From a halophilic archaeon SHRA6 (GTDB taxonomy: Archaea; Halobacteriota; Halobacteria; Halobacteriales; Haloferacaceae), in assembly GCA_005239175.1 (NCBI GenBank), contig SOPS01000001.1, forward strand, positions 186,001 to 250,000: a DNA stretch of 64,000 nt. Reading direction: 5' to 3'. Below are positions 1 through 64,000 of the stretch, piece after piece. Within the stretch, counting starts at the first letter, position 1, and every line of letters begins with the position of its first letter. Made by a program: the position numbers and the translations under genes. The notes beneath the pieces are model-generated. The model was not told the DNA's origin, did not search any database, and saw nothing but the letters and a program-made list of their open reading frames with translations.

Positions 1-1401
1 ATCCTCGTCGATCTCTTCATCATCCTCGAAGGGACACATGACAATCTCCGCTGAGATCGGCTCTTTGATGACCGCCTCGCAGGCTTCGTCGCCACACCAC
101 GACGTCTTGACATAGCCGCCGTGTTGGCCGATCGTACCGAGAATTTCTTCGCGGGAATCTGCCTCGCGGACGTTTGCTTCGAGGTTCTCCTCGGCGGCTG
201 CGTACAGTTTCGCGTACACTTCGTCGAGGTGATCGAACACGACCTCGTCGATTTCGTTTCGATCCTCAGTGGTCGACTCGCCGTCGGGACGGTGGACGAC
301 GGTCACCTCGCGGTCGTCGACCTCGTGGGGACCGATTTCGAAGCGGACCGGGACGCCGTTGAGTTCGTGTTCGTTGAATTTGAAGCCAGGATTGCGGTCG
401 TCACGATCGTCGAGTTCGACCCGGACATCCGCATCCTCGAGGTCTTCATACACCCCTTCGGCATAGTCGAGCACTTCGTCTTTCGTGTCCTCTTGATAGA
501 TCGGGACGATCACAACCTGCTCGGGAGCGATCGTCGGTGGGAGGACAAGCCCCTGGTCGTCCGAGTGAGTCATGATGAGCGCGCCGAGCGATCGCCACGA
601 CAGCCCCCACGAGGTCGTGTGTGCGGGTCGCTCTTCTTCATCTTCGTCGGAGTAGGTGATGTCGAACGCCTCTGCAAAGGAGGTCCCGAGGTGGTGGCTC
701 GTCGCGGCCTGAACAGACTTGCCGTCGGGCATCAACGCCTCAACGGTCGTCGTCGTGTGCGCGCCGGGGAACTTGTCGTGTTCGGGTTTACGACCGCGGA
801 GCACTGGGATCGCGAGCAGATCCTCGTAGATCGACTCGTACTGATCAAGCCGCAGTATCATTTCGTCCCACGCCTCCTCGTGGGTTGCGTGGGCGGTGTG
901 GCCCTCCTGCCAGAGGAACTCTTTGGTACGGAAGAACGGCTTCGTGTCGGTCGCTTCCCAGCGGACGACAGACACCCACTGATTGACCCGCAACGGGAGG
1001 TCACGATGGCTGCGGATCCACTGGGACATGTACGGAGCGATGATCGACTCGCTCGTCGGACGGACCGCAAGCGGTTCTTCGAGCTCGTTGTGTCCGCCTT
1101 TCGTGACCCACGCGACCTCTGGATCGAATCCCTCGACGACGTCCTTCTCGCGCTCGAGGTAGCTTTTCGGGATGAACATCGGGAAGTACGCGTTCTGGAC
1201 GCCGGTCGATTTGAACTTCCCGTCGAGTTCGGCTTTGATCGCCTCCCACAGCGCGTAGCCACGCGGTCGGGTGATAATGAAGCCGCTCATTCCCTCGGGG
1301 GCGTAGTTCGCGAGCCCGGCCTTCTGGACGACCTCGGCGTACCACTCGCCGGTCTGGTGCTCTTTGGACTTGGTTATCCCAAGCGCTTGATCGTCGGTCA
1401 T
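1..1401 (-). CDS. proS: Prolyl-tRNA synthetase, archaeal type (C-terminus beyond window)
   Basis: Class II aminoacyl-tRNA synthetase that charges tRNA-Pro in the cytoplasm. The frame is open from an ATG at 1401 to the left edge, giving 467 residues. It begins MTDDQALGITKSKEHQTGEW and carries class II motifs in the first half, including the motif 1 region near GFIITRPRGYALW, the RPTSES stretch and a motif 2-like block around VVRWEATDTKPFFRTKEFLWQ. Near the edge it has SWCGDEACE and later MCPFEDD, the cysteine-rich C-terminal region typical of archaeal and eukaryotic-type ProRS. The family is about 480-500 residues, so only the last residues are missing. The long antisense frame is a shadow. 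Confidence 0.95.
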   Translation of the reverse strand, partial: MTDDQALGITKSKEHQTGEWYAEVVQKAGLANYAPEGMSGFIITRPRGYALWEAIKAELDGKFKSTGVQNAYFPMFIPKSYLEREKDVVEGFDPEVAWVTKGGHNELEEPLAVRPTSESIIAPYMSQWIRSHRDLPLRVNQWVSVVRWEATDTKPFFRTKEFLWQEGHTAHATHEEAWDEMILRLDQYESIYEDLLAIPVLRGRKPEHDKFPGAHTTTTVEALMPDGKSVQAATSHHLGTSFAEAFDITYSDEDEEERPAHTTSWGLSWRSLGALIMTHSDDQGLVLPPTIAPEQVVIVPIYQEDTKDEVLDYAEGVYEDLEDADVRVELDDRDDRNPGFKFNEHELNGVPVRFEIGPHEVDDREVTVVHRPDGESTTEDRNEIDEVVFDHLDEVYAKLYAAAEENLEANVREADSREEILGTIGQHGGYVKTSWCGDEACEAVIKEPISAEIVMCPFEDDEEIDED

Positions 1402-1610
1402 TACTCCGAAGTTTCCGAGCGGACGCTTAAAAGGTGCGAAGCTGTGGGAGACGATGCCAGCGGCGTGAGCGCAGCGTCGCGATCGAATAAACAGGCATAC
1501 AAGATGGAGCGTGCGTATCTTGCACCAAAACTCGTTGGAAAACCGGCTGTTCGGATCAGTTAGTGCACAGGCTTTACGATACCGATCAGGATATACAGTC
1601 TCGTTCGTAG

Positions 1611-2027
1611 GTGAGTACTATGGATACCTCTGCCGATCGCTCAATACTACTCGCGTGTACGATTGTCGGAGTTATTGCGACTGGAGGGAGCCTCTATTTC
1701 AGCGAAGTGTTGGGATTGATCCCGTGTGAACTCTGTTGGATACAGCGAATCGGGATGTATCCACTCGTTGTCATCCTGGGAGTTGCCACCTACGAGAACC
1801 GAATCGAAGTCTGGCGGACAGCCCTTCCGCTCTCAGTCGGTGGTGGGTTCGTCGCTGCGTACCATTCGTATATCCAGCGTGCAGCAACAGTACGTTGTTC
1901 ACTCGATGGAGGCTGTGGGAGTGTACAATACGAACTGTTCGGGCTTCTCTCGATACCCAATTTAGCATTAATCGCGTTCTCACTGATCTCGATCGGCCTC
2001 GTCTTCGGTGTGCGTCGGAATCGATGA
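1611..2027 (+). CDS. DsbB-family disulfide bond formation protein
   Basis: Small membrane thiol oxidase (138 aa from GTG 1611, 135 aa from ATG 1620) expected to reoxidise a DsbA-like partner and pass electrons to quinone. Four hydrophobic segments are visible. The first periplasmic-side pair is CELC within IPCELCWIQR after helix 1, and a second cysteine pair lies in RCSLDGGCGS between helices 3 and 4, which matches the DsbB layout. It is a single gene with an AT-richer upstream region and somewhat lower GC than its neighbours. No DsbA partner is in the window. The family call is firm; the physiological partner is unknown. Confidence 0.88.
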   Translation: MSTMDTSADRSILLACTIVGVIATGGSLYFSEVLGLIPCELCWIQRIGMYPLVVILGVATYENRIEVWRTALPLSVGGGFVAAYHSYIQRAATVRCSLDGGCGSVQYELFGLLSIPNLALIAFSLISIGLVFGVRRNR

Positions 2028-2176
2028 ACTCACACGCCTGCAGAGAGGCTGGTTCAACGCGACACAAACAAGTATCCTCGTGCTGAATGTATCCTCTACG
2101 TCTTGCACTTCTCACTCAGACACTGTCTGAACAGATACTGCTGTTTCGCTGTCTTTGGGAGAGCCAACACGGATTC

Positions 2177-2662
2177 TCAGCGATCGATCGAAAACGGATT
2201 CTCGCGTTCGGTCCACTCCCAGCCGGGCAGTCGTGTCTGAAATCCGGCGGCGAGCGCGGCGTCAAGGTCGTCCCCACCGGCGTTCTCGTCATCATCGCCG
2301 TGGGTGTGAATATCCGCGAAGTGGAACGTCGCCTGGGCCAAAAGCGCCAACGGCTGCCCGCCGGCGATCGTCGCCGCGAGTTCGCGACCCAACACTTCAT
2401 CCACGATGAATCCCGCATAATCGCCGTCAACATCCAGCTCACGAAGCAGTCCAACGTAGCCGGTGATGTTCACCGCGAGGTCGCCGTCGGCGAACACTTC
2501 GTCGACCGCCTGCTGATACTCGACGGTCGTGACCGACGTGACGTCGGTGTCGAACAGTGTTCCGAGTCGATCGCGCGTCTCGTTGATGAGTGGAACGACG
2601 ATCGACGCGCGGTCACGGACGCGTCGATGCTCGGCGGCGACTCGTTTCGGAGTGACGTGCAT
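2177..2662 (-). CDS. Conserved haloarchaeal protein of unknown function
   Basis: Soluble, acidic 161-residue protein that I do not recognise. The N-terminal half is predicted helical (an RVAAEHRRVRDRASIVVPLINETRDRLG stretch split by the VPLI segment), followed by VTTVEYQQAVDEVFADGDLAVNITGYVGLLREL. The C-terminal third carries a histidine-rich motif FHFADIHTHGDDDEN that could bind a metal, and ends LPGWEWTERENPF. No transmembrane segment or signal peptide is seen. Codon use is typical of the window, which supports a real gene. It is divergent from fttA, and the spacer holds a TTTTATAA promoter-like sequence around 2704. Confidence 0.7.
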   Translation of the reverse strand: MHVTPKRVAAEHRRVRDRASIVVPLINETRDRLGTLFDTDVTSVTTVEYQQAVDEVFADGDLAVNITGYVGLLRELDVDGDYAGFIVDEVLGRELAATIAGGQPLALLAQATFHFADIHTHGDDDENAGGDDLDAALAAGFQTRLPGWEWTERENPFSIDR

Positions 2663-2891
2663 GGGTCACCAACGCAGTCAAGATGCTTCGGGTTTGCGAA
2701 GGCTTTTATAACGATAAGCCAGTAGAGACGACTAAGCGGGTTTTCGCTGGCTGTTCCCGCATTCGTACACCTATCAGACAGTATAGAGAGTATATGTGCT
2801 CGAACGGTGCGACACATGTGGCCGTATGGCCCTGTCGCGGTTCCGTCGATCGGCAACCGCACACCGTCGCGCCGTCGGGTTTCTCCGAGAT

Positions 2892-4820
2892 ATGAGTTCA
2901 GTAGATAAACAACTCGACGAACTGAAAGCAGAAGTTGAAGAGCAGATTCCGAACGACATCACCGTTTCGGACGTCAAATACGAGGGTCCCGAACTCGTCC
3001 TGTACACGCCCGATCCAAAGCGTTTTGCGAGCGACGGTGACCTGATTCGAACGCTTGCGAGCCGATTCCGAAAGCGGATCACCGTTCGGCCGGATCCAAC
3101 CGCGCTGACCCAGATCGACGCCGCCGACGAGAAGATTCGATCGATCATCCCTGATGAGGCGAACGTCACCGATCTGGATTTCCACCATGACACCGGTGAG
3201 GTCGTCATCGAGGCTGCGAAGCCGGGAATGGTGATCGGCCGCCACGGCTCGACGCTGCGAGAGATCACAAAAGAGGTCGGCTGGACACCGGAGGTCGTTC
3301 GGACGCCGCCGATCGAGTCGTCGACAGTTTCGAACGTTCGAAATTTCCTCAAACAAGAGCGCGAGGAGCGCCGTGACATCCTCGAACGCGTCGGTCGACA
3401 GATCCACCGCGAGCAGCTGAGCCGCGAGGAGTGGGTCCGGATTTCGACGCTCGGGTGCTGTCGAGAGGTCGGTCGCGCGAGCTTCGTGCTCTCGACCGCA
3501 GACACCCGCATCCTGATCGACTGTGGGGACAAACCTGGCGCAGAGGGCGAAGTGCCGTACCTCCAGGTCCCGGAGGCGCTTGGCTCAGGAGCCAACTCGA
3601 TCGACGCGGTCGTGTTGACCCACGCCCACCTCGATCACTCCGCGCTCGTCCCGCTGTTGTTCAAATACGGCTACGACGGCCCGATTTACTGTACAGAACC
3701 GACCCGGGATTTGATGGGACTGCTCCAGCTCGACTACCTCGACGTGGCGGTCAAAGAAGGCCGGACGCCGCCGTACGAATCCGAGATGGTTCGAGAGACA
3801 ATCAAACACACCATCCCGATCGAATACGGCGACGTGACCGATATTGCCCCCGATATCAAACTCACCTTCCACAACGCGGGCCACATCCTCGGCTCTGCAG
3901 TGTCGCACTTCCACATCGGCGATGGGATGTATAACGTCGCGTTCTCTGGGGACATCCACTACGACGACACCCGCCTTTTCAACGGCGCGGTCAACGATTT
4001 CCCGCGCGTCGAAACCCTCGTGATGGAGTCGACGTACGGCGGACGAAACGACTACCAGACTGATCAGGAAGACTCCGAGCAGAACCTGATCGAAATTATC
4101 AACGAAACGTACGAGAAGGGCGGCAAAATTGTCATTCCGGCGTTCGCTGTGGGGCGCTCCCAGGAGATCATGCTCGTCTTAGAGGAAGCGATGCGAACCG
4201 GCAAGATTCCCTCGATGCCGGTCCACCTCGACGGGATGATCTGGGAGGCAACCGCGATCCATACGACCTATCCCGAGTATCTCCGCGACGACCTCCGCGA
4301 TCGCATTTTCCACGAGGACAAAAACCCATTCCTCGCCGACGAGTTCAACCACATCGACGCCGGCGAGGAAGAGCGACAGGAGGTTGCCGACGGCGATCAG
4401 TGTATCATCCTCTCGACGTCCGGGATGGTCACCGGCGGGCCGATCATGTCGTGGCTGCGCCACATCGGGCCGGACCCAGACTCACGGCTTGTCTTTGTTG
4501 GGTATCAGGCGCAGGGGACGCTCGGTCGCCGAATTCAGAACGGCTGGGACGAGATTCCGATCAACGATCGAAACGGCAACGGCGGTCGGAATAACACGCT
4601 CTCTTTGAAGATGGACGTTGCGACCGTCGACGGCTTCTCCGGGCACGCCGATCGCCAGGGACTCATGAACTTCGTGCGAACGATGAACCCCCGGCCGGAG
4701 AAGGTGCTCTGTGTCCACGGAGACGAGCGATCGGTGCAGGACCTCTCATCGGCGCTGTACCACAAGTTCAACATGCGGACGTTCGCACCGAAGAATCTCG
4801 AAACGTTCCGGTTCAAGTAA
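2892..4820 (+). CDS. fttA: Transcription termination nuclease FttA (aCPSF1), KH + beta-CASP
   Basis: Archaeal homologue of CPSF73 that ends transcription by cleaving U-rich nascent RNA behind RNA polymerase. I chose ATG 2892 (MSSVDKQLDEL, 642 aa), which matches archaeal family length; the 32 upstream codons look non-coding. Two N-terminal KH-like domains occupy about residues 1-145 (GMVIGRHGSTLREI is the second KH loop). The metallo-beta-lactamase core follows, with motif 2 THAHLDHS, a later metal-binding histidine at NAGHILGSA and SGDIHYDD, then the beta-CASP region and a C-terminal VDGFSGHADRQ motif. It is a single-gene unit. The call is very secure from the motif order. Confidence 0.95.
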   Translation: MSSVDKQLDELKAEVEEQIPNDITVSDVKYEGPELVLYTPDPKRFASDGDLIRTLASRFRKRITVRPDPTALTQIDAADEKIRSIIPDEANVTDLDFHHDTGEVVIEAAKPGMVIGRHGSTLREITKEVGWTPEVVRTPPIESSTVSNVRNFLKQEREERRDILERVGRQIHREQLSREEWVRISTLGCCREVGRASFVLSTADTRILIDCGDKPGAEGEVPYLQVPEALGSGANSIDAVVLTHAHLDHSALVPLLFKYGYDGPIYCTEPTRDLMGLLQLDYLDVAVKEGRTPPYESEMVRETIKHTIPIEYGDVTDIAPDIKLTFHNAGHILGSAVSHFHIGDGMYNVAFSGDIHYDDTRLFNGAVNDFPRVETLVMESTYGGRNDYQTDQEDSEQNLIEIINETYEKGGKIVIPAFAVGRSQEIMLVLEEAMRTGKIPSMPVHLDGMIWEATAIHTTYPEYLRDDLRDRIFHEDKNPFLADEFNHIDAGEEERQEVADGDQCIILSTSGMVTGGPIMSWLRHIGPDPDSRLVFVGYQAQGTLGRRIQNGWDEIPINDRNGNGGRNNTLSLKMDVATVDGFSGHADRQGLMNFVRTMNPRPEKVLCVHGDERSVQDLSSALYHKFNMRTFAPKNLETFRFK

Positions 4821-4921
4821 GCGATTCTCAGAGCAACTGCGTCTAAGCGATCGATAGAAACAGATTGTATTCACTCAACGGAGACCGACGAGTACACAAC
4901 GGTTCGGACTCGACTACGGGT

Positions 4922-6070
4922 ATGGACGAAATCGACGTCGAAGCCGTCGATCGCGTTGACGAGGGCGACGAACCACCCGAGGGAGGCGATACTGTCGACA
5001 CCGAAGACAACCAGATCCAGGTAACGCCGACAGTCAGCGGGCTCCCTGACGGCGTCGATGCGCCCGAGTACGTGCTCTACGGAGGAAAGGGCGGGGTCGG
5101 AAAGACGACGATGGCTGCCGCGACAGCGCTGTCGAGCGCTGCAGGCGGTGTCTCAACGCTCGTCGTCTCGACGGACCCTGCGCACTCGCTGTCAGATACA
5201 CTGGGAGTGTCGATCCCGCCAAAGCCGGCGCGAATTCATCCGGAGATGCCGCTGTACGCCGCCGAGATCGATCCTGAGGCAGCGATGGAGGAGGGAATGT
5301 TCGGTGCGGAGGGCGATCCGCTCGGCGGACTTGGCGCAGCCGGCGAAGAGATGGGTGGGCTGTTCGGACCAGCGGGGGAGGAAGATGCCGAGGGAATGGG
5401 CGGGCTACTCGGGGGCTCGATGCCCGGTGCCGACGAGGCAGCGGCGATGCGACAGCTACTCGAGTACCTCGACGATCCGCGGTTCGATCGCGTCATTGTT
5501 GACACCGCACCCACCGGCCATACACTTCGGCTGCTCGAACTTCCCGAACTGATGGATTCGATGATCGGTCGAATCGCAAAGCTCAGACAACAGTTCCAGG
5601 GAATGATGGACAGCATGAAAGGCATGTTCGGCGGTGGTGACAACGGGGGTGACCCGATGGCCGACATGGACGAGTTGGCCGATCGTATCGAGCGGCTCCG
5701 CGGCGTCCTTAGCGATCCGGCACAAACCGACTTCCGAGTGGTAATGGTGCCCGAAGAGATGAGCGTCGTCGAGTCAGAGCGGCTTGTCGATCGGCTCGGC
5801 TCGTTCGGGATACCCGTCCAGACGCTTGTCGTGAACCGAGTTATGGAGAACCTCACCGACGTCACTGATGCGACGGTCGATCCGTCGTGGGTCGTCTCGC
5901 CGAATCTCGAAGACTGTGAATTCTGTCAGCGGCGCTGGAAGGTCCAACAGAACGCACTGCAGCGGGCAACAGAACTGTACCGCGGCCGAGACGTGAAGCG
6001 GGTCCCCCTGTTAGCCGAGGAGGTACAAGGTACAGAGGCACTCGGTGTCGTCGCGGCCTGCCTGGACTGA
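4922..6070 (+). CDS. ArsA/Get3-family ATPase
   Basis: Deviant-Walker P-loop ATPase of the ArsA/Get3 family (382 aa from ATG 4922; an in-frame upstream start would add 19 unlikely residues). Visible features are an acidic N-terminal tail, the Walker A motif GGKGGVGKTT near residue 55, the switch segment STDPAHSLSD, a Gly/Met-rich insert GGLFGPAGEEDAEGMGGLL, DTAPTGHTLRLLELPEL, and a CEFCQRR zinc-type CxxC near the C-terminus. In Get3 relatives the CxxC makes a dimer-bridging zinc site and the protein delivers tail-anchored membrane proteins; true arsenite pumps need ArsB, which is absent here. A targeting role is more likely than arsenite export. Confidence 0.9.
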   Translation: MDEIDVEAVDRVDEGDEPPEGGDTVDTEDNQIQVTPTVSGLPDGVDAPEYVLYGGKGGVGKTTMAAATALSSAAGGVSTLVVSTDPAHSLSDTLGVSIPPKPARIHPEMPLYAAEIDPEAAMEEGMFGAEGDPLGGLGAAGEEMGGLFGPAGEEDAEGMGGLLGGSMPGADEAAAMRQLLEYLDDPRFDRVIVDTAPTGHTLRLLELPELMDSMIGRIAKLRQQFQGMMDSMKGMFGGGDNGGDPMADMDELADRIERLRGVLSDPAQTDFRVVMVPEEMSVVESERLVDRLGSFGIPVQTLVVNRVMENLTDVTDATVDPSWVVSPNLEDCEFCQRRWKVQQNALQRATELYRGRDVKRVPLLAEEVQGTEALGVVAACLD

Positions 6071-6079
6071 GTAGGTGGT

Positions 6080-6904
6080 TCAGCCGAGTCGTCGGGCAAG
6101 CGAGAACAGCTGATCGCGAATGGTATCTGGGAGGAATCGAGCCAGCGAACCGTATCGGGCGATCGGTCCGACCGGGACCCGAGCAGGCGGTTTTGTCGCA
6201 CTCGCGGCGTTGACGATGTCGGCGGCGACTCGATCGGGCGAGACCGCACCCGGACCGTCACCGGCGATGAGTGTGGTGTCCTCGAAAATCGAGTAGAACG
6301 CGTCGTATGCACCCGATCGATCAGTCTCTTCGACCTCAGACTGCGCCCGGCTGCGGAATTCGCTCTCGACAGGACCGGGTTCGATGAGCACGACGTCGAT
6401 GCCGTGTGGTTCAACCTCGCTTCGGAGCGCGTCAGACATCGCCTCGAGCGCGAACTTCGAGCCGCAGTAGGGACCGCCACCGGGGAACGACACCCGCCCG
6501 GCGAGACTCGAGACGTTGATGATCGTGCCGTCTTCTTCTCGGCGCATGTGTGGGAGCACCGCTTTCATAAGCCGGTGCGGACCGGCGACGTTCACGTCGA
6601 GTTGCTGGTTGAGTTGGTCGGTCGAGGTGTCTTCAACCGGACCAAACAGCCCGTAGCCCGCGTTGTTAACGAGACAGTCGATCCGTCCCTGCTCGTCAAG
6701 GACACGATCGACGACTCGATCGACGTCGTCGTCTTTTGTGACGTCGAGCGTTGCGAGTTCGCAGCCGCGATCGCCGAGCGATTCAATGTCCGCAGGGTTT
6801 CTGGCCGTCGCGTACACGGTCCAGTCTTCTTCTCTGAACGCGAGCGCCGAGGCGCGGCCGATCCCTGACGAACAGCCGGTGATGAGGACCGTCTTCGGTT
6901 GCAC
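6080..6904 (-). CDS. Short-chain dehydrogenase/reductase
   Basis: Classical NAD(P)-dependent SDR oxidoreductase (274 aa). The N-terminal Rossmann motif TGCSSGIG begins near residue 10, NNAG lies near residue 88, the catalytic serine is in INVSSLAGR, and YCGSKFA gives the YxxxK pair. The arginine after the second strand (YATARNP) suggests preference for NADP(H). The C-terminal extension is typical of oxidoreductases acting on lipids or carbonyls, but the substrate cannot be deduced. It converges on the ArsA/Get3 gene with a 9-bp gap. Confidence 0.88.
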   Translation of the reverse strand: MQPKTVLITGCSSGIGRASALAFREEDWTVYATARNPADIESLGDRGCELATLDVTKDDDVDRVVDRVLDEQGRIDCLVNNAGYGLFGPVEDTSTDQLNQQLDVNVAGPHRLMKAVLPHMRREEDGTIINVSSLAGRVSFPGGGPYCGSKFALEAMSDALRSEVEPHGIDVVLIEPGPVESEFRSRAQSEVEETDRSGAYDAFYSIFEDTTLIAGDGPGAVSPDRVAADIVNAASATKPPARVPVGPIARYGSLARFLPDTIRDQLFSLARRLG

Positions 6905-6949
6905 AGTCGCTTATTGCGCCGAGGGGGTGTTAATTATGAGGATCATTAG

Positions 6950-7693
6950 TCAGCAGAGATTCCGTTTGACCTCATCGGCGTAGCGATCGGCCGCCCGGGT
7001 CGGCTCAGGCAGTTTGTAGCCCGCACAGAGCGACTCGACAACATCGGCGGCAGTTTCAGCGCCCACGCGGTGGCCGGGGCTGACATACAGCGGATTGATG
7101 CTCGTCGATGCGTCGTGATTGTACTGTTTTGATTGTACGGCGTAGCCGATCGTCGTCCCATCGGGCGCATCGACGTTTGCGTCCGCGTGGATCGGCGTTC
7201 GCCAGCCGGCCGGGCGATCAGCCACTGGTTCCGCAGGGGCCCCACAGAGCAGCGACTTCGCGACGCCGATCGACGGGAGATCGTAGATGACGCCGATATG
7301 CGTCGCCAGTCCCGCCTGTCGGTAGTGGATTCGCCCGCTGCCGTCGAACAGCGCGAGGTCGGGCGTACACGAGAGGGTCGCAAACGCATCGCAGATCGGC
7401 CCGCCCTCGCGAAACGCCAACAAGCCCGGAATATAGGGAATAGACAGCGGCGAGACCGCGTGGGTTCGTTCAACCACGTCACCGGCCTCAAAGGCGACGA
7501 TCGCGCTGATGACGCGATCCTCAAGGAACGCCTGATCGACGCCAACGATGGTTAGCGTCTTGAGGTCTGCTGGAAACGGCTCGTCGTCCGCGAACGTCGC
7601 TTCGCCGGCGATCTCACGCTGGAGAGCCTCCATCTCCGCCCGATCGAGATCCGGATCGGGACGGAACTCGGGGCGGGCGGGCTCGATCGGCAT
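6950..7693 (-). CDS. nfi: Endonuclease V
   Basis: DNA repair endonuclease that nicks one base 3' of deoxyinosine and other deaminated bases (247 aa). The family core starts at TIVGVDQAFLEDRVISAIV, where the Asp is a metal ligand, followed by IPYIPGLLAFREG, which matches the conserved YIPGxLxFRE block with its catalytic Glu, then LALFDGSGRIHYRQAGLATHIG with the second metal Asp and conserved His. The start codon abuts the stop of the rhomboid gene, so the two are probably co-transcribed. Repair of deamination fits a halophile exposed to strong light and salt, though that is only inference. Confidence 0.92.
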   Translation of the reverse strand: MPIEPARPEFRPDPDLDRAEMEALQREIAGEATFADDEPFPADLKTLTIVGVDQAFLEDRVISAIVAFEAGDVVERTHAVSPLSIPYIPGLLAFREGGPICDAFATLSCTPDLALFDGSGRIHYRQAGLATHIGVIYDLPSIGVAKSLLCGAPAEPVADRPAGWRTPIHADANVDAPDGTTIGYAVQSKQYNHDASTSINPLYVSPGHRVGAETAADVVESLCAGYKLPEPTRAADRYADEVKRNLC

Positions 7694-8641
7694 CTATCGC
7701 CGCGGCCCACGCCCAGGACCGCCTGGACCGCGGGGGCCGAGCTGAATTCCGGGCATCCCACCGCTGCGGGCCGGGCCGGTACCCTCAATTCGCTTGCCGT
7801 ACGCCAGCCCGATGACGAAGCCGATCAAGTGCGCAAGGTGGGCAATGCCGCCAAGTCCCGCCGAGGCGGCGATCGACGGCTGGAGCACAAACACAATCGA
7901 GATTGCAGCGATCCCGTAGGTGAGGTATTTGATCTTCATCGGAATGACGAAGAACAGTAGCACTTCCAGGTTCGGGCGCAACACCGTGACAACGCCGAGA
8001 ATCGCAAAGACTGCACCACTCGCGCCGAGGACGGCAACTGTGTCGCCAAGGACGATCGAAAACAGGACGTGCCCAAGCCCGGCGAGGATTCCGCTGACGA
8101 GGAAAAAGCCCAAAAATCGCTTTGAGCCGACGTAGCGCTCGACGAGCGGACCGAAAAAGAACAGCGCGATGCTGTTACCCGCGATGTGAAAGAGCCCACC
8201 AGGACTGTGCGAAAAGACCGAGATTACCCAGGTCCAGACGTATTCGGGATTCGCTGTCGACAGCGAGAACACCGCGCGGAACGTGTCGACCCCGAAGAAT
8301 GCGAGCACAGCGAACTCCAGCACAAAGACGATCCAGAATACACCCAACAGCGCGTATGTGACGTTTCCACGGAAAAAGCCCAGAAAGCCGCCAGTACCGG
8401 TCACGTTCTGTTCGAACGATCGCTTCGCTCGGGCGATCGCACCGTCGCTCGTCGAACCGCCTTCGGCGTGAACGCTGTCGTCGAAGCCGCTGTCGAAGAC
8501 GCCGCCCGGATCGTTCCAATCGCCCAGTCCCGGACAGTCGTGGTTCTCTGGGAGTCGGTGCTCCGCACAGAACGTCTGTCCACAGCGGTGACACTGATAC
8601 GGGAGGTTTTCGTAGGCCCCACACTCGTCACACTTTGCCAT
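7694..8641 (-). CDS. Rhomboid-family intramembrane serine protease with AN1-type zinc finger
   Basis: Membrane protease of 315 aa. Residues 1-40 form an AN1-like zinc finger (CDECGAYENLPYQCHRC, then FCAEHRLPENHDCPG), followed by an acidic linker and a six-helix rhomboid core. The catalytic serine lies in GASGAVFAILG and the catalytic histidine in the later helix GGIAHLAHLIGFVIGLAYG; NSIALFFFG contains the family's oxyanion-side Asn. The tail is Gly/Pro/Arg rich. The cytoplasmic zinc finger may recruit substrates. It sits directly upstream of nfi with no gap. Family and active-site assignment are secure; substrates are unknown. Confidence 0.92.
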   Translation of the reverse strand: MAKCDECGAYENLPYQCHRCGQTFCAEHRLPENHDCPGLGDWNDPGGVFDSGFDDSVHAEGGSTSDGAIARAKRSFEQNVTGTGGFLGFFRGNVTYALLGVFWIVFVLEFAVLAFFGVDTFRAVFSLSTANPEYVWTWVISVFSHSPGGLFHIAGNSIALFFFGPLVERYVGSKRFLGFFLVSGILAGLGHVLFSIVLGDTVAVLGASGAVFAILGVVTVLRPNLEVLLFFVIPMKIKYLTYGIAAISIVFVLQPSIAASAGLGGIAHLAHLIGFVIGLAYGKRIEGTGPARSGGMPGIQLGPRGPGGPGRGPRR

Positions 8642-8731
8642 TACTCGTTCCTAGATCCGGTAGGGTAAAATGGGTTTGGCTCGCGGACGATCGACAGACG
8701 CACCCGGTCGAACGGAGACTCGCCACGACAG

Positions 8732-8866
8732 CTATGTTTTTGACTCGCGGGTGTCGGAGGCACTGGCGGAATCCGATCGATCGGTGTCTTCGTCCGCGTC
8801 GGGGTCGAAGTTGGTGGGGACAACCGTGAGGTGGTTCATCCCGATCGGTTGGCTGCGTGCGGCCAT
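8732..8866 (-). CDS. Small acidic protein, unknown
   Basis: A 44-residue frame from ATG 8866 to TAG 8732, MAARSQPIGMNHLTVVPTNF followed by an Asp/Glu/Ser-rich tail. It is in a gap between the rhomboid gene and ppa, and codon choice resembles real genes of the window. An in-frame upstream ATG at 8914 is possible, but that segment looks like promoter DNA. I do not recognise the family. The hydrophobic start and acidic end give no functional clue. This is a weak call, based only on codon use, position and acidic composition. Confidence 0.35.
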   Translation of the reverse strand: MAARSQPIGMNHLTVVPTNFDPDADEDTDRSDSASASDTRESKT

Positions 8867-9024
8867 AACAACAGTACATAGGGCCGTCTCACTCAAAAAA
8901 TTACCCATGCGCATAACACATCGACAGTTCGTGACGTATGTCTAACGTGCATATATTCTCTGCAATGGGCCCAGCCAATACCTAATACTGCGACACCGTT
9001 GCGGTTCGATCGCCGCGAAGTTGG

Positions 9025-9555
9025 TCAGAATTTTTCGTCGTACAGTTCCTGGGAGTGTTCGATTGCGTCGATCGCGGCGGCTTTGTCCTCCCAGCCGAGG
9101 GTTTCGACCTCTTTGCCGGCCTCGAGGTTTTTGTAGGTCTCAAAGAACTCGTCGATCTCTGCACAGGTCTGGTCGGGCACGTCGTCCAGGTCTTCGAGGT
9201 GATCGTAGCGTGGGTCCTCAGTCGGGACAGCGATGACCTTGTCGTCCTGTTCGCCGTCGTCGTCCATTTTCATGAGCGCGATCGGACGGGCTTCGATGAC
9301 ACAACCAGGGAAGGTCTGGTCTTCAACGAGCACAAGGACGTCGAGCGGATCGTCGTCATCGTACCAGGTCTGGGGGATAAATCCGTAGTCACTCGGGTAG
9401 TGGACGTTCGAGTGCAATACGCGATCGAGCACGACACCGGGAAGATCCTTGTCGTATTCGTATTTGTTTCGCTCGCCTTTCAGACACTCGACGACCGCGT
9501 AGATCGTCTCCGGGGCGTCAGGCCCAGTTTCGAGATCCTCAAAGAGGTTGCTCAT
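9025..9555 (-). CDS. ppa: Inorganic pyrophosphatase, soluble type I
   Basis: Hydrolyses pyrophosphate to phosphate in the cytoplasm, driving biosynthetic reactions. ATG 9555 gives MSNLFEDLETGPDAPETIYA, a 176-residue protein of normal family length; 57 upstream codons in frame look non-coding. The family signature is visible: KYEYDKDLPGVVLDR, then YPSDYGFIPQTW, then the metal-binding cluster DDDDPLDVLVL, and KVIAVPTEDPRYDHLEDLDDVP. A TATA-like AATAAATA on the minus strand near 9650 may be its promoter. It is divergent from the PadR gene. Confidence 0.96.
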   Translation of the reverse strand: MSNLFEDLETGPDAPETIYAVVECLKGERNKYEYDKDLPGVVLDRVLHSNVHYPSDYGFIPQTWYDDDDPLDVLVLVEDQTFPGCVIEARPIALMKMDDDGEQDDKVIAVPTEDPRYDHLEDLDDVPDQTCAEIDEFFETYKNLEAGKEVETLGWEDKAAAIDAIEHSQELYDEKF

Positions 9556-9753
9556 ACAGAGAATCGTTTCGACAACACGCTGAAAGGGTTTTCGAGATTC
9601 CCCGGCAAGGGGTTCCAGCGGGGCTACCAGCGGACCAAAATCACGGCAATATTTATTTATTGGTGCAAAAAGGCGGATCACACGAAGACACGGAAGTTGG
9701 GTAATACAACGGTTGGAGATTGTCAAATCGTTAGACAGCGATGCATTTAGTTC

Positions 9754-9789
9754 ACGAAACGTCAGTAGACTTACGAAACGTTATATATC
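9754..9789 (+). promoter_or_regulatory. Direct repeat and TATA box of the PadR gene
   Basis: ACGAAACGT occurs at 9754-9762 and again at 9773-9781, 19 bp apart, and the second copy runs straight into TTATATAT at 9781-9788. The TATA is about 25 bp before ATG 9810, as expected for a leaderless haloarchaeal transcript. A repeat abutting the TATA box is a plausible autoregulatory site for the PadR protein. No binding data are available. Confidence 0.45.
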
Positions 9790-9809
9790 TCCGTATCCTT
9801 TGATCATCT

Positions 9810-10163
9810 ATGTCAGAGGCACATACGATCGCTGACGGGGTGGCTGAAGTACGAGACTTGACCGCGTTCCAGCAGAATATTCTCACAATTCTTGCCGCGG
9901 AGCCAATGTACGGCCTCGCAATCAAGCGAGAACTCGAGTCGTACTACGATGCGGAGGTAAATCACGGTCGGCTCTACCCGAACCTAGATTCACTCGTCGA
10001 GTTGGGCTTCGTCGAGAAATCTGAACTGGACAAACGGACAAACCAATACGAACTGACCAACGGGGGATACCGGGCACTCCTCTCACAGTTTGAATGGGCA
10101 TTCGACAAGATCGTGACCGACAGCGATCGAGCTGACGATATCCGGGCACTCCTCGAAGAGTAA
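9810..10163 (+). CDS. PadR-family transcriptional regulator
   Basis: Winged-helix DNA-binding protein of 117 residues. The core LTAFQQNILTILAAEPMYGLAIKRELE followed by VNHGRLYPNLDSLVELGFVEKSELDKRTNQYELTNGGYRALL is the PadR pattern: helix-turn-helix, then the wing with the conserved Y.LT..G element, then a dimerising C-terminal helix. PadR proteins are usually repressors that respond to small molecules. It stands alone between ppa and the rnhA operon. A 9-bp direct repeat right before its TATA suggests it controls itself. The effector is unknown. Confidence 0.9.
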   Translation: MSEAHTIADGVAEVRDLTAFQQNILTILAAEPMYGLAIKRELESYYDAEVNHGRLYPNLDSLVELGFVEKSELDKRTNQYELTNGGYRALLSQFEWAFDKIVTDSDRADDIRALLEE

Positions 10164-10172
10164 TACGGCAGC

Positions 10173-10787
10173 TTACAACGGATACGACGCGTCCGCGTGG
10201 CTGAATGCCGTGCGGATCGATTCCTCAACGAGCGCTTGCTGGCGCTCGCTTGCCCACGCGTTTCGTGGGTAATACTCCTCATAGAACTCGGTGAGCTGCT
10301 CGGCCGTCGCGGTGTCAAGCGGCTGGAGGTAGTGGTTACCCATGAAATCCGCGAACGCTCGCACATTTTTCGCGTGTAACGCTGATTCGTTTTCGGAAAC
10401 GGCCTCGACGATCGACTGGTTGTGTGTTTCGACCTCGGCCCAGCTATCGCCCTCCTGTGGCCCCAGCGGCACCTCGATCGCTCGGTCCGTGTCGTCGATT
10501 TTATCGAACTGAACGGTTCCGTCCACGACCCACTCGTCTGGGTACAACACAAGCGTGCGATCTTCATCTCGGAGTCGAGCCGTGTAGTCGTGATCGGCAA
10601 CGAGCCGATCGCGCTCTCGGCGATATGCCGCTTTTGCCGCGTCGTCAACCGCCTCTGCGGCGAGCGCAGTGAGCCGTTTGGCCTCCGAAACCACGTCTTC
10701 GGGAAGGGGAATCTCGTCAGTATTGTCTGTCGGTCCGGTCGTGTCGTTTGTCGTTCCGTCAGTCATCTCGGCTGTGTGTTCTGTCAT
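10173..10787 (-). CDS. Conserved rnhA-operon protein
   Basis: Acidic 204-residue protein encoded directly downstream of the RNase HI gene, with a gap of 7 bp. I chose ATG 10787 (MTEHTAEMTDGTTNDTTGPT); the same frame runs open far upstream through rnhA, but that part is a shadow. The protein has a Thr/Asp-rich N-terminus, a helical segment VVSEAKRLTALAAEAVDDAAKAAYRRERD (split here by the AVDD turn) and a C-terminal helical domain ending near FSHADASYPL. From memory, haloarchaeal annotations call this the rnhA operon protein. No catalytic motif is visible. A role with RNase HI is inferred only from linkage. Confidence 0.8.
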   Translation of the reverse strand: MTEHTAEMTDGTTNDTTGPTDNTDEIPLPEDVVSEAKRLTALAAEAVDDAAKAAYRRERDRLVADHDYTARLRDEDRTLVLYPDEWVVDGTVQFDKIDDTDRAIEVPLGPQEGDSWAEVETHNQSIVEAVSENESALHAKNVRAFADFMGNHYLQPLDTATAEQLTEFYEEYYPRNAWASERQQALVEESIRTAFSHADASYPL

Positions 10788-10794
10788 TTCAGTA

Positions 10795-11388
10795 CTATCC
10801 CTCCGCAAACGCTTCGTTCGCGAGATCGTCTGCGCGTTCGTTGAGCTCACGGGGAACGTGTTCGATCGACCACTTGTCGAACGATTTGAGGCGCGATCGG
10901 ACCTCGATTCGATACTCGCGAAGCTGAGGATTGTTCGTCTGCCACTCGCCGCGGACCTGCTTGACGACAAGTTCTGAATCCCCACGGATGTCGACTTCCG
11001 AGAGTCCGTAGTCGATCGCCGCCTCGAGTCCCGCGAGGAGCGCCTCGTACTCCGCACGGTTGTTGGTCGTCGGGTCGATCCGCCGACTCCCCTCCGCAGC
11101 GATGCCGTCGCCGGTAACGATGACCCAGCCGATCGCGGCCTCGCCAGGGTTGCCGCGGCTTGCGCCGTCAAAGTACAGATAGCCACGGCCAGCCCCCTCG
11201 CGCAATAACAGCGTGAGATTGTCGGGGTTCGATCCCTGCACGACGATCTTGTCGTCGTAGGCCACCGCAACCGCATCTCCCCGAGTTGCCCGCCAGCGCT
11301 CGTGAGGCGTGTTTCCATCGGTGAGTTCGACCCCCGCGGCCGCGAGCGTCTCAGCAGCAGCCGCTGGGTCGGCTTCGATCGTCGGCAT
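10795..11388 (-). CDS. rnhA: Ribonuclease HI
   Basis: Cleaves the RNA strand of RNA-DNA hybrids. ATG 11388 gives MPTIEADPAAAAETLAAAGV and a 197-residue protein. An N-terminal domain of about 65 residues, common in archaeal RNase HI, precedes the catalytic fold. Acidic residues are in YFDGASRGNPGEAAIG (first Asp), NNRAEYEALLAGLEAA (Glu), RGDSELVVKQVRGEW (second Asp) and ELNERADDLANEAF (last Asp). The gene is divergent from tfb and followed immediately by its operon partner. All four catalytic carboxylates are present, so the enzyme should be active. Confidence 0.95.
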   Translation of the reverse strand: MPTIEADPAAAAETLAAAGVELTDGNTPHERWRATRGDAVAVAYDDKIVVQGSNPDNLTLLLREGAGRGYLYFDGASRGNPGEAAIGWVIVTGDGIAAEGSRRIDPTTNNRAEYEALLAGLEAAIDYGLSEVDIRGDSELVVKQVRGEWQTNNPQLREYRIEVRSRLKSFDKWSIEHVPRELNERADDLANEAFAEG

Positions 11389-11493
11389 ACAACGTTCTTC
11401 GAACCGATCGCCGTTATGTCGTTCGCTTCGAATCGGCGGTGTCTTACCCGTGAGGCAGTCAGTGGCGTGTCGATCGAGCGCTTGCCGCAAAGT

Positions 11494-11525
11494 TTTAAAT
11501 ATGCGTCGAAGTTTACTATATAAAT
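11494..11525 (+). promoter_or_regulatory. Core promoter of the tfb gene
   Basis: TTTAAATA at 11494-11501 lies about 28-35 bp before ATG 11529, the position expected for a TATA box of a leaderless transcript. A second AT-rich block, TTTACTATATAAAT at 11512-11525, is too close to the ATG to serve a leaderless start but could be used by a longer-range initiation or by the divergent rnhA unit. Confidence 0.4.
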
Positions 11526-11528
11526 GCG

Positions 11529-12503
11529 ATGAAACGGTCTACCCGCCAGCGGGGGCACCGATCGACAGGGACACGTGAAGAAGACACGGCCGAGTCGGCG
11601 GCCGAGGCAGAATTAGACCCCGAGGAGATCGATCCCGAGGATCTCGTTCGGACGGCTGATGGAGAGCTGATACACGAAGAGACCGGGCTGATAATCGAGG
11701 AGGACCAGATCGATCGGGGGCCCGAGTGGCGTGCGTTCAACCATTCGGAGCGACAGAACAAATCCCGTGTGGGTGCGCCAACGACGAAGACGATGCACGA
11801 CAAGGGATTGACGACGACGATCGACTGGAAGGACAAAGACGCCTACGGCCGATCGCTTTCTTCTGAAAAACGCAGCCAGATGCACCGGCTGCGAAAGTGG
11901 CAAGAGCGCATTCGTACCAAAGACGCCGGCGAGCGAAATCTCCAGTTCGCCCTCTCAGAGATTGACCGGATGGCATCCGCACTGGGTGTCCCGCGATCGG
12001 TTCGCGAGGTCGCTTCCGTTATTTATCGCCGCGCACTCAGTGAGGACCTCATCCGCGGCCGATCGATCGAAGGCGTCTCCACCGCCGCGCTGTATGCTGC
12101 GTGTCGAAAAGAGGGCATCCCACGGAGTCTCGAAGAGATTTCGGAGGTCTCACGGGTCGATCGCAAGGAGATCGGGCGAACGTATCGCTACATCTCCCAG
12201 GAACTCGGCTTAGAGATGCGGCCTGTTGATCCGAAAAAGTACGTCCCGCGGTTCTGCTCAGAACTCGAACTCTCCGAGGAAGTCCAATCGAAGGCAAAAG
12301 AGATCATCGACACCACTGCTGAGGAGGGGTTGTTGTCCGGAAAGTCGCCAACCGGCTTCGCCGCCGCAGCGATTTACGCGGCGTCGCTGCTCTGTAATCA
12401 GAAAAAGACCCAGCGAGAGGTTGCTGATGTCGCGCAGGTCACCGAGGTAACGATTCGGAATCGATATCAAGAACAGATCGAAGCGATGGGCATCCACAGC
12501 TAG
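11529..12503 (+). CDS. tfb: Transcription initiation factor TFB with degenerate zinc ribbon
   Basis: TFIIB-type factor (324 aa) that bridges TBP and RNA polymerase. Two cyclin repeats are intact: repeat 1 about residues 135-220 ([20 protein letters not shown], then [20 protein letters not shown]) and repeat 2 from about 230 ([12 protein letters not shown], then [17 protein letters not shown]). The B-finger region [21 protein letters not shown] is present. The zinc ribbon is not: where typical TFB has CPEC and CxDCGLVVEE, this protein has DPED and [10 protein letters not shown], so all four ligands are gone. Haloarchaea usually carry several TFBs, so this may be a specialised paralogue. Confidence 0.93.
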
Positions 12504-12511
12504 GACAGCGA

Positions 12512-12743
12512 CGATCGTCGCCAATCTTCGATTAGACAATTACTCGCCGTCGATCTGCGACTCGACAATCACTCACCGCCGATCTGCGACTCGACAATCA
12601 CTCACCGCCGATCTGCGACTCGACAATCACTCACCGCCGATCTGCGACTCGACAATCACTCACCGCCGATCTGCAACTCGACTATCACTCACCGCCGATC
12701 TGCAACTCGACTATCACTCACCGCCGATCTGCGAGTGAACAAC
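12512..12743 (-). repeat. 29-bp tandem array at the 3' end of the flavoprotein gene
   Basis: Seven 29-bp units fill 12541-12743, and a decayed eighth runs to 12512. Read on the minus strand the unit is built around CAGATCGGCGGTGAGTGA. The array starts at the stop of the flavoprotein gene. The gene end (GACGAG then TAG then TTGT) aligns with the unit at 17 of 29 positions, with the stop codon at the same place. Going downstream the GAG-stop position reads TGA six times, then TAA. There are no spacers, so it is not a CRISPR. Confidence 0.9.
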
Positions 12744-13330
12744 TACTCGTCGGCCATTTCGCCGAAGACGCGGTCTGCGTCGGCGGGGACATCGAAGTCG
12801 TGGTAGTGTTCGCCTTTCTCGTTCGAGAGGATATTCAGCGCCGCGGCGGCCCCATCGCCCGCAGAGATCACCGCCTGCCACTCTTCGGCCCGAACCATCG
12901 CGCCGGTCGCGTAGGCGTTCTCGACGCTCGTTTCCATCGTGACATCAACGTCAACGAGATCATCGTCAAACGCACAGCCGAGTGATTCGGCGAGATCGCG
13001 ATTTGCGCCCGTGGCCAACACCACGTACGTCGCCTCAACGCTCTCGTCGTCGGTCTCGATTACGAATCCATCCTCGGCTTCGGAGACAGTCGTGACCTCC
13101 GCACCCTGGCGACGATCGACGCCGAACGAATCGACCTGTGCTCGGGCGGTTTCCAAGAATGCCGATCCGTCGACAGAGCCAATGCCTAGGTAGTTGAACA
13201 GGTGTGCTTTGTGCAGCCACGTCGAGTCGGTGTCGAAGACGATCGTATCAAGGCCGTTCTTCTGGGCGAAAAGCGCCGCACTGAGCCCCGCAGGGCCGCC
13301 GCCAACGACTGCAACAGTTGTGTCTGACAT
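12743..13330 (-). CDS. Short FAD-dependent oxidoreductase, thioredoxin-reductase-like
   Basis: Flavoprotein of 195 residues. The N-terminal FAD motif VAVVGGGPAGLSAALFAQKNG is followed by the ATGANRDLAESLG strand and the C-terminal FAD-binding ENAYATGAMVRAEEWQAVISAGDGAAAALNI, which is typical of thioredoxin reductases. The central NADPH-binding domain and the redox CxxC are missing: a full TrxB has about 300 residues. It is therefore a one-domain relative whose electron donor is unclear. The gene stands alone, and its 3' end runs directly into a tandem array. Related short forms occur in haloarchaea, from memory. Confidence 0.82.
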   Translation of the reverse strand: MSDTTVAVVGGGPAGLSAALFAQKNGLDTIVFDTDSTWLHKAHLFNYLGIGSVDGSAFLETARAQVDSFGVDRRQGAEVTTVSEAEDGFVIETDDESVEATYVVLATGANRDLAESLGCAFDDDLVDVDVTMETSVENAYATGAMVRAEEWQAVISAGDGAAAALNILSNEKGEHYHDFDVPADADRVFGEMADE

Positions 13331-13425
13331 AACAGCTATGCTTTGGGCTACAACCCTAAAACTCCAGCAGTGACATAGGTGTCAGTGGGCGAGCGAGCCG
13401 TAAGTGATCTATGGACCACACAGAC

Positions 13426-14217
13426 TCACAGGTCACGGCGGACAAAGAGTACCCGCGCCCCGACGAGCACAACAGCAGTCGCCACGAGCAACACCCCCGC
13501 ATCCCCGATTGCGTACGTTTCCTGCACGAGAATCGCCGTCGGATCGTAGTAGCCAGACGGCGTTAGCGACTGTACTACCGAGATCTCTTCAACGCTGCCG
13601 GCGATCGAATCCAGCAGATAGAGCGCGAATATCGCGGCGATCGCGGCGCGTTTGGCCACATCACCGCGGTCGAATTTGACAGAAAAGACAAGCCCAATCG
13701 TCGCACACAAAAGCAGATACGGGATTGAAAGGAGATGTACCATCACGAGTCCGAGGGCATCGATCGGCTCTCCGATTGCAATCGTTCCGGCATACACGAG
13801 TGAACCGACGACTACGTTGACCGCGAGGATTGGAACCACCAGCGCGGCGAACTTCTCGAACAACACGCGCGTCCGGGAGACCGGCAGCGAGCACAACAGA
13901 TCCATCCGATCGCCCTCAATATCGTCGGCGATGAGTCCTGCGGCGAGGTACGCGAAATACAATCCGAGGACAATTACCCAAACAAAATTGTACAGTTCGA
14001 CGGCCAGAAAGCCCTCGATCGACGCGAGGGTAACGAGGCCGAACGCCTCCCGCATCGCCGGGGGCCACGCCTCAATCATCTGGTCGATGTCAATGTCCGC
14101 GGTCTGAAACGACGGATACAGCGCGATGAAAAAGACAGCGACGAGGCTGATTCCCGCGGTCAAAACGACGGTGCCACGGCGTCGGCGATCGACCTCGTAC
14201 CGGGCGGTCTCAAGCAT
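13426..14217 (-). CDS. ABC transporter permease (ABC-2 type)
   Basis: Integral membrane protein of 263 residues from ATG 14217; upstream in-frame codons lie inside the ATPase gene and are rejected. Six hydrophobic segments are visible, starting with GTVVLTAGISLVAVFFIAL. The cytoplasmic loop LIADDIEGDRMDLLCSLPVSR is the coupling element seen in NosY-like and gliding-type permeases. Its start overlaps the end of the ATPase gene by 8 bp, so the two form an exporter operon. The substrate is unknown. Confidence 0.88.
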   Translation of the reverse strand: MLETARYEVDRRRRGTVVLTAGISLVAVFFIALYPSFQTADIDIDQMIEAWPPAMREAFGLVTLASIEGFLAVELYNFVWVIVLGLYFAYLAAGLIADDIEGDRMDLLCSLPVSRTRVLFEKFAALVVPILAVNVVVGSLVYAGTIAIGEPIDALGLVMVHLLSIPYLLLCATIGLVFSVKFDRGDVAKRAAIAAIFALYLLDSIAGSVEEISVVQSLTPSGYYDPTAILVQETYAIGDAGVLLVATAVVLVGARVLFVRRDL

Positions 14218-15133
14218 CTCCTGCCTCCAGTTTTGTTGCGGGATCGTCGGTTTCAGTGTCATCTCCGTAGTAGTGCATGAATACGTCTTCGAGCGGCGGT
14301 TCGGTGATTTCGATGTCGAGGATCTCAAAGCTGGCTAGACGATCGAGGAGTTCGTTGTACCCACCTGCATAGGTAAAGTGCAGTTCGTGGCCAACAGTGT
14401 CGAGATCGAAGACGCCATCGAGCGATCGGACACGATCATGGACGTCCTCGGCAGCCCGAAGATGGACCCGCTTGCCGCCCTGTGCTAACAGGGTATCAAT
14501 GTCTTCGAGCGCGACGAGCGATCCTTCACGGAGGATGCCGACGCGATCGCAGACGCGCCGGACTTCGCTCAGCACGTGTGAGGAGAAAAACACGGTCGTC
14601 CCGCGATCGCGCTCGGCGCGAATGAACTCATGAAACCGTTCCTGTTTGAGTGGATCGAGCCCGGAGGTCGGTTCGTCCATGATGACGAGGTCCGGATCGT
14701 GCATGAACGCCTGGACGAGCCCGAGCATCTGTTTGTTGCCTGTCGAGTACTCCCGGATCGGCCGGTCGATCGGTGGAGAAAACATCGCTAACAGATCTTG
14801 CCGACGGCTGTCACCCTTGACGGCCCCGTGATAGTCGAGGACATCCTCGCCAGTGGCACCTGGATCGAAGCCCAGGTTCGCCGGAAGATAGCCGACCCGT
14901 CGTTTAGCCTCGATCAACGCGGCCTCCTCCCGGACATCCGCACCCAACACCGCGGCAGTCCCGCTGGTTGGCGAAATCAGTCCCAAAAGAAGTCGGATAA
15001 ACGTTGTTTTTCCGGCGCCGTTCGGACCGAGAAAACCGAACACTTCGCCGGACTCGACGTGAAAGGAGAGCGAATCGACGCCAAGGACCGAGCCATACGT
15101 CTTCGTGAGCCCACTCGCCTCGATCGGATGCAT
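14210..15133 (-). CDS. ABC transporter ATP-binding protein
   Basis: Nucleotide-binding subunit of an ABC-2 exporter (307 aa from ATG 15133; a long in-frame upstream extension over the hydrolase genes is a shadow). Walker A is GPNGAGKTTF near residue 39, the signature is STGNKQMLGL, slightly divergent from LSGGQ, and Walker B is DLVIMDEPTSGLDP. A C-terminal region of about 90 residues follows, as in drug- and copper-type exporters. The permease gene overlaps the 3' end. It is divergent from the hydrolase pair. Confidence 0.92.
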   Translation of the reverse strand: MHPIEASGLTKTYGSVLGVDSLSFHVESGEVFGFLGPNGAGKTTFIRLLLGLISPTSGTAAVLGADVREEAALIEAKRRVGYLPANLGFDPGATGEDVLDYHGAVKGDSRRQDLLAMFSPPIDRPIREYSTGNKQMLGLVQAFMHDPDLVIMDEPTSGLDPLKQERFHEFIRAERDRGTTVFFSSHVLSEVRRVCDRVGILREGSLVALEDIDTLLAQGGKRVHLRAAEDVHDRVRSLDGVFDLDTVGHELHFTYAGGYNELLDRLASFEILDIEITEPPLEDVFMHYYGDDTETDDPATKLEAGDA

Positions 15134-15247
15134 ACCGGACGTCGACCGCGTGATGGCATAGTATTTTTGTCGGAGGACTGTCGCTGCGATCGACGGAGTG
15201 CATATAATAGCGCGGGCTTTATTCACACGCGATGGTAGGTCACGCAT

Positions 15248-15943
15248 ATGGCACCGACGATCGTGACCGCCGCCCTTGGAGCGATCCTCGCGGCGGCGCT
15301 GTTGGGAGCGGCGTTCGATCGCCGCTCGGTTGCGATCGTCACGGCCGCGGCAGTTGTCCCAGATCTGGATGCAATCACGAGCCTCGCAGTACAAAGCGGG
15401 ACGAACGCGGTGTTGCATAACGCGTGGATCCCCCTCGCGATCGGCGTCGTGTTGTACTGGGACACATCGCGGGATGATTCGTGGCTCCGTACCCAGTATG
15501 GCTGGTACGGGATCCGTGTCGCGTGGGTTTCGCTTGCGGCGTTCCTCGTCGTGGGGATCGGCGTCGATCTCTTCGGTGAATCGGGCGTGAACCTCCTGTA
15601 TCCGTTCCACGACGCGTTCTACCGGATAGACGGACGGTTCCTGTACTCCACCCAGCGCGGAATCGTCCAGACGTACGTCGGCTGGGGTGACGGGACGCTC
15701 GGCCCACTGGCGATCGACAACCCCGGCACCACCGCCACCTACCACGTCTCGACGTGGGTCACACCCGAACCGGATGTCGGACTCTCCGCTGACGTTGACC
15801 GCGAGGTAACGATCGTCGAAACCGGCTGGCAGGTGGTTCTCATCGTCTCGAGCGTCGCGTTGCTCGCGGTACGGTTCACCGAGTCGTGGCTCGAAAAACG
15901 AAAACACAACGGAACGATCGGATCCGACAGAGGCGATCGCTGA
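15248..15943 (+). CDS. Membrane-bound metal-dependent hydrolase, YdjM-like (copy 1)
   Basis: Membrane protein of 231 residues related to the YdjM/LexA-binding-like putative hydrolases. It has N-terminal helices, then AVVPDLDAITSL, whose PDLD motif is the family hallmark, then TNAVLHNAWIPLAIG with the conserved histidine, and the lipid-side segment GESGVNLLYPFHDAFYRIDGR. A C-terminal helix ends the protein. The next gene is a paralogue with the same order of motifs and starts inside this gene's stop codon (TGATG), so the pair arose by tandem duplication. The substrate is not known. Confidence 0.8.
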   Translation: MAPTIVTAALGAILAAALLGAAFDRRSVAIVTAAAVVPDLDAITSLAVQSGTNAVLHNAWIPLAIGVVLYWDTSRDDSWLRTQYGWYGIRVAWVSLAAFLVVGIGVDLFGESGVNLLYPFHDAFYRIDGRFLYSTQRGIVQTYVGWGDGTLGPLAIDNPGTTATYHVSTWVTPEPDVGLSADVDREVTIVETGWQVVLIVSSVALLAVRFTESWLEKRKHNGTIGSDRGDR

Positions 15944-16593
15944 TGCCATCAACCGTCGTCCACGTGGCGTTCGGACTCGTGTTGGCGATTGCACTCTTGA
16001 GGGGCACAGAGGACCGCGGCGCACTGGTATTCCTCGTTGTGTTGCTCGTACTCCCGGATCTCGACACGGTCCTGGGGCCGATCATGGCCGGCGCACACCG
16101 GACGGTATTGCACACGCTGTTGTTCCCGGCCGCGATCGCCGCACTCATGACGTACGATACGCGGGTTCGTGACCGATCGCTGCTCCGCGATCGTGTGGGT
16201 GAGCAGTGGATTCGGGTGGCCTGGGCAGGGACGTTCGCGCTGGGCTTTGGCCATCTGCTCTTGGATTACGTCTATCTCGATGGAATCAACGCCCTGTGGC
16301 CGCTTCGCGATCAGTTCTACCGGCTCAGTGGAGAGATGGTCCTCTCGACGAGCGACGGGCTGACCCAGACGTTCGTCGACCTCTCCCCGGACGCCCCTGA
16401 GCCCGAACGACGGTCACGACAAACCGTCCACGTCAACAACCCGGTCGAGCCGAGCCGGGATCCACCGCCAGCGGAACCCGTCGATCGGCTGTTTCCGTTT
16501 GCGGTCACCGGTCGTGAGCTGTACCTGATTGTCCTCTCAGTGTTCGTCCTCGCCGCGCGGCGGTTACAGCGTGAAGGACCCGACGAGGCGTAA
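15943..16593 (+). CDS. Membrane-bound metal-dependent hydrolase, YdjM-like (copy 2)
   Basis: Paralogue of the preceding gene, 216 residues from ATG 15943; the 19 codons upstream in frame lie in the other gene. Motifs in order are STVVHVAFGLVLAIALLRG with a conserved His, LLVLPDLDTVLGPIMAG with the PDLD element, HRTVLHTLLFPAAIAALM, LGFGHLLLDYVYLDGINALWP (the HxLLD metal-type motif) and QFYRLSGEMVLSTSDG. Copy 2 keeps both histidine motifs and looks closer to the family norm than copy 1, which lacks the HxLLD form. The two overlap by one base and must be translationally linked. Confidence 0.82.
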   Translation: MPSTVVHVAFGLVLAIALLRGTEDRGALVFLVVLLVLPDLDTVLGPIMAGAHRTVLHTLLFPAAIAALMTYDTRVRDRSLLRDRVGEQWIRVAWAGTFALGFGHLLLDYVYLDGINALWPLRDQFYRLSGEMVLSTSDGLTQTFVDLSPDAPEPERRSRQTVHVNNPVEPSRDPPPAEPVDRLFPFAVTGRELYLIVLSVFVLAARRLQREGPDEA

Positions 16594-16666
16594 GCGCGTC
16601 TACGCAGTCAATCAAGAAGGTTCGGACGGGAACGTTCTTGATCGTTGCCGGCGTACTTTCCGGTGA

Positions 16667-17929
16667 ATGCGGCTGGACGACTACATCGAGCTCGAGGTCA
16701 ACGAGCGCGCTGAGCGTCGGCGCCTCGTCGAGGAGAAGTCCTACGAGATCGTCGATCACCTCTCAGCGTTCGAAACTCGGTTCGAAGAAACCGTCCAGAA
16801 CGGCGACCTATTTGGGAGTGTCTCGCCGTCGATCTTCGTCGGCCGATCGAACTATCCGAACGTCTCGACAGGATTGCTCTCACCGGTCGGCAACGAACGC
16901 GACGCCGCGCGATTCGAGACGAGCGCCGAGTGGTACAGAGAGGGCGTGAGCATCGAGGACGTCTTCGAGCGCCGAACGAGTCTCCTCAACTCGACACAGC
17001 GATCGCCCGTCGAAACGAGCGTACACGACGCGTGGGACGGCTTTCTGGGCGTTCAGCGAGAGGTTGCGATCGCCGACAGGCCGGTCCAAGTTGAGATCGG
17101 CCTCAACGAGCCGCCTGAGATTGACTTTGACGTAACGCCCGAAGATGTTGCAACCCCGACTGGGCCCCGGGCAACCGCCCGAGACGCCGCAGTGACGGAG
17201 AATCCCCACGTCCCACGGGCGATTAAAAAGACCCTCGAAGACGACGACTGGGCCGCCCAGGGCGCGATGACGTACCTCTACAACCGCGGGTTCGATGTCT
17301 ACGATATCAACACAATTCTCTCAGCGGGCGCACTCGGCCAGGGCGAGAACCGTCGGCTCGTTCCCACACGGTGGTCAATAACTGCGGTCGACGACACAGT
17401 TGGCCAGTTCCTTCGGGGGCGGATCTGGGATGCGCCGTCGATCGACACGGTCGAGGTCCACCGAAACGAACACCTCGGCAACGCCTTCTGGATCGTCCTC
17501 GCCCCCGGCCAGTGGGAGTTCGAACTCGTCGAACTGAAAGCGCCGGGAAGCATCTGGAATCCCGATCCAGCCGCGGGGATGTGGCTCGCTGCAGACGCAG
17601 AGGGCAAGGAGGGACGAACGAGCTACGTCGAGGAAACCGCCGGCGCGTACTACGCGAGCCGACTCGGGGTACTCGAATATCTCGAGTCGATCGGCCGGCA
17701 AGCAAAAGTTCTGATTGTTCGGCACGTCTCCGATGACTACTGGGGGCCGGTCGGCGTCTGGCAGGTTCGAGAAGCCGTCAGAAACGCGTTCGACGGTGAG
17801 CATGGCGAGGCCGAAACGTTTGGTGACGCGATCCGTGGGGTCGTAGAACACGTTCCAGTGTCGATGGCACAACTGCGGCGAAAATCGACGATGGTCTCTG
17901 GCTTGCAGACGCAGTTGGCTGATTTTTGA
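16667..17929 (+). CDS. nreA: DNA repair protein NreA
   Basis: Archaeal NreA family protein (420 aa) involved in DNA damage tolerance together with PCNA. The body shows family blocks such as SPSIFVGRSNYPNVSTGLLSP near residue 50, and DDDWAAQGAMTYLYNRGFDV. The C-terminal tail ends GLQTQLADF, which fits the PCNA-interacting QxxLxxF motif described for this family. Start ATG 16667 gives MRLDDYIELEVNERAERR. No zinc cysteines are evident at the N-terminus. The gene stands alone, downstream of the hydrolase pair on the same strand. Confidence 0.92.
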   Translation: MRLDDYIELEVNERAERRRLVEEKSYEIVDHLSAFETRFEETVQNGDLFGSVSPSIFVGRSNYPNVSTGLLSPVGNERDAARFETSAEWYREGVSIEDVFERRTSLLNSTQRSPVETSVHDAWDGFLGVQREVAIADRPVQVEIGLNEPPEIDFDVTPEDVATPTGPRATARDAAVTENPHVPRAIKKTLEDDDWAAQGAMTYLYNRGFDVYDINTILSAGALGQGENRRLVPTRWSITAVDDTVGQFLRGRIWDAPSIDTVEVHRNEHLGNAFWIVLAPGQWEFELVELKAPGSIWNPDPAAGMWLAADAEGKEGRTSYVEETAGAYYASRLGVLEYLESIGRQAKVLIVRHVSDDYWGPVGVWQVREAVRNAFDGEHGEAETFGDAIRGVVEHVPVSMAQLRRKSTMVSGLQTQLADF

Positions 17930-17958
17930 ACCGTTCGTTGGCCTGATCGACAGTCAGT

Positions 17959-18408
17959 TCACACCGACTCGAGTCGATCGTACACCGCGTTTACGAGTTC
18001 ACCAGTTTTGTCGATGATCGCGTCCATTTCGTCGGTATCTTCGGCCATCCCCAGCATTTGAGCGATCCGCATGATGCTCACGTGGTATACGACCTGCTCG
18101 TTCGGCGCTCGCTCCCAGACGATCATGTTGCACGGGAACAGCCCACCGATCTTGTTGTCGGTCGCCGTCAGCGCCCGATCGGCGATCGCCGGGTTACACG
18201 CGCCGAGGACGTAGTACGGATCACGGTCCGCATCGACTTTCTCGTTGAGCATGTCGGACGGTGAAAACTCGACAGGGATACCGAATCCCTCGTCGAGGCA
18301 GATCTCACGAACCGTCTCGATCGCGGTTTCGTGGTCGCTTTCGAGCACAGTCATGTGTTCGCCGTACATCTCAGGATCGATCTCTGTGGGGTCAAACGGG
18401 AGCATCAT
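17959..18408 (-). CDS. DUF302 family protein
   Basis: Cytoplasmic 149-residue protein. The DUF302 fold is recognised from AIETVREICLDEGFGIPVEF, then YYVLGACNPAIADRALTATDNKIGGLFPCNMIVWERAPNEQVVYH. The conserved PxxP/Ala-rich segment and the LFPCN element match family members. DUF302 proteins are often encoded near oxidative or sulfur functions, but their role is not established. The gene converges on nreA. Confidence 0.85.
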   Translation of the reverse strand: MMLPFDPTEIDPEMYGEHMTVLESDHETAIETVREICLDEGFGIPVEFSPSDMLNEKVDADRDPYYVLGACNPAIADRALTATDNKIGGLFPCNMIVWERAPNEQVVYHVSIMRIAQMLGMAEDTDEMDAIIDKTGELVNAVYDRLESV

Positions 18409-18447
18409 ACCACTATATTGTCCTCCACATGCAAAAACGGGGAGGGT

Positions 18448-18490
18448 GTGGGCAGCCGGATCGATCTGGTCGTGGGCAGCCGGATCGATC
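18448..18490. repeat. Two-copy 24-bp direct repeat
   Basis: GTGGGCAGCCGGATCGATC occurs at 18448-18466 and again at 18472-18490, identical, with a 24-bp period. It lies upstream of the DUF302 gene and about 30 bp from the three-copy repeat at the end of the next gene, so the two may be parts of one decayed array. Confidence 0.8.
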
Positions 18491-18518
18491 GTTGAAAAAA
18501 GGTGTCGATCAGTTGGAT

Positions 18519-18577
18519 AGACTACTCGTCGGTCGCAAGATCACTCGTAGAGCAATCGTCGAGACTACTCGTCGGTC
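18519..18577 (-). repeat. Three-copy repeat at the 3' end of the DUF5789-like gene
   Basis: On the plus strand AGACTACTCGTCGGTC occurs at 18519-18534 and, identical, at 18562-18577. A diverged copy, AGATCACTCGTAGAGC, lies between at 18538. The 18562 copy contains the last codons and stop of the gene (ACC GAC GAG TAG on the minus strand). The downstream copies read GAG TGA and GAG TAG, so each keeps a stop triplet. Confidence 0.8.
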
Positions 18578-18849
18578 AACACAGGACCGCCACCGGCGAC
18601 GGCGGTTACCTCGTCGATGAACGTCTGGCGACGGTCAAAATAGGTCGTGTCGATCGATTCGAGTACGGTCGACAGTTCGGTGGCACCGTCAGGCGTGCGA
18701 ATTTCACTGTCGCCTTCCTGTTCGACGATCGCGCTCATTGTTGCGGGCCAGGTCAATCGCGAGGCGACGCGGGCGAGCGGTGCACCCTCAACGGAAGGGC
18801 CCGTTCCGAGTTCGACCGCCGGTTCGTCCTCGGCGTCCTCATCTGACAT
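18565..18849 (-). CDS. Small acidic haloarchaeal protein, DUF5789-like
   Basis: Protein of 94 residues from ATG 18849 (MSDEDAEDEPAVELGTGPSV); the longer in-frame extension is rejected because it lacks the acidic codon bias. The pattern VEGAPLARVASRLTWPATMS followed by EIRTPDGATELSTVLESIDTTYFDRRQTF is one I recall as DUF5789 of haloarchaea, unverified. No motif suggests a function. Its last codons and stop lie inside a repeat whose copies continue downstream. Confidence 0.75.
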   Translation of the reverse strand: MSDEDAEDEPAVELGTGPSVEGAPLARVASRLTWPATMSAIVEQEGDSEIRTPDGATELSTVLESIDTTYFDRRQTFIDEVTAVAGGGPVLTDE

Positions 18850-18981
18850 GTGCGGCGATTTGACGGGCGGGAGGGTAACCTTTTCGAACCACCGCAGCGA
18901 GGGCCCGTTAAGTGTTATGGTAGCATTTGTCACACAATTGTCTGACGTACTGTTTTGTATCGGGCGATCGTACCCCCGGGT

Positions 18982-19995
18982 ATGACAAGTCTCTCCGAGG
19001 CGTACCACGGGGACGCCGCAACCCGGGCGGGCAGACGGCGACTCGCCGCAGGAGCCGGGTTGTTCTCTGCGGGAGTACTCCTCGTCGTCGCCGGAATCCT
19101 CGTCGCCGGGACGGAGTTGCTTTTGAACCGCGGCTACGGACTGGGAGACATTCGGCTCTACGGCGGTGTTCTCGGTGGGATCGGGGTACCAGCGGTGTTT
19201 CTTGGCATCTTCACCGTGTTACCGGCCAGCCGAAATACCCGAGCGGCGGCGGTCGTCGGGGCATGCCTCTCGGTATTCGGCGTTGCACTCTTCGTTCACG
19301 CATATCCCTGTGGATGGATCGGCAACTCCTGTACGGTCCAACAAACCGATCTCACTCTTCCAACCGCTGGAGTGTACTCTCTCGGCGTGATCACGACGTT
19401 CTGGTGTCTGTTCACCGGCGTTGTCAACTTCAAGACGCGGAACGATCCCGGTGGAACCGTCACGATGAACGTCACCCGCCGCGGAGAGACGAAGGTCGTC
19501 GAAGTCGAAAAGCCTCTTTCAGGATTCGGAAGCGTCGGGCTGTTTGGCAGCGACCCAGACGGCGAGGTCGAAACCCAAACCAACGCGGTGTCGCCGACCA
19601 GCGACGGGGGCGAGTCCACACAGACAATCTCCTCACCGATGGACCAACCATCACCATCCCAGACCCCGAGCGCGGACCGGGTTGACACGATCGGCCCGAA
19701 CTCCCGATCGAACGGCCAATCGGCAGGGGAAACAACAACAAACCGACCCTCGGACGCCGCAGGAACGCAGGCTGCCAACACGTCCAACGAAGGAACCGCT
19801 GGCGGCATGGCTAACGACGGGTCAGTCGTTGAGTACCAGTCGAGTCCCCAGTCGGATGGACCGGTCGATCGCTACTGCGGGAGTTGCTCGCACTTTCAGT
19901 ACGTTCGGACCGACGACGGCATTCAGCCGTACTGTGGCTACCACTCTGCGCTCATGGACGACATGGACCCCTGTGAGGAGTGGACTCGACGGTAA
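18982..19995 (+). CDS. Membrane protein with C-terminal cysteine cluster, DUF7139-like
   Basis: Protein of 337 residues from ATG 18982 (MTSLSEAYHGDAATRAGRRR). Four hydrophobic helices occupy about residues 25-160, then a conserved strand region RNDPGGTVTMNVTRRGETKVVEVEKPL (split by MNVT), then a disordered Ser/Thr/Gln-rich linker of roughly 100 residues. The C-terminus, DRYCGSCSHFQYV, later PYCGYHSALMDDMDPCEEW, has four cysteines and a histidine that look like a small metal site. I recall this family as DUF7139 in haloarchaea, unverified. It ends just before the convergent Mut7-C gene. Confidence 0.78.
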   Translation: MTSLSEAYHGDAATRAGRRRLAAGAGLFSAGVLLVVAGILVAGTELLLNRGYGLGDIRLYGGVLGGIGVPAVFLGIFTVLPASRNTRAAAVVGACLSVFGVALFVHAYPCGWIGNSCTVQQTDLTLPTAGVYSLGVITTFWCLFTGVVNFKTRNDPGGTVTMNVTRRGETKVVEVEKPLSGFGSVGLFGSDPDGEVETQTNAVSPTSDGGESTQTISSPMDQPSPSQTPSADRVDTIGPNSRSNGQSAGETTTNRPSDAAGTQAANTSNEGTAGGMANDGSVVEYQSSPQSDGPVDRYCGSCSHFQYVRTDDGIQPYCGYHSALMDDMDPCEEWTRR

Positions 19996-20032
19996 CTAAC
20001 TGCTGAGTGACGGTTACCGAACCGCTGGCCGA

Positions 20033-20530
20033 TTATTTTTCACGGATCTCTTGGAGCCGATCGCGAACGTCGGCCCAGTGACTTCCTTTCCAGAACAGCT
20101 GTCCACAGGACTCACACTCCCAGAGTCGACGGTCTTCAGGAGCGTACTCCGGCACGCTGTCGCCATAAAATCGCGAGACGTGTCCGTTACAACGCCCGCA
20201 GTACTGTGGTTCTGCCGGAAGCGTCAGATCGACACCCGCGGCTGCGATTGACCCAAGCTGTTCGTCAAGGGCTGTCGACGCAACGAAGATCGAGCCGTCC
20301 GTTCGCTCGGCGAGTTCACGATCACGCGTGAGAAGTGTCCTGTCGGTCCACTCGGCGATTTGACGGAGCCGATCGTCAGCCTCAACCCCGATATCGGGTC
20401 CGTAGACGGTATCGTACCCACACATCCGAAGATAGGTGACGAGCGTGCCTAACATGGCGTCGACGAGGAATTCCTGAGAGCGATCGATCGGCTCGCTAGA
20501 AGACGCTGCACGTGGGCTGGGCGGAACCAT
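20033..20530 (-). CDS. Mut7-C RNase domain protein
   Basis: Cytoplasmic protein of 165 residues. The N-terminal PIN-like half shows FLVDAMLGTLVTYLRMCGYDTVYGPD, with the family Asp, then TLLTRDREL. The C-terminal half is a zinc ribbon with CGRCNG and CESCGQLFWKGSHW. This architecture is the Mut7-C RNase domain (formerly DUF82), a PIN-fold nuclease plus zinc ribbon. It is immediately downstream of polX (one base apart), so it is probably co-transcribed and may act in nucleic-acid repair or RNA turnover. Confidence 0.88.
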   Translation of the reverse strand: MVPPSPRAASSSEPIDRSQEFLVDAMLGTLVTYLRMCGYDTVYGPDIGVEADDRLRQIAEWTDRTLLTRDRELAERTDGSIFVASTALDEQLGSIAAAGVDLTLPAEPQYCGRCNGHVSRFYGDSVPEYAPEDRRLWECESCGQLFWKGSHWADVRDRLQEIREK

Positions 20531-20531
20531 C

Positions 20532-22280
20532 TCAATCGAGGAACGATCGCAGTTCGTCAGGCGACAAACAGTTGATCACGTCACCGGCTTCAGCCCAGCC
20601 GCGGCGGGCAGTGTAGACGCCGTACCGCACGTACTCGAGCGAGCCAGGGCCGTGCGCGTCGGTGTTGATCGAGATCGGTGCACCCGCGTCGATCGCCGCC
20701 CGGACGGCCTCGCCGTGCAAATCGAGCCGCGCGGGATTCGAGTTGACCTCGAGGGCTGTCTCGTGTGTAGCTGCGTGCTCAGCGATCTGAACGAAATCCA
20801 GATCAAGCCCTTCGCGGCTGTTGATAAGCCGGCCAGTTGGGTGGCCGATTACGTCAACCTCGGGATGTTCGATGACCTGACAAATGCGATCGGTTACCGC
20901 CTCGGTCTCCCCGTCAAGTGCGGTGTGTGGAGACGCAACGACAATGTCGAGTTCTGCAAGTACGTCGTCGCCGGTGCTGACGCCGCCGTCTGCGGTAATA
21001 TTCGTCTCGACGCCGGCCAAGACTTCGATGTCGCGGTCCTCGTTCAACTGTTCGATCGTCGCGATCGACTCGCGGAGGTCATCGTCGGAGAGCCCAACAC
21101 CAGCGACGATGCCAGGCCCGCTAGCGTGGTCTGTCACGCAGTGGAATTCGTAGCCGCGATCGGCCGCCGCGTCGACCATCTCGCGGATCGTGTAGCGGCC
21201 GTCCGAGCGATCGCTGTGGGTGTGACAGTCCCCTCGGATGTCCTCGACGGCTACAAGTTCCGGCAGATCACCGGCGAGTGCGGCGTCGATCTCACCGGTG
21301 TCTTCGCGAATCTCCGGGGGAATCACCGGCATATCGAGTGCGCCATACATTTCCGCTTCAGTCTCACCGCCCAGTCGGACACCCGCCCGCTGGCTGTTTG
21401 CGTCGTCAGGGACGTCTGAGACGTCGAAGACACCGTACTCGTTGAGTTTCAGTCCGCGATCGATCGCGACGTTCCGCAGGTGAACGTTGTGGGCTTTGCT
21501 CCCGGTGAAATACTGTAACGCTGCGCCGTACTCTTCGGGAACGACGACGCGGAGATCCACCCGGACACCGTCCGCACGGACGCTGGATTTGCTCTCGCCG
21601 GCCTCGATGACCGCGTCGACGCCGTCCCAGTCGGTAAAGGCCTCAACAACTGCCTCGCTGTCATCACTGGCGACGAGTACGTCGATGTCACCGATCGTGT
21701 CTTTCCACCGCCGTATTGAGCCGGCGACTTCTGCGGTCTCGACGGCCGATTGGCCCCGAATGTACGACAACAGTTGGTCAGCAACTGGGCGGGCGTCACC
21801 GAGGCGCTCGCGCTCTTGGGACTGTCGGGCGAACGGGATATTCTCGAGAATGTTCGACTCCGTCTTTGCACCGAACCCACTAATTTCCTGAATCTCGCCG
21901 GCTTCAGCGGCGTCTTCAAGCTCATCAAGGGTTGTAATCGAAAGCGCCTCGTAGAGCGCTCCGACGGTCTTCGGGCCGACCCCTTCGACAGCGGTGAGTC
22001 CGGCCATGTCGACGGGTAGTTCCTCGCGAAGTTCCTCGAGTTCCTCGATCGAGCCGGTTTCGACGTACTCGATGACCTTCGAGGCGATCGCCTCGCCAAC
22101 CCGATCGATCGCTTCGACTGCATCTTGCCCCGTCGCAGCCAGCTGTTCGATCGCTTCGGGGTGATCTCTGATATTTTCGGCGGCCCGCCGGTAGGCGTTG
22201 GGCTTGTACTCGACACCCTGGGCCTCCAGCAGGTCAGCGAACTCTTCTAGTCGTGTCGCAATCTCGTCGTTTCTGCTCAT
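20532..22280 (-). CDS. polX: DNA polymerase X with PHP domain
   Basis: Gap-filling family X polymerase of 582 residues. Domains in order: an 8-kDa-like N-terminal domain (GVEYKPNAYRRAAENIRDHP), helix-hairpin-helix segments (LTAVEGVGPKTVGALYEAL and ISGFGAKTESNILENI), the polymerase palm with AGSIRRWKDTIGDIDVLVA carrying the catalytic Asp pair, RVDLRVVVPEEYGAALQYFTGS, then a C-terminal PHP domain with CHTHSDRSDGRYTIREM and the metal histidines in VTDHASG and INTDAHGPG. The PHP domain gives 3'-5' exonuclease or AP-site activity in bacterial relatives. Its stop is one base before the Mut7-C gene. Confidence 0.95.
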   Translation of the reverse strand: MSRNDEIATRLEEFADLLEAQGVEYKPNAYRRAAENIRDHPEAIEQLAATGQDAVEAIDRVGEAIASKVIEYVETGSIEELEELREELPVDMAGLTAVEGVGPKTVGALYEALSITTLDELEDAAEAGEIQEISGFGAKTESNILENIPFARQSQERERLGDARPVADQLLSYIRGQSAVETAEVAGSIRRWKDTIGDIDVLVASDDSEAVVEAFTDWDGVDAVIEAGESKSSVRADGVRVDLRVVVPEEYGAALQYFTGSKAHNVHLRNVAIDRGLKLNEYGVFDVSDVPDDANSQRAGVRLGGETEAEMYGALDMPVIPPEIREDTGEIDAALAGDLPELVAVEDIRGDCHTHSDRSDGRYTIREMVDAAADRGYEFHCVTDHASGPGIVAGVGLSDDDLRESIATIEQLNEDRDIEVLAGVETNITADGGVSTGDDVLAELDIVVASPHTALDGETEAVTDRICQVIEHPEVDVIGHPTGRLINSREGLDLDFVQIAEHAATHETALEVNSNPARLDLHGEAVRAAIDAGAPISINTDAHGPGSLEYVRYGVYTARRGWAEAGDVINCLSPDELRSFLD

Positions 22281-22296
22281 ATCGTTGTCAGGGCGA

Positions 22297-22737
22297 TTAT
22301 ATCCGACCGCGCGTACCGCTCGTCTCTTCTCGGCCCAGGGCTTTCTTCAGGAAGTTCATCCAGCGTTTGGTGTCCGCAGCCGCCTGCCGGTCAGCTTCTG
22401 CCTGGAGGTCAGTTGGATCAAGCTGTTCGAGTGCGTTTAGCGCCCGATCGATCGCGATGATTGACGTTGCGATTGTCCGTCCCTTCTCGTAGCTCACCTC
22501 GTTTTCATCGATGCGGGCGAGCCGTTCGGTTCGCTCGCGGCGGAGGTTTCGCTTCGCCTGCTCGACCCGTTCGCGCTCGCCCGGAGGAATCGTGTCTCGA
22601 CGTTTGATCTCGAAGACAAACGATCGGAGATCGATCTCTTCACCTTGGATCTCGATCGACTCCGGGAGGGTGACCCCGACGGTCGCGCCGTCGCGACCGA
22701 TCCGCTCAAGCAGTTGTTTCCGCTGGTACTCCTCCAT
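22297..22737 (-). CDS. Coiled-coil haloarchaeal protein, DUF5788-like
   Basis: Protein of 146 residues from ATG 22737 (MEEYQRKQLLERIGRDGATV). A beta-rich start GVTLPESIEIQGEEIDLRSFVFEIKRRD (split by IQGEEI) leads into a long charged helix PPGERERVEQAKRNLRRERTERLARIDEN and a second helix with the di-alanine run QAEADRQAAADTKRW. It closely resembles what I recall as DUF5788, a conserved haloarchaeal family without a known role. It lies 16 bp upstream of polX on the same strand and may be in its operon. Confidence 0.78.
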   Translation of the reverse strand: MEEYQRKQLLERIGRDGATVGVTLPESIEIQGEEIDLRSFVFEIKRRDTIPPGERERVEQAKRNLRRERTERLARIDENEVSYEKGRTIATSIIAIDRALNALEQLDPTDLQAEADRQAAADTKRWMNFLKKALGREETSGTRGRI

Positions 22738-22875
22738 ACGATCGATTCGGGCGGTTCGCACTTTGCTCCTTCGACCGTCGGACGTTCGAGCACACCCTCT
22801 AAAAGCCATGATAGGTCGCGCCCAGAATCTCCGCGAAACTGAAACTACTTATGGCCCTCTCCGGTAAGGACAAGT

Positions 22876-24219
22876 ATGGGTTTGTTCGATCGGCTCCGCG
22901 GTGAGAAATCCCCGCGTGTGGCCTTTCTTGGTATCGACGGCGTGCCGTTCAGCCTCCTTTCGAATCATGAGGATGCATTTCCGAACCTGACAGCAATGGC
23001 CGAAGCAGGCTCGGCCGGGGAGATCGATAGCATCGTTCCACCCGAGTCCAGTGCCTGCTGGCCCGCGCTGACGACAGGGGTAAACCCGGGGGAGACTGGC
23101 GTGTACGGGTTTCAGGACAGAGAGATCGGCTCGTACGACACGTACGTGCCAATGGGGCGTGACGTGCAGGCGACCCGGATCTGGGATCGCGTCACCGAGG
23201 CGGGTCGAAACGCGACTGTCCTCAATGTCCCGGTCACGTTCCCGCCGCAGCGAAACGTCCAGCGGATGGTGTCTGGGTTCCTCTCGCCGGGCGTCGACAA
23301 GGCTGCGTATCCGGATGATCTGCGCAAAACGCTCGAATCGCAGGGCTACATCATCGACGTGAACGCGAAACTCGGCCACAAAGACGACAAGTCCGAGTTC
23401 ATGGACCACGCGCACAAGACCCTCGATCGCCGCTTTGAGGCGTTTAAACACTACTTCGAGGCCGATGATTGGGATCTGTTTTTCGGCGTGTTCATGACGA
23501 CCGATCGCGTGAACCACTTCCTGTTCAGAGACTACGAGCGCGATGGCGAAAACAAGGAGCTGTTCATGGACTTCTACCGCCAGCTCGACACGTACATCGG
23601 TGAGCTGCGGTCGATGCTGCCCGACGACGTGACGCTCATCGTCGCCTCCGATCACGGCTTTACGTCCCTCGATTATGAGGTCCACTTGAACGCGTGGCTC
23701 GAAGAGAACGGGTGGCTGTCCTACGAGGATGACGACCACGAGGAACTCGGAGACATCTCCGATGATACCCGCGCGTACTCGTTGATCCCCGGACGGTTCT
23801 ACATCAACCTCGAAGGGCGCGAGCCGCGCGGCAGCGTCCCAGAGGACGAGTACGAGTCTGTTCGTGCGGAGTTGAAAGCCGAACTCAAGTCATTGACCGG
23901 ACCCGACGGCACGCCCGTCTGTTCGCGAATCGTCGAAAAGGAGGCTGCCTTCAGAGGCGACCACGACGAGATCGCACCAGACCTCGTTGCGATTCCGAAC
24001 AACGGGTTCGATCTCAAAGCCGGGTTCAAGGGCCACGACGAGGTCTTTGGGACTGGACCGCGAAACGGGATGCACAGCTTTGACGACACGACCCTCTTGA
24101 TCGACGATCCAGAGGCGTCAATCGTCGACGCAGATCTCCTCGATATCGCGCCAACAATCATGGAGCTGATGGAGATCGACTACAACAGGACGGCGTTCGA
24201 CGGCGCGAGTCTCGTCTGA
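22876..24219 (+). CDS. Alkaline-phosphatase-superfamily phosphodiesterase
   Basis: Metal-dependent phosphoesterase or nucleotide pyrophosphatase of 447 residues. The N-terminal metal site is FLGIDGVPFSLLSN with its Asp, followed by PESSACWPALTTGVNPG, which carries the Ser/Thr nucleophile region. Further metal ligands are in VFMTTDRVNHFLF (Asp, His), LIVASDHGFTSLDYEVHLN (Asp, His) and FKGHDEVFGTGPRNGMHSF (His). No signal peptide is seen, so it acts in the cytoplasm. Relatives hydrolyse nucleotide sugars or phospholipid heads, and the substrate here is unknown. It converges on cetZ with a 12-bp gap. Confidence 0.88.
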   Translation: MGLFDRLRGEKSPRVAFLGIDGVPFSLLSNHEDAFPNLTAMAEAGSAGEIDSIVPPESSACWPALTTGVNPGETGVYGFQDREIGSYDTYVPMGRDVQATRIWDRVTEAGRNATVLNVPVTFPPQRNVQRMVSGFLSPGVDKAAYPDDLRKTLESQGYIIDVNAKLGHKDDKSEFMDHAHKTLDRRFEAFKHYFEADDWDLFFGVFMTTDRVNHFLFRDYERDGENKELFMDFYRQLDTYIGELRSMLPDDVTLIVASDHGFTSLDYEVHLNAWLEENGWLSYEDDDHEELGDISDDTRAYSLIPGRFYINLEGREPRGSVPEDEYESVRAELKAELKSLTGPDGTPVCSRIVEKEAAFRGDHDEIAPDLVAIPNNGFDLKAGFKGHDEVFGTGPRNGMHSFDDTTLLIDDPEASIVDADLLDIAPTIMELMEIDYNRTAFDGASLV

Positions 24220-24231
24220 GCGAGCCGAGAC

Positions 24232-25314
24232 CTAGAACAGACTTTCGAGTTCGTCGGTTTCGAAGACCGATCGCCGATCGACTTCTGTTTGCTCACGCTC
24301 TTCTTCAAGTGCCAACCGTGCGCGTTCGAGAAATCGTTCAACGCGGTTCGATCGCTCAACCCCACCGAGGAGGATGAGTGCAGCGACCCGATCGGACTCG
24401 ATCGGGAAGTCACCGCCGCGAACCTGCATGCTTCCAGTTTCGTCTTCGAGCCAGCGCCGCGCCTTCTCGACACCCTTTCGAGAAATTCGCTCGGAATTCC
24501 CGGCAATAACCAAGAGCGCGGAGTCGGCCTCGGTCGCTCCCGGGAGGCTCGAACCGGTAAGGAGCGCGTTTCTGGTTGTACTCGTGATTGCGTTGAGGTT
24601 TTCAGTCGGATCGTCGCTGGCGAGTGAGCTCGCGTAGCCGAGCGAAGCGAGCCCGCCAGATCGAAGCGTGTTGATAACTTCGCTCGTGTCGACAACGCTC
24701 TCTGCGACACCGTGAGTCGCCTCACCAGCGGCGAACAGCAAACCAAACCGTCGGGCAATGTTCTGATTGATTGCATCGTAGCCCTCGCTTACGCTCTCAC
24801 CACTTTGTTTCCATGCGTCGTTGTCGACCAGCAACAACGAATCAGCCTCGCGAGCGAGTGTCTTCAGCGATCGCCCGGCGTTGACTTGATACAACGTTCC
24901 CTCGTTTTTTCCTGGCAGAATACCGAGCGCGTAGATCGGGACATCGTAGACTCGTTTGAGCTGACGGACTAACACGGGCGCACCACCAGACCCTGAGCCG
25001 CCGCCGAGACCGGCAACGACGACGACTGCTTCGGTGCGGGCATCAATCTTCTCGCTGAGCGTGCCCATCACCTCGTTAATGTCCGATTCCATGACTGCCG
25101 CGCCGAGTTCGTTGTCGCCGCCAACCCCGTGCCCGCTTACTTTGTCTTGACCGATGAGGGCGGTATCCATTGGGAGCCCAGAAAGGTCCGCCTGGGCGGT
25201 GTTGATCGCAAGAGCGTCGAGGACCGATCCAAACCCCATCTGATCGTCGAATTTCGCGAGCGCAGTGGTGATCTTTCCACCAGCCTGGCCCACGCCAACG
25301 AGGACTGTTTTCAT
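24232..25314 (-). CDS. cetZ: CetZ, tubulin/FtsZ-superfamily GTPase
   Basis: Cytoskeletal GTPase of archaea (360 aa from ATG 25314, MKTVLVGVGQAGGKITTALA). The N-terminal nucleotide loop GVGQAGGKI, the T4 tubulin signature GLGGGSGSGGAPVL near residue 102, and the later DNDAWKQSG and NQNIARR regions match CetZ rather than FtsZ. CetZ proteins control cell shape and motility in haloarchaea; which paralogue this is cannot be told from sequence alone. The C-terminal tail is acidic and ends ELESLF. An array of eight 23-24-bp repeats lies upstream, between this gene and the divergent HAD gene. Confidence 0.9.
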   Translation of the reverse strand: MKTVLVGVGQAGGKITTALAKFDDQMGFGSVLDALAINTAQADLSGLPMDTALIGQDKVSGHGVGGDNELGAAVMESDINEVMGTLSEKIDARTEAVVVVAGLGGGSGSGGAPVLVRQLKRVYDVPIYALGILPGKNEGTLYQVNAGRSLKTLAREADSLLLVDNDAWKQSGESVSEGYDAINQNIARRFGLLFAAGEATHGVAESVVDTSEVINTLRSGGLASLGYASSLASDDPTENLNAITSTTRNALLTGSSLPGATEADSALLVIAGNSERISRKGVEKARRWLEDETGSMQVRGGDFPIESDRVAALILLGGVERSNRVERFLERARLALEEEREQTEVDRRSVFETDELESLF

Positions 25315-25415
25315 ACTAACAAGTGCGTAACCAGAACTATTCAATATTGCCCCGCAGTTTCTCGACGCGAAGTGATAGGGCGATCGAACGCAAAGTTCGC
25401 CACCAGCCAGCGGAC

Positions 25416-25603
25416 GACATTGTAAGCCGAATCACGACGACACTCTAAGCTACCTCACAGCCGACACTGCGAGCCGACTCAACACGGCACTGCAAGCTAA
25501 CTCACAGCCGACACTGCGAGCGGACTCACAACCGACACTGCAAGCTGAATCACGGCGACACTGCAAGCTGAATCACGGCGACACTGCAAGCCGATCGACT
25601 GAC
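25416..25603. repeat. Eight-unit 23-24-bp array between divergent cetZ and HAD genes
   Basis: The 324-bp gap between cetZ and the HAD gene holds eight head-to-tail units of 23 or 24 bp, with consensus core GACACTGCAAGCTGAATCAC. Units 6 and 7 are identical; the outer ones are diverged. The first unit starts at 25416 and the last ends about 25603. There are no spacers, so this is not a CRISPR. It lies in the shared promoter space, which could affect either gene, but no binding motif is recognised. The rest of the gap shows nothing else. Confidence 0.85.
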
Positions 25604-25638
25604 GACGTTTTTCCCTATCGCGTGCGGAGAGACGTACA

Positions 25639-26292
25639 ATGGACAGTTACAGCGCAGTCTTGTTTGATATGGACGGTGTATTGGTCGACTCTGAGCAGTA
25701 CTGGGAAACGGTGTGGCGTGAAACCATCTTTCCGCACCTCCAACATGGCACGCCAACAGTGGAGGAAGTGACCGGCCGATCGTACGACGAGAGCCTGGCA
25801 GAGTTGGTCGATCGCTACGACAGTGACGTGACACTGGACGTCCTCACCGAGATATTCCACGAAGAGGCGATCGACATATACAGCCAGAAGGTGTCGCTAA
25901 CGCCGAAAATCGACGCGCTTTTTGAATCACTGACGAGCCGGGGGACAGCGGTTGCAATCGTCTCGTCGGCACATCCAGACTGGATCAAGACCGTCATCGA
26001 TCGTTTCGATCTTCCAGCAGTCGAGGCGGTTGTAAGTGCCATCGAGATTGATGGTCCTGGAAAGCCAGAGCCGGATGTGTACCTCGCTGCGGCTGCAGAA
26101 CTCGGTGTCGATCCATCCGAAGCGATCGTCGTCGAGGACTCTCGAAACGGAATCGAAGCGGCGCTCACAGCAGGTGCGACGGTAATCGGCTTTGCGAGGG
26201 ATCACCCAGTCCCGGACGTTGAGGGACTTCATACGATTGCAGACACGCCCGAGGACCTCCGAAAGACGATCGAGTCGCTCCTGGAAAAATAA
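25639..26292 (+). CDS. HAD-superfamily phosphatase (phosphoglycolate phosphatase-like)
   Basis: HAD hydrolase of 217 residues. Motif I is AVLFDMDGVLVDS with the nucleophilic Asp and acid-base Asp, motif II is VAIVSSAHPDW, motif III Lys is in GKPEPDVY, and motif IV is VVEDSRNGIEAALTAG. A cap inserts between motifs I and II (about residues 20-80), a small helical type-1 cap as in phosphoglycolate phosphatase and beta-phosphoglucomutase. The substrate cannot be read from sequence. It precedes a DUF5791-like gene by 65 bp on the same strand. Confidence 0.9.
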   Translation: MDSYSAVLFDMDGVLVDSEQYWETVWRETIFPHLQHGTPTVEEVTGRSYDESLAELVDRYDSDVTLDVLTEIFHEEAIDIYSQKVSLTPKIDALFESLTSRGTAVAIVSSAHPDWIKTVIDRFDLPAVEAVVSAIEIDGPGKPEPDVYLAAAAELGVDPSEAIVVEDSRNGIEAALTAGATVIGFARDHPVPDVEGLHTIADTPEDLRKTIESLLEK

Positions 26293-26357
26293 CCCGAAAT
26301 AACGGATGGGCCGCCCGCAAGACAACCGTTTTCTCGGTCGACCGTCGAATACGTAGT

Positions 26358-26792
26358 ATGTTGTACGACGCTGCGTCGGAGCCGGCTGCAGGGACAGTAT
26401 CTGCCCTGCGGGCAGCATACGACGAACAGCTGGCGGCAGTCTTCGAGTCGACAGACGTCGAGACGGCCGCGGCGGAGACCGGAATTGCTCCTGAAACGCT
26501 GGCTGCGATCGATGCTGGCGAGTCGCCAGAGGTGACCGTTCGAGAGGCTGCAGCCATCTTGGCGCTCGATCCAGAACGGCCGGACGCCGACGCAATTGTG
26601 TACGAGCTCCGCGATCACTTGCTCATGGGCATGACGACCGGCGTGTTGGACGTGGATACAATCGCCTCGCGAATCTCGGTCGACCTGACCGGACAGGAGG
26701 TCCAACAGGCACTCGAAGGCCGGACTGAGATGACACTCGATCAGCTCGCAGCGATCCAGCACGTGATTGAAACGCAAAACGACAAAAAATGA
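26358..26792 (+). CDS. Haloarchaeal protein, DUF5791-like
   Basis: Acidic, all-helical protein of 144 residues (MLYDAASEPAAGTVSALRAAY). The region TAAAETGIAPETLAAIDAGESPEVTVREAAAILALDPERPD (shown in part) resembles a helix-turn-helix-like repeat. The central LMGMTTGVLDVDTIASRI and C-terminal MTLDQLAAIQHVIE stretches are ones I recall as conserved in DUF5791 proteins, unverified. The stop overlaps the start of the following epimerase gene by four bases, indicating coupled translation. Function unknown. Confidence 0.75.
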   Translation: MLYDAASEPAAGTVSALRAAYDEQLAAVFESTDVETAAAETGIAPETLAAIDAGESPEVTVREAAAILALDPERPDADAIVYELRDHLLMGMTTGVLDVDTIASRISVDLTGQEVQQALEGRTEMTLDQLAAIQHVIETQNDKK

Positions 26793-27718
26793 CTGAGCCA
26801 GCAGACTCCGTAGACGATCAGGTCGACGCCGTAATCCTCGGCTGTGGGTACGTCGGCATTGAACTGGGTCGCCAGCTGACTGAAGCTGGGTTCGAGGTCG
26901 TAGGAGTTCGTCGATCCGCTGATGGGCTCGCTGCGATCGAGGCCGCCGGATTCACCGCAAAGGAGGCGGACCTGACCGCACCAGAGACACTCGAATCGGT
27001 ACCAGATGCCCGGTGGCTCGTTTTCGCTGCAAGTTCGGGCGGCCGCGGCGCCGGTGCCGCACGACGAATCTTCGTCGACGGGCTCGAAACCGCGATCGAA
27101 GCGTACGGAACGCGATCGACCCCACCCGAGCGGCTGGTGTACACCTCAAGTACTGGGGTGTACGGCGATCACGATGGAGAGTGGGTCGATGAGTCAACGC
27201 CGATCAACCCAACAACTGACAAAACCGCGGTCCTCGCGGAAGCTGAACGAGTCGCGATCGAGCGCACGGCCGAGTACGGAATCGACGGCACTGTCGTCCG
27301 GTTCGCCGGCCTGTACGGGCCCGATCGCTACCGTCTCTCGCGGTACCTCGAGGGACCGGTGACGGAGGGGTACCTCAACATGGTCCACCGCGAGGACGCA
27401 GCGGGCTCGATCGCGTTTTTGCTCCGTGAAGATCTCGCGCGGGGGGAGACCGTCTTGATCGCCGACGACGAGCCAGCCGACAAATGGACGTTCGCCGACT
27501 GGCTGGCCGACCAGTGCGGCCGTGATTCGCCGCCAAAGCAGACGAAAGCCGAGCGTATCGCCGATGGATCGCTCTCAGCGGCTGCGAAGCGGCGGATCAA
27601 GACGAGCAAGCGTTGTTCGAACGATCGGCTCAACGAACTCGGCTACGAACTTCGCTACCCGACATATCGAGAGGGCTATCGGGCGGCGATCGACGCCTAC
27701 GTTGAGAGCGATCGTTGA
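26789..27718 (+). CDS. NAD-dependent epimerase/dehydratase (extended SDR)
   Basis: Extended SDR protein of 309 residues with a nucleotide motif VILGCGYVGIELGRQLTEAG near residue 10, an unusual GCGYVGxE form of the Rossmann loop. YTSSTGVYGDHDGEWVDEST follows near residue 120. The tyrosine of VYGD occupies the conserved active-site position, though the usual YxxxK lysine is not obvious at the expected place. The protein resembles the YeeZ/NAD(P)-binding branch rather than sugar epimerases. Its start overlaps the DUF5791-like gene. Substrate unknown. Confidence 0.8.
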   Translation: MTEPADSVDDQVDAVILGCGYVGIELGRQLTEAGFEVVGVRRSADGLAAIEAAGFTAKEADLTAPETLESVPDARWLVFAASSGGRGAGAARRIFVDGLETAIEAYGTRSTPPERLVYTSSTGVYGDHDGEWVDESTPINPTTDKTAVLAEAERVAIERTAEYGIDGTVVRFAGLYGPDRYRLSRYLEGPVTEGYLNMVHREDAAGSIAFLLREDLARGETVLIADDEPADKWTFADWLADQCGRDSPPKQTKAERIADGSLSAAAKRRIKTSKRCSNDRLNELGYELRYPTYREGYRAAIDAYVESDR

Positions 27719-27858
27719 ATTCGAGAGGGGGCGATCGGCCAGTCATGCTGCTAACGTTCTCATAGAGTGAATTTCAGGGATAACAGGGTTGAGAGCTACG
27801 TGTATGGAATCCTGTCAATCTCTCACAGACTAAGTTTTTTCTTTAACACATATGAACC

Positions 27859-27876
27859 TTTAAATTAATTATATTA
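27859..27876 (+). promoter_or_regulatory. AT-rich promoter of the small membrane-peptide gene
   Basis: TTTAAATTAATTATATTA at 27859-27876 is strongly AT-rich against a high-GC background and ends 24 bp before ATG 27900, suiting a TATA box. Just upstream, TTTTTTCTTTAA at 27834-27845 could be a U-rich transcript end for the epimerase gene; FttA-type termination in archaea uses such tracts. Confidence 0.5.
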
Positions 27877-27899
27877 TCTCCACGGGCAATGTGGGTAGT

Positions 27900-28043
27900 A
27901 TGTCGCAAGACAACAACGGCAAGATGGCACAATTCCTGGCAGAACACCCGCGGCTGATCGGCGTCCTGTTTACGATGATGTTGTTATTGACGCAGGCGGG
28001 GAATGTAGCGGCAAAAAACTCTGGGTCATTTGTTGGACCGTGA
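27900..28043 (+). CDS. 47-residue membrane peptide, DUF7503-like
   Basis: Too short for most gene calls: MSQDNNGKMAQFLAEHPRLI followed by one hydrophobic segment, GVLFTMMLLLTQAGNVAA, and a short Gly/Ser tail to TGA 28041. The layout of soluble head, single helix and small tail suggests a membrane-anchored peptide or a signal anchor. I recall similar short haloarchaeal proteins named DUF7503, unverified. It has its own strong AT promoter and is convergent with the CHAT gene, with 4 bp between stops. Position next to a CHAT protein suggests it belongs to that module. Confidence 0.65.
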   Translation: MSQDNNGKMAQFLAEHPRLIGVLFTMMLLLTQAGNVAAKNSGSFVGP

Positions 28044-28047
28044 GCAG

Positions 28048-30117
28048 TCACCACTGTGACACGAACTCGTCACTCCATAGTAGCGTGTCATGATAAATGA
28101 CGGGAATCGGAGTGGAACTAAAGAAGGTATTCAAATCGTCTTTTGAGACGGTAATTGTATCAATATAGCCTGATGATAGGTACCGCTTATCCACGCCCGG
28201 AATATACGGAATGAACAAGGTCCCCATATCTGACTTTTTTGTTGGATATGTTTCAATTGCGATTTCAAACTGATTCTCATCGGTGTCGTCTATTTGACAC
28301 ACAAACGGTGTAACGTTTGTCTCTTCTGCAAGCTGTAGATTTCCCTCTCCAATAACCATGTACTGGTTGCCAACTAAACGCTGTTCTCGGGCGATATCAA
28401 TCGCCGACCGCAACGAGAAGCCATCCATGAGTAACCGAATAAATTTAGCGCCAATATCGACTGCCGGCGCGTTCAGCACCTCACTCGTTGTGACAACGCC
28501 ACCGACGCATCCAGCGTCAACGAGCGCATGTCCTTGCGTGTACGATGCACATCCATTGAGAATGAACGCATCGACAGAGAAGCCGTCAAACTCACACGCA
28601 TCAAAGAACCCGTCAGCACACTGGATTCCATCAGGGGTGACGTGGCCTACGTAGTGAACGAAATCCACGTCAGAATACAGTAGTTCTTGCAATGCTTCTG
28701 TTGTCAGGTTCTGGAGAATGGTCATCGAAACGTTCCGTTCACGAAGGGCCTCAAAAATATCCTCGAGAAGCTCACGCTCAGTAGTCATCGCATCGTCGTT
28801 AACGACAACCGCAATTTCGAGATCGCCTTCGCGTTCGAGCTCACGTGAAAGGCGGGTTTCAAACGACTGGACCGTCGTTTTGCCAATTTTGATCGGATCC
28901 GCGTCACCGATCCACGTGTGTTCGACAGAGGCTGCATCAGGCATGTCGACGAATGTGCGCTCGGTGGCACCTGCAGTACTCGCATCCCGGAGGAAGTCGT
29001 TGACAGACTCTGGAGTGGATTTAGTATTTGACGCGATCTCAAGTTCTGGACAACGAATCGCAGCAAGATCGCCAGCTAAGTACGGAAGTGCTTTGATATA
29101 CTCTTGATCAGGTTGGATATCCGCAGTTAACCGCCATTCCGGTAACAGGTCAACAAGGTCTTCAAATGGAATTTCAAGATAGCGACCGATCCGATCGCTG
29201 ATCGACATGTCATAGAGCGATTTGATATCGAATGAATGACGTTTTTCTAACTCGGTGCGCTCGTGTAGTTGGGTTGGATAGTACCCCTCTGTACGGACGA
29301 TACAGTCAAGGAAGAAAACGTGCTGAAGCGTACGAGCAACATCGCTATCGTACGCTTTAACAGACCCTGACTCGCCCAATTCATACTCCCAATCGGGACC
29401 AACCAGTCGCGCATTCCAAGATGGTACCAGCGTCGCACCAAGATAATATGCCAACGAAGCTGCGGGGAATATGTACCGATACTGCGGAGGACAATACAGC
29501 TGAATACCGCTCTGGGGGCGGGAAAGATCTGATGGGATATCGGTCGTTTCGCCGATCGAGATCGTCGGCGGATGCCCACGGAGCGTCGGATACGATCGCT
29601 CCGAAGAGAGCGTTTTGAGCGCGGATCCGAAGTACGAAACGGCATCCATCACCGAGTACGGGTCTGCTTGTACTTGGATCTCCGCGGCAGGATGATCATG
29701 CATTGACCGGTAGCCGATATGCAATTCCGTCTGCGGTTTGAACTCGATCGTTGTCGAAAATAAGTCAGATCGAACCGCGACAGAAGAATCAACCCGAAGG
29801 TACGTTTTGATTCCCTCCGAACAGTCGATGAGGTACGTGTCCTGCGGGAGTTCAACTGGACTCCCATTCGTCGTTTCCGCGACGAATTCACCGTCTGCAG
29901 TCCAAATCTGAACATCCTGCAGCGAGTCGAACTCGATCGCACCCGTCTCGACACACACTGCATGATCGACTGGGAAGTGGAACAGCTCGGGGTCGGACGA
30001 CCGAACCTCAACGGGCCCAGGGAACCCAAATCCGACAGAAGAGCGTTCGATCGGATCCCAGATCTCGAGTTCGCGGCGATCCTCCGATGATCGAACCTCT
30101 GGTTTTTTGACACTCAT
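28048..30117 (-). CDS. CHAT-domain (caspase-like) protein
   Basis: Large protein of 689 residues from ATG 30117, preceded by a GGTGATC ribosome-binding-like stretch. The N-terminal 400 residues hold beta-rich regions and no recognised domain. The C-terminal part is a CHAT peptidase-like domain: the catalytic histidine is in VDFVHYVGHVTPDG (His about 492) and the cysteine in AFILNGCASYTQG (Cys about 523), then GGVVTTSEVLNAPAVDIGAKF. Both catalytic residues are present. CHAT proteases occur in bacterial defence and cell-death modules. GC content is lower than flanking genes. It follows the DUF7504-like gene by 8 bp, so they are one operon. Confidence 0.85.
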   Translation of the reverse strand: MSVKKPEVRSSEDRRELEIWDPIERSSVGFGFPGPVEVRSSDPELFHFPVDHAVCVETGAIEFDSLQDVQIWTADGEFVAETTNGSPVELPQDTYLIDCSEGIKTYLRVDSSVAVRSDLFSTTIEFKPQTELHIGYRSMHDHPAAEIQVQADPYSVMDAVSYFGSALKTLSSERSYPTLRGHPPTISIGETTDIPSDLSRPQSGIQLYCPPQYRYIFPAASLAYYLGATLVPSWNARLVGPDWEYELGESGSVKAYDSDVARTLQHVFFLDCIVRTEGYYPTQLHERTELEKRHSFDIKSLYDMSISDRIGRYLEIPFEDLVDLLPEWRLTADIQPDQEYIKALPYLAGDLAAIRCPELEIASNTKSTPESVNDFLRDASTAGATERTFVDMPDAASVEHTWIGDADPIKIGKTTVQSFETRLSRELEREGDLEIAVVVNDDAMTTERELLEDIFEALRERNVSMTILQNLTTEALQELLYSDVDFVHYVGHVTPDGIQCADGFFDACEFDGFSVDAFILNGCASYTQGHALVDAGCVGGVVTTSEVLNAPAVDIGAKFIRLLMDGFSLRSAIDIAREQRLVGNQYMVIGEGNLQLAEETNVTPFVCQIDDTDENQFEIAIETYPTKKSDMGTLFIPYIPGVDKRYLSSGYIDTITVSKDDLNTFFSSTPIPVIYHDTLLWSDEFVSQW

Positions 30118-30125
30118 ATGATCAC

Positions 30126-30818
30126 CTAGAGCCGAACCCACTCTGTCGAGTAGTTGATTTGTGGGATGTGCCAGCGCTGTTCTGTCGGGATATCTCCCTG
30201 CCGACGGAGCTCTACCCTGGCGTCGAAGAGGTGTTTGAACTCCTCGACGAGCGGATCGTCGTCGTCGATCGGCAGGTGATAGTGGGCCATTCCTTCGACA
30301 CCCTTGACGAGTCCGCCGATAATCCGGATGAACCGCGCGGCGTCGTAGTAGTCGAAGCGCTCGACGATCGGCCGAAGCGTGAGGAGACTCATCCGAAGCT
30401 GGGAGGATTCAAGGTCACCGTACTCCTCGTCGAGGTCGGCAATCTCTTCGCAGATCCGGGTCTGAAGGGGGCGGAGCCGGCTGTCAATCAGCGGCTTCGG
30501 GGTCGGGGTCGACAGCGATGGGTTCTCTGCGGCACTAGCGCCACGGAGCTGATCGGTCCCGAAGTCGATGACGCGCGGCGCTGGGACGTATCCCTGTCTG
30601 AGGTAGTGATCGGGTTCGATCGTCAGATCTGTCGAGACGAGAAGCCGTTCACGGCATTTGTTTGTCGATCCGAGCAGCTCCTGGGTCGCGTGAAACGAGA
30701 CGTTCGGCGCCACTTCGCCCGTGATGAGAATGTTCGATCCGATCTGTTTGAGCTCCGAGAGCACCTCGACGAGCTGTTTTGACTCGCCGCCAGAGAACGA
30801 TGACCCAGCGCGTTTCAT
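30126..30818 (-). CDS. RecA/KaiC-like protein lacking Walker A, DUF7504-like
   Basis: Protein of 230 residues. The first half resembles a RecA-superfamily strand order, GSNILITGEVAPNVSFHATQ, then a RERLLVSTDLTIEPD strand, but the phosphate-binding loop has no GxxxxGK, so ATP binding is unlikely. The second half, QTRICEEIADLDEEYGDLES and RFDYYDAARFIRIIGGLVKGVEGM (shown in part), is helical. I recall a haloarchaeal family named DUF7504 of this type, unverified. It is the first gene of a two-gene operon with the CHAT protein (8-bp gap) and could sense or relay a signal to it. Confidence 0.7.
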   Translation of the reverse strand: MKRAGSSFSGGESKQLVEVLSELKQIGSNILITGEVAPNVSFHATQELLGSTNKCRERLLVSTDLTIEPDHYLRQGYVPAPRVIDFGTDQLRGASAAENPSLSTPTPKPLIDSRLRPLQTRICEEIADLDEEYGDLESSQLRMSLLTLRPIVERFDYYDAARFIRIIGGLVKGVEGMAHYHLPIDDDDPLVEEFKHLFDARVELRRQGDIPTEQRWHIPQINYSTEWVRL

Positions 30819-30945
30819 TACTTGGCTAGGGTATGCAAAGAGCTGTCAAATAACTTGCTATGCTTTCGGGAGTTGGACATCACCAGCGGTTTGAGTGCAG
30901 TGATAGCTCCGAAACACCGAACACGACGCCGATCGTGGTGCGAAT

Positions 30946-32046
30946 ATGGACTACAAGACGCCGCAGTTTTTCCATCTGATGCAGTATGCTGCGAACGCCG
31001 ATCGCGACGTCATCGATATGGTCAGCGGTAACCCAGACTGGGAGCCCCCAGCGGCAATCAGGGCAGGATTACACGAGTACGCCGACGGCGACTCGTCGAC
31101 GTTTCAGTATCCGCCGAGCGATGGATTAGCCGACCTCAAAGCCGAGATCGGCGCACGCCGAAGCGTCGATCCCAATCGACTCGTCGTCACAAATGGGACC
31201 GGCGAGGCGAACTACCTCGGGATGGCGCGCGCGATGGAGGCCTGTAGCGGCGATCGAGTACTGCTGCCCGATCCAGTGTATCCGTATTACCCTGGAAAAG
31301 CGACGCTGCTCGGCGGGAAACCTGAGTTGGTGCCGACGAACGTTGACGGCTCGCTCGACGTTGACGCCATGTCTGGAGCGATCGACGACGAAGTTGCGTG
31401 TATCGTCCTCAACACGCCGAACAACCCGACTGGCGCGATTTACGACCTCGAATCGATCCGGGCGATCGTTGCGGCCGCGGAGACTCACGACGCGCTCGTC
31501 GTCGTTGATGAGGTGTACGATCACTTCGATCTCGCGGGTAGCTTCGAGAGCGCACTGGCGATCGACTCACCGAACGTCGTCGTCACCAGCGGCTTCTCGA
31601 AATCGATGGCGATCACCGGCTTTCGGGTTGGGTATGCGATCTTTCCAGATCCGCTAGTGGATGCGGCGAAGACGCGGCACATGCTGGTCAACGTTGCGGG
31701 CAGCAGGCCGGCCCAACAGGCCGTCTACGAGGCGTTGCGATCGACCCCGCCGACATACTACGAAGCCGCTAGAGAGACGGTTCGCGATCGCGTCGACACT
31801 TTTACCGCCGCACTCGATGCCGCAGGTGCGGCCTACAGCCGGCCTGAGGGGTCGTTTTACGTACTCGCGCGGTTCGAGGACTTCCCGGGGACGATGGCGA
31901 ACACGAAGCGGCTGATCGATGAGGCTGGGGTGGCAGGTATGCCCGGCGAAACATTCGGCACCGCTCGCGACGAATGGCTCCGGTTTGCACTCGTAACACC
32001 GAGGGCACAAGAGGCTGCAGACCGACTCGCGGCGTACTTCGAGTGA
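30946..32046 (+). CDS. Aminotransferase class I/II (PLP-dependent)
   Basis: PLP-dependent aminotransferase of 366 residues of the aspartate/aromatic group. The Schiff-base lysine is in VTSGFSKSMAITGFRVGYAIF, where FSKSMAITGFR is the family signature. NTPNNPTGAIYD near residue 155 and VVVDEVYDHFDL supply the cofactor contacts (Asn, Asp, Tyr), and a phosphate-binding Arg follows. Substrate is likely aspartate, aromatic or branched amino acid; sequence does not decide. It stands alone, divergent from the CHAT operon. Confidence 0.9.
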   Translation: MDYKTPQFFHLMQYAANADRDVIDMVSGNPDWEPPAAIRAGLHEYADGDSSTFQYPPSDGLADLKAEIGARRSVDPNRLVVTNGTGEANYLGMARAMEACSGDRVLLPDPVYPYYPGKATLLGGKPELVPTNVDGSLDVDAMSGAIDDEVACIVLNTPNNPTGAIYDLESIRAIVAAAETHDALVVVDEVYDHFDLAGSFESALAIDSPNVVVTSGFSKSMAITGFRVGYAIFPDPLVDAAKTRHMLVNVAGSRPAQQAVYEALRSTPPTYYEAARETVRDRVDTFTAALDAAGAAYSRPEGSFYVLARFEDFPGTMANTKRLIDEAGVAGMPGETFGTARDEWLRFALVTPRAQEAADRLAAYFE

Positions 32047-32101
32047 GGATTCGAGCGAAGATCGAGGCCGAAACGGGTATCATCGCTCAGGATCGTATCA
32101 T

Positions 32102-32752
32102 ATGACAATGGATCGATCGGCCGCACTCGACCGCGTCGAGACACTCATCGATACCGTCGAATCTGAACCAATGGCAGTCCCGATACGGGAGATCTGGGTA
32201 TACGGGGACGTAGCACTGGGGTTAGATCCGATCGATCGACTCGACGTGTACGTCACCAAAGATATCCTCATGCGATCGGACGGCGACGCCGCCGCAAAGT
32301 TCGAAGAGACCCACGGCGTCAAAGGGATCGGCAGAACGGTCCGCACAGAGTGGGCCGAACAGTTTCCTGAATACATCCGCACGAACGACGGTGGCTATGC
32401 GGCACCCGAGAAGTGCCTCGCTGCGCATCTGCTTGAGCCCGATGAGCCGATTCATCTTGAGGTCTGTAACGCGAGCTTCGACGATAACGTCACCCAGCGG
32501 CTCAAGGGAGCCCTTGCGCAGGATGCCTACGAACAGATCCTCGACCCACGCGGGGTCTGTCTGTGGCTCGACGGTCGCCGCGGCGAGGACACGATGGAGA
32601 AGCTCCGCGGCGGAGAACTCCCGTTCCCGACGCTTTCTGGAGCGCTCGAAATGCTCGGCATGGACGCCGACGACGCGAGCGAAGCAGCCGACGTGGTGCG
32701 ATCGCGTCGCGCGGAGGCAACGGGTGTGAGCGTTCGCGGCGACGTGGTGTAG
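32102..32752 (+). CDS. Haloarchaeal protein with nucleotidyltransferase-like motif, DUF7095-like
   Basis: Protein of 216 residues (ATG 32102 or 32108). IREIWVYGDVALGLDPIDRLDVYVTKD (shown in part) resembles the GS...D.D pattern of a nucleotidyltransferase palm, with an Asp/Val/Tyr run, but the canonical GS is GD and catalysis is uncertain. The rest is a helical region including HLLEPDEPIHLEVCNASFDDN. I recall it as DUF7095, unverified. A 26-bp repeat begins 4 bp after its stop and continues into the convergent methyltransferase. Confidence 0.7.
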   Translation: MTMDRSAALDRVETLIDTVESEPMAVPIREIWVYGDVALGLDPIDRLDVYVTKDILMRSDGDAAAKFEETHGVKGIGRTVRTEWAEQFPEYIRTNDGGYAAPEKCLAAHLLEPDEPIHLEVCNASFDDNVTQRLKGALAQDAYEQILDPRGVCLWLDGRRGEDTMEKLRGGELPFPTLSGALEMLGMDADDASEAADVVRSRRAEATGVSVRGDVV

Positions 32753-32756
32753 TTCA

Positions 32757-32808
32757 GGCACTCACGGCACCATGTGTCCGAAGGCACTCACTGGGCTATG
32801 TGTCCGAC
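32757..32808 (-). repeat. 26-bp repeat across the methyltransferase 3' end
   Basis: On the plus strand GGCACTCAC followed by CATGTGTCCGA occurs at 32757-32782; a second copy (GGCACTCAC, then CTATGTGTCCGA) occupies 32783-32808 and contains the methyltransferase stop (CTA at 32796-32798). A partial third follows. Here the stop is not kept in the other copy: TAG aligns with TGG. Confidence 0.75.
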
Positions 32809-33641
32809 GACACTCGACCAACCGTGACATCAAAGGGAACAACCTCAACGCGGCGGTAAGAGCCGTCCTGCATCTGTTCGACGATCGATCGGCCCATCTC
32901 GCGCCACTGCGAACGAAGTTCGTCGTACGACGCGGGCGCTGTCTCAGTGTCGAGCCCACGCCGTAGCTCAGTGGCGAGGTCATCGAGCCCTGATCCACTG
33001 GCTTTCGCTGCCGCATCAGACAGTTCGGCCGAGGAGTACGGTGGCTCTGTCCGCTTTTCGTGGTGATACCGCGCTGTCGAGATTTCCTGGAGACCGATCG
33101 AGTCGAACAGCGACGGGACGGTATCACCGATCGAGACGTCCGTGTTGACGCCGCGGACAAACGCATCTCGTGCGGTCTGTTCGAGTCGCTGTTCGGCCTC
33201 GACTGTCGAGTCGACTCCGACGTGAGCGTTGTTTGGCTCGATCGTCGCCACGATCTCCGAAGAGACGCGAGCGAACTCCTCAAGCGCTGCGGCTGGCTCA
33301 GAGAGGTTGATCAACAGCGCCTGACAGACAACGAGGTCGAACGAATCGTCAGCAAACGGAAGTCCGGTCGCATCACCCTGAGCATACTCAAGGGCCGTCT
33401 CAGACTGTGCGACATCAAGCAGCGATCGATCGGCGTCGAGCCCCACGACGCGTGCGGGTGCTGCGTCCGTGTTCTCAGACTGCGACGCGGCTGCAAGGAC
33501 CTGCGTTAGTTCGCCGGTTCCACACCCGACATCGAGGATCCGACGGCGGTTCGGGAGATCGAGATCCGAGAGCGCGGCGGTCGAATCGGCCCACATCCCC
33601 GCACGAGTGCGCGAGAGATACGCCGCCGAGAACCGACGCAT
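32796..33641 (-). CDS. Class I SAM-dependent methyltransferase
   Basis: Methyltransferase of 281 residues. Motif I is RRRILDVGCGTGELTQVLAA near residue 38; the acidic loop ARVVGLDADRSLLDVAQSE follows (motif II), then YAQGDATGLPFADDSFDLVVC with the post-motif DSFD, and INLSEPAAALEEFARVS. The C-terminal region suggests small-molecule or quinone-type methylation (UbiE/BioC-like), but the target is unknown. Its last residues VSSDT and stop lie inside a short repeat. The next gene, nfo, is divergent in order but on the same strand and 6 bp downstream of it, so co-transcription is possible. Confidence 0.9.
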   Translation of the reverse strand: MRRFSAAYLSRTRAGMWADSTAALSDLDLPNRRRILDVGCGTGELTQVLAAASQSENTDAAPARVVGLDADRSLLDVAQSETALEYAQGDATGLPFADDSFDLVVCQALLINLSEPAAALEEFARVSSEIVATIEPNNAHVGVDSTVEAEQRLEQTARDAFVRGVNTDVSIGDTVPSLFDSIGLQEISTARYHHEKRTEPPYSSAELSDAAAKASGSGLDDLATELRRGLDTETAPASYDELRSQWREMGRSIVEQMQDGSYRRVEVVPFDVTVGRVSSDT

Positions 33642-33647
33642 CTCGAC

Positions 33648-34526
33648 TCAGGCCTCATTGCGAAGCGTTCGGACCCGATCGATGTTCCACGCGAAGCTCT
33701 TGCCGTTCTCGGTCGGCGTTTCGAGCACCAGTGGAACATCGGCAATTGCAGGGTGATTGACAAAGGCGTCCATCCCCTCCTCCCCGATCAGTCCCTCACC
33801 GATGTGGGCGTGTTCGTCCTTGTTCGTCCCGCAGGCGTGTTTCGAGTCGTTGAGATGGACGCATTTGAGATGATCGAGCCCGACGACATCGTCGAGTTCT
33901 GCGATCGTCTCCTCGACACCCGTCGCAGTCGAGAGGTCATAGCCAGCGGCGAAGGCGTGGGCGGTATCCAGACAGATGTCGAGATCCTGCTCACTCAGCT
34001 CAAGAACCTGGGCGAGATGTTCGAACTTCCCGCCGAGTTTCGTGCCGCTGCCGGCGTCGGATTCGATGAGTACTGTGACGCCGTCGGGGATCGACAGCTC
34101 GTCGAGCGCGCTTGCAGCGTTTTCGAGCCCACCCTCAACACCCGCCCCGGTGTGTGCACCGAGGTGAACGTTGACGTACGGAATTCCGAGCTGCTCGGCT
34201 GCGTCAATCTCTCGTTGCATCGAGTCGATCGACTTCTCCCGAAGGCCGTCTTTCGGGGTACAGAGGTTCACGAGGTACGACGAGTGGATAACCCACGGAC
34301 CCTCAAGGGTCGCGTCAGTCTCCGATTTGAACAGATCGGCTTCGCCGTCGTCGATATTGGGGTTCTGCCAGACCTGTGGCGAGTGGGTGAAGATCTGTCC
34401 GCAGTTCCCGCCGAATTGTTCCTGTCTGAACACCGCATTGGCGATGTTGCCGTGAGGCGGTTTTTCCGGATCGTTCGAAGCTTTCGAGGCAGAGATCGAC
34501 ACGTGGGCACCGACGCGAACTGTCAT
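33648..34526 (-). CDS. nfo: Endonuclease IV (AP endonuclease)
   Basis: AP endonuclease that cuts at abasic sites during base-excision repair (292 aa from ATG 34526, [20 protein letters not shown]). Zn-ligand signatures are in order: [10 protein letters not shown] (His), [22 protein letters not shown] (Glu), [15 protein letters not shown] (Asp, His), [26 protein letters not shown] (His, Asp and His) and [11 protein letters not shown] (Glu). The triose-phosphate-isomerase-barrel core is complete. Codons upstream of 34526 in frame are rejected because they lie in a repeat-rich gap. It precedes the methyltransferase gene on the same strand. Confidence 0.95.
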
Positions 34527-34586
34527 TAACTGAGACAGGATTCGGATGAACAAATGAACTTCGATCCGCCGGACGGGTTCGGGACG

Positions 34587-34652
34587 GATCGCTATGACGA
34601 GGTGTGACCGATCGCTGTGACAAGTGTGACCGATCGCACCAGTGTGACTACC
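34587..34652 (-). repeat. 21-23-bp repeat across the 3' end of lplA
   Basis: Three units of 23, 22 and 21 bp, each starting GATCGC and ending GTGTGACC or GTGTGACTACC, lie at 34587-34609, 34610-34631 and 34632-34652. The last contains the lplA stop (CTA at 34648-34650). Read on the minus strand, CGG TAG TCACAC at the gene end matches CGG TCACAC of the other units with the TAG inserted. Confidence 0.75.
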
Positions 34653-35466
34653 GTTCGAGCACCCACGCGTCTGCGTTGTATTTTTCATCGACGCGATCGC
34701 GGGCAGCCGACAGCTCCGCGTCAGTCCACTCACCGGGGACCGCATCAACCCACGCCGCGAGCGTCTCCTCAAGCGTCGACACCGCCTCCGCCCGCGATAT
34801 CTCGCTTTCCTCGTCGATCCCGGTCACCCGATCGCGGAATCGATCGACAGACACGGGGATCGAGCCGTCGGACGCGTCGGGGTCCGCAAAGACGTCAAGG
34901 TGGGTTTCGGCGTCGACGTGGTAGGTCAACGAGCCGTGTTGGATCACGGCATCCGCTCGGCGATACTGGGCGTTACCACTGATTTTTCGCCCGTTCGCCA
35001 CGATGTCGTGGGCTGGGTGCAGCCCACGGAGGTAGCAGGCTGGCTCGTAGATCGCCGGGTGTGCTTTCTCGACGAACGACGCGGGGACGCCCATCCGATC
35101 GAAGGCCGTCAGGATCGGCTCACACAACAGCTCGTAGCAATCCATCAGATCGCCCGGAAGCTCGGATTTTGGGGCGACGATCGAGTACGAAATGTCGCCA
35201 TCGTAGTCATGATAGATGCCGCCGCCGCCGGTCTGTCTGCGAGTCACGTCGATGTCGTTGGCCTCGCAGAATTCCCAGTCAACGGTATCAGTTGCCTGTG
35301 CGTAGCCAAGCGAGAGACAGCTCGGCTCCCAACGGTAGACTCGGATGGTTCGTGGCCCGCCCGCGGCGGCTGTTTCGGCGGCGATCTCGTCGAGCGCCAT
35401 CTGCATCGGTCCCGGACGAACGTCCTCGCGGATGAGCCGCCACTCGCGATCGGCCAAGTCGGTCAT
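34648..35466 (-). CDS. lplA: Lipoate-protein ligase A family protein
   Basis: Biotin/lipoate ligase-fold protein of 272 residues from ATG 35466 ([20 protein letters not shown]). The family features are [21 protein letters not shown] (RR-x-x-GGG-x-Y-H loop), the lysine-bearing [22 protein letters not shown] segment, and the N-terminal [11 protein letters not shown]. It transfers lipoate, or octanoate, to E2 or GcvH proteins. The stop sits inside a short repeat that fills the space before nfo. It is divergent from nosZ. Confidence 0.88.
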
Positions 35467-35645
35467 ACCGCTGACAAGCAGGCGATCGGGCAAGGCTGTT
35501 CCGCTCGAAAAGCGCAATCACGTAGCCGCCGGACACGACACCGTACCCGAACGAATAGAGTCCGAATCCTCGACAAATCCGAGGGTAATTTGGGACTGTC
35601 GAACACACGATCGTCGGATCTCTGTATTGGGGGTATATGTAACGG

Positions 35646-35657
35646 CGAACATATTCG
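35646..35657 (+). promoter_or_regulatory. CGAA-N4-TTCG box upstream of nosZ
   Basis: CGAACATATTCG is a perfect CGAA-N4-TTCG inverted repeat 100 bp before nosZ ATG 35758. The same form occurs upstream of nirK, the Bat-type regulator and, with one mismatch, the halocyanin. Likely binding site of a shared denitrification regulator. Confidence 0.6.
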
Positions 35658-35757
35658 GGAGGTGTTCTTGACCGATAGAAACCCCCATATTAGGTTATTT
35701 ACGCCGTGTTCAAACGCTCAGTTGTGAGCGGCACTCGACGAAGCCGGCACACAACTC

Positions 35758-37683
35758 ATGTCATCTGAGCAATCCAACCCGACGGCTGGGGAACGCACTG
35801 ACACGGAAACACGCGAGACAGCCGAGGAAGCCGGCTTTACGCTGCCGAGCCTCTCGGTTAATCGCCGCGGCTTCATGAAGGCTGGCGCAGCAGCCGGCGC
35901 ACTTGGCAGCCTCGCCGGCTGTACGAGCATGCTGAGCAGCGACGGCAACGGTGACGATGGTACTGTTGAAGCGGCTGGCGCCGATCATACAGTCCCACCG
36001 GGAGAACTGGACGAGTACTACGGATTCCTGAGCGGCGGCCACTCCGGGAACATCCGGGTGTACGGGATCCCGTCGATGCGCGAAATCATGCGGATTCCGG
36101 TGTTCAACCGCGAGAGCGCTCGCGGGTACGGCTTCGACGACGAGACCCGCGAAATGCTCGAAGACGCCGGCGGGTACACGTGGGGAGACACCCACCACCC
36201 ACGGCTGAGCCAGACTGACAACGACTACGACGGCCGGTTCGCGTACGTCAATGACAAAGCGAACGGTCGGATGGCCCGAATCAACCTCAAGTACTTCGAG
36301 ACGGACGCGATCGTCGACATCCCGAACCAGCAGGGAACCCACGGCGCGTGCGCCCGCTTGCCTGACACCGATCTCATCTTCGGCGTCGGCGAATTCCGCG
36401 TCCCGGTTCCGAACGATGGACGCGACCTCGAAGACCCCGACGCGTACGGATCGGTGATCGCGGCGATCAACCCCGAGACGATGAACGTCGAATGGGAGGT
36501 GCTCGTCGACGGGAACATGGACAACGGCGACGGCGGCAAGGAGGGCCGGTGGTTCTTCGCGACCGGCTACAACAGCGAAGGGGCGACGAACGAAGAAGGA
36601 ATGACCCGCGACGACCGCGACATGGTCAAGGCCTTCGACCTCCCGGCGATCGAGGAAGCTGTCGAGGCCGGCGAATACGAGATGATAAACGACGTGCCGG
36701 TCGTCGACGGCCGAGCAGACAGCCCCCTGAACAGTGGAGACGATCCGATCGTCTACTACATCCCGACGCCGAAAAGCCCCCACGGGGTGAGCGTCACGCC
36801 GGACAACAAGTACGCGATCGCCAGCGGCAAGCTCGACCCGACAGCGTCGGTCATCGACATCGACATGATCGACGAGGTTGACGACCCCGCAGACGCGATC
36901 GTCGGCCGGCCACAGCTTGGATTGGGGCCACTACACACCGCCTACGACGGCCGCGGACACGCGTACACGACACTGTTCATCGACTCGCAGGTAGTCAAAT
37001 GGGATATCGAGGCGGCTGTAGAGGCCGAACCGGGCTCGGAAAGCCCGGTGATCGAAAAGATCGATGTTCACTACAACCCTGGGCACCTGATCGCCGCAGA
37101 ATCGTACACCGCCGATCCTGCGGGCGATTGGCTCATCTCGTTGAACAAACTCTCGAAAGACCGGTTCCTCCCGGTCGGTCCGATGCACCCAGAAAACGAC
37201 CAGCTGATCTACATCGGCGACGACGAGGAGGGGATGCAGCTGATGAAAGACTCGCCGGCGTACGCCGAACCGCACGACGCCTCGATCTGTCACCGCTCGA
37301 AGATCGAGCCTGCGGCCACGTACGACCCAGAAGACCTCGAGCTGGAACCGACAGCAAAGGGTGATGAGTCGATCGAGCGTGACGGCGATCACGTCACCGT
37401 CGAAATGTACTCCGAGCGGAACCAGTTCGGCTTCGAGGAGATCGTCGTCAACGAAGGCGATACTGTCGAGATGAAGGTGACGAACATCGAGACGACGAGC
37501 GACATTCTCCACTCGGTGGCGATTCCCGAGTACGATATCAATGTGAAGGTCGCCCCACAGGAGACGCGGAAGGTGACGTTCGAGGCAGACAAGCCGGGCG
37601 TCTACTGGTTCTACTGTGGGTTCTTCTGCAGTGCGCTGCACCTGGAGATGCGCTCGCGGCTCATCGTCAGAGCAGACGAATAA
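35758..37683 (+). CDS. nosZ: Nitrous-oxide reductase
   Basis: Reduces N2O to N2 outside the cytoplasmic membrane. 641 residues with a twin-arginine signal VNRRGFMKAGAAAGALGSLAGC, where the LAGC lipobox suggests lipid anchoring as well as Tat export. The seven-bladed propeller holds the CuZ histidines (GDTHHPRLS, GTHGACARL, SPHGVSV, GPLHTAYDGRGHAYTT, YNPGHLIA, AEPHDAS). The C-terminal cupredoxin has the CuA site YWFYCGFFCSALHLEM with two Cys, His and Met. All expected ligands appear present. The gene starts the nos operon; a CGAA-N4-TTCG box lies upstream. Confidence 0.96.
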   Translation: MSSEQSNPTAGERTDTETRETAEEAGFTLPSLSVNRRGFMKAGAAAGALGSLAGCTSMLSSDGNGDDGTVEAAGADHTVPPGELDEYYGFLSGGHSGNIRVYGIPSMREIMRIPVFNRESARGYGFDDETREMLEDAGGYTWGDTHHPRLSQTDNDYDGRFAYVNDKANGRMARINLKYFETDAIVDIPNQQGTHGACARLPDTDLIFGVGEFRVPVPNDGRDLEDPDAYGSVIAAINPETMNVEWEVLVDGNMDNGDGGKEGRWFFATGYNSEGATNEEGMTRDDRDMVKAFDLPAIEEAVEAGEYEMINDVPVVDGRADSPLNSGDDPIVYYIPTPKSPHGVSVTPDNKYAIASGKLDPTASVIDIDMIDEVDDPADAIVGRPQLGLGPLHTAYDGRGHAYTTLFIDSQVVKWDIEAAVEAEPGSESPVIEKIDVHYNPGHLIAAESYTADPAGDWLISLNKLSKDRFLPVGPMHPENDQLIYIGDDEEGMQLMKDSPAYAEPHDASICHRSKIEPAATYDPEDLELEPTAKGDESIERDGDHVTVEMYSERNQFGFEEIVVNEGDTVEMKVTNIETTSDILHSVAIPEYDINVKVAPQETRKVTFEADKPGVYWFYCGFFCSALHLEMRSRLIVRADE

Positions 37684-37712
37684 CCGCACACGAACACACG
37701 AGACACAAATCC

Positions 37713-38462
37713 ATGGTACCCTCGATCGATCGGTTCGGCGAACTCAGACGCGGCCTCCCGCTGATAGCCGCAGCGCTGTTGCTCGGTGCACTGCTCGTTC
37801 CAGTGTGGCGGATCACACTTACTGCGCCGCAGTATCCCGGCGAGGCGCTGTTTATTGACCTGTACGCGTATCCACGGCTCGGCGGCGACTACATGGAGGT
37901 CCACGGGCTCAACAAGTACGTTGGGTTCTACTATCCCGATCCGGTGTTCGTCGAGCCGAACTTCCCGGTCCACGAGAAGTCGATCGCGACGCCGGAGTGG
38001 CTCCTCGGTCCTGTTGTCTTCGTCGCGCTCGCGGCGACAGGCGTGTTCGTCGCACTCGCACCAACAGTCCGGAAGCTCAAGCTCGGGCTGACCGCACAGC
38101 TCGTCGGGACGATCGGGATCTTCATCGCCCTGTTCGCGTTCATCCAGTTCCGGCTCTACCAGGCTGGGCACTCGCTGGATCCAGACGCGCCGATCGCCGG
38201 CGTCGAAGGGTTCACACCGCCACTGTTGGGCAGCTACCAGGTGGCGAACATCAGTGGATTCGCGTGGTTTGGCCCCGGCGGCTACATGACGTTCATCGCG
38301 TTCGTCCTGCTCGTTGCGGCGTTCCTCGCACGGGACACCGACGCCCGGTTCACGGACGTGCCAGCGATCGTTCGATCACAGACCCAACGGGTACAGACGA
38401 GAATCGATCCCCGGAATCGAGACGAGAAACAACCAACTGGAGACACAAACGATCATGCATAA
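37713..38462 (+). CDS. Nos-cluster membrane protein of unknown role
   Basis: Membrane protein of 249 residues between nosZ and nosD. Helix 1, GLPLIAAALLLGALLVPVWRI, is followed by an extracellular segment of about 80 residues with conserved aromatic spacing (YPGEALFIDLYAYPRLGGDY, then MEVHGLNKYVGFYYPDPVF), then three further helices, and a charged C-terminal tail. His and Met residues in HGLNKYVGFYY could bind copper or a haem. Its stop overlaps nosD by 8 bp, so it is part of the operon. I do not know a named family; a role in N2O reductase maturation or electron transfer is inferred only from position. Confidence 0.65.
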   Translation: MVPSIDRFGELRRGLPLIAAALLLGALLVPVWRITLTAPQYPGEALFIDLYAYPRLGGDYMEVHGLNKYVGFYYPDPVFVEPNFPVHEKSIATPEWLLGPVVFVALAATGVFVALAPTVRKLKLGLTAQLVGTIGIFIALFAFIQFRLYQAGHSLDPDAPIAGVEGFTPPLLGSYQVANISGFAWFGPGGYMTFIAFVLLVAAFLARDTDARFTDVPAIVRSQTQRVQTRIDPRNRDEKQPTGDTNDHA

Positions 38463-39858
38463 TACCGCCACCGAGATCGGGTTCCTCGCGCTCGCCTGCG
38501 CGATCGTGCTCGTCGCCGTTGCCGTGCCGTTCGTCGCGGCGACGCCAGATGCAGAGCCGATGGACCCGACCGCGGCGGCGGATTTCGCCCCGGGGACGGC
38601 CGCAGCCGAGGTGACAGCCCCTGATGCGGCCGGAACCGCGACAATCGACGGCGAGACGTACGAGAGCGTTTCTGCGGCGATCGACGATGCCGAGCCGGGC
38701 GACACGGTCGTCCTCGCAGGACAGTTTGACGAGCGGGTGAACGTCTCTGTCGACGATCTCGCCATCGTCGCTGATGAGAGCGGTGCGGTCATCGATGGCG
38801 GCGACGAGGGACGCGTAGTGACGATCAGCGGCGAGAATGTGACCGTCGCAGGCGTGTGGATCCGCGGTTCTGGTGCGGATCTCACCGAGGAAGATGCGGG
38901 AGTCTTCATCGCTGGCGACGGCGCGACGATCGAGACGGTTCGGGTGAGCGACTCGGCGTTCGGAATCTGGATCGACGGTGCCGATCGTGCGACGATCGCA
39001 GACGTCCGTATCGACGGTCAATCTGACGTGCACCCAGTGACAGAGCGGGGCAACGGGATTCAGCTATTCGAGACGAGTGACACTGTCGTTCGCGACAGCG
39101 AGATCACCGACACCCGCGACGGATTGTACTTCTCGTGGGCGACGAACGTGACTGCGGAGAACAACACGATGTGGAATACCCGCTACGGCGTCCACTACAT
39201 GTACTCCGACGGGAACCGCCTCGTGAACAACACCGCAGTCGACAACGGCGTCGGCTACGCGCTCATGGTGAGCGACGAACTCGTCGTCAAGAACAACACC
39301 GCGGTGCGAAACACCGATACGAGCGGGCACGGAATCCTCGCGAAGGATATCGAGCGATCGGCGCTCACGAACAACACGATTGTCGACAACAAAAACGGCC
39401 TGTACGTCTACAACGCACAACACAACCGGATCACGGACAATCTCGTGTTGCGAAACGATATTGGGATCCACAGCTCTGCGGGCAGTAGCGGGCAGACCCT
39501 TGCTGGAAACAGCTTCGTTGAGAATGGTCGCGCAGTCGCGGTGTCGACCGGCAAACTCCACCAGTGGAACGACACTGACCGCGGGAACTACTGGAGTGAT
39601 GCACGGACACTCGATCGAAACGGTGACGGGACAAGCGAGATCAGACACCGGCCGGCTGGACTTGTCGAACACCTGATCGCCGAGTATCCGCAGGCCGCAA
39701 TCTTCGCAGATAGCCCGGCATTCGAGGCTGTCCGGATGGCTGAAAGCTCGTTCCCGATCGTCGACTCGCCCGGCGTCGTCGATCACCATCCACTGACCGA
39801 ACCGCCACACGACTGGAAGCGGTACGTCGCCAAAGAGCCGGCCAGCCACGAAACATAG
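38455..39858 (+). CDS. nosD: NosD, copper-loading protein for N2O reductase
   Basis: Right-handed beta-helix protein (467 aa from ATG 38455; upstream in-frame codons belong to the preceding gene). An N-terminal signal-like helix IGFLALACAIVLVAVAVPFVAA precedes repeated parallel-beta turns such as RDSEITDTRDGLYFSWATNV, NTRYGVHYMYSDGNRLVNNT and NNTIVDNKNGLYVYNAQHNR. This is the NosD carbohydrate-binding-like/sugar-hydrolase fold. NosD works with the NosFY ABC pair to load CuZ copper. It overlaps the previous gene by 8 bp and lies 19 bp before nosF. Confidence 0.93.
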   Translation: MHNTATEIGFLALACAIVLVAVAVPFVAATPDAEPMDPTAAADFAPGTAAAEVTAPDAAGTATIDGETYESVSAAIDDAEPGDTVVLAGQFDERVNVSVDDLAIVADESGAVIDGGDEGRVVTISGENVTVAGVWIRGSGADLTEEDAGVFIAGDGATIETVRVSDSAFGIWIDGADRATIADVRIDGQSDVHPVTERGNGIQLFETSDTVVRDSEITDTRDGLYFSWATNVTAENNTMWNTRYGVHYMYSDGNRLVNNTAVDNGVGYALMVSDELVVKNNTAVRNTDTSGHGILAKDIERSALTNNTIVDNKNGLYVYNAQHNRITDNLVLRNDIGIHSSAGSSGQTLAGNSFVENGRAVAVSTGKLHQWNDTDRGNYWSDARTLDRNGDGTSEIRHRPAGLVEHLIAEYPQAAIFADSPAFEAVRMAESSFPIVDSPGVVDHHPLTEPPHDWKRYVAKEPASHET

Positions 39859-39877
39859 CGCACTCAACAGGAAGACC

Positions 39878-40657
39878 ATGGAGATCAACGCAACTGACGT
39901 ACGGAAGACGTATGGGGACGTGACCGCCCTCGACGGACTCTCAGTGTCGATCCCTAACGGATCGACCTTTGGGATTCTCGGGACCAACGGAGCCGGAAAG
40001 ACGACGCTGTTCAAGCTGCTCATCGGCCACGATCGTCCCGATGAGGGAACGATCACCGTGGGCGGCGAGTCGGTGACAGACGCGGGGCGGCGGATTAGAG
40101 AGCACGTCGGCTATCTGCCGGAACACATCGGCTTTCCCCCGTCGTTGACTGGGCGAGAGGTACTAGCGTTCCACGCTCGCGTCCGCGGGCTATCTGCCGA
40201 CGGTCGGATCGCCGGCGCGATCGATCGGGTCGGACTCTCACCCGAGGCAGCGGATCGACCGGTTTCGGGGTACTCGAATGGGATGAAACGGCGGCTTGGA
40301 CTCGCGGCTGTACTGCTCGCCGAACCGTCGGTGTTGATCCTCGACGAACCGACTGCCGGGCTCGATCCTCGTGGCGTGACCGAGTTCCACCGAATCGTCG
40401 AACGGATCGGCGCAGAGACTGAGGCGACGATCGTCTTCTGTTCGCACGTCCTCTCGGAGGTCGAACGCCTCTGTGATCAGATCGCCATCCTCCACGAGGG
40501 CACGGTTCGTGCGAGCGGTCCGGTCGAGGAACTCGCAGGGGATCGAATCAAATCCGGCGATCGGACGATCGAGCGATCGGGACTCGATGCGGCGTTTCAC
40601 GAGGCAGTAAGCGGATCACCAGACGAACGCAATAAACCGGCGGAGGTACCCTCATGA
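39878..40657 (+). CDS. nosF: NosF, ABC transporter ATP-binding subunit
   Basis: ATPase of 259 residues. Walker A is GTNGAGKTTL near residue 40, the signature is VSGYSNGMKRRLGLAAVLL, and Walker B is SVLILDEPTAGLDPRG with the following H-loop SHVLSEVERLCDQIAILH. It matches NosF, the ATPase that powers NosY for copper delivery to NosZ. It overlaps nosY by four bases (ATGA), so subunits are made together. Confidence 0.93.
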   Translation: MEINATDVRKTYGDVTALDGLSVSIPNGSTFGILGTNGAGKTTLFKLLIGHDRPDEGTITVGGESVTDAGRRIREHVGYLPEHIGFPPSLTGREVLAFHARVRGLSADGRIAGAIDRVGLSPEAADRPVSGYSNGMKRRLGLAAVLLAEPSVLILDEPTAGLDPRGVTEFHRIVERIGAETEATIVFCSHVLSEVERLCDQIAILHEGTVRASGPVEELAGDRIKSGDRTIERSGLDAAFHEAVSGSPDERNKPAEVPS

Positions 40658-41613
40658 ACAATAACGGCACGACAGACGGAGATACGGCCACGGTCGGCGA
40701 ACTCGATCCGGACGAGCGGGCCGTCTCAGACGGTGGCTACGTCGAGGCCGTCAAACGGACGACCGGGCACGAACACGGCGACGCCACTGCGGGGGTGGAG
40801 GGATGGCGAACCGTCGCCCGTCACATCGGGATCGTCGGGGCGACTGAGTACCGCCTAGCGGTTCGAAGCCGCTGGGCGATCGCACTCGCTGGGCTGTTCA
40901 CCCTCTTTGGGGCGATGATCCTCACATTCAGCGGGTCAGCCGTCGGTCCAGAGGGCTTAGAACGAGTTGTCGCCTCGCTGTCCAGTCTCGCGGTGTACTT
41001 AGTTCCGCTTGCGGCGCTGGCGTTCGGGTACGACGCGATCGTCGGCCGTGAAGCCGACGGGTGGCTCGCGGTCGTCCTCTCGCTGCCGATCGCGAGACGC
41101 GATGTCGTCGTGGGAACGTATCTCGGGCGGCTCCTCACGCTTACTGGCGCGGTCGTTATCGGGTTCGGCTTCACCGGCGTGTTGTTGCTGCGAGAGTTCG
41201 GCGCAGCCTACTGGGGATCGTACCTCCGGTTCCTCCTGGCAGCGATCGTGCTCGCGGCGGCATTCCTTGCGATCGCGACCCTGATTTCGACGGTCGCCCG
41301 CGAGAAGACACACGCCCTTGGAGCGGCACTGCTCGTGTGGGTGTGGTTCGTGTTGATCCACGACCTGCTCTCGCTTGGGTTTGTTGCGGCGTTTTCACTG
41401 CCGGACGCGGCGCTGTCGGCGCTGGTGCTCGCGAATCCGGCGAGTGTTTTTCGGGTGCTCGTATTGAGTGGGCTTGGTGCAACGACCGGCGGATTCGCGG
41501 ACGCGCTCGCGGGGACCGCCCTCTCAACGGGTGTGCTCGCGGCAACACTCCTCGCGTGGTGTGTCCTTCCGATCGCCGCTGCAGCAATCCTGATCGATCG
41601 CCGGAGGCTGTGA
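40654..41613 (+). CDS. nosY: NosY, ABC transporter permease
   Basis: ABC-2 type permease of 319 residues with a soluble N-terminus of about 60 residues, then about six transmembrane helices. The typical coupling-loop element AFGYDAIVGREADGWLAVVLSLPIARRDVVVG (shown in part) is present, a hallmark of NosY-like permeases. A His/Asp-rich N-terminus, RTTGHEHGDATAG, might hold copper but is not conserved in my memory. It overlaps nosF at the start and nosL at the end. Confidence 0.92.
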   Translation: MNNNGTTDGDTATVGELDPDERAVSDGGYVEAVKRTTGHEHGDATAGVEGWRTVARHIGIVGATEYRLAVRSRWAIALAGLFTLFGAMILTFSGSAVGPEGLERVVASLSSLAVYLVPLAALAFGYDAIVGREADGWLAVVLSLPIARRDVVVGTYLGRLLTLTGAVVIGFGFTGVLLLREFGAAYWGSYLRFLLAAIVLAAAFLAIATLISTVAREKTHALGAALLVWVWFVLIHDLLSLGFVAAFSLPDAALSALVLANPASVFRVLVLSGLGATTGGFADALAGTALSTGVLAATLLAWCVLPIAAAAILIDRRRL

Positions 41614-42221
41614 TGAGCAGTAGTGCGGATATGATCGATCGGTGCACCAGACGCCGGCTGCTCACAGCCACGGGAACAGCTGCGACGGTGTTCGCAGCCG
41701 GGTGTGTGAGCGATGGCAGTGAACCCGAAGCCGACACCGACGGGCCACCGCCGGAGCCGATCGATCTCGGCGGCGGCAAGACCGATGACCTCGGCGGGAT
41801 GATCATTGGCGAACACGGTGGACCGAACGGTCAGATATTCTACGAGAACGAATCTCCGGATGGACGGGAAAATCCGGCGTGGTTTCACAGCCTTCTGGCG
41901 ACGTTATTTCCGTACCACTTCGAGCGCGAAGATCGCGGCTGGAAACCCCGTATCTTGTACGTCACAGACTACTCTGCCGTCGACTACGAACTGACCAACC
42001 ATGGCGGAAACGTCGTAATCTCCTCGCATACAGACCCGGAAACCTTCGCCGATGCCCGTGAGCTTCGGTACGTCGCCGGGAGCGACGTACTTGGCGGTAT
42101 GGGGCCCGATTTGATTCCGTTCTCCGAGAACGCAGACCTCGAAGCGTTTCGTGGCGATCACGGCGGGGAAGTACTCGAATTCGACGAAATCACAGAAGAG
42201 CGAGTCACGGCGTATCAGTAG
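41613..42221 (+). CDS. nosL: NosL-family protein with altered metal motif
   Basis: Lipoprotein of 202 residues from ATG 41613, which shares one base with nosY's stop. The signal has RRRLLTATGTAATVFAAGC with a lipobox. NosL is a copper chaperone for N2O reductase whose metal site is a CxxCGM stretch. Here the equivalent place reads KTDDLGGMIIGEHGGP: the methionine and the rest of the block (GPNGQIFY) are kept but both cysteines are replaced. The remaining VYVTDYSAVDYEL and SDVLGGMGPDLIPFSENAD blocks are recognisable NosL elements. Copper binding by Met/His only is possible. Confidence 0.85.
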   Translation: MSSSADMIDRCTRRRLLTATGTAATVFAAGCVSDGSEPEADTDGPPPEPIDLGGGKTDDLGGMIIGEHGGPNGQIFYENESPDGRENPAWFHSLLATLFPYHFEREDRGWKPRILYVTDYSAVDYELTNHGGNVVISSHTDPETFADARELRYVAGSDVLGGMGPDLIPFSENADLEAFRGDHGGEVLEFDEITEERVTAYQ

Positions 42222-42275
42222 CGCCTGTCAGAGGCACCGATCACACAGCGATCGGCCCCCATATAGCTCAACGCC

Positions 42276-42287
42276 CGAACTTGTTCG
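42276..42287 (+). promoter_or_regulatory. CGAA-N4-TTCG box upstream of nirK
   Basis: CGAACTTGTTCG, extended to CCGAACTTGTTCGG, is a perfect inverted repeat 75 bp before nirK. Its location just upstream of the AT-rich element supports activator binding. Same motif as at nosZ, the regulator and halocyanin. Confidence 0.62.
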
Positions 42288-42310
42288 GAATATTTCTCTT
42301 ACAACGGGAA

Positions 42311-42318
42311 TTATAAAT
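42311..42318 (+). promoter_or_regulatory. TATA box of nirK
   Basis: TTATAAAT at 42311-42318 lies 23 bp after the CGAA-N4-TTCG box and 44 bp before ATG 42363. The transcript would have a short leader rather than be leaderless. The distance fits an activator placed just upstream of TBP/TFB. Confidence 0.45.
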
Positions 42319-42362
42319 CGAGTAAATACCTCGGAGGGTATATCGAGTAGTAGGGAACACTC

Positions 42363-43472
42363 ATGACACCGACTACTCAAACCACAGACAAGCGGATCGA
42401 TCGACGAACGTTTTTGACGGCCGCGGGAGCAGCCAGCGCAGCGCTACTTGCGGGCTGTATCAGTGCTCCGCAAGCTGGGCCAGCCGTCGCCGAGGCGACA
42501 GAATCCGAGGAACCAGTCGACGAGTCACTGCCGGACGCAAAGTCGACCACGATCGATTCAATTGCGGCAAACCCTGCGGAGCTTCCACCCCCCGTCGACT
42601 GGGACGAGCCGCGCGAACACGAAATCACGCTCCGAACTGAAGAACACGTCGCAGAAATCGAACCCGGTGTGACGTTCAAGTACATGACCTACGAGGGGCA
42701 GGTGCCCGGACCGATGATTCGGGTTCGAGAGGGCGACACTGTTCACCTCCGGTTTGAAATCCCCGAGGAGCTGAACAGTGAGCCGCACAACGTCGACTTC
42801 CACGCGGTGTACGGTCCCGGCGGCGGGGCGGTTCACACGACGCGCACCCCCGGTGGTGTCGCAGAATTGTCGTTCAAGGCAATGTACGCCGGCGTTCACA
42901 TCTACCACTGTGCGGTGCCGGCAATGGACCACCACATCAGTGCCGGGATGTTCGGCGCGATCGTCGTCGAACCCGAGGACGGACTCTCCGAGGTCGATCG
43001 AGAGCTGTACTTCGGCCAACACGAACTTTACACCAAAGGCGACCTTGGCGAGAAGGGACACCACGCGTTCGATCACGCGGCGATGACAGCCGAGGAGCCA
43101 ACCTACGTCGTCTTCAACGGCGAGGCGTACGGCTACGCCGGTGATCGCCACGAACTCCCAACAGCCGAGGTTGGCGAAACCGTCAGGGTGTTCTTCGCGA
43201 ACGGCGGTCCGAACCTCATGAGCGCGTTCCACCCAATCGGAAACGTCTGGAGCCGGCTGTACCGCGACGGCGATTTGCTGTCGCCGCCGGCCAGAAACGT
43301 CGAGACGACACCTGTCGCCCCAGGAACCGTGATGGCCGCCGAGATGGACATGCACGTTCCCGGTCCAGTGAAGCTGGTCGACCACGCGCTTTCGCGGGCC
43401 AAATCACGGGGAACGATCGCGGTGGTCGACGTCCACGGTGAGGCAAATCCCGAAGTGTACGACGAGCGGTAG
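42363..43472 (+). CDS. nirK: Copper-containing nitrite reductase
   Basis: Converts nitrite to NO at the outer face of the membrane. 369 residues with a Tat/lipobox signal RRTFLTAAGAASAALLAGC. Two cupredoxin domains: in the first, EPHNVDFHAVYGPGGG holds the T1 His, catalytic Asp and a T2 His, and IYHCAVPAMDHHISAGMFG gives T2 His, T1 Cys, T1 His and T1 Met. In the second, SAFHPIGNVWSRLY supplies the last T2 His. All copper ligands are present, so the enzyme should be active. An upstream inverted repeat and TATA give it its own promoter, separate from nos. Confidence 0.95.
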   Translation: MTPTTQTTDKRIDRRTFLTAAGAASAALLAGCISAPQAGPAVAEATESEEPVDESLPDAKSTTIDSIAANPAELPPPVDWDEPREHEITLRTEEHVAEIEPGVTFKYMTYEGQVPGPMIRVREGDTVHLRFEIPEELNSEPHNVDFHAVYGPGGGAVHTTRTPGGVAELSFKAMYAGVHIYHCAVPAMDHHISAGMFGAIVVEPEDGLSEVDRELYFGQHELYTKGDLGEKGHHAFDHAAMTAEEPTYVVFNGEAYGYAGDRHELPTAEVGETVRVFFANGGPNLMSAFHPIGNVWSRLYRDGDLLSPPARNVETTPVAPGTVMAAEMDMHVPGPVKLVDHALSRAKSRGTIAVVDVHGEANPEVYDER

Positions 43473-43481
43473 GTGAAACCG

Positions 43482-44150
43482 CTACTGTCCTTTGATTTTT
43501 CGTTCGATCGCCTGACTCGGCACCGAGAGATCATCAATGAAGTTCTTGATGACCGCCTCCTCAGCGCGGTGGAGCGTCTCACTGCAGGTCGACTTTGCGA
43601 TCCCCGCAGCTTCGGCGAGTTCGGTCAGCGAGCAATCGCGTGGAGTATTGTAGTATCCCATCTCGACGGCCTGAAGCAAGAGGCGCTGTTGTTTTTCAGT
43701 CAGCAACTGACTCGTGTGCAGCCGTTCTTGGATATACTCGACCTCGAAGTCGAGTCCGAAGTTCCGAAACTGCGTGCCAAGTGCTGAAAGCCGCTCATGG
43801 CTGCCAGTCACATCTAACGTCGCCTTTCCGTTTTGCATTTCGACCGGGAAATCGATCGCCATCCCGGCCGACTGGGCCGAAAGCATGATGAGCGGCGCGG
43901 TCGTCTCAAACTGGACGGTCGCTTCCCCCTCAGTCCGTTGGAGAATTTCCATCTCAACGATCGTCTCATGTGCTCGTGCATCCGCTAACAGTTCGTCGAT
44001 ATCCTCGCTGATGAGCCGAAAGAGCGCAAATCCAGCGTCTTCGCTCGGAACTGCGCTCAGTACATGTAGCGTGGCCTCAGGGTACTTTCGAGAGATTTCC
44101 CCAACCCAAAGCAGCTCCGGCATTGTCAGCGTCAGCCGTGCCTGTGTCAT
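43482..44150 (-). CDS. Bat-type HTH transcriptional regulator of the denitrification island
   Basis: 222 residues. The N-terminal ligand-binding-like half has beta strands and no clear cysteine cluster, unlike the NarO regulator, which I recall as having an N-terminal CxxxC motif. The C-terminal HTH_10 domain is clear: LLTEKQQRLLLQAVEMGYYN, then CSLTELAEAAGIAKSTCSETLHRAEEAVIKNF (shown in part). Such Bat-family proteins control denitrification, DMSO reduction and bacterio-opsin in haloarchaea. It converges on nirK and has its own CGAA-N4-TTCG box, implying autoregulation. The effector is unknown. Confidence 0.88.
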   Translation of the reverse strand: MTQARLTLTMPELLWVGEISRKYPEATLHVLSAVPSEDAGFALFRLISEDIDELLADARAHETIVEMEILQRTEGEATVQFETTAPLIMLSAQSAGMAIDFPVEMQNGKATLDVTGSHERLSALGTQFRNFGLDFEVEYIQERLHTSQLLTEKQQRLLLQAVEMGYYNTPRDCSLTELAEAAGIAKSTCSETLHRAEEAVIKNFIDDLSVPSQAIERKIKGQ

Positions 44151-44195
44151 AGCTCACTGTTGAGCCACCGGACGTAAAGTGGTTTCGAGAAGAGT

Positions 44196-44207
44196 CGAAC
44201 ATGTTCG
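44196..44207 (-). promoter_or_regulatory. CGAA-N4-TTCG box upstream of the regulator
   Basis: CGAACATGTTCG, extended on both sides to TCGAACATGTTCGA, is perfectly palindromic and lies 46 bp before the regulator's ATG 44150. An ACTTTACG stretch between box and gene may serve as its TATA. This is the best copy of the four and suggests self-control by the regulator. Confidence 0.62.
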
Positions 44208-44233
44208 ACCAGAATGGCTGATCGGAGAGGACG

Positions 44234-44524
44234 TTACAGGTCTGTGACCCAGATCGCCGAGACAACTGCGCCGTCTGTCTGGACGCCGAGGAACGTCGGA
44301 CCAGGATCCGTTGCTGTCACGTACGTGTAGCCTCGATCGTCGAGTTTTGGATAGAGAAACTGTGGGGCGCGATCGTTCAACTGTACTAGCACGGTCTCCG
44401 CTGGCAGTTCGGTCAACAGTTCCAGCGTTTCTTTGAGCGGTCCCGGCGGACCCAACTCGCGAACGTCGAGGACCTCGACGGGGCGATCGCGTGGTACCGC
44501 TGGCTCTGTGGATGTCTCAGCCAT
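44234..44524 (-). CDS. DUF2249 family protein
   Basis: Small cytoplasmic protein of 96 residues from ATG 44524 (MAETSTEPAVPRDRPVEVLD). The family pattern is visible: VLDVRELGPPGPLKETLELLTELP, VLVQLNDRAPQFLYPKLDDRGY. A longer in-frame upstream extension is rejected because it is Pro/Ser-rich and overlaps the halocyanin gene. DUF2249 proteins often occur in haloarchaeal denitrification clusters. Function unknown; a small regulatory or redox role is plausible. It is divergent from the halocyanin gene. Confidence 0.85.
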   Translation of the reverse strand: MAETSTEPAVPRDRPVEVLDVRELGPPGPLKETLELLTELPAETVLVQLNDRAPQFLYPKLDDRGYTYVTATDPGPTFLGVQTDGAVVSAIWVTDL

Positions 44525-44565
44525 GACAAATAGAGGTAGCCACGGGCAATCCCAGTGGATTCTGC

Positions 44566-44577
44566 CGAACATGTTTG
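44566..44577 (+). promoter_or_regulatory. CGAA-N4-TTCG-like box before the halocyanin and DUF2249 genes
   Basis: CGAACATGTTTG differs from the perfect form at one base. It is 74 bp before the halocyanin start and 42 bp before the DUF2249 start on the other strand, so it could serve either. A GGTATATGTA stretch near 44613 may be the halocyanin TATA. Confidence 0.5.
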
Positions 44578-44639
44578 CCCATCTTGTCGCCGCCTGGGAA
44601 TGATCGTGCGAGGTATATGTACTGCCACCATACCATGTA

Positions 44640-45218
44640 ATGAGATCAATGACCGACAACAACCGGCTCGATCGGCGTAAGTTCGTACAGTTGACGGGCG
44701 CGACCGCAGCGACTGCGTTCATCGCGGGCTGTGCAGGCGGTGACGGAAACGGCGTCAATCCGAGCGAGGATGGGAACGGTGACGGTGGAAACGGCGACGA
44801 TGGCAACGGTGACGGTGGAAATGGCGACGATGGCAACGGTGGCAACGGCAATGGCGGTGATGGCGAATTCCTCGCCGAAGAGCCGGACTACGAGGGCTTT
44901 TTCGATGGCGTCGAGAACTACGAAGGAACTGCCGACATGACCGGCCAGGATTCGGTCTCCGTCTCGGTCGGAGCCGGCGGCGGGCTCATGTTCGAGCCGC
45001 CCGCAGTCGCGGTCAGCCCCGGCACGACCGTCACCTGGGAGTGGACCGGCGAAGGTGGTGCACACAACGTCGCCGCCGAGGACGGTGCATTCGAAAGCGA
45101 CACCGTCGAAGAGGAAGGTCACACCTTCGAACACACATTCGAGGAAGAAGGTGTCTTCACGTACGTGTGTACGCCTCACGAGGCACTCGGGATGAAAGGC
45201 GCGATCGTCGTACAGTAA
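44640..45218 (+). CDS. Halocyanin (blue copper electron carrier)
   Basis: Membrane-anchored cupredoxin of 192 residues (ATG 44640 or 44649). A Tat-type signal RRKFVQLTGATAATAFIAGC with lipobox precedes a low-complexity linker of repeated GDGGNGDDGN units, then the cupredoxin. Type 1 copper ligands are GGAHNV (His) and TYVCTPHEALGMKG (Cys, His, Met). Halocyanins pass electrons from the membrane to extracellular reductases such as NirK and NosZ, and the position in the island supports this. The linker DNA is a run of near-repeats that could vary in length among strains. Confidence 0.92.
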   Translation: MRSMTDNNRLDRRKFVQLTGATAATAFIAGCAGGDGNGVNPSEDGNGDGGNGDDGNGDGGNGDDGNGGNGNGGDGEFLAEEPDYEGFFDGVENYEGTADMTGQDSVSVSVGAGGGLMFEPPAVAVSPGTTVTWEWTGEGGAHNVAAEDGAFESDTVEEEGHTFEHTFEEEGVFTYVCTPHEALGMKGAIVVQ

Positions 45219-45335
45219 CGAGACCAGACTGGCGAACGATTCTCAAAGATCGTGTGGTCCGGCGAAACGATACACGATCGCGCATAGAACACTGAACTTC
45301 GAACCGTTTTTGGGCTCGACCGTCCAACAGCCCGC

Positions 45336-45890
45336 ATGACCAGAATTGTCGTTATCGACAACCACGGGCAATTCACGCACCTGGAGCACCGCGCGCTCCG
45401 GGATCTCGGCGTGGATACCGAACTCATCGACAACGAGACCGCACCCGAAGCGGTCGAGGCCGACGGGATCGTCCTCTCGGGCGGCCCTGACATGGATCGT
45501 GCGGGTCGGTCTCCGGAGTATCTCGACGGCGATCGACCTGTTCTTGGGATCTGTCTGGGGATGCAGTTGATCGCCGAGGAGCTGGGCGGATCGGTCGGCT
45601 CAGGCGACTACGGCGGCTACGCAGACGTCGATGTCGAGATCGTCGACGATGAAGACCCGCTCGTGGGATCGCTGGCTCCCAAGACACGCGTGTGGGCGAG
45701 CCACGCTGACGAGGTCAAAACCGTCCCAGACGGCTTTACTCGTACCGCAAAAAGTGACGTCTGTGGAGTCGAGGCGATGAGTAACCCCGAGGCAGGACTG
45801 TACGGCGTCCAGTGGCACCCAGAAGTTGCGCACACAGAGCAAGGCCAGGAAGTCTTCGAGAACTTCCTCGCGGTCTGTGACTCCTGGTAG
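45336..45890 (+). CDS. guaAA: GMP synthase subunit A (glutamine amidotransferase)
   Basis: Archaeal split GMP synthase: this 184-residue subunit hydrolyses glutamine and passes ammonia to the PP-ATPase subunit, which is not in the window. The class I amidotransferase triad is visible: LGICLGMQLIAEE with the nucleophilic Cys, and YGVQWHPEVAHTEQG with His and Glu. An oxyanion motif LSGGPDMDRA is near the start. The stop codon (TGG TAG) is the start of a five-copy 30-bp array that fills the gap to the next gene. Confidence 0.95.
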   Translation: MTRIVVIDNHGQFTHLEHRALRDLGVDTELIDNETAPEAVEADGIVLSGGPDMDRAGRSPEYLDGDRPVLGICLGMQLIAEELGGSVGSGDYGGYADVDVEIVDDEDPLVGSLAPKTRVWASHADEVKTVPDGFTRTAKSDVCGVEAMSNPEAGLYGVQWHPEVAHTEQGQEVFENFLAVCDSW

Positions 45891-46036
45891 TGGCCGGGAG
45901 AACGAACGTGGGCTGGGTAGTGGCCGACAGAACGAACGTGGGCTGGGTAGTGGCCGGGAGAACGAACGTGGGCTGCGTAGTGGCCGGGAGAACGAACGTG
46001 GGCTGCGTAGTGGCCGGGAGAACGAACGTGGGCTGC
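45887..46036 (+). repeat. Five-copy 30-bp array at the 3' end of guaAA
   Basis: Units of exactly 30 bp run 45887-45916, 45917-45946, 45947-45976, 45977-46006 and 46007-46036. The unit begins GTAGTGGCCGGGAGAAC and ends near ACGTGGGCTG. The gene's TAG is the TAG of unit 1, and all five copies keep it. Because the period is a multiple of three, several frames stay open in the array and yield spurious 10-residue repeat proteins. No spacers, so not a CRISPR. Confidence 0.9.
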
Positions 46037-46094
46037 AAGAGTAGCTTCCGTGGGCTTCTGCTCGCGATATGTCACCGGACCCGATCCCGGAAGT

Positions 46095-46580
46095 TCACCG
46101 ATCGGAGTCGGGTATCACCGAGTCAACGTCAGCCATAGCCGGGTCATCTACGGGACGAATTCGCGTGACGAACACCGGAATCTCTGCGGTTCGGACGACC
46201 CGTTCTGTCACGCTGCCGGCGTGGATGAACCGCCCGATCGCCGATCGGCCATGCGTCCCAACGACAATGATATTCGCATCGTACTGATCTGCGGCCGCAA
46301 CGATCTCCGCTGCGGGAACCCCTCGACGAAGGTGTTTGTGTACGCTAATTTCGTGCTCTGTAGCGGCTGTTTCGACCGCCTCAAGCGCTTTTGTGCCCTC
46401 GTCTTCCATCCGCTCGACGACCATATCGTACTCAGTTGCGCTCGGGTAGCGTCGATCGACGACATACAGCGCGTGGATCTCCGCGTCCGAGAGGCCCGCC
46501 AAGCGAATACTATGTTCGATGACCGGCGTAGATCCAGGGCTGCCGTCTGTCGCAACGAGTATCCGATCGTACGAATCCAT
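46095..46580 (-). CDS. Universal stress protein (UspA family)
   Basis: ATP-binding Usp-fold protein of 161 residues from ATG 46580 (MDSYDRILVATDGSPGSTPV). Family features: ILVATDGSPGS at the start, YDANIIVVGTHGRSAIGRFIHAGSVTERVVR with the nucleotide-binding G-x2-G-x9-G(S/T)-type loop, and VPVFV-like end. It is a single-domain Usp with a short extra C-terminal tail (DDPAMADVDSVIPDSDR). Likely a stress-related regulator; the target is not known. Confidence 0.9.
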   Translation of the reverse strand: MDSYDRILVATDGSPGSTPVIEHSIRLAGLSDAEIHALYVVDRRYPSATEYDMVVERMEDEGTKALEAVETAATEHEISVHKHLRRGVPAAEIVAAADQYDANIIVVGTHGRSAIGRFIHAGSVTERVVRTAEIPVFVTRIRPVDDPAMADVDSVIPDSDR

Positions 46581-46623
46581 GCGTGTCACTGACACGTACG
46601 GATAAAAAATAGTCTCCGGTCGA

Positions 46624-46830
46624 TCAGGTTCGACGGAGGCGGAGCTCACGCGTCGATATTGATCCACAACTCGGGCAGACGTGGCGGTACTGCACCCGAC
46701 TGCCAGTCGTCACCGCCTGCCACCCGCCGTCGGTATCGTCATAGCCACACGCTGGACAGGTCCGTCCGGTTCGATCGAGGCGCATTTTGTACCGATCGAG
46801 TGCCGTCGTGCCAATGGTATGTGTGGACAT
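46624..46830 (-). CDS. Small zinc-finger protein, HVO_0649-like
   Basis: 68-residue protein with two zinc knuckles: TCPACGYDDTDGGWQ and HVCPSCGSISTRE, CxxC plus CxxC. The head TTALDRYKMRLDR and the VQYRHVC stretch match what I recall as the HVO_0649 family of haloarchaeal zinc-finger proteins, unverified. Such small zinc-finger proteins often act as regulators. It stands alone; an AT-rich block ATAATTATT near 46856 may be its promoter. Confidence 0.75.
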   Translation of the reverse strand: MSTHTIGTTALDRYKMRLDRTGRTCPACGYDDTDGGWQAVTTGSRVQYRHVCPSCGSISTRELRLRRT

Positions 46831-46903
46831 ACCAGTATCTACGGAGTATATCTACATAATTATTCCGTATGAATATGGATTGGTCGCGCTGCGAGGAGAT
46901 CGA

Positions 46904-47140
46904 CTACGCAAACAGTTCGTCAACGGCTGATTCGGCCGCGTCAACCGCCTCCTGTGCGACCACGTCCGGATCGGGATCGTCGGGCGCGTTGAGGTAGACA
47001 TCAACCTCCAGCACATCGTCTTCGAACTTCACTGTGACATCGAAGTCACGAACGTCAGACTGCGAATAGTTCGAGAAGATCACGCCCTCTGCGGCCTCCG
47101 CAGCAGCGTTGACGACCTCCTCGTCGGTCGGTTCACCCAT
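46904..47140 (-). CDS. DUF3194 family protein
   Basis: Protein of 78 residues (MGEPTDEEVVNAAAEAAEGV) with a helix-strand-strand-helix layout; FDVTVKFEDDVLEVDVYLNAPDD is the central pair of strands. It ends the operon DUF2103 - rpl37ae - rpoP - pcc1 - pfdB - DUF3194, a linkage seen in other haloarchaea. The gap to pfdB is 6 bp. The function is unknown; linkage suggests a role near prefoldin or translation. Confidence 0.85.
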   Translation of the reverse strand: MGEPTDEEVVNAAAEAAEGVIFSNYSQSDVRDFDVTVKFEDDVLEVDVYLNAPDDPDPDVVAQEAVDAAESAVDELFA

Positions 47141-47146
47141 ATCGAA

Positions 47147-47542
47147 TTATGCGCCGCCAGCGCCACCGGGGCCGGTTGGGCCGCCCGGACCGCCCATGCT
47201 GCCTTGCAGCATCTGCTGAAGCTCTTCTTGAAGATCCTCGAACTGGCTGCGAACGCGATCTTCCTGTTTGGTGAGCTGTTCAACACGAATTTCGAGGCTG
47301 TCGACCTTGTCTTCGAGGTCCTCGCTGGCTTCCTCGAGGTCCGTCTCGATGAAGAGTTCGCCGACCTCTCGGTACATCGTCGCGTCATCTTCAACATCGT
47401 CGAGCGCGTTCAGCGCAGTCTGGGCCTCGTTGAGTGCCGTCTCCGTAGACTGTTTCTGCTGGGCGACGTTCTGGGCTGTCTCTTGAAGCTCCTGTAGGGT
47501 CTCGAGCTTCTCCTGTGCTTCCGGTGGTAGATTACCCTGCAT
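47147..47542 (-). CDS. pfdB: Prefoldin subunit beta
   Basis: Chaperone subunit of 131 residues that forms the tentacle-like hexamer with prefoldin alpha and passes nascent proteins to the thermosome. Two long coiled coils flank a beta hairpin: the first in [21 protein letters not shown] and the second in [23 protein letters not shown]. The hairpin core is [15 protein letters not shown]. The tail is Gly/Pro-rich ([15 protein letters not shown]), flexible. It lies in the conserved operon with pcc1 and DUF3194. Confidence 0.93.
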
Positions 47543-47605
47543 GGACGGATCGATGGCCGCCAGCGGGAAAAACCCGCGGGATTCCGATAGCGACCGCTCG
47601 GTCCG

Positions 47606-47878
47606 CTATTCGGCGGTTTGAGGCGGTTTCGACCCGTTTGCGACTGATTCAGCGACAGAGACAAGTCGGGTCCAGCTGTTCGTTCCGGCGCGAAGCGCGA
47701 CGAGATCGCTCGCCGATACCCGAACGAGAATAGTTTTGTCGTCACGGTCGACCGTTGCGGTCGCTCTGTCGTCATCAATCTCGCCGACTTCGACCGCGAT
47801 CGCGTCGGCGACAGTCGCTGCCAGTTCGGCGGAATCGTAGGAAAATGAAAGCGAAGCGGTGTGAGCAGCGCGGTCCAT
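47606..47878 (-). CDS. pcc1: KEOPS complex subunit Pcc1
   Basis: Small alpha/beta protein of 90 residues that dimerises and connects Kae1 in the KEOPS complex, needed for t6A modification of tRNA. The sequence begins MDRAAHTASLSFSYDSAELA with the paired strands, then DDRATATVDRDDKTILVRVSASDLVALRAGTNSWTRLV (shown in part), where the ADLxxLRxxxN pattern is the family hallmark. It is encoded between rpoP and pfdB, in the same operon order as in related haloarchaea. Confidence 0.9.
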   Translation of the reverse strand: MDRAAHTASLSFSYDSAELAATVADAIAVEVGEIDDDRATATVDRDDKTILVRVSASDLVALRAGTNSWTRLVSVAESVANGSKPPQTAE

Positions 47879-47894
47879 GCGGGCGATCGCCGCG

Positions 47895-48029
47895 TTACTT
47901 GACGTCGACTTCTTTGATGTCGCGGGCGCGCTCTTTCAGCAGTACCCGGTGGCCACAGTAGGGACACCGGACGCCGCCGTACTCGTCGAGTTCGACGTCG
48001 CGTTTACAACGGGAACACTTGTAGCTCAT
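47895..48029 (-). CDS. rpoP: DNA-directed RNA polymerase subunit P
   Basis: 44-residue zinc-ribbon subunit of archaeal RNA polymerase: [20 protein letters not shown], then [20 protein letters not shown]. Both CxxC pairs (CSRC, CPYC) are intact, in contrast to L37ae next door and TFB elsewhere in the window, so loss of zinc ligands is not general. Homologue of Rpb12. Gaps to rpl37ae and pcc1 are 14 and 16 bp; one operon. Confidence 0.95.
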
Positions 48030-48043
48030 AGTGAGAGTTGGGG

Positions 48044-48310
48044 TTATTCTTCGTCCGCGAGCGCTGCGCGGATCGATCGTCGGACCTGCGTGCCGCCGGG
48101 AGTCTGTGGCTTGTACGCGCCGCCGGCGAACTTCTCGCCGGTCTCCTCGTTGATCCAGATGCCCGTCCCGATCCGCTTGACGCTGTCGCCGTCGACAGTT
48201 GCATCACGCATCTCGGCTTCGATGTCTTTGACCCGTTTCCGGGCGACTCGCCCATAGCGTGCGCCGAATCGACCGGCGCTACCGACGGTTCGTGCCTGCT
48301 TGTCAGCCAT
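48044..48310 (-). CDS. rpl37ae: Large ribosomal subunit protein L37ae without zinc cysteines
   Basis: 88 residues from ATG 48310 ([20 protein letters not shown]), the start of the classic block [22 protein letters not shown]. The C-terminal part also matches: TGIW, then [16 protein letters not shown] and RRSIRAAL. Between them the usual zinc ribbon CPxCG...CxxC is replaced: [20 protein letters not shown] has D and V where the first two Cys belong, and INEETGEKF has N and T where the second two belong. So it keeps length and register but loses all four ligands. Operon context is standard. Codon use is normal, so this is not a decayed copy. Confidence 0.9.
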
Positions 48311-48458
48311 AGTGGGAGAGAGTATCCGAGGCGAGAACAAAAAGGTGTTGAGTCGAATCGGTCGTGTGCCGCCGTCACATCCGGCGTACGAACCGTTTTG
48401 ATCGGCAGCCGTCGCGGCGTGGTCGATTGAGGGGTGGTAGTGCGAGGCACCTACGAGG

Positions 48459-49190
48459 CTACTGGAGCTCCGCTTCTCGGAGTGCCTCATTGAGATCGTC
48501 GCGGACCCGTTCGCCGGTTTCGCGATTCATCGCGGTCGTGACCACCCGATTCTCCTGGACGCTCGATCCATCGCGCAACAGCATCCGGACGTTGCCGTTG
48601 CCGTCCGCCCGGGTGATTTTCGCACGGAGCCCAGACTGCGATCCCGTTCCGCCGGCGTCGATCGGCCCCGGGATGATCTTTTTGACGTGTGGGTGACCCG
48701 CAACGACGGCGATCGCCTTGCGGCCCTTTCGGCCGCCGATCAACGTGGAGTGGCGGCCGCCGAGTTTCTCTCTCGGTGGCGTCTCGACGACCTCCAGCGC
48801 ACGAGAGCCGCGGCGATCGATCACCGATTGGACGGGTTCGTCGTCGGGGACGCGGTAGAACTCGTAGTGCAGTTGAGCGTTGGTCTCACGGAGCGGTTCG
48901 CGCTCGCCGGCGGCGAAGACGGTTTCGGGGCGCTTGCGGCGAACCTCGTCGGCAACCCGGCCGGCGAAGTTCCGTAGTTCGACCACCACGGCGCGATCGT
49001 CTCGATCGTCGTCGGGTTCGGGCACGGTTGTGATCGTCGTCTCGCCGAGGATAGACTCTCCATCGAGCATTGTCAGCGTCGCCTTGTCGCGATCGAACTT
49101 GATCACGACCGCATCGCAGTTCGCGGTGCCACACGACAAACAGTAGTCACCGGGGCGATCGAGCGGGGTGTGACACCGCGAGCACTCCAT
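48459..49190 (-). CDS. DUF2103 family protein with zinc-ribbon N-terminus
   Basis: 243 residues from ATG 49190 ([20 protein letters not shown]). An N-terminal zinc knuckle (CSRC, CLSC) precedes a beta-rich domain ending in [46 protein letters not shown] (shown in part), the DUF2103 block with conserved His and Lys. It precedes rpl37ae by about 150 bp on the same strand. DUF2103 was proposed as a metal-binding family; the linkage suggests a ribosome- or RNA-related role. Confidence 0.85.
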
Positions 49191-49317
49191 TATCCGGTGT
49201 ACGATCGGGACGGCTAAAACTCCGTTCGTTTCCGCCAGCCCCAGTTCGTGAGTTGAGTACCGATGAGACGTTTGTCGCCGACATCTCGCCACCGGGTAGC
49301 GTCAAACGACGTCGTTG

Positions 49318-50289
49318 CTACTCGTGGCCGGACACACGAACCGCCTCGTATGGTTCTTCGAGATAGTCGAGCTCACTGGCCGAGAGATCGATCTCGACCG
49401 CCTCGACCGCTTCTTCGAGATGTTCGACGCTCGAGGTGCCGACGATCGGCGCAGTCACCACGTCTTTGTGGAGTACCCACGCGAGCGCGATTTGCGCCAT
49501 CGATCGGTCCTTCTCGTCGGCGAGTTCCTGTACGCGAGCGTTGATTTCCTCACCGCCGCCCTCCCGATACGGCCGGCCGATCGACGTCTCGTGTTCTCCG
49601 CGTGTGGTCGCGTCGTCTTGTTCGTAGGGCCGCGCGAGATAGCCCGCTGCGATCGGGCTCCACGGAATCACACCGATGTCCTCGTTTTCGCACACCGGAA
49701 GCATCTCGCGTTCCTCCTCGCGGTACGCGAGGTTGTAGAGGTTCTGCATCGTCTCGAAGCGAGCGAGGCCGAGCCGATCGCTCGTGTGCAGCGCCGACTG
49801 GAACTGGTGGGCCCACATTGAGGAGGCGCCGATGTGTCTGACCTGTCCGCGCCGGATTGTGTCGTCAAGCGCCCGAAGTGTCGTCTCGATCGGAACGTCG
49901 TAATCCCACCGGTGGATCTGGTAGAGATCGACGACATCCATCCCGAGTCGATCCAGCGAGTCCGACAGCTCCTGTTCGATCGTTTTCCGAGAGAGACCAG
50001 CCGAGTGGGGCTTCTCGCCCACACCGAAGCGTACCTTCGTGGCGACGGTGAACTCGTCGCGATCGTATTCGGACAGCGCCTCCCCGAGGATCTCCTCGCT
50101 CTCGCCCGCCGAGTAGACGTTTGCGGTGTCGAAGAAGGTGATCCCGAGCTCGATCGCCCGATCGACGAGTTTCTGGCCTGCCTCCGCGTCGAGCATCCAC
50201 TCGTCGCGGTTTTCCTTGCCGAAGCTCATACAGCCCAAACAGAGTTTGCTGACCTCGATTCCTGTTGACCCAAGAGTCGTGTATTCCAT
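49318..50289 (-). CDS. Aldo/keto reductase
   Basis: NADPH-dependent TIM-barrel oxidoreductase of 323 residues from ATG 50289 (MEYTTLGSTGIEVSKLCLGC). The family signatures are present: FDTANVYSAGESEEILGEAL with the catalytic Asp and Tyr, VDLYQIHRWDYDVPIETTLRAL with a conserved His, and the C-terminal cofactor loop TAPIVGTSSVEHLEEAVEA. It resembles YajO/YccK-type reductases that act on varied carbonyls. No operon partner. The catalytic tetrad appears complete. Confidence 0.92.
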   Translation of the reverse strand: MEYTTLGSTGIEVSKLCLGCMSFGKENRDEWMLDAEAGQKLVDRAIELGITFFDTANVYSAGESEEILGEALSEYDRDEFTVATKVRFGVGEKPHSAGLSRKTIEQELSDSLDRLGMDVVDLYQIHRWDYDVPIETTLRALDDTIRRGQVRHIGASSMWAHQFQSALHTSDRLGLARFETMQNLYNLAYREEEREMLPVCENEDIGVIPWSPIAAGYLARPYEQDDATTRGEHETSIGRPYREGGGEEINARVQELADEKDRSMAQIALAWVLHKDVVTAPIVGTSSVEHLEEAVEAVEIDLSASELDYLEEPYEAVRVSGHE

Positions 50290-50465
50290 AGTGGCCGATC
50301 GCCGGGGAGCCACATAGTGTTGTGTGTCCACCGCTCTCCGCGGTCGTCTGGTGGGTCCATCTCTCCTCGCGATCGTGAGCTATCGGGCGATTACGTAGCA
50401 GTCGGATTGCCGGACACACTGCTGGTTTCGCTACAATTAACCCCTGTTCACCGTAGCAATAGATA

Positions 50466-51677
50466 ATGACACATGCGTGGAGAGACACCATTTCTCTGAC
50501 CGGCGAACAGCGGCTCGTTCGCGACAGCATTCGGGACCTGTGTTCGGACTTCGATGCGGCATACTGGCGTGAGGCCGATCGATCGGAGACGTACCCTTCG
50601 GAGTTTGTCGACGCGCTCGCCGACCACGGCTGGCTTGGAATCCTCGTTCCCGAGGAGTATGGCGGAGCTGGCATGAGTACCTCGGAAGTTGTGGTGATGA
50701 TGGAAGAGATCGCCGCCAGCGGCGGTGGCTTCTCGGCGCCCCAGGCGATCCACGGCGGGATATACAACAGCGTGCCGCTCGTGAAGTACGCGAGCGAGGA
50801 GCTCAAATCCGAGTTACTCCCACGCGTTGCCAGTGGCGAGGCGTCGATCCAGTCGTTCGGACTGACCGAGCCAAATGCCGGATCGAACTCGACGGCAATC
50901 GAAACCCGTGCCGAGCGGACCGACGACGGCGATGCGTACAGTATCAACGGCCAGAAGATCTGGATCTCTCGTGTCGATCAGAGTGATTACATCCTCCTCA
51001 TGGCCCGAACCACACCTCGAGCGGAAGTGGAAAAATCGACTCGCGGTATCTCGATGTTCCTCGTCGATCTGGCGGACGCCTACGAACAGGATGGCCTAGA
51101 GATCGAAGCGATCGACAAGACCGCAAGCGGCTTCGTCCACTCCTTCGAGATGTGGTTTTCGGATCTCCGGGTGCCGGCAGAGAACCTCATCGGCGAGGAA
51201 GGCCGCGGGTTCTATCAGGTGCTCGACGGGCTCAACGAAGAGCGGCTCGTCATCGCCGCCGAGTGTGTTGGGCTCGGAGAGGCCGCCTTAGAGCGGGCGA
51301 TCGACTACGCGAACGACCGGGAAGTGTTCGGCCGGCCGATCGGCGCGAACCAGGCGATCCAACACCCGATCGCCGAGGCATACGCGCATGTGCTCGCCGC
51401 CAAGCAGCTTGTGTACGCCGCGGCCGAAGAACTCGATGATACTGATCAAAAAGACGCCGGCGCGCGAGCAAACGTCGCAAAGTACCTCGCGGCGGACGCG
51501 GCGTTCAAGGCGGCAGACGCCGCCGTCCAGACCCACGGTGGCTTCGGTGTCGCTCGCGAGTACGACGTGGAGCGATACTTCCGGGAAGCACGGCTCACCC
51601 GGCTCGTTCCAATCACCCAACAACTCGCACTGAACTACCTCGGCGAAACAGTGCTCGGACTCCCGCGATCGTACTGA
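50466..51677 (+). CDS. Acyl-CoA dehydrogenase
   Basis: FAD enzyme of 403 residues for the first step of fatty acyl-CoA oxidation. N-terminal helices with GILVPEEYGGAGMSTSEVVVMMEE; middle beta domain QSFGLTEPNAGSNSTAIETRAER with the FAD-binding stretch; then ISRVDQSDYILLMART; and C-terminal helices with ERLVIAAECVGLGEAALERA and DAAVQTHGGFGVAREYDVERYFREARLTRL (shown in part), where the conserved helix holds GGxG. The catalytic Glu position in short- and medium-chain forms is not clear from reading alone. Chain-length preference is unknown. Confidence 0.92.
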   Translation: MTHAWRDTISLTGEQRLVRDSIRDLCSDFDAAYWREADRSETYPSEFVDALADHGWLGILVPEEYGGAGMSTSEVVVMMEEIAASGGGFSAPQAIHGGIYNSVPLVKYASEELKSELLPRVASGEASIQSFGLTEPNAGSNSTAIETRAERTDDGDAYSINGQKIWISRVDQSDYILLMARTTPRAEVEKSTRGISMFLVDLADAYEQDGLEIEAIDKTASGFVHSFEMWFSDLRVPAENLIGEEGRGFYQVLDGLNEERLVIAAECVGLGEAALERAIDYANDREVFGRPIGANQAIQHPIAEAYAHVLAAKQLVYAAAEELDDTDQKDAGARANVAKYLAADAAFKAADAAVQTHGGFGVAREYDVERYFREARLTRLVPITQQLALNYLGETVLGLPRSY

Positions 51678-51815
51678 TCGCCGACGAAGTGCTCGTATCG
51701 TGACTGCGATGATCGAGTATATATAAAACAGTCGGACAATCCCCAGCAGGTAAGGGAGGGCCGTCAATTACAACTTGTCAAAACCAAAAACCCAGTCTAT
51801 GCGATACAGCGTCGT

Positions 51816-53693
51816 GTGGATGCCGACACCGACTGTGACTCCAACATCGGGGTGGAGAACACAGCCTCGTATAATGCCGACTTGTGGATGCAAAGACGGG
51901 AGGGACCACGCCCGATGATCGAGCCGCTGTTTGCGATCGTCCCCCTCGTGGTCGTGGGCGTGTTTCTCATTGGGTTTCTCTGGGAAGCCGCTCGGGTGAT
52001 GCCATTGGCGTGGGGCGCCGCAGCGATCATTGGAGCCACCGTCTGGGAGATGCCGATCGAGTACGTTGTCGCGGCCAGCCTGAGCGGGGTGATGGCAGCG
52101 ATCGAGATTCTCTGGATCGTCTTCGGAGCGCTCGTGCTCTTGTACACACTCATGCGATCGGGCGCGGTCGATCGAATCAACGCCGGCTTCGCGACAATTA
52201 GCGACGACCGGCGAGTGCAGGTCGTGCTGCTCGGCTTCTTCCTCGCAACGTTCATCGAGGGGGTCGCCGGGTTCGGGACGCCCGCAGCAGTCGTTGCACC
52301 GCTGCTTTTGGCGCTTGGGTTCCCGGCGCTCGCGGCGGTGATCGCCGCGCTCTTGGGGCACGCAGTCGCGACAGTCTTTGGTGCGGTTGGGACGCCGATT
52401 ATCGTCGGCTACCAGCAGCCGCTGTCTGCCGTGGAGGCGCAGATTGCCGACGGAACTGGATTGACTGTTGCTCAATACGCCGGTGAGGCCGCGGTGTATG
52501 CGGCCGTATTCAACGGAATTCTCGGGACGTTGATGCCGCTCGTCGCCGTCACGATGGTCGTGTACGTCTTTGGCGAGGAGCGATCGATCGCACCCGCTCT
52601 TGAGGTCGCACCGCTTGCGATCGTCGCCGGGATCGCCTTCGCCGTGCCTTACGTCGCGACCGCGTATCTCGTCGGCCCCGAACTTCCGTCGCTGTTTGCG
52701 GCGATGATCGGCGGAGCCGTGGTTGTCGGCTTGCTCCGGGCGGGCTATCTCGAGCCGGACACCCGCTGGGACTTCCCGGATCGTGACGCCTGGCCGGATC
52801 ACTGGGTCGGGACGATCGAACCGGGCGGTGGAAACGCAGCGAACGGCGGAGACGCGGCGACCGGCGGAGACGCGGCGATCGACGAAGATGTGGCAACCAG
52901 TGGCGACGCGTCGACTGGGAATGACGCTGCAGACGGAGTGGCGAAGCCGTCGATGGGGCTGTTCCGCGCGTGGTCGCCGTACCTCGTGCTCGTTGTTCTG
53001 TTGATTGTCACCCGCGTGTGGGACCCACTTGCGGCGTTCCTCCAGCGCGGGCCACTCCTCGCGATCGAGTGGGATATCCTCAGTACTGGGCTCATTGGCT
53101 CGATCAGTTGGGCGTACGTTCCCGGCACGTGGCTGCTCGTGAGCGCGCTTGTTGCGATTCCAATCTTCGGAATGAACGGCGCAACGGCGGCCGGCGCGTG
53201 GCGAGAGGCTGGGTCGAAGATCGTTGGCCCGGCGATTGTATTGGTGTTCGTCATTGCGATGGTCGAGATCATGCTTTCGACGGACGCCCACGGCGGACCC
53301 GTCGGGGCGAGCATGATCGTCGTCCTCGCAGAAAGCACGGCGTCGATCGTCGGGCCGGCGTATCCGATGGTCGCGCCGGTCGTCGGTATGATCGGCGCGT
53401 TCGTCGCCGGCTCGATCACGGTGAGTAACATCACCTTCGCGGCGTTCCAGTTCGAGGTCGGGGTCACCCTCGGCATGCCGACAGTCGTGCTCGTCGCGAG
53501 CCAGTCGATCGGGGCAGCAATCGGCAACACGATCGCGATCCACAACGTGGTTGCGGCGCTCGCGACTGTTGGACTCGTCGGAACGACTGGCCGGGTAATC
53601 CGGCTCAACCTGATTGCGGTCGCGTACTACCTCCTGGCCGGCGGGATACTCACGACGCTTGCGGTGTACGTGGTCGTGCCGGGGGCGTTCTGA
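51816..53693 (+). CDS. lctP: L-lactate permease family transporter
   Basis: LctP-type secondary transporter, 625 residues from GTG 51816; ATG 51915 (MIEPLFAIVPLVVVGVFLIG, 592 aa) is an equally likely start and is closer to the first helix. About 14 hydrophobic helices are visible. Family blocks include FFLATFIEGVAGFGTPAAVVAP and AESTASIVGPAYPMVAPVVGMIGAFVAGSITVSN (shown in part). A soluble loop of about 60 residues near position 350 carries GGDAATGGDAA repeats, a simple low-complexity insert. It imports lactate with protons or sodium; the substrate range is inferred from the family. Confidence 0.88.
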   Translation: MDADTDCDSNIGVENTASYNADLWMQRREGPRPMIEPLFAIVPLVVVGVFLIGFLWEAARVMPLAWGAAAIIGATVWEMPIEYVVAASLSGVMAAIEILWIVFGALVLLYTLMRSGAVDRINAGFATISDDRRVQVVLLGFFLATFIEGVAGFGTPAAVVAPLLLALGFPALAAVIAALLGHAVATVFGAVGTPIIVGYQQPLSAVEAQIADGTGLTVAQYAGEAAVYAAVFNGILGTLMPLVAVTMVVYVFGEERSIAPALEVAPLAIVAGIAFAVPYVATAYLVGPELPSLFAAMIGGAVVVGLLRAGYLEPDTRWDFPDRDAWPDHWVGTIEPGGGNAANGGDAATGGDAAIDEDVATSGDASTGNDAADGVAKPSMGLFRAWSPYLVLVVLLIVTRVWDPLAAFLQRGPLLAIEWDILSTGLIGSISWAYVPGTWLLVSALVAIPIFGMNGATAAGAWREAGSKIVGPAIVLVFVIAMVEIMLSTDAHGGPVGASMIVVLAESTASIVGPAYPMVAPVVGMIGAFVAGSITVSNITFAAFQFEVGVTLGMPTVVLVASQSIGAAIGNTIAIHNVVAALATVGLVGTTGRVIRLNLIAVAYYLLAGGILTTLAVYVVVPGAF

Positions 53694-53708
53694 TGGGCTA
53701 GTACAGAC

Positions 53709-55082
53709 TCACAGATCGATCGGTCCACTCTTCAGATACTCCCGCAGCACGACGGTCGCGTACGACCCGCTCGGGAGCGCGAACTCGAACCGAAGTGTTT
53801 CGGGATCGACAGACAGGTCAGTCCGAACGAGGATCGCTCGCCGCGTGCCGGTCGAATCGAATGCACCGGGCAGCGAGAAGTCGCTCGGTTCGATCGACAG
53901 CTCCTCGAGAATTTCGCGCTCGATGTCGCCTTGTTCGCCGTCAGCGAGTTCGGTTTCGGTGCCGACGAGCGGCGCAGTGACGAACGCCCGGCCGCGTTTG
54001 CAGTGTCGCCGCATGGTCTTGAGGCGGCGATCGGTTGCGGTCTGGAGCCGATCGGGATCGGGGGCGTACAGTTCGTCCGGTGCGTTTCGATCGGCGAAAC
54101 AACAGACATCACCTTCGATCGGCCGGTCGAACGGCAGCCCGCGATCGAGCCGCTCGCTCAAGATTCGGTTGTAGACGTACGACTGGGCGGCGTTGACGAA
54201 CAGCCGCTGGAGGTTCGAGGGGACCGCCTCCAGGGCGTGTCTGAAGTCGGCGTCCGTTGACGCGCCGTCTTCAGCGAGGCGGTGCAGCATCGATCGCTCG
54301 TAGCGGAGGTGGCCGGGCATTCGCTCGAGCGCCGCAGTCCAGTCAGGATCGGCCGATTCGGTCTGCTCGTCGACGAACGCGCGGGCGGTTTGGGTGCGCT
54401 CGGGTTCGGTTTCGGCGGGGCTGCCGACGTACGAGAGTACCGCTCCGCGCCAGTCACCGCGGACGATCGCGAGGCCGACCTCGTGGGTGATCGGCCGCTG
54501 GCTGCCGAAGCGCTGCTGGCCGAAATAGTTGGGCAGGCCGATCGTAGCGGTGATCTCGGAGTCACCTGTCGATTGGTCGCTCCCCGCAAACGCCGCGAGT
54601 TCGTCGGTGATTGATCCGACAGCGTCGGGACGTTGGGGCTCTCGGACGCGGATCGAAAACCGGTTGCCGTACAGATCGCCGAACGACAGCGGTCGGCCCG
54701 CACGGCCGAGGACGTCGATCGTCGCACCGTCGATCGATAGTTCCTCAATCTCGTCGGGGTCAGCTTTCGTAACGGTAAACAGCTGTGTCGTCACCGCATG
54801 TTTGTCCTTCGTGCCTGCCCACGAGACTCGTTCGCGACTGATTCCCAGCGCGTTCGAGAGTCGCCGGGCGAAGTCGTTCGTGTCCCACGATCGCAGCGTC
54901 ACCCGACAGACGATTTCTGGGTAGCCGCCGGCGGGGGCGTCGCGATCGGCGATCTCGAACGCTTCGAGCTCCGTAACCCGGAAGTCGTCGGGCTCGGTTC
55001 TGAGCACGCCGCCGGTCCCGTCGGTCTCGCTCACGTAGTGGTCGATCCCGACGGCTCGCTCAATGGGATGGGCTTCACGCAT
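53709..55082 (-). CDS. truD: tRNA pseudouridine(13) synthase TruD
   Basis: 457 residues from ATG 55082 ([20 protein letters not shown]). The catalytic Asp is in [17 protein letters not shown], the classic TruD motif GTKDKxAxTxQ. [12 protein letters not shown] and [19 protein letters not shown] follow as motif blocks, then the TRUD insertion domain. The enzyme makes pseudouridine at tRNA position 13. The upstream gap to pth2 holds a 24-bp tandem array, so truD is probably expressed from the pth2 transcript or a promoter within the array. Confidence 0.95.
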
Positions 55083-55089
55083 TGTCGTC

Positions 55090-55209
55090 ACCGTCGTGGT
55101 CCCGCTTAGCGTGGCGTCTGGGGTCCCGGTTAGCGTGACAGCCGTGGACCCGGTTAGCGTGACGGCCGTGGTCCCAGTTAGCGTGGCGTCTGAGATCGCA
55201 GTTTCTGTG
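55090..55209 (-). repeat. 24-bp array between pth2 and truD
   Basis: Four exact 24-bp units lie at 55090-55113, 55114-55137, 55138-55161 and 55162-55185, plus a decayed fifth to 55209. On the plus strand each ends near GGTTAGCGTG. It occupies nearly all of the 138-bp intergenic space in a co-directional pair, just after the pth2 stop and before truD's ATG. No spacers. Period 24 leaves frames open, giving an 8-residue repeat shadow ORF. Confidence 0.88.
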
Positions 55210-55220
55210 GCGTGACATGG

Positions 55221-55559
55221 TCAATACAGCGGGAGATCGCCGGTCACCCGATCGACCAGGTCGTCGTCGCCCGGGCCAACCGCGATCGTCGTCGCCGTCC
55301 CCGGGTCGAGCTGGGTGTGGCCAGCGTCGCGGATGATCGCGTGGGGCAACCCCTCGACGCGGGCCTTCTCGGCGAGGTCGAACAACTGTGATTCTCCGCT
55401 GGCCTTGACGACGACCTTCTTCTGGCCGCCGCCTTTCCACGCGCGTCGGGTCCGCTCGTCGGTATCCTCGTACGCCGACAGCGAGGCGTGTGCAACCTGC
55501 GCGGCGAGTTTGCCGACGCCCATCCCGAGGTCGGTTCTGGCGGCGATGACCTGCTTCAT
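55221..55559 (-). CDS. pth2: Peptidyl-tRNA hydrolase, archaeal type (Pth2)
   Basis: 112 residues from ATG 55559 ([20 protein letters not shown]). The Pth2 fold is clear: [25 protein letters not shown] with the conserved KxAAQxxHA element, then [26 protein letters not shown] (shown in part), where the Lys region binds tRNA, and the C-terminal [22 protein letters not shown]. Releases peptidyl-tRNA stalled in translation. Ten upstream in-frame codons are rejected. Co-directional with truD. Confidence 0.94.
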
Positions 55560-55704
55560 ACCACGGCTCTCGTGGCGGAGGCGTATCATGCGTTCGCTTT
55601 CGAGGCTCGAGTGACCCCAGTCGATGTACCGTAGTCAGCGCCGACAGCCGCAATCGATCGACGATCGGCGTCCGACCGTCGATCGTCGCCACGGTACCCA
55701 GTGA

Positions 55705-55722
55705 GTAAGTATATGTAGTTAC
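55705..55722 (+). promoter_or_regulatory. Candidate tungstate/molybdate operator before tupA
   Basis: GTAAGTATATGTAGTTAC is a partial palindrome (GTAA and TTAC ends) 51 bp before tupA. An element identical at 15 of 18 positions lies upstream of the second tupA at 59885-59902. Two copies in front of genes of one transport theme support a shared regulator, probably the ModE-like gene in the operon. Confidence 0.5.
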
Positions 55723-55773
55723 GTCAGTGGGAAAAGAATAAACCCGTACCCGATTATCGTTGTATCGTATACG

Positions 55774-56688
55774 ATGCAACGACGCGAACTCCTCGCGACG
55801 GTCGCGGGCGGAGCAACGATCGGGCTGGCTGGGTGTGCCAGCGCCGGCGGGAGCGACGGTTCGGCCGGGCCGACGATCGCCGAGGAGACGCTGACGCTTG
55901 CGACAACGACGAGCACCTACGACACCGGGTTGCTCGATGAGATCAACGCGGCCTTCCAGAAGCGCTACGGAGCCCGCGTCGACGCGGTCGCACAGGGGAC
56001 CGGCGCAGCGCTTGAAACCGCTCGAAGCGGCGATGCAGACGTGGTGATGGTCCACGCCCGATCGCTAGAAGACGACTTCATCCGCGAGGGATACGGTATC
56101 AACCGCCGGGACCTCATGTTCAACGACTTCGTGATCGTCGGCCCCGAGGACGATCCTGCCGGGATCGACGAAGTCGGGGAAGCAATAGCCGCATTCGAGG
56201 CGATCGCCGACGCGGAGGCGACGTTCGTCTCCCGCGGCGATAACTCCGGAACGCACACGAAAGAGCTCGCGATCTGGGAGGCTGCAGGCGTCGAACCGGG
56301 CGGTGACTGGTACCGCGAGGCCGGCGCTGGAATGGGTGAGGTGCTGAATCAGGCGAATCAAAGCGGCGCGTACACGTTGGCCGATCGCGGGACGTTCATT
56401 GCCCAGCGATCGAAGCTTGCGCTCAGTATCAGGGTGCAAGGGCCGATCGAAGACGGACCAGAACTGCTCGCAAACCCATACGGCATACTCGCCGTCAATC
56501 CCGCGGTCCACGAGAACGTTACCTACGATCTCGCGATGGCGTACATCGGATTTATTACCTCCCAGAAGGGCCAATCAATTATCCAGGAGTTCACCGTTGA
56601 TGGCGAACAGCTGTTTTTCCCCGAGGCGATCTCGGCAGACCCCGACTTCCAGCAGTACGTCCCCGAAGACTGGGAGCCTGCGGAGTGA
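55774..56688 (+). CDS. tupA: Tungstate ABC transporter, substrate-binding protein
   Basis: Extracellular oxyanion-binding lipoprotein of 304 residues. The signal is [20 protein letters not shown] followed by C, a Tat/lipobox type. The binding fold opens [20 protein letters not shown], where TTTSTxDTGLL is characteristic of TupA rather than Mod[22 protein letters not shown] and [20 protein letters not shown] are further TupA blocks. It supplies tungstate to tupBC, which follow. The family cannot separate tungstate from molybdate with full certainty. Confidence 0.92.
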
Positions 56689-56697
56689 GATCGACAG

Positions 56698-57405
56698 ATG
56701 ATCGCGCTCGAACCGACCGTCTTGTCGCTGCTTGGTGCGTTTCCGTTCGATCGCGTCTACGTCGAATCGATCATCTACGTCTCGCTGTACGTGAGTCTCA
56801 CCGCGGTCGTGTTGAGCACCCTTGCGAGCATCCCGATCGCGCTGGGGGTCGGCTTCACCGACTTTCCCGGAAAGGGATTCGTCATCGCCGTGATCAACAC
56901 CGGGATGGGGTTTCCGAGCGTCGTCGTCGGACTGTTAGTGCTATTTTTGGTGTCGAATCAGGGACCGCTGGGGCCGCTCGATCTCGTCTTTACGAAGGAA
57001 GCGATGATCATCTCACAGTTCGTGCTCGCGTTTCCAGTCATCACAGGCGTCACGCTTGCGGCAGTGACGAGCGTCGAAGACGGCGTCCGCGACGCCGCCT
57101 ACGCGATGGGTGGCACGCGGGTGGATGTCGCGCTCGTGACGGTCAAGGAGGCCCGCTACGGGATCGCAACTGGAATCCTCGCGGGGCTGGGCCGCGCGAT
57201 CAGTGAGGTCGGCTCGGTGCTCATCGTCGGCGGCAATATCGCCAGCGCCGACGGCACCGCAATCACCCGGACGCTGACGACAGCGATCCAACTGGAGGCC
57301 AGACAGGGCCGGTTCGATACCGCCCTCATTTTGGGTGCGATTTTGGTCACGATCGTACTGTCGATCAACGCGATCGTCCTCCGGCTCGGAGGTGGCCGCG
57401 TCTAA
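56698..57405 (+). CDS. tupB: Tungstate ABC transporter, permease
   Basis: Permease of 235 residues with about five or six helices. The EAA-like loop [49 protein letters not shown] (shown in part) contains the cytoplasmic coupling motif, and [12 protein letters not shown] is typical of TupB. It shares one base with tupC (TAATG), so translation is coupled, and follows tupA by 9 bp. Confidence 0.92.
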
Positions 57406-58211
57406 TGGCCCAACGCGCAGAACAACACCGGGCGAGCGACTCACGGGGAGCGATCTCGATCGCTGACGTTACCCACGGCTTCGACGGCGAGTCGGTGCTG
57501 ACTGACGTCTCGCTATCGGTCGATCGCGGCGAAACACTCGCAGTGATCGGTCCCTCCGGAACCGGGAAGACGACGCTGTTGCGGTTGCTGTCGCTGTTTC
57601 AGCGGCCGGACGAGGGAACTGTTGCGATCGACGGCCACGATGTCTGGGAGCGTCCCGAACGCGATCGGCTCGCAGCCCGCCGGCGGATCGGGATGGTGTT
57701 TCAGTCGGCGAATCTCTTCGACGGATCGGTCCACGGGAATGTGAGCTACGGCCTCCGGATTCGTCGCGACTGGCGCGATCGCCTCTCTGGGTGGGTGTCT
57801 GCCCTGCTCGGCAGCGAAATTGAACCACAGGTCGAACGGGCGCTTGCGCAGGTAGGACTCGCTGAGAACGCCGATCGCAACGTCGGGTCGCTGTCCGGCG
57901 GCGAGGCCCAGCGGGTCGCGTTCGCGCGAGCGCTCGCGTACGATCCGGACTTTTTGTTTTTGGACGAGCCGACCTCCGACCTCGATCCGCGAAACACCGC
58001 GGTTATCGAAGACGCGATCGATGCCGCTCGCGAGGATGGCCTCGGCGTCGTGATCGCGACCCACGACATGCACCAGGCCGAGCGGATCGCCGATCGGGTT
58101 GCAGTCCTCCTCAACGGAGAAGTGATCGAACTTGGACCGGCCGAGCGGGTCTTCGAGAACCCGCGTGATCGGCGAGCACAGAAGTTCATCGACGGCGAGC
58201 TGGTGTACTGA
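57405..58211 (+). CDS. tupC: Tungstate ABC transporter, ATP-binding protein
   Basis: ATPase of 268 residues. Walker A is GPSGTGKTTL near residue 49, the signature is GSLSGGEAQRVAFARAL, and Walker B is DFLFLDEPTSDLDPRN. The Q-loop is in GMVFQSANLFDGS. A short C-terminal region follows and no TOBE domain is seen, so oxyanion sensing may be left to the downstream ModE-like protein. It starts within the stop of tupB. Confidence 0.92.
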   Translation: MAQRAEQHRASDSRGAISIADVTHGFDGESVLTDVSLSVDRGETLAVIGPSGTGKTTLLRLLSLFQRPDEGTVAIDGHDVWERPERDRLAARRRIGMVFQSANLFDGSVHGNVSYGLRIRRDWRDRLSGWVSALLGSEIEPQVERALAQVGLAENADRNVGSLSGGEAQRVAFARALAYDPDFLFLDEPTSDLDPRNTAVIEDAIDAAREDGLGVVIATHDMHQAERIADRVAVLLNGEVIELGPAERVFENPRDRRAQKFIDGELVY

Positions 58212-58266
58212 TCACCGCTGGGGGCGAGGCGAGGAACTAACCCGATCGCCCGGATACCTCCTGTCG

Positions 58267-58962
58267 ATGACCGACGTGCGCGGACGCGGAGAGGCGGCGC
58301 TTGTCGAGAGCGATATCGAGTTTACGGCCCGCGATGCGACACTGCTTCGGACGATCGACGAAACCGGCTCGGTGGCGAGCGCATCCGCAGAACTCGGGCG
58401 ATCGCGAGCCCGCGCGCTGTCGCGGATCGAGACGCTCGAGTCGGCGTTCGGAATGCTTGTTGAGCGCCGCCGCGGCGGCAGCGGCGGGGGCGGTAGCCGG
58501 CTGACCGACGGTGCACGCGAACTCTTGAACCGCTACGATCGGCTGGCCGCAGCGCTCGACGCGGCCGCCGCGATTCCCGAAACCGTACTCTCGGGGATGG
58601 TCAACAGCATCGACGGCGAGATCGCTACGGTTGAGACGGCGATCGGGACGGTGCGCGGAATCGGCCGTGGGCTCAGCGTCGGCGATCGAGTGCAGGTACG
58701 GATCGGTGCAGACGCAGTGACCGTCAACGATCCAGACCGCGACGCCGAGCCCGACGCAACGAGCGCGCGGAACCGACGAGCCGGGAGCGTCCGGTCGATC
58801 GGCGGCGGCGAGACCGTTCTGGAGGCGGCGATCGACGTCGACGGAACGACGTTCACCGCGCTCGTGACTCGAGAGAGCGCGGATCGCCTCGGTTTGGCCG
58901 TCGATCGAACCGTCGTGCTCACGTGGAAAGCGACAGCGACCCGGCTCGTCGATCGGCAATAA
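58267..58962 (+). CDS. ModE-like oxyanion regulator (HTH plus TOBE)
   Basis: 231 residues from ATG 58267 (MTDVRGRGEAALVESDIEFT); the upstream frame overlaps tupC and is rejected. N-terminal LysR-like HTH: RDATLLRTIDETGSVASASAELGRSRARALSRIETLE (shown in part), similar to ModE's winged helix. The C-terminal half contains TOBE-like beta segments, LSGMVNSIDGEIATVETAIG and SVRSIGGGETVLEAAIDVDG, that bind molybdate or tungstate. Located 55 bp after tupC, it is the likely regulator of the operon and of the divergent tupA2. Confidence 0.85.
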   Translation: MTDVRGRGEAALVESDIEFTARDATLLRTIDETGSVASASAELGRSRARALSRIETLESAFGMLVERRRGGSGGGGSRLTDGARELLNRYDRLAAALDAAAAIPETVLSGMVNSIDGEIATVETAIGTVRGIGRGLSVGDRVQVRIGADAVTVNDPDRDAEPDATSARNRRAGSVRSIGGGETVLEAAIDVDGTTFTALVTRESADRLGLAVDRTVVLTWKATATRLVDRQ

Positions 58963-58982
58963 CGGGCGAAAACGCCAGGCGC

Positions 58983-59864
58983 TCACTCCACAAGCGAGAA
59001 AACCGATCGGCCGTCGACCGAATACGAGTCGATGATCGAACGCCCCTCAGCGCCAGTACAGAAGTCGACGTACGATCGCGCACGCTCGTGATCAAGCTGG
59101 GGGTGGCGATCCGGTGAGACACGAATCAGACTGTAGGGGTTCTGCAGGAGCGTCCCGTCGCGGACGTCCTCGATCGACAGGAGTTCGACGAGCGATCGAG
59201 TGTTCCGGCTCGCACGATACGTCTCGCGAACGGACAGACAGTACGCCTCGAGCTGGTCAGCGTGGACGAGTGTCTCACCCATTCCCTGGCCGATCTCGCG
59301 GTACCACTGGCCCGCTGCATCCACCGCGGCCGGATCGACCTCCGCCGCCGCCCAGCACGCACGTTCGGCGTGGTGGGTTCCCGATCCATCACCACGCGAA
59401 ACAAACGGTGCCTCGGCATCGGCGATCGCCGCAAACGCCGCTGATACCTGGTTAGTTCCCTTGATTCCGGCGGGATCGTCCGGCGGGCCGACGATCGAAA
59501 ACGAGCCTTCGACGAAGCGCTCGCGCGCGACGCCGTGGCCCGCCGAAACGAACGCCCGTTCGAGTTCGGGGGCGTGCGCCATGACGACGCTCACGTCGCC
59601 GCGTTCGCCAGACCGAAGGTTCCGGCCGGTACCCCCGATGACGGCGTTGACTGTCTCGTCATGGGTTGTCTCGAAGGCCGCATGCAGCGGCGACAGCACC
59701 CCCGTATCGGCGATGCTTGTCGTGACCGCAACGGCGATCGCATCCCGACCGTCACGGCTGAGGACCGATCGACCGCGCATCGCACCGAGAGAGCCGCTCG
59801 CAGCGAGAGAGCCCGCGCCCGCGAGAAAACTCCGACGAGTGATCGGCGGGTTCGACGTCCTCAT
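58983..59864 (-). CDS. Second TupA-like substrate-binding protein
   Basis: 293 residues with a Tat signal TRRSFLAGAGSLAASGSLGA that lacks a lipobox cysteine, so the protein may be released rather than anchored. The body shows the TupA order: AVTTSIADTGVLSPLHAAFE, SFSIVGPPDDPAGIKGTNQ, APFVSRGDGSGTHHAERACW. The variable TTSIADTG versus TTTSTYDTG in tupA suggests changed affinity. No permease or ATPase is linked, so it may feed TupBC. It converges on the ModE-like gene and has its own copy of the 18-bp operator. Confidence 0.82.
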   Translation of the reverse strand: MRTSNPPITRRSFLAGAGSLAASGSLGAMRGRSVLSRDGRDAIAVAVTTSIADTGVLSPLHAAFETTHDETVNAVIGGTGRNLRSGERGDVSVVMAHAPELERAFVSAGHGVARERFVEGSFSIVGPPDDPAGIKGTNQVSAAFAAIADAEAPFVSRGDGSGTHHAERACWAAAEVDPAAVDAAGQWYREIGQGMGETLVHADQLEAYCLSVRETYRASRNTRSLVELLSIEDVRDGTLLQNPYSLIRVSPDRHPQLDHERARSYVDFCTGAEGRSIIDSYSVDGRSVFSLVE

Positions 59865-59884
59865 TCTACACGAATCGATGGTAA

Positions 59885-59902
59885 GTAACTACTTATATCT
59901 AC
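59885..59902 (-). promoter_or_regulatory. Candidate operator before the second tupA
   Basis: On the minus strand GTAGATATAAGTAGTTAC matches the tupA element GTAAGTATATGTAGTTAC at 15 of 18 positions. It is 20 bp before ATG 59864 and contains ATATAAG, so it overlaps the TATA box. This position suits repression by blocking TBP. Confidence 0.52.
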
Positions 59903-60021
59903 ATTATGCGGATAGTGTGACCGTATTCAATTTCACATTAGCGGGTGCTGCAGCCACGAGCAGCTGGTCGAAACGCACAGCAGACCGGGTGTTTTAGGCC
60001 GATCGACCGTCGATGAGGGGT

Positions 60022-60612
60022 ATGATACTCTCGGATGCGGATCTACAGCGTCGACTTGAGTCCGGCGATCTCGTGATCGAACCGATCGACGACCCCGACA
60101 TGCAGATACAGCCGGCGAGCATCGACCTCCGGCTCGGCCCAGAGTTCCTGGAGTTCCAGCGGACGAACATCCCCTGTATCCACCCGAACAGCGCCGAGGA
60201 GGTCGACGACTACGTCTCGCGGACGTACGTCAACGAGGACGAGGAGTTCATTCTTCACCCCGGTGACTTCGTGCTGGGGACGACCAAAGAGCGCGTGGAG
60301 ATTCCAGATGACCTTGTCGCCCACGTCGAGGGACGATCGTCGCTCGGCCGGCTGGCGATCGTCGTCCACGCGACCGCAGGGCTGTGTGATCCGGGCTATC
60401 AGGGACAGATCACCCTCGAACTGTCAAACCTCGGGGCCGCGCCCGTCGCGCTCTCGCCGGGAATGCGGATCTCACAGCTCACGTTCACCGAACTGTCCTC
60501 GCCAGCCGAGCGGCCCTACGGAGCCGGGCGGGGCTCGAAGTACCAGGATCAGGTGGGGCCACAGGCCTCACGAATTGGCGACGATCCCGAGTTCGAGAAG
60601 CAAGACACATGA
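60022..60612 (+). CDS. dcd: dCTP deaminase
   Basis: Trimeric enzyme of 196 residues from ATG 60022 ([20 protein letters not shown]) that turns dCTP into dUTP for thymidylate synthesis; some archaeal forms also split dUTP. Motifs: [14 protein letters not shown] with the conserved Ser and Asp, [35 protein letters not shown] (shown in part) with the catalytic Glu region. Three upstream codons in frame are rejected. Followed 31 bp later by thiR on the same strand. Confidence 0.95.
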
Positions 60613-60643
60613 ACGCGGCCGTCGAACGCGCCCCCAGAGAGCA

Positions 60644-61549
60644 ATGAAATTCATTGAGGAGATCGTCGTCGACGCGTTTTTGCCGACGCTGCGATCGATG
60701 CTCGCGGAAGCGCTTCGCGACCGCGGGCTCACCCAGCGCGAAGTCGCCGACGCGCTCGGGATCAGTCAGTCGGCGGTCTCGAAGTACGCCCACGGCGACG
60801 TAGCGAGACACGATCGGATCGTCGCGGACGATCGCGTCAACGAACTCGTCGACCGCGTCGCAGCGGGGCTTGCCACCGGAGAGCTCAGCCCCGTTGGCGC
60901 ACTCGTCGAGATCGAGATCCTGATCCGCCAGCTAGAAGACGGCGACCTGCTTGCGGAGCTTCACGAAGAGGCGATGCCGGAGCTTGCAGAAACGGACGCG
61001 GACTTTTCGGTCCACGATCCAGACAGCCACCTCCGGACCGAAGAGCGGGTTCGATCGTCGGTCCGAAAGGGACTGCGGACGCTGACGAACACGAGCGGCT
61101 TCGCCGGACTCATCCCGAACGTCGGCTCGAACCTCGTCGAGTGTCTGCCGGAGGCCCGATCGATCGAGGATGTCGCCGGCGTCCCCGGACGAATCTTCGA
61201 CGTGAAAGGCCGGGCAACGGTTCCCGGCGAGCCGGAGTTCGGATTGAGCGAACACGTCGCTTCAGTGTTATTGGCCGTCCGCGAACACGGAGACACGAGC
61301 GCACGCGGTGCGCTCAACATTCGATATGCGCCTGCGCTCGTCGAGACGCTGGCTGATCACGGCTACAGGACGATCGCGTTCGATCCTGAGGACGATCTCG
61401 ACGCGGCGATCAAGGATGCGCTGGCGAGGACTGAGGTCCCAGAGACGGTCGTGTTGTATCAGACGGGAGCGGTCGGGGTCGAGCCGATCGTCTACGTGAT
61501 CGCCCCCGACGCGCCGCAGGCGGCGGCGGTTGCCCGAGAGCTCAGATAG
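60644..61549 (+). CDS. thiR: ThiR, HTH plus ThiN-domain thiamine regulator
   Basis: 301 residues from ATG 60644 (MKFIEEIVVDAFLPTLRSML); a longer frame through dcd is a shadow. The HTH is LTQREVADALGISQSAVSKYAHGD near residue 30. The C-terminal domain from about residue 120 is ThiN-like (thiamine-phosphate synthase without the ThiD partner), with FAGLIPNVGSNLVECLPEAR and VPGRIFDVKGRATVPGEPEFG. In haloarchaea this fusion acts as a thiamine-responsive repressor of thi genes, from memory. It overlaps no gene; the next starts 3 bp after the stop. Confidence 0.9.
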   Translation: MKFIEEIVVDAFLPTLRSMLAEALRDRGLTQREVADALGISQSAVSKYAHGDVARHDRIVADDRVNELVDRVAAGLATGELSPVGALVEIEILIRQLEDGDLLAELHEEAMPELAETDADFSVHDPDSHLRTEERVRSSVRKGLRTLTNTSGFAGLIPNVGSNLVECLPEARSIEDVAGVPGRIFDVKGRATVPGEPEFGLSEHVASVLLAVREHGDTSARGALNIRYAPALVETLADHGYRTIAFDPEDDLDAAIKDALARTEVPETVVLYQTGAVGVEPIVYVIAPDAPQAAAVARELR

Positions 61550-61552
61550 GCC

Positions 61553-62239
61553 ATGTCCGCTCGACCGAGCGATCCCGTCCAGCGTTTTTATACTGATCGG
61601 GCACAGCTGTACGATCTGATCGCGACACGGGTGCCGGGGATCGGATCGATCCGGACCGCAGCGATCGATCACCTTGGCCTCGAGCCCGGCGAAACAGTCG
61701 TTGAGATGGGCTGTGGCAGCGGCGGGAACCTCCCGTATCTCCGCGACAGAGTTGGTTCGACCGGAAGGGTGGTTGGGCTCGATTTTTCGCCGGGCGTGCT
61801 GTCGATCGCTCGCGATCGAATCCACCACCAGGGATGGGACAACGTCCACGCGATCAGGGCAGATGCGACTGTACCGCCACTTGAGCATGATCGGGCAGGT
61901 GGAGTTGACGCGGTATTCTCGTCGTTTGTGAGTGGGATGGTCGACGATCCCGCGGCAGTTGTCGAGCAGTGGATCGACCTGCTCGGGTCAGGTGGTCGGA
62001 TCGGCTTGCTTGATGCCGCCCGCAGCGGCGATCGAATCGGCCGGTTCGCAAACCCGCTCTTTGCGGCTGCGGTGCGGGCGAGTTCTCCGCCAGGGGTCAG
62101 GAGGCAGTCTGATGCGATCGATCGGCTTGACGACCGAGTGATCGCCGCGCACGAGCGGCTGCAGCGCGAAACCGTCGATCGGGCATTCGAGACCCACGTT
62201 TGTGGGTTCGTTCGGGTGAGCGCTGGGACCGTTCGGTGA
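61553..62239 (+). CDS. Class I SAM-dependent methyltransferase (UbiE-like)
   Basis: 228 residues. Motif I is GETVVEMGCGSGGNLPYLRDRV near residue 45, followed by VVGLDFSPGVLSIARDRI and HAIRADATVPPLEHDRAGGVDAVFSSFVSG (shown in part), the UbiE/COQ5-like order. The N-terminus DPVQRFYTDRAQLYDLIA is typical of small-molecule methyltransferases. Target unknown. It is three bases after thiR. Its last codons, GGG ACC GTT CGG TGA, are the first unit of a tandem repeat that continues downstream. Confidence 0.88.
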   Translation: MSARPSDPVQRFYTDRAQLYDLIATRVPGIGSIRTAAIDHLGLEPGETVVEMGCGSGGNLPYLRDRVGSTGRVVGLDFSPGVLSIARDRIHHQGWDNVHAIRADATVPPLEHDRAGGVDAVFSSFVSGMVDDPAAVVEQWIDLLGSGGRIGLLDAARSGDRIGRFANPLFAAAVRASSPPGVRRQSDAIDRLDDRVIAAHERLQRETVDRAFETHVCGFVRVSAGTVR

Positions 62240-62346
62240 GTCGGATCCCAGACGATCGGGTACGTAGCGAATTGGGACGATACAGTGAGTCGTATGCTGG
62301 AACGATCGGATAAGTCGCGGGCTGGGACGGTCCGGTGAGTATATGC
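62222..62346 (+). repeat. Five-copy 24-25-bp array across the methyltransferase 3' end
   Basis: Units of 24-25 bp start at about 62222, 62247, 62272, 62297 and 62322. Core GGGACGATCGGTGAGTCG, variable. The first unit holds the gene's last codons and stop (GTTCGG TGA). The equivalent place in later copies is TAC (one loss), TGA, TAA and TGA. Because the period is 25, frames do not stay open. No spacers. Confidence 0.82.
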
Positions 62347-62353
62347 ACATGCC

Positions 62354-62773
62354 ATGAATAGTACCCCACGTATGCGCCGCCGCCGCGTGCTCGCAGTGTC
62401 CGGTACGGTGATCGCGAGCGGCGCACTTTCGGGGTGTCTGCGTCGCAACGCACCGATCGGACTCCCCAGCGACGACGAAGAGCCACTTGTGGAGATCATC
62501 GAAGAGCGTCTCGTTCGCGAACGTCCAGGCACTGAGGAGGAAATCGTCCGTCTCGAAGGAATCGCGGCGAATACGAGCGACAGACAGCTCACCTATGTCG
62601 AACTGCAGGCGCGATTCTACGACGAAGACGAGGAACTGCTCGACAGCACTGTCGAACACCTCGACGATGTAACCGCCGGCCGCCGGTGGGAGTTCGCGAT
62701 CGAGTACCCCCGAATTGGCGAAGACGCCGCAGCCGTAGCCGACTACGAGATTGAGGTTGTGACGAACATCTGA
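62354..62773 (+). CDS. FxLYD-domain lipoprotein
   Basis: 139 residues with an N-terminal RRRRVLAVSGTVIASGALSGC signal: twin arginines and a lipobox, so a surface lipoprotein. The mature part is one beta domain, VRLEGIAANTSDRQLTYVELQARFYDEDEELLDSTV (shown in part), recognised as FxLYD, a fold found in archaeal and bacterial surface proteins and often linked to binding. It stands alone just after the array. Role unknown. Confidence 0.85.
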   Translation: MNSTPRMRRRRVLAVSGTVIASGALSGCLRRNAPIGLPSDDEEPLVEIIEERLVRERPGTEEEIVRLEGIAANTSDRQLTYVELQARFYDEDEELLDSTVEHLDDVTAGRRWEFAIEYPRIGEDAAAVADYEIEVVTNI

Positions 62774-62876
62774 GCGCCCGAGCCGTCACTATGTCAAGGC
62801 AAGCAATCAACCAAACCGCGAAATCCGCAGTCGCGTGCCGTCCACGTGGCCTCCGGGGTCACAGCGAGGCGGGCGA

Positions 62877-64000
62877 ATGAGCCTGCCGAGTGCGTTCGAC
62901 CCGGACCCAGACCCGGACGCACCCGACGACGCTGAACCGATCAAGACGGAACAAAACGGGGAGGTGACGCTTGCAAAGCAGGGTGGAATCACGTTCATCG
63001 GCGATATGGTCAAGAAGTCGTTCGGATTTGTGATCATCGCGCTTATCACCCGACTCGTCAGTCCCTCGGTGTACGGCCTCTTCGTCCTCGCAACGTCGAT
63101 TGTGTTGTTCGTACAGGTATTTGCGACCCTCGGGTTGCCGCGGGCGATCGACTACTACGTGCCACAGTTCATTGCCCGTGAGGAGTTCGATCGCGTCAGG
63201 GGTGTGTTCGTCCAGGTGGTTGGGTACGTCACCGTCGTCTCGGTGGTCGTCGGGGCGCTGTTGTTCGTGGGGGCGGGGCCGATTGCAGAGCTGTTCGGCG
63301 AGCCGGCGTTGCGGCTTGCGCTCATGCTGTTGGCATTCGCGTTGCCGCTTTTGGCTGCCTTCGGCGTCTTGTTGGCGTCGTTTAACGCGATCAAGCGGCT
63401 CAAATACCGGGTGTACGTCCGCGACCTCGTCCGGACGACAGCCAGGTTGCTCGCGACAGCCGGGCTGCTTTTAGCCGGATTCGGGCTGTTGGGGGTTGTC
63501 GGCGGGTACATAATTGGGCTTGCAGTCTGTGTCGTATTTGGGGCCGCGTTGTTGATCAAGCGCACTCGCAAGTATGCCGGCAACACGTTCAGTTGGGTCC
63601 CGCCCAAGGAGCTGTTGTGGTATTCGGTTCCGCTGGCGTTTGCAAGCGTCATATACGTCGCGCTCGGGCAGATCGACTACGTGATCGTCGGCTACTTTCT
63701 GAGCTCCCAGGACGTCGGATTCTACCGCGTTGGGTACATGCTGGGCCAAAACCTGTTGATCTTTTTCGGCGCGCTCGCGCCGGTGTTCAAACCACTCATT
63801 GCCGAAGAGCGGACGAACGACGCATCCGTACGGGATCGATACCGTACAGCGGTTCGGTGGTCGATCGCACTCACACTCCCGTTGTTGTTGATCTTGACGC
63901 TCGGTGCAACGACGTACCTCTCGCTCGTGTTTACCCCACAGTACGCCGTGGCCGCGCCGATTATCGCCGTGTTAGCCATCGGATACATCGTCAGTATCGC
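62877..64000 (+). CDS. Polysaccharide flippase family protein (C-terminus beyond window)
   Basis: Open from ATG 62877 to the right edge (374 codons). An acidic N-terminal stretch of about 40 residues precedes at least ten transmembrane helices. Features are ITFIGDMVKKSFGFVIIALITRLVSPSVYGLFVLATSIV (shown in part), which matches the start of the Wzx/RfbX-type and AglR-like flippases of the MATE-like superfamily, and YRVGYMLGQNLLIFFGALAPVFKPLIAEER later. It probably moves lipid-linked sugars across the membrane for S-layer or surface glycan assembly. Left of it, 100 bp hold no other gene. Confidence 0.86.
   Translation, partial: MSLPSAFDPDPDPDAPDDAEPIKTEQNGEVTLAKQGGITFIGDMVKKSFGFVIIALITRLVSPSVYGLFVLATSIVLFVQVFATLGLPRAIDYYVPQFIAREEFDRVRGVFVQVVGYVTVVSVVVGALLFVGAGPIAELFGEPALRLALMLLAFALPLLAAFGVLLASFNAIKRLKYRVYVRDLVRTTARLLATAGLLLAGFGLLGVVGGYIIGLAVCVVFGAALLIKRTRKYAGNTFSWVPPKELLWYSVPLAFASVIYVALGQIDYVIVGYFLSSQDVGFYRVGYMLGQNLLIFFGALAPVFKPLIAEERTNDASVRDRYRTAVRWSIALTLPLLLILTLGATTYLSLVFTPQYAVAAPIIAVLAIGYIVSI

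What the first reader, a model, noticed from the sequence alone, without database searches (positions are those of the whole stretch)
27859..30818. Putative CHAT-protease module with a membrane peptide and a Walker-A-less RecA-like partner
Three genes form a compact island. A 47-residue single-helix membrane peptide with a strong AT promoter lies 4 bp from the stop of a 689-residue CHAT protein, whose catalytic His (HYVGH, about 492) and Cys (NGC, about 523) are intact. A 230-residue protein of RecA-like strand order but without a phosphate loop lies upstream, 8 bp from the CHAT start. Lower GC suggests transfer. CHAT proteases act in bacterial defence and death modules, so a sensor, protease and membrane component is a reasonable reading. 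The families look like DUF7503 and DUF7504, from memory. The link to defence is inference.
Basis: partly seen in the sequence, partly recalled or inferred. Interest (0 to 1): 0.8.

Follow-up and report, generated by a model that had tools for sequence, protein, structure and literature searches.

The report
Haloarchaeal CHAT protease with partner peptide
Most salt-loving archaea examined carry a caspase-like protease gene with a tiny gene facing its end, whose peptide usually finishes in the same two amino acids; the pair looks like an unstudied protease and its dedicated peptide rather than a stray antiviral island.

Summary
The three ORFs are real: a 47-aa peptide (DUF7503), a 689-aa protease-like protein and a KaiC-fold protein (DUF7504) without Walker A. 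The large protein's model matches separase, SAVED-CHAT and caspase folds; His492 and Cys523 are conserved. Defence and recent transfer are not supported: CHAT relatives occur in 271 of 292 Halobacteria genomes, and no phage or viral-contig relative was found. The unexpected part is the peptide, encoded convergently to CHAT, with a median gap of 7 bp where it ends in Gly-Pro. All 250 DUF7503 genomes have CHAT. A convergent ORF ending in Gly-Pro lies at 62 of 69 CHAT genes, against 25 of 1195 neighbouring genes. In seven loci of one genus (probably Haloplanus) the helix is lost and the tail is repeated 2 to 13 times, with nearly identical amino acids but diverged synonymous sites (pS 0.43, pN 0.002). 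The tail, rather than the helix, thus seems to be the shared functional part. I read it as a protease with a dedicated substrate or ligand peptide; contact is inferred. It also offers a candidate gene for Haloferax volcanii's unassigned caspase-like activity.

The parts
27840..27873 (+). AT-rich promoter block (-60 to -27 of the peptide start)
   Evidence: 0.82 AT; 119 relatives mean 0.81, 1334 control ORF starts mean 0.42; promoter function is inference
27900..28043 (+). 47-aa DUF7503 peptide gene, convergent to CHAT
   Evidence: PF24335 E=1.3e-21; adjacent to CHAT in 75 of 80 named-genome loci
27957..28013 (+). hydrophobic helix of the peptide ending in a small-residue motif that resembles a signal-peptidase site (residues 20-38)
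   Evidence: sequence; Phe invariant and Gln 90% in 112 relatives; helix and cleavage are inference
28014..28043 (+). C-terminal tail KNSGSFVGP and stop
   Evidence: 102 of 112 distinct peptides end in GP
28048..30117 (-). 689-aa CHAT/separase-fold protease-like protein
   Evidence: AF2 pLDDT 79; Foldseek and VIA-align
28324..28827 (-). caspase/CHAT domain, residues 431-598
   Evidence: VIA-align to 8tl0_C over model residues 431-597, Z 18.5
28642..28644 (-). His492 codon
   Evidence: invariant in A1
28549..28551 (-). Cys523 codon
   Evidence: invariant in A1
30126..30818 (-). DUF7504, KaiC/RecA-fold protein without Walker A
   Evidence: PF24336 E=3.3e-36; Z 17.5 to KaiC; no Walker A in 30 of 30

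Best explanation
This is a widespread haloarchaeal two-gene unit: a caspase/separase-fold CHAT cysteine protease and a dedicated small peptide encoded convergently at its 3' end, often with a KaiC-like DUF7504 protein upstream. The peptide is a leader (in most lineages a membrane helix) carrying a short tail that usually ends in Gly-Pro. I propose that the tail is the cognate substrate or ligand of CHAT: CHAT binds and probably cuts it, and the helix serves mainly to place the tail at the membrane. Shown here: the pairing, the predicted fold, the conserved dyad, and selection on the tail unit. Inferred: contact, cleavage, topology, and any sensing role of DUF7504.
For: All 250 DUF7503 genomes are among the 271 CHAT genomes, and none of the 21 CHAT-negative genomes has DUF7503 (lists compared). 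16 of 16 DUF7503 hits chosen because no listed CHAT lay beside them adjoin a CHAT paralogue. With the same thresholds a GP-ending convergent ORF lies at 62 of 69 CHAT genes and 25 of 1195 neighbour genes (61 of 69 and 23 of 1215 with the first thresholds). Of 169 CHAT ORFs with His and Cys, 132 have one and 11 more a DUF7503 that does not end in GP; none of 7 ORFs lacking both or one of these residues has either. In 7 loci of one genus the helix is gone and the tail is in tandem, pS 0.43 against pN 0.002; the array pattern occurs in 6 of 292 genomes, all of that genus. In 449 peptide pairs chosen on the leader alone, both end in GP in 407, one in 35, neither in 7, whereas 1454 of 2486 residues of the core just before GP differ.
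Against: No contact or proteolysis was tested. 21 of 169 intact CHAT ORFs have no GP-ending or DUF7503 convergent ORF: mostly a second subfamily, tandem CHATs and two relatives outside the class; one of them (L147) does face a hydrophobic ORF. 10 of 112 DUF7503 peptides do not end in GP. The helix region is the most constrained part (pN/pS 0.15 against 0.52 for the core), which a mere anchor would not need. The 7 ORFs without the dyad are a weak control: two are pieces of one gene, one is truncated, one runs to a locus edge. N-terminal positive residues suggest that the tail faces outward, whereas CHAT has no signal peptide by eye.
Confidence: 0.4

Rival explanations
1. The peptide is a secreted signal precursor: conserved signal-peptide-like leader, variable core, fixed GP end. 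CHAT processes it or is its intracellular receptor, as in peptide pheromone systems.
For: Conserved leader, variable core, mostly fixed end; an [AV]-x-A motif before the tail in many forms; tandem copies of nearly one exact peptide per genome, as in multi-copy pheromone precursors; one genome in which 7 of 8 examined CHAT loci face different hydrophobic peptides.
Against: The array form and some second-subfamily forms lack a hydrophobic leader; apart from CHAT and DUF7504 no neighbour family reached more than 18 of 69 loci, so no transporter or receptor is consistently near.
Confidence: 0.25
2. The peptide is a pseudosubstrate inhibitor that keeps CHAT off, as securin does with separase.
For: Separate AT-rich promoter-like block; separase-securin structures are among the best fold matches; close pairing.
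Against: No direct test; some intact CHATs lack a detected peptide.
Confidence: 0.17
3. CHAT releases or activates a membrane-pore peptide, a gasdermin-like death module.
For: Most forms have a conserved hydrophobic segment with a polar Gln, the most constrained region.
Against: Helix lost while the tail is kept and multiplied; presence in 271 of 292 genomes.
Confidence: 0.08
4. The convergent gene acts mainly as antisense RNA or transcriptional interference on CHAT, like a type I toxin-antitoxin pair.
For: In some searches, which searched both strands, every DUF7503 adjacent to CHAT lies opposite to it; 81 of 132 gaps are 10 bp or less; a GP-ending same-strand downstream ORF was seen at 1 of 176.
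Against: Purifying selection acts on the amino acids.
Confidence: 0.05
5. The unit is an antiviral defence module.
For: CHAT proteases serve in CRISPR type III systems (titles of 8tl0 and Craspase entries; listing).
Against: 271 of 292 genomes; no convincing defence neighbour among nine window genes; no viral or phage relatives found.
Confidence: 0.05

Closest known systems
CHAT proteases of type III CRISPR (SAVED-CHAT 8tl0; TPR-CHAT/Csx29 with Csx30)
   Same: CHAT caspase fold; a protease with a dedicated partner protein (Csx30 as substrate is recalled)
   Different: Pfam shows no SAVED or TPR part in the window protein; convergent 47-aa peptide; near-universal in Halobacteria
Separase-securin
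   Same: top fold match, Z 18.9, 185 residues, rmsd 2.8, tied with SAVED-CHAT at 18.5; a dedicated binding partner (recalled)
   Different: no sequence match to solved structures with the A1 profile; partner is a tiny hydrophobic or tandem-repeat peptide
Pfam PF12770 CHAT
   Same: 3 of 25 members of A1 match at E<=0.01, best 1.9e-4
   Different: the window protein is under the curated cut-off; N-terminal beta-rich half and C-terminal domain lie outside the match
DUF7503 (PF24335)
   Same: the window peptide is a member
   Different: the model reports no match in the genomes with helix-less arrays or with only second-subfamily peptides found here
KaiC/RecA-superfamily ATPases
   Same: DUF7504 fold, Z 17.5
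   Different: no Walker A in 30 of 30

Membership tests
CHAT/caspase-fold protease | caspase-like fold | tested here: met
   predicted model: Foldseek 4.5e-8 to 8tl0; VIA Z 18.5 over 166 residues, rmsd 2.3
CHAT/caspase-fold protease | His-Cys dyad in the HYxGH and LNxC motifs | tested here: met
   invariant in 25 rows; 169 of 176 ORFs have both; the distance between the two residues and their overlay on a solved active site were not read
CHAT/caspase-fold protease | sequence match above the Pfam cut-off | tested here: not met
   14.3 bits against 24; the claim rests on fold and motifs
CHAT/caspase-fold protease | proteolytic activity | not testable with these tools
   needs an enzyme assay
DUF7503 | Pfam PF24335 over cut-off | tested here: met
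   76.3 bits against 27
DUF7504 | Pfam PF24336 over cut-off | tested here: met
   125.9 bits against 27
RecA/KaiC ATPase | RecA fold | tested here: met
   Z 17.5, 179 residues aligned, rmsd 3.0
RecA/KaiC ATPase | Walker A P-loop | tested here: not met
   0 of 30
Anti-phage defence system | match of the three proteins to a known system | tested here: not met
   no PADLOC match at E<=0.001; best 0.0063 for CHAT (PDC-S57)
Anti-phage defence system | defence-gene neighbourhood | tested here: inconclusive
   nine window neighbours only, with generic matches to mad2, SspA and DndA; neighbours of related loci not scanned with PADLOC
Peptide pheromone system | secreted mature peptide and response | not testable with these tools
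   only sequence pattern available

The most novel reading that the evidence does not exclude
Halobacteria share an undescribed protease-peptide signalling system: a CHAT protease matures or senses a short Gly-Pro-ended peptide made from a convergent precursor gene, which in one genus has become a multi-copy polyprotein like a yeast pheromone precursor, and in another lineage has radiated into many distinct protease-peptide pairs per genome.
Probability: 0.27. Interest if true: 0.88.

Novelty: new variant of a known kind. Interest (0 to 1): 0.68.

Why it matters
Caspase-like activity in Haloferax volcanii was reported as very high, while archaea were said to lack gene homologues (PMC3615174; abstract and passages read; no passage I saw names a gene for it). 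This conserved CHAT family is a concrete candidate. All 14 genomes of group g7 show one match each; one of them, G040, has the same match coordinates as the named Haloferax marisrubri locus L082, so a single deletion could test it. If the peptide is the CHAT substrate or ligand, it would be a protease-peptide pair kept across almost a whole class of archaea, with natural experiments (helix loss, tail arrays, radiation of pairs) that tell which part matters.

Tried and rejected
Recent transfer: GC is low in CHAT and peptide here, but elsewhere CHAT is only 1.7 points below its flanks at the median (58 of 69 lower), and the family is class-wide; rejected as an explanation of the family, left open for this copy.

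Viral or phage origin: 13 pattern hits in viral contigs, none a relative by tblastn; no phage record; 25 plasmid records, all with haloarchaeal names.

Sequence match to solved structures: none credible with the A1 profile, two hits with E 0.54 and 1.4; the fold search was used instead.

NCBIfam: no match for the three window proteins or L113. A further partner: apart from CHAT and DUF7504 no neighbour family reached more than 18 of 69 loci; eight representatives were named with Pfam, among them response regulators, a histidine kinase and a TrmB regulator.

Circular number dropped: the zero rate of amino-acid change at GP was forced, because only peptides ending in GP were used. One search repeats the test on pairs chosen by the leader alone, and I cite that instead. 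Because of this I lowered the main confidence from 0.42 to 0.40, and raised antisense and defence from 0.04 to 0.05 each.

Cautions: some GP-ended ORFs may not be genes (L166 and L167 are short with little AT upstream, L077 and L080 need a GTG start). Among the 132 GP cases, L114 is the end of an unrelated longer ORF and L057 has masked bases. Near-duplicate species remain in the counts; exact duplicates and fragments with an aligned stretch of 380 residues or less were dropped. The loci are not a random sample: most were fetched as best matches. The tree is FastTree with long branches; on it the array label needs two changes, because the helix form of G289 falls between L054 and the other six array loci.

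Papers: one search found none with both 'CHAT domain' and 'haloarchaea', none with DUF7503 or DUF7504; some searches were read as search listings only, apart from PMC3615174.
Full report
Observation. The three ORFs lie where stated. The peptide is DUF7503 and the upstream protein DUF7504 by Pfam. The CHAT name rests on fold and motifs rather than on Pfam: 14.3 bits against a cut-off of 24, with 3 of 25 relatives matching at E<=0.01. The AF2 model (pLDDT 79.2, pTM 0.75) has a beta-rich N-terminal part, a low-confidence stretch near 358-431, a caspase-like domain at about 431-598 and a C-terminal beta-rich part. Foldseek gives SAVED-CHAT at 4.5e-8; VIA-align gives separase Z 18.9, SAVED-CHAT 18.5, gingipain 17.7, Craspase 14.5 and caspase-7 12.1. 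His492 and Cys523 are invariant in 25 rows. DUF7504 models well (pLDDT 86.9), matches KaiC (Z 17.5) and has no Walker A in 30 of 30 rows.

Distribution. CHAT relatives occur in 271 of 292 Halobacteria genomes, DUF7503 in 250 of 292 and DUF7504 in 292 of 292 with 1-12 matches each. Comparing the lists, all 250 DUF7503 genomes have CHAT and all 21 CHAT-negative genomes lack DUF7503; one CHAT-negative and 22 DUF7503-negative genomes are not printed and were deduced by absence from the positive lists. In a phylum search of 294 genomes, 50 matched and 4 of these are outside the order, all of one family; the contig lengths of two suggest Methanocella, which is recalled, not looked up. The own genome has a second relative at 29% identity that lacks both catalytic residues.

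The pair. In 30 loci (L001, L003-L031), 28 had the peptide by phmmer, each on the strand opposite to CHAT and after its stop. In 80 loci from named genomes, 75 do; the exceptions are L054, L057 (masked bases), L077, L080 and L096. Sixteen DUF7503 hits picked because no listed CHAT was beside them all adjoin a CHAT paralogue. Of the 21 genomes with CHAT but no DUF7503 match, six carry the array form described below, one has a fragmented CHAT (L138), one has a second-subfamily CHAT without a peptide found (L137), and thirteen were searched. In 5 of these 13 (G108, G117, G123, G238, G265) at least one CHAT faces an ORF ending in GP; in the other 8 none was found within the limits used. Over 176 distinct CHAT ORFs, 169 have His and Cys; of these 132 face an ORF ending in GP, 11 a DUF7503 not ending in GP, 3 an ORF with GP within four residues of its end, 21 none, and 2 run off the locus. 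None of the 7 without both residues has one, a weak control, since some are pieces or truncated. With the thresholds, other genes of the same loci have such an ORF in 25 of 1195 cases and CHAT in 62 of 69. The gap has a median of 7 bp; 81 of 132 are 10 bp or less.

The tail. Of 112 distinct DUF7503 peptides 102 end in GP; a Pro and a Phe of the leader are invariant and the residues between the helix and GP are variable. Between similar peptides pN/pS is 0.15 in the leader-helix and 0.52 in the core (109 pairs; pairs share species and are not independent). In 449 pairs chosen by leader similarity alone, both end in GP in 407, only one in 35 and neither in 7, while 1454 of 2486 core residues differ. 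In the genus coded g13, probably Haloplanus because the named Haloplanus locus L054 has the same form, the helix is absent and the tail is repeated: 2, 4, 5, 7, 7, 10 and 13 copies in seven loci (L054 and six genomes), all with the stop within 3 bp of the CHAT stop. Within arrays there are 702 synonymous and 9 nonsynonymous differences. The array pattern occurs in 6 of 292 genomes, all g13, and all 40 places lie beside CHAT; the seventh g13 genome, G289, has the helix form. On the tree G289 falls between L054 and the six others, so the array may have arisen twice or the placement may be wrong. Halococcus L077 and L080 have a form with a GTG start ending in YSGP; second-subfamily loci of family f4 have helix-less ORFs ending in YGGP or YTGP, some of which may not be genes. 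One genome (G123) gave 13 matches, some of them pieces of one gene; of 8 of its loci examined, 7 face different hydrophobic ORFs with GP at the end (4) or within four residues of it (3), and 1 does not.

Mechanism. Because the tail persists and multiplies when the helix is lost, the tail is the better candidate for the functional part. Pairing with CHATs that keep the dyad suggests that the tail meets the active enzyme. Substrate, ligand and inhibitor cannot be separated by sequence. The strong conservation of the helix region argues that placement, or a second function, matters in most lineages.

Setting. DUF7504 is upstream on the same strand in 46 of 80 loci, upstream opposite in 1, downstream in 3 and not found near in 30. 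Other neighbours vary. The seven window neighbours scanned with Pfam are an epimerase-like protein, an aminotransferase, CetZ, a HAD hydrolase, a methyltransferase, DUF5791 and DUF7095; PADLOC gives only generic matches among nine.

Novelty. No paper in the held library mentions DUF7503 or DUF7504 or joins 'CHAT domain' with 'haloarchaea'. PMC3615174 (abstract and passages) reports caspase-4-like activity in H. volcanii and a lack of gene homologues. I file this as a new variant of a known kind: the protease fold is known; the partner and its convergent arrangement are, as far as those searches go, undescribed.

Noticed in passing
L032:10370-12478 (+): Second CHAT relative of the own genome, 702 aa, with both catalytic residues lost and no DUF7503 or DUF7504 found beside it; it lies between a LarE-like ORF and a phosphoglycerate-mutase-like ORF (names from the look of the sequence, no search).
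   Followed up: partly
L032:13466-14944 (-): TatC-like membrane protein (by the look of the sequence) with an acidic N-terminal tandem repeat of about 9 residues.
   Followed up: no
L151:1072-8306 and L152:1948-6865: Tandem same-strand arrays of CHAT genes with no convergent peptide found.
   Followed up: partly
L161, L168, L172, L177, L179-L182: One genome (G123) with a radiation of CHAT paralogues, 7 of 8 examined with their own convergent, diversified peptide.
   Followed up: partly
L113-L116: CHAT relatives outside Halobacteria in one family of the phylum, without a convincing convergent peptide.
   Followed up: partly
L096:14701-14841: A DUF7503 peptide 2.7 kb from CHAT, not adjacent to it, on a Haladaptatus plasmid.
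   Followed up: no
window 8000-11000: A second stretch of lower GC (about 0.55) in the window.
   Followed up: no
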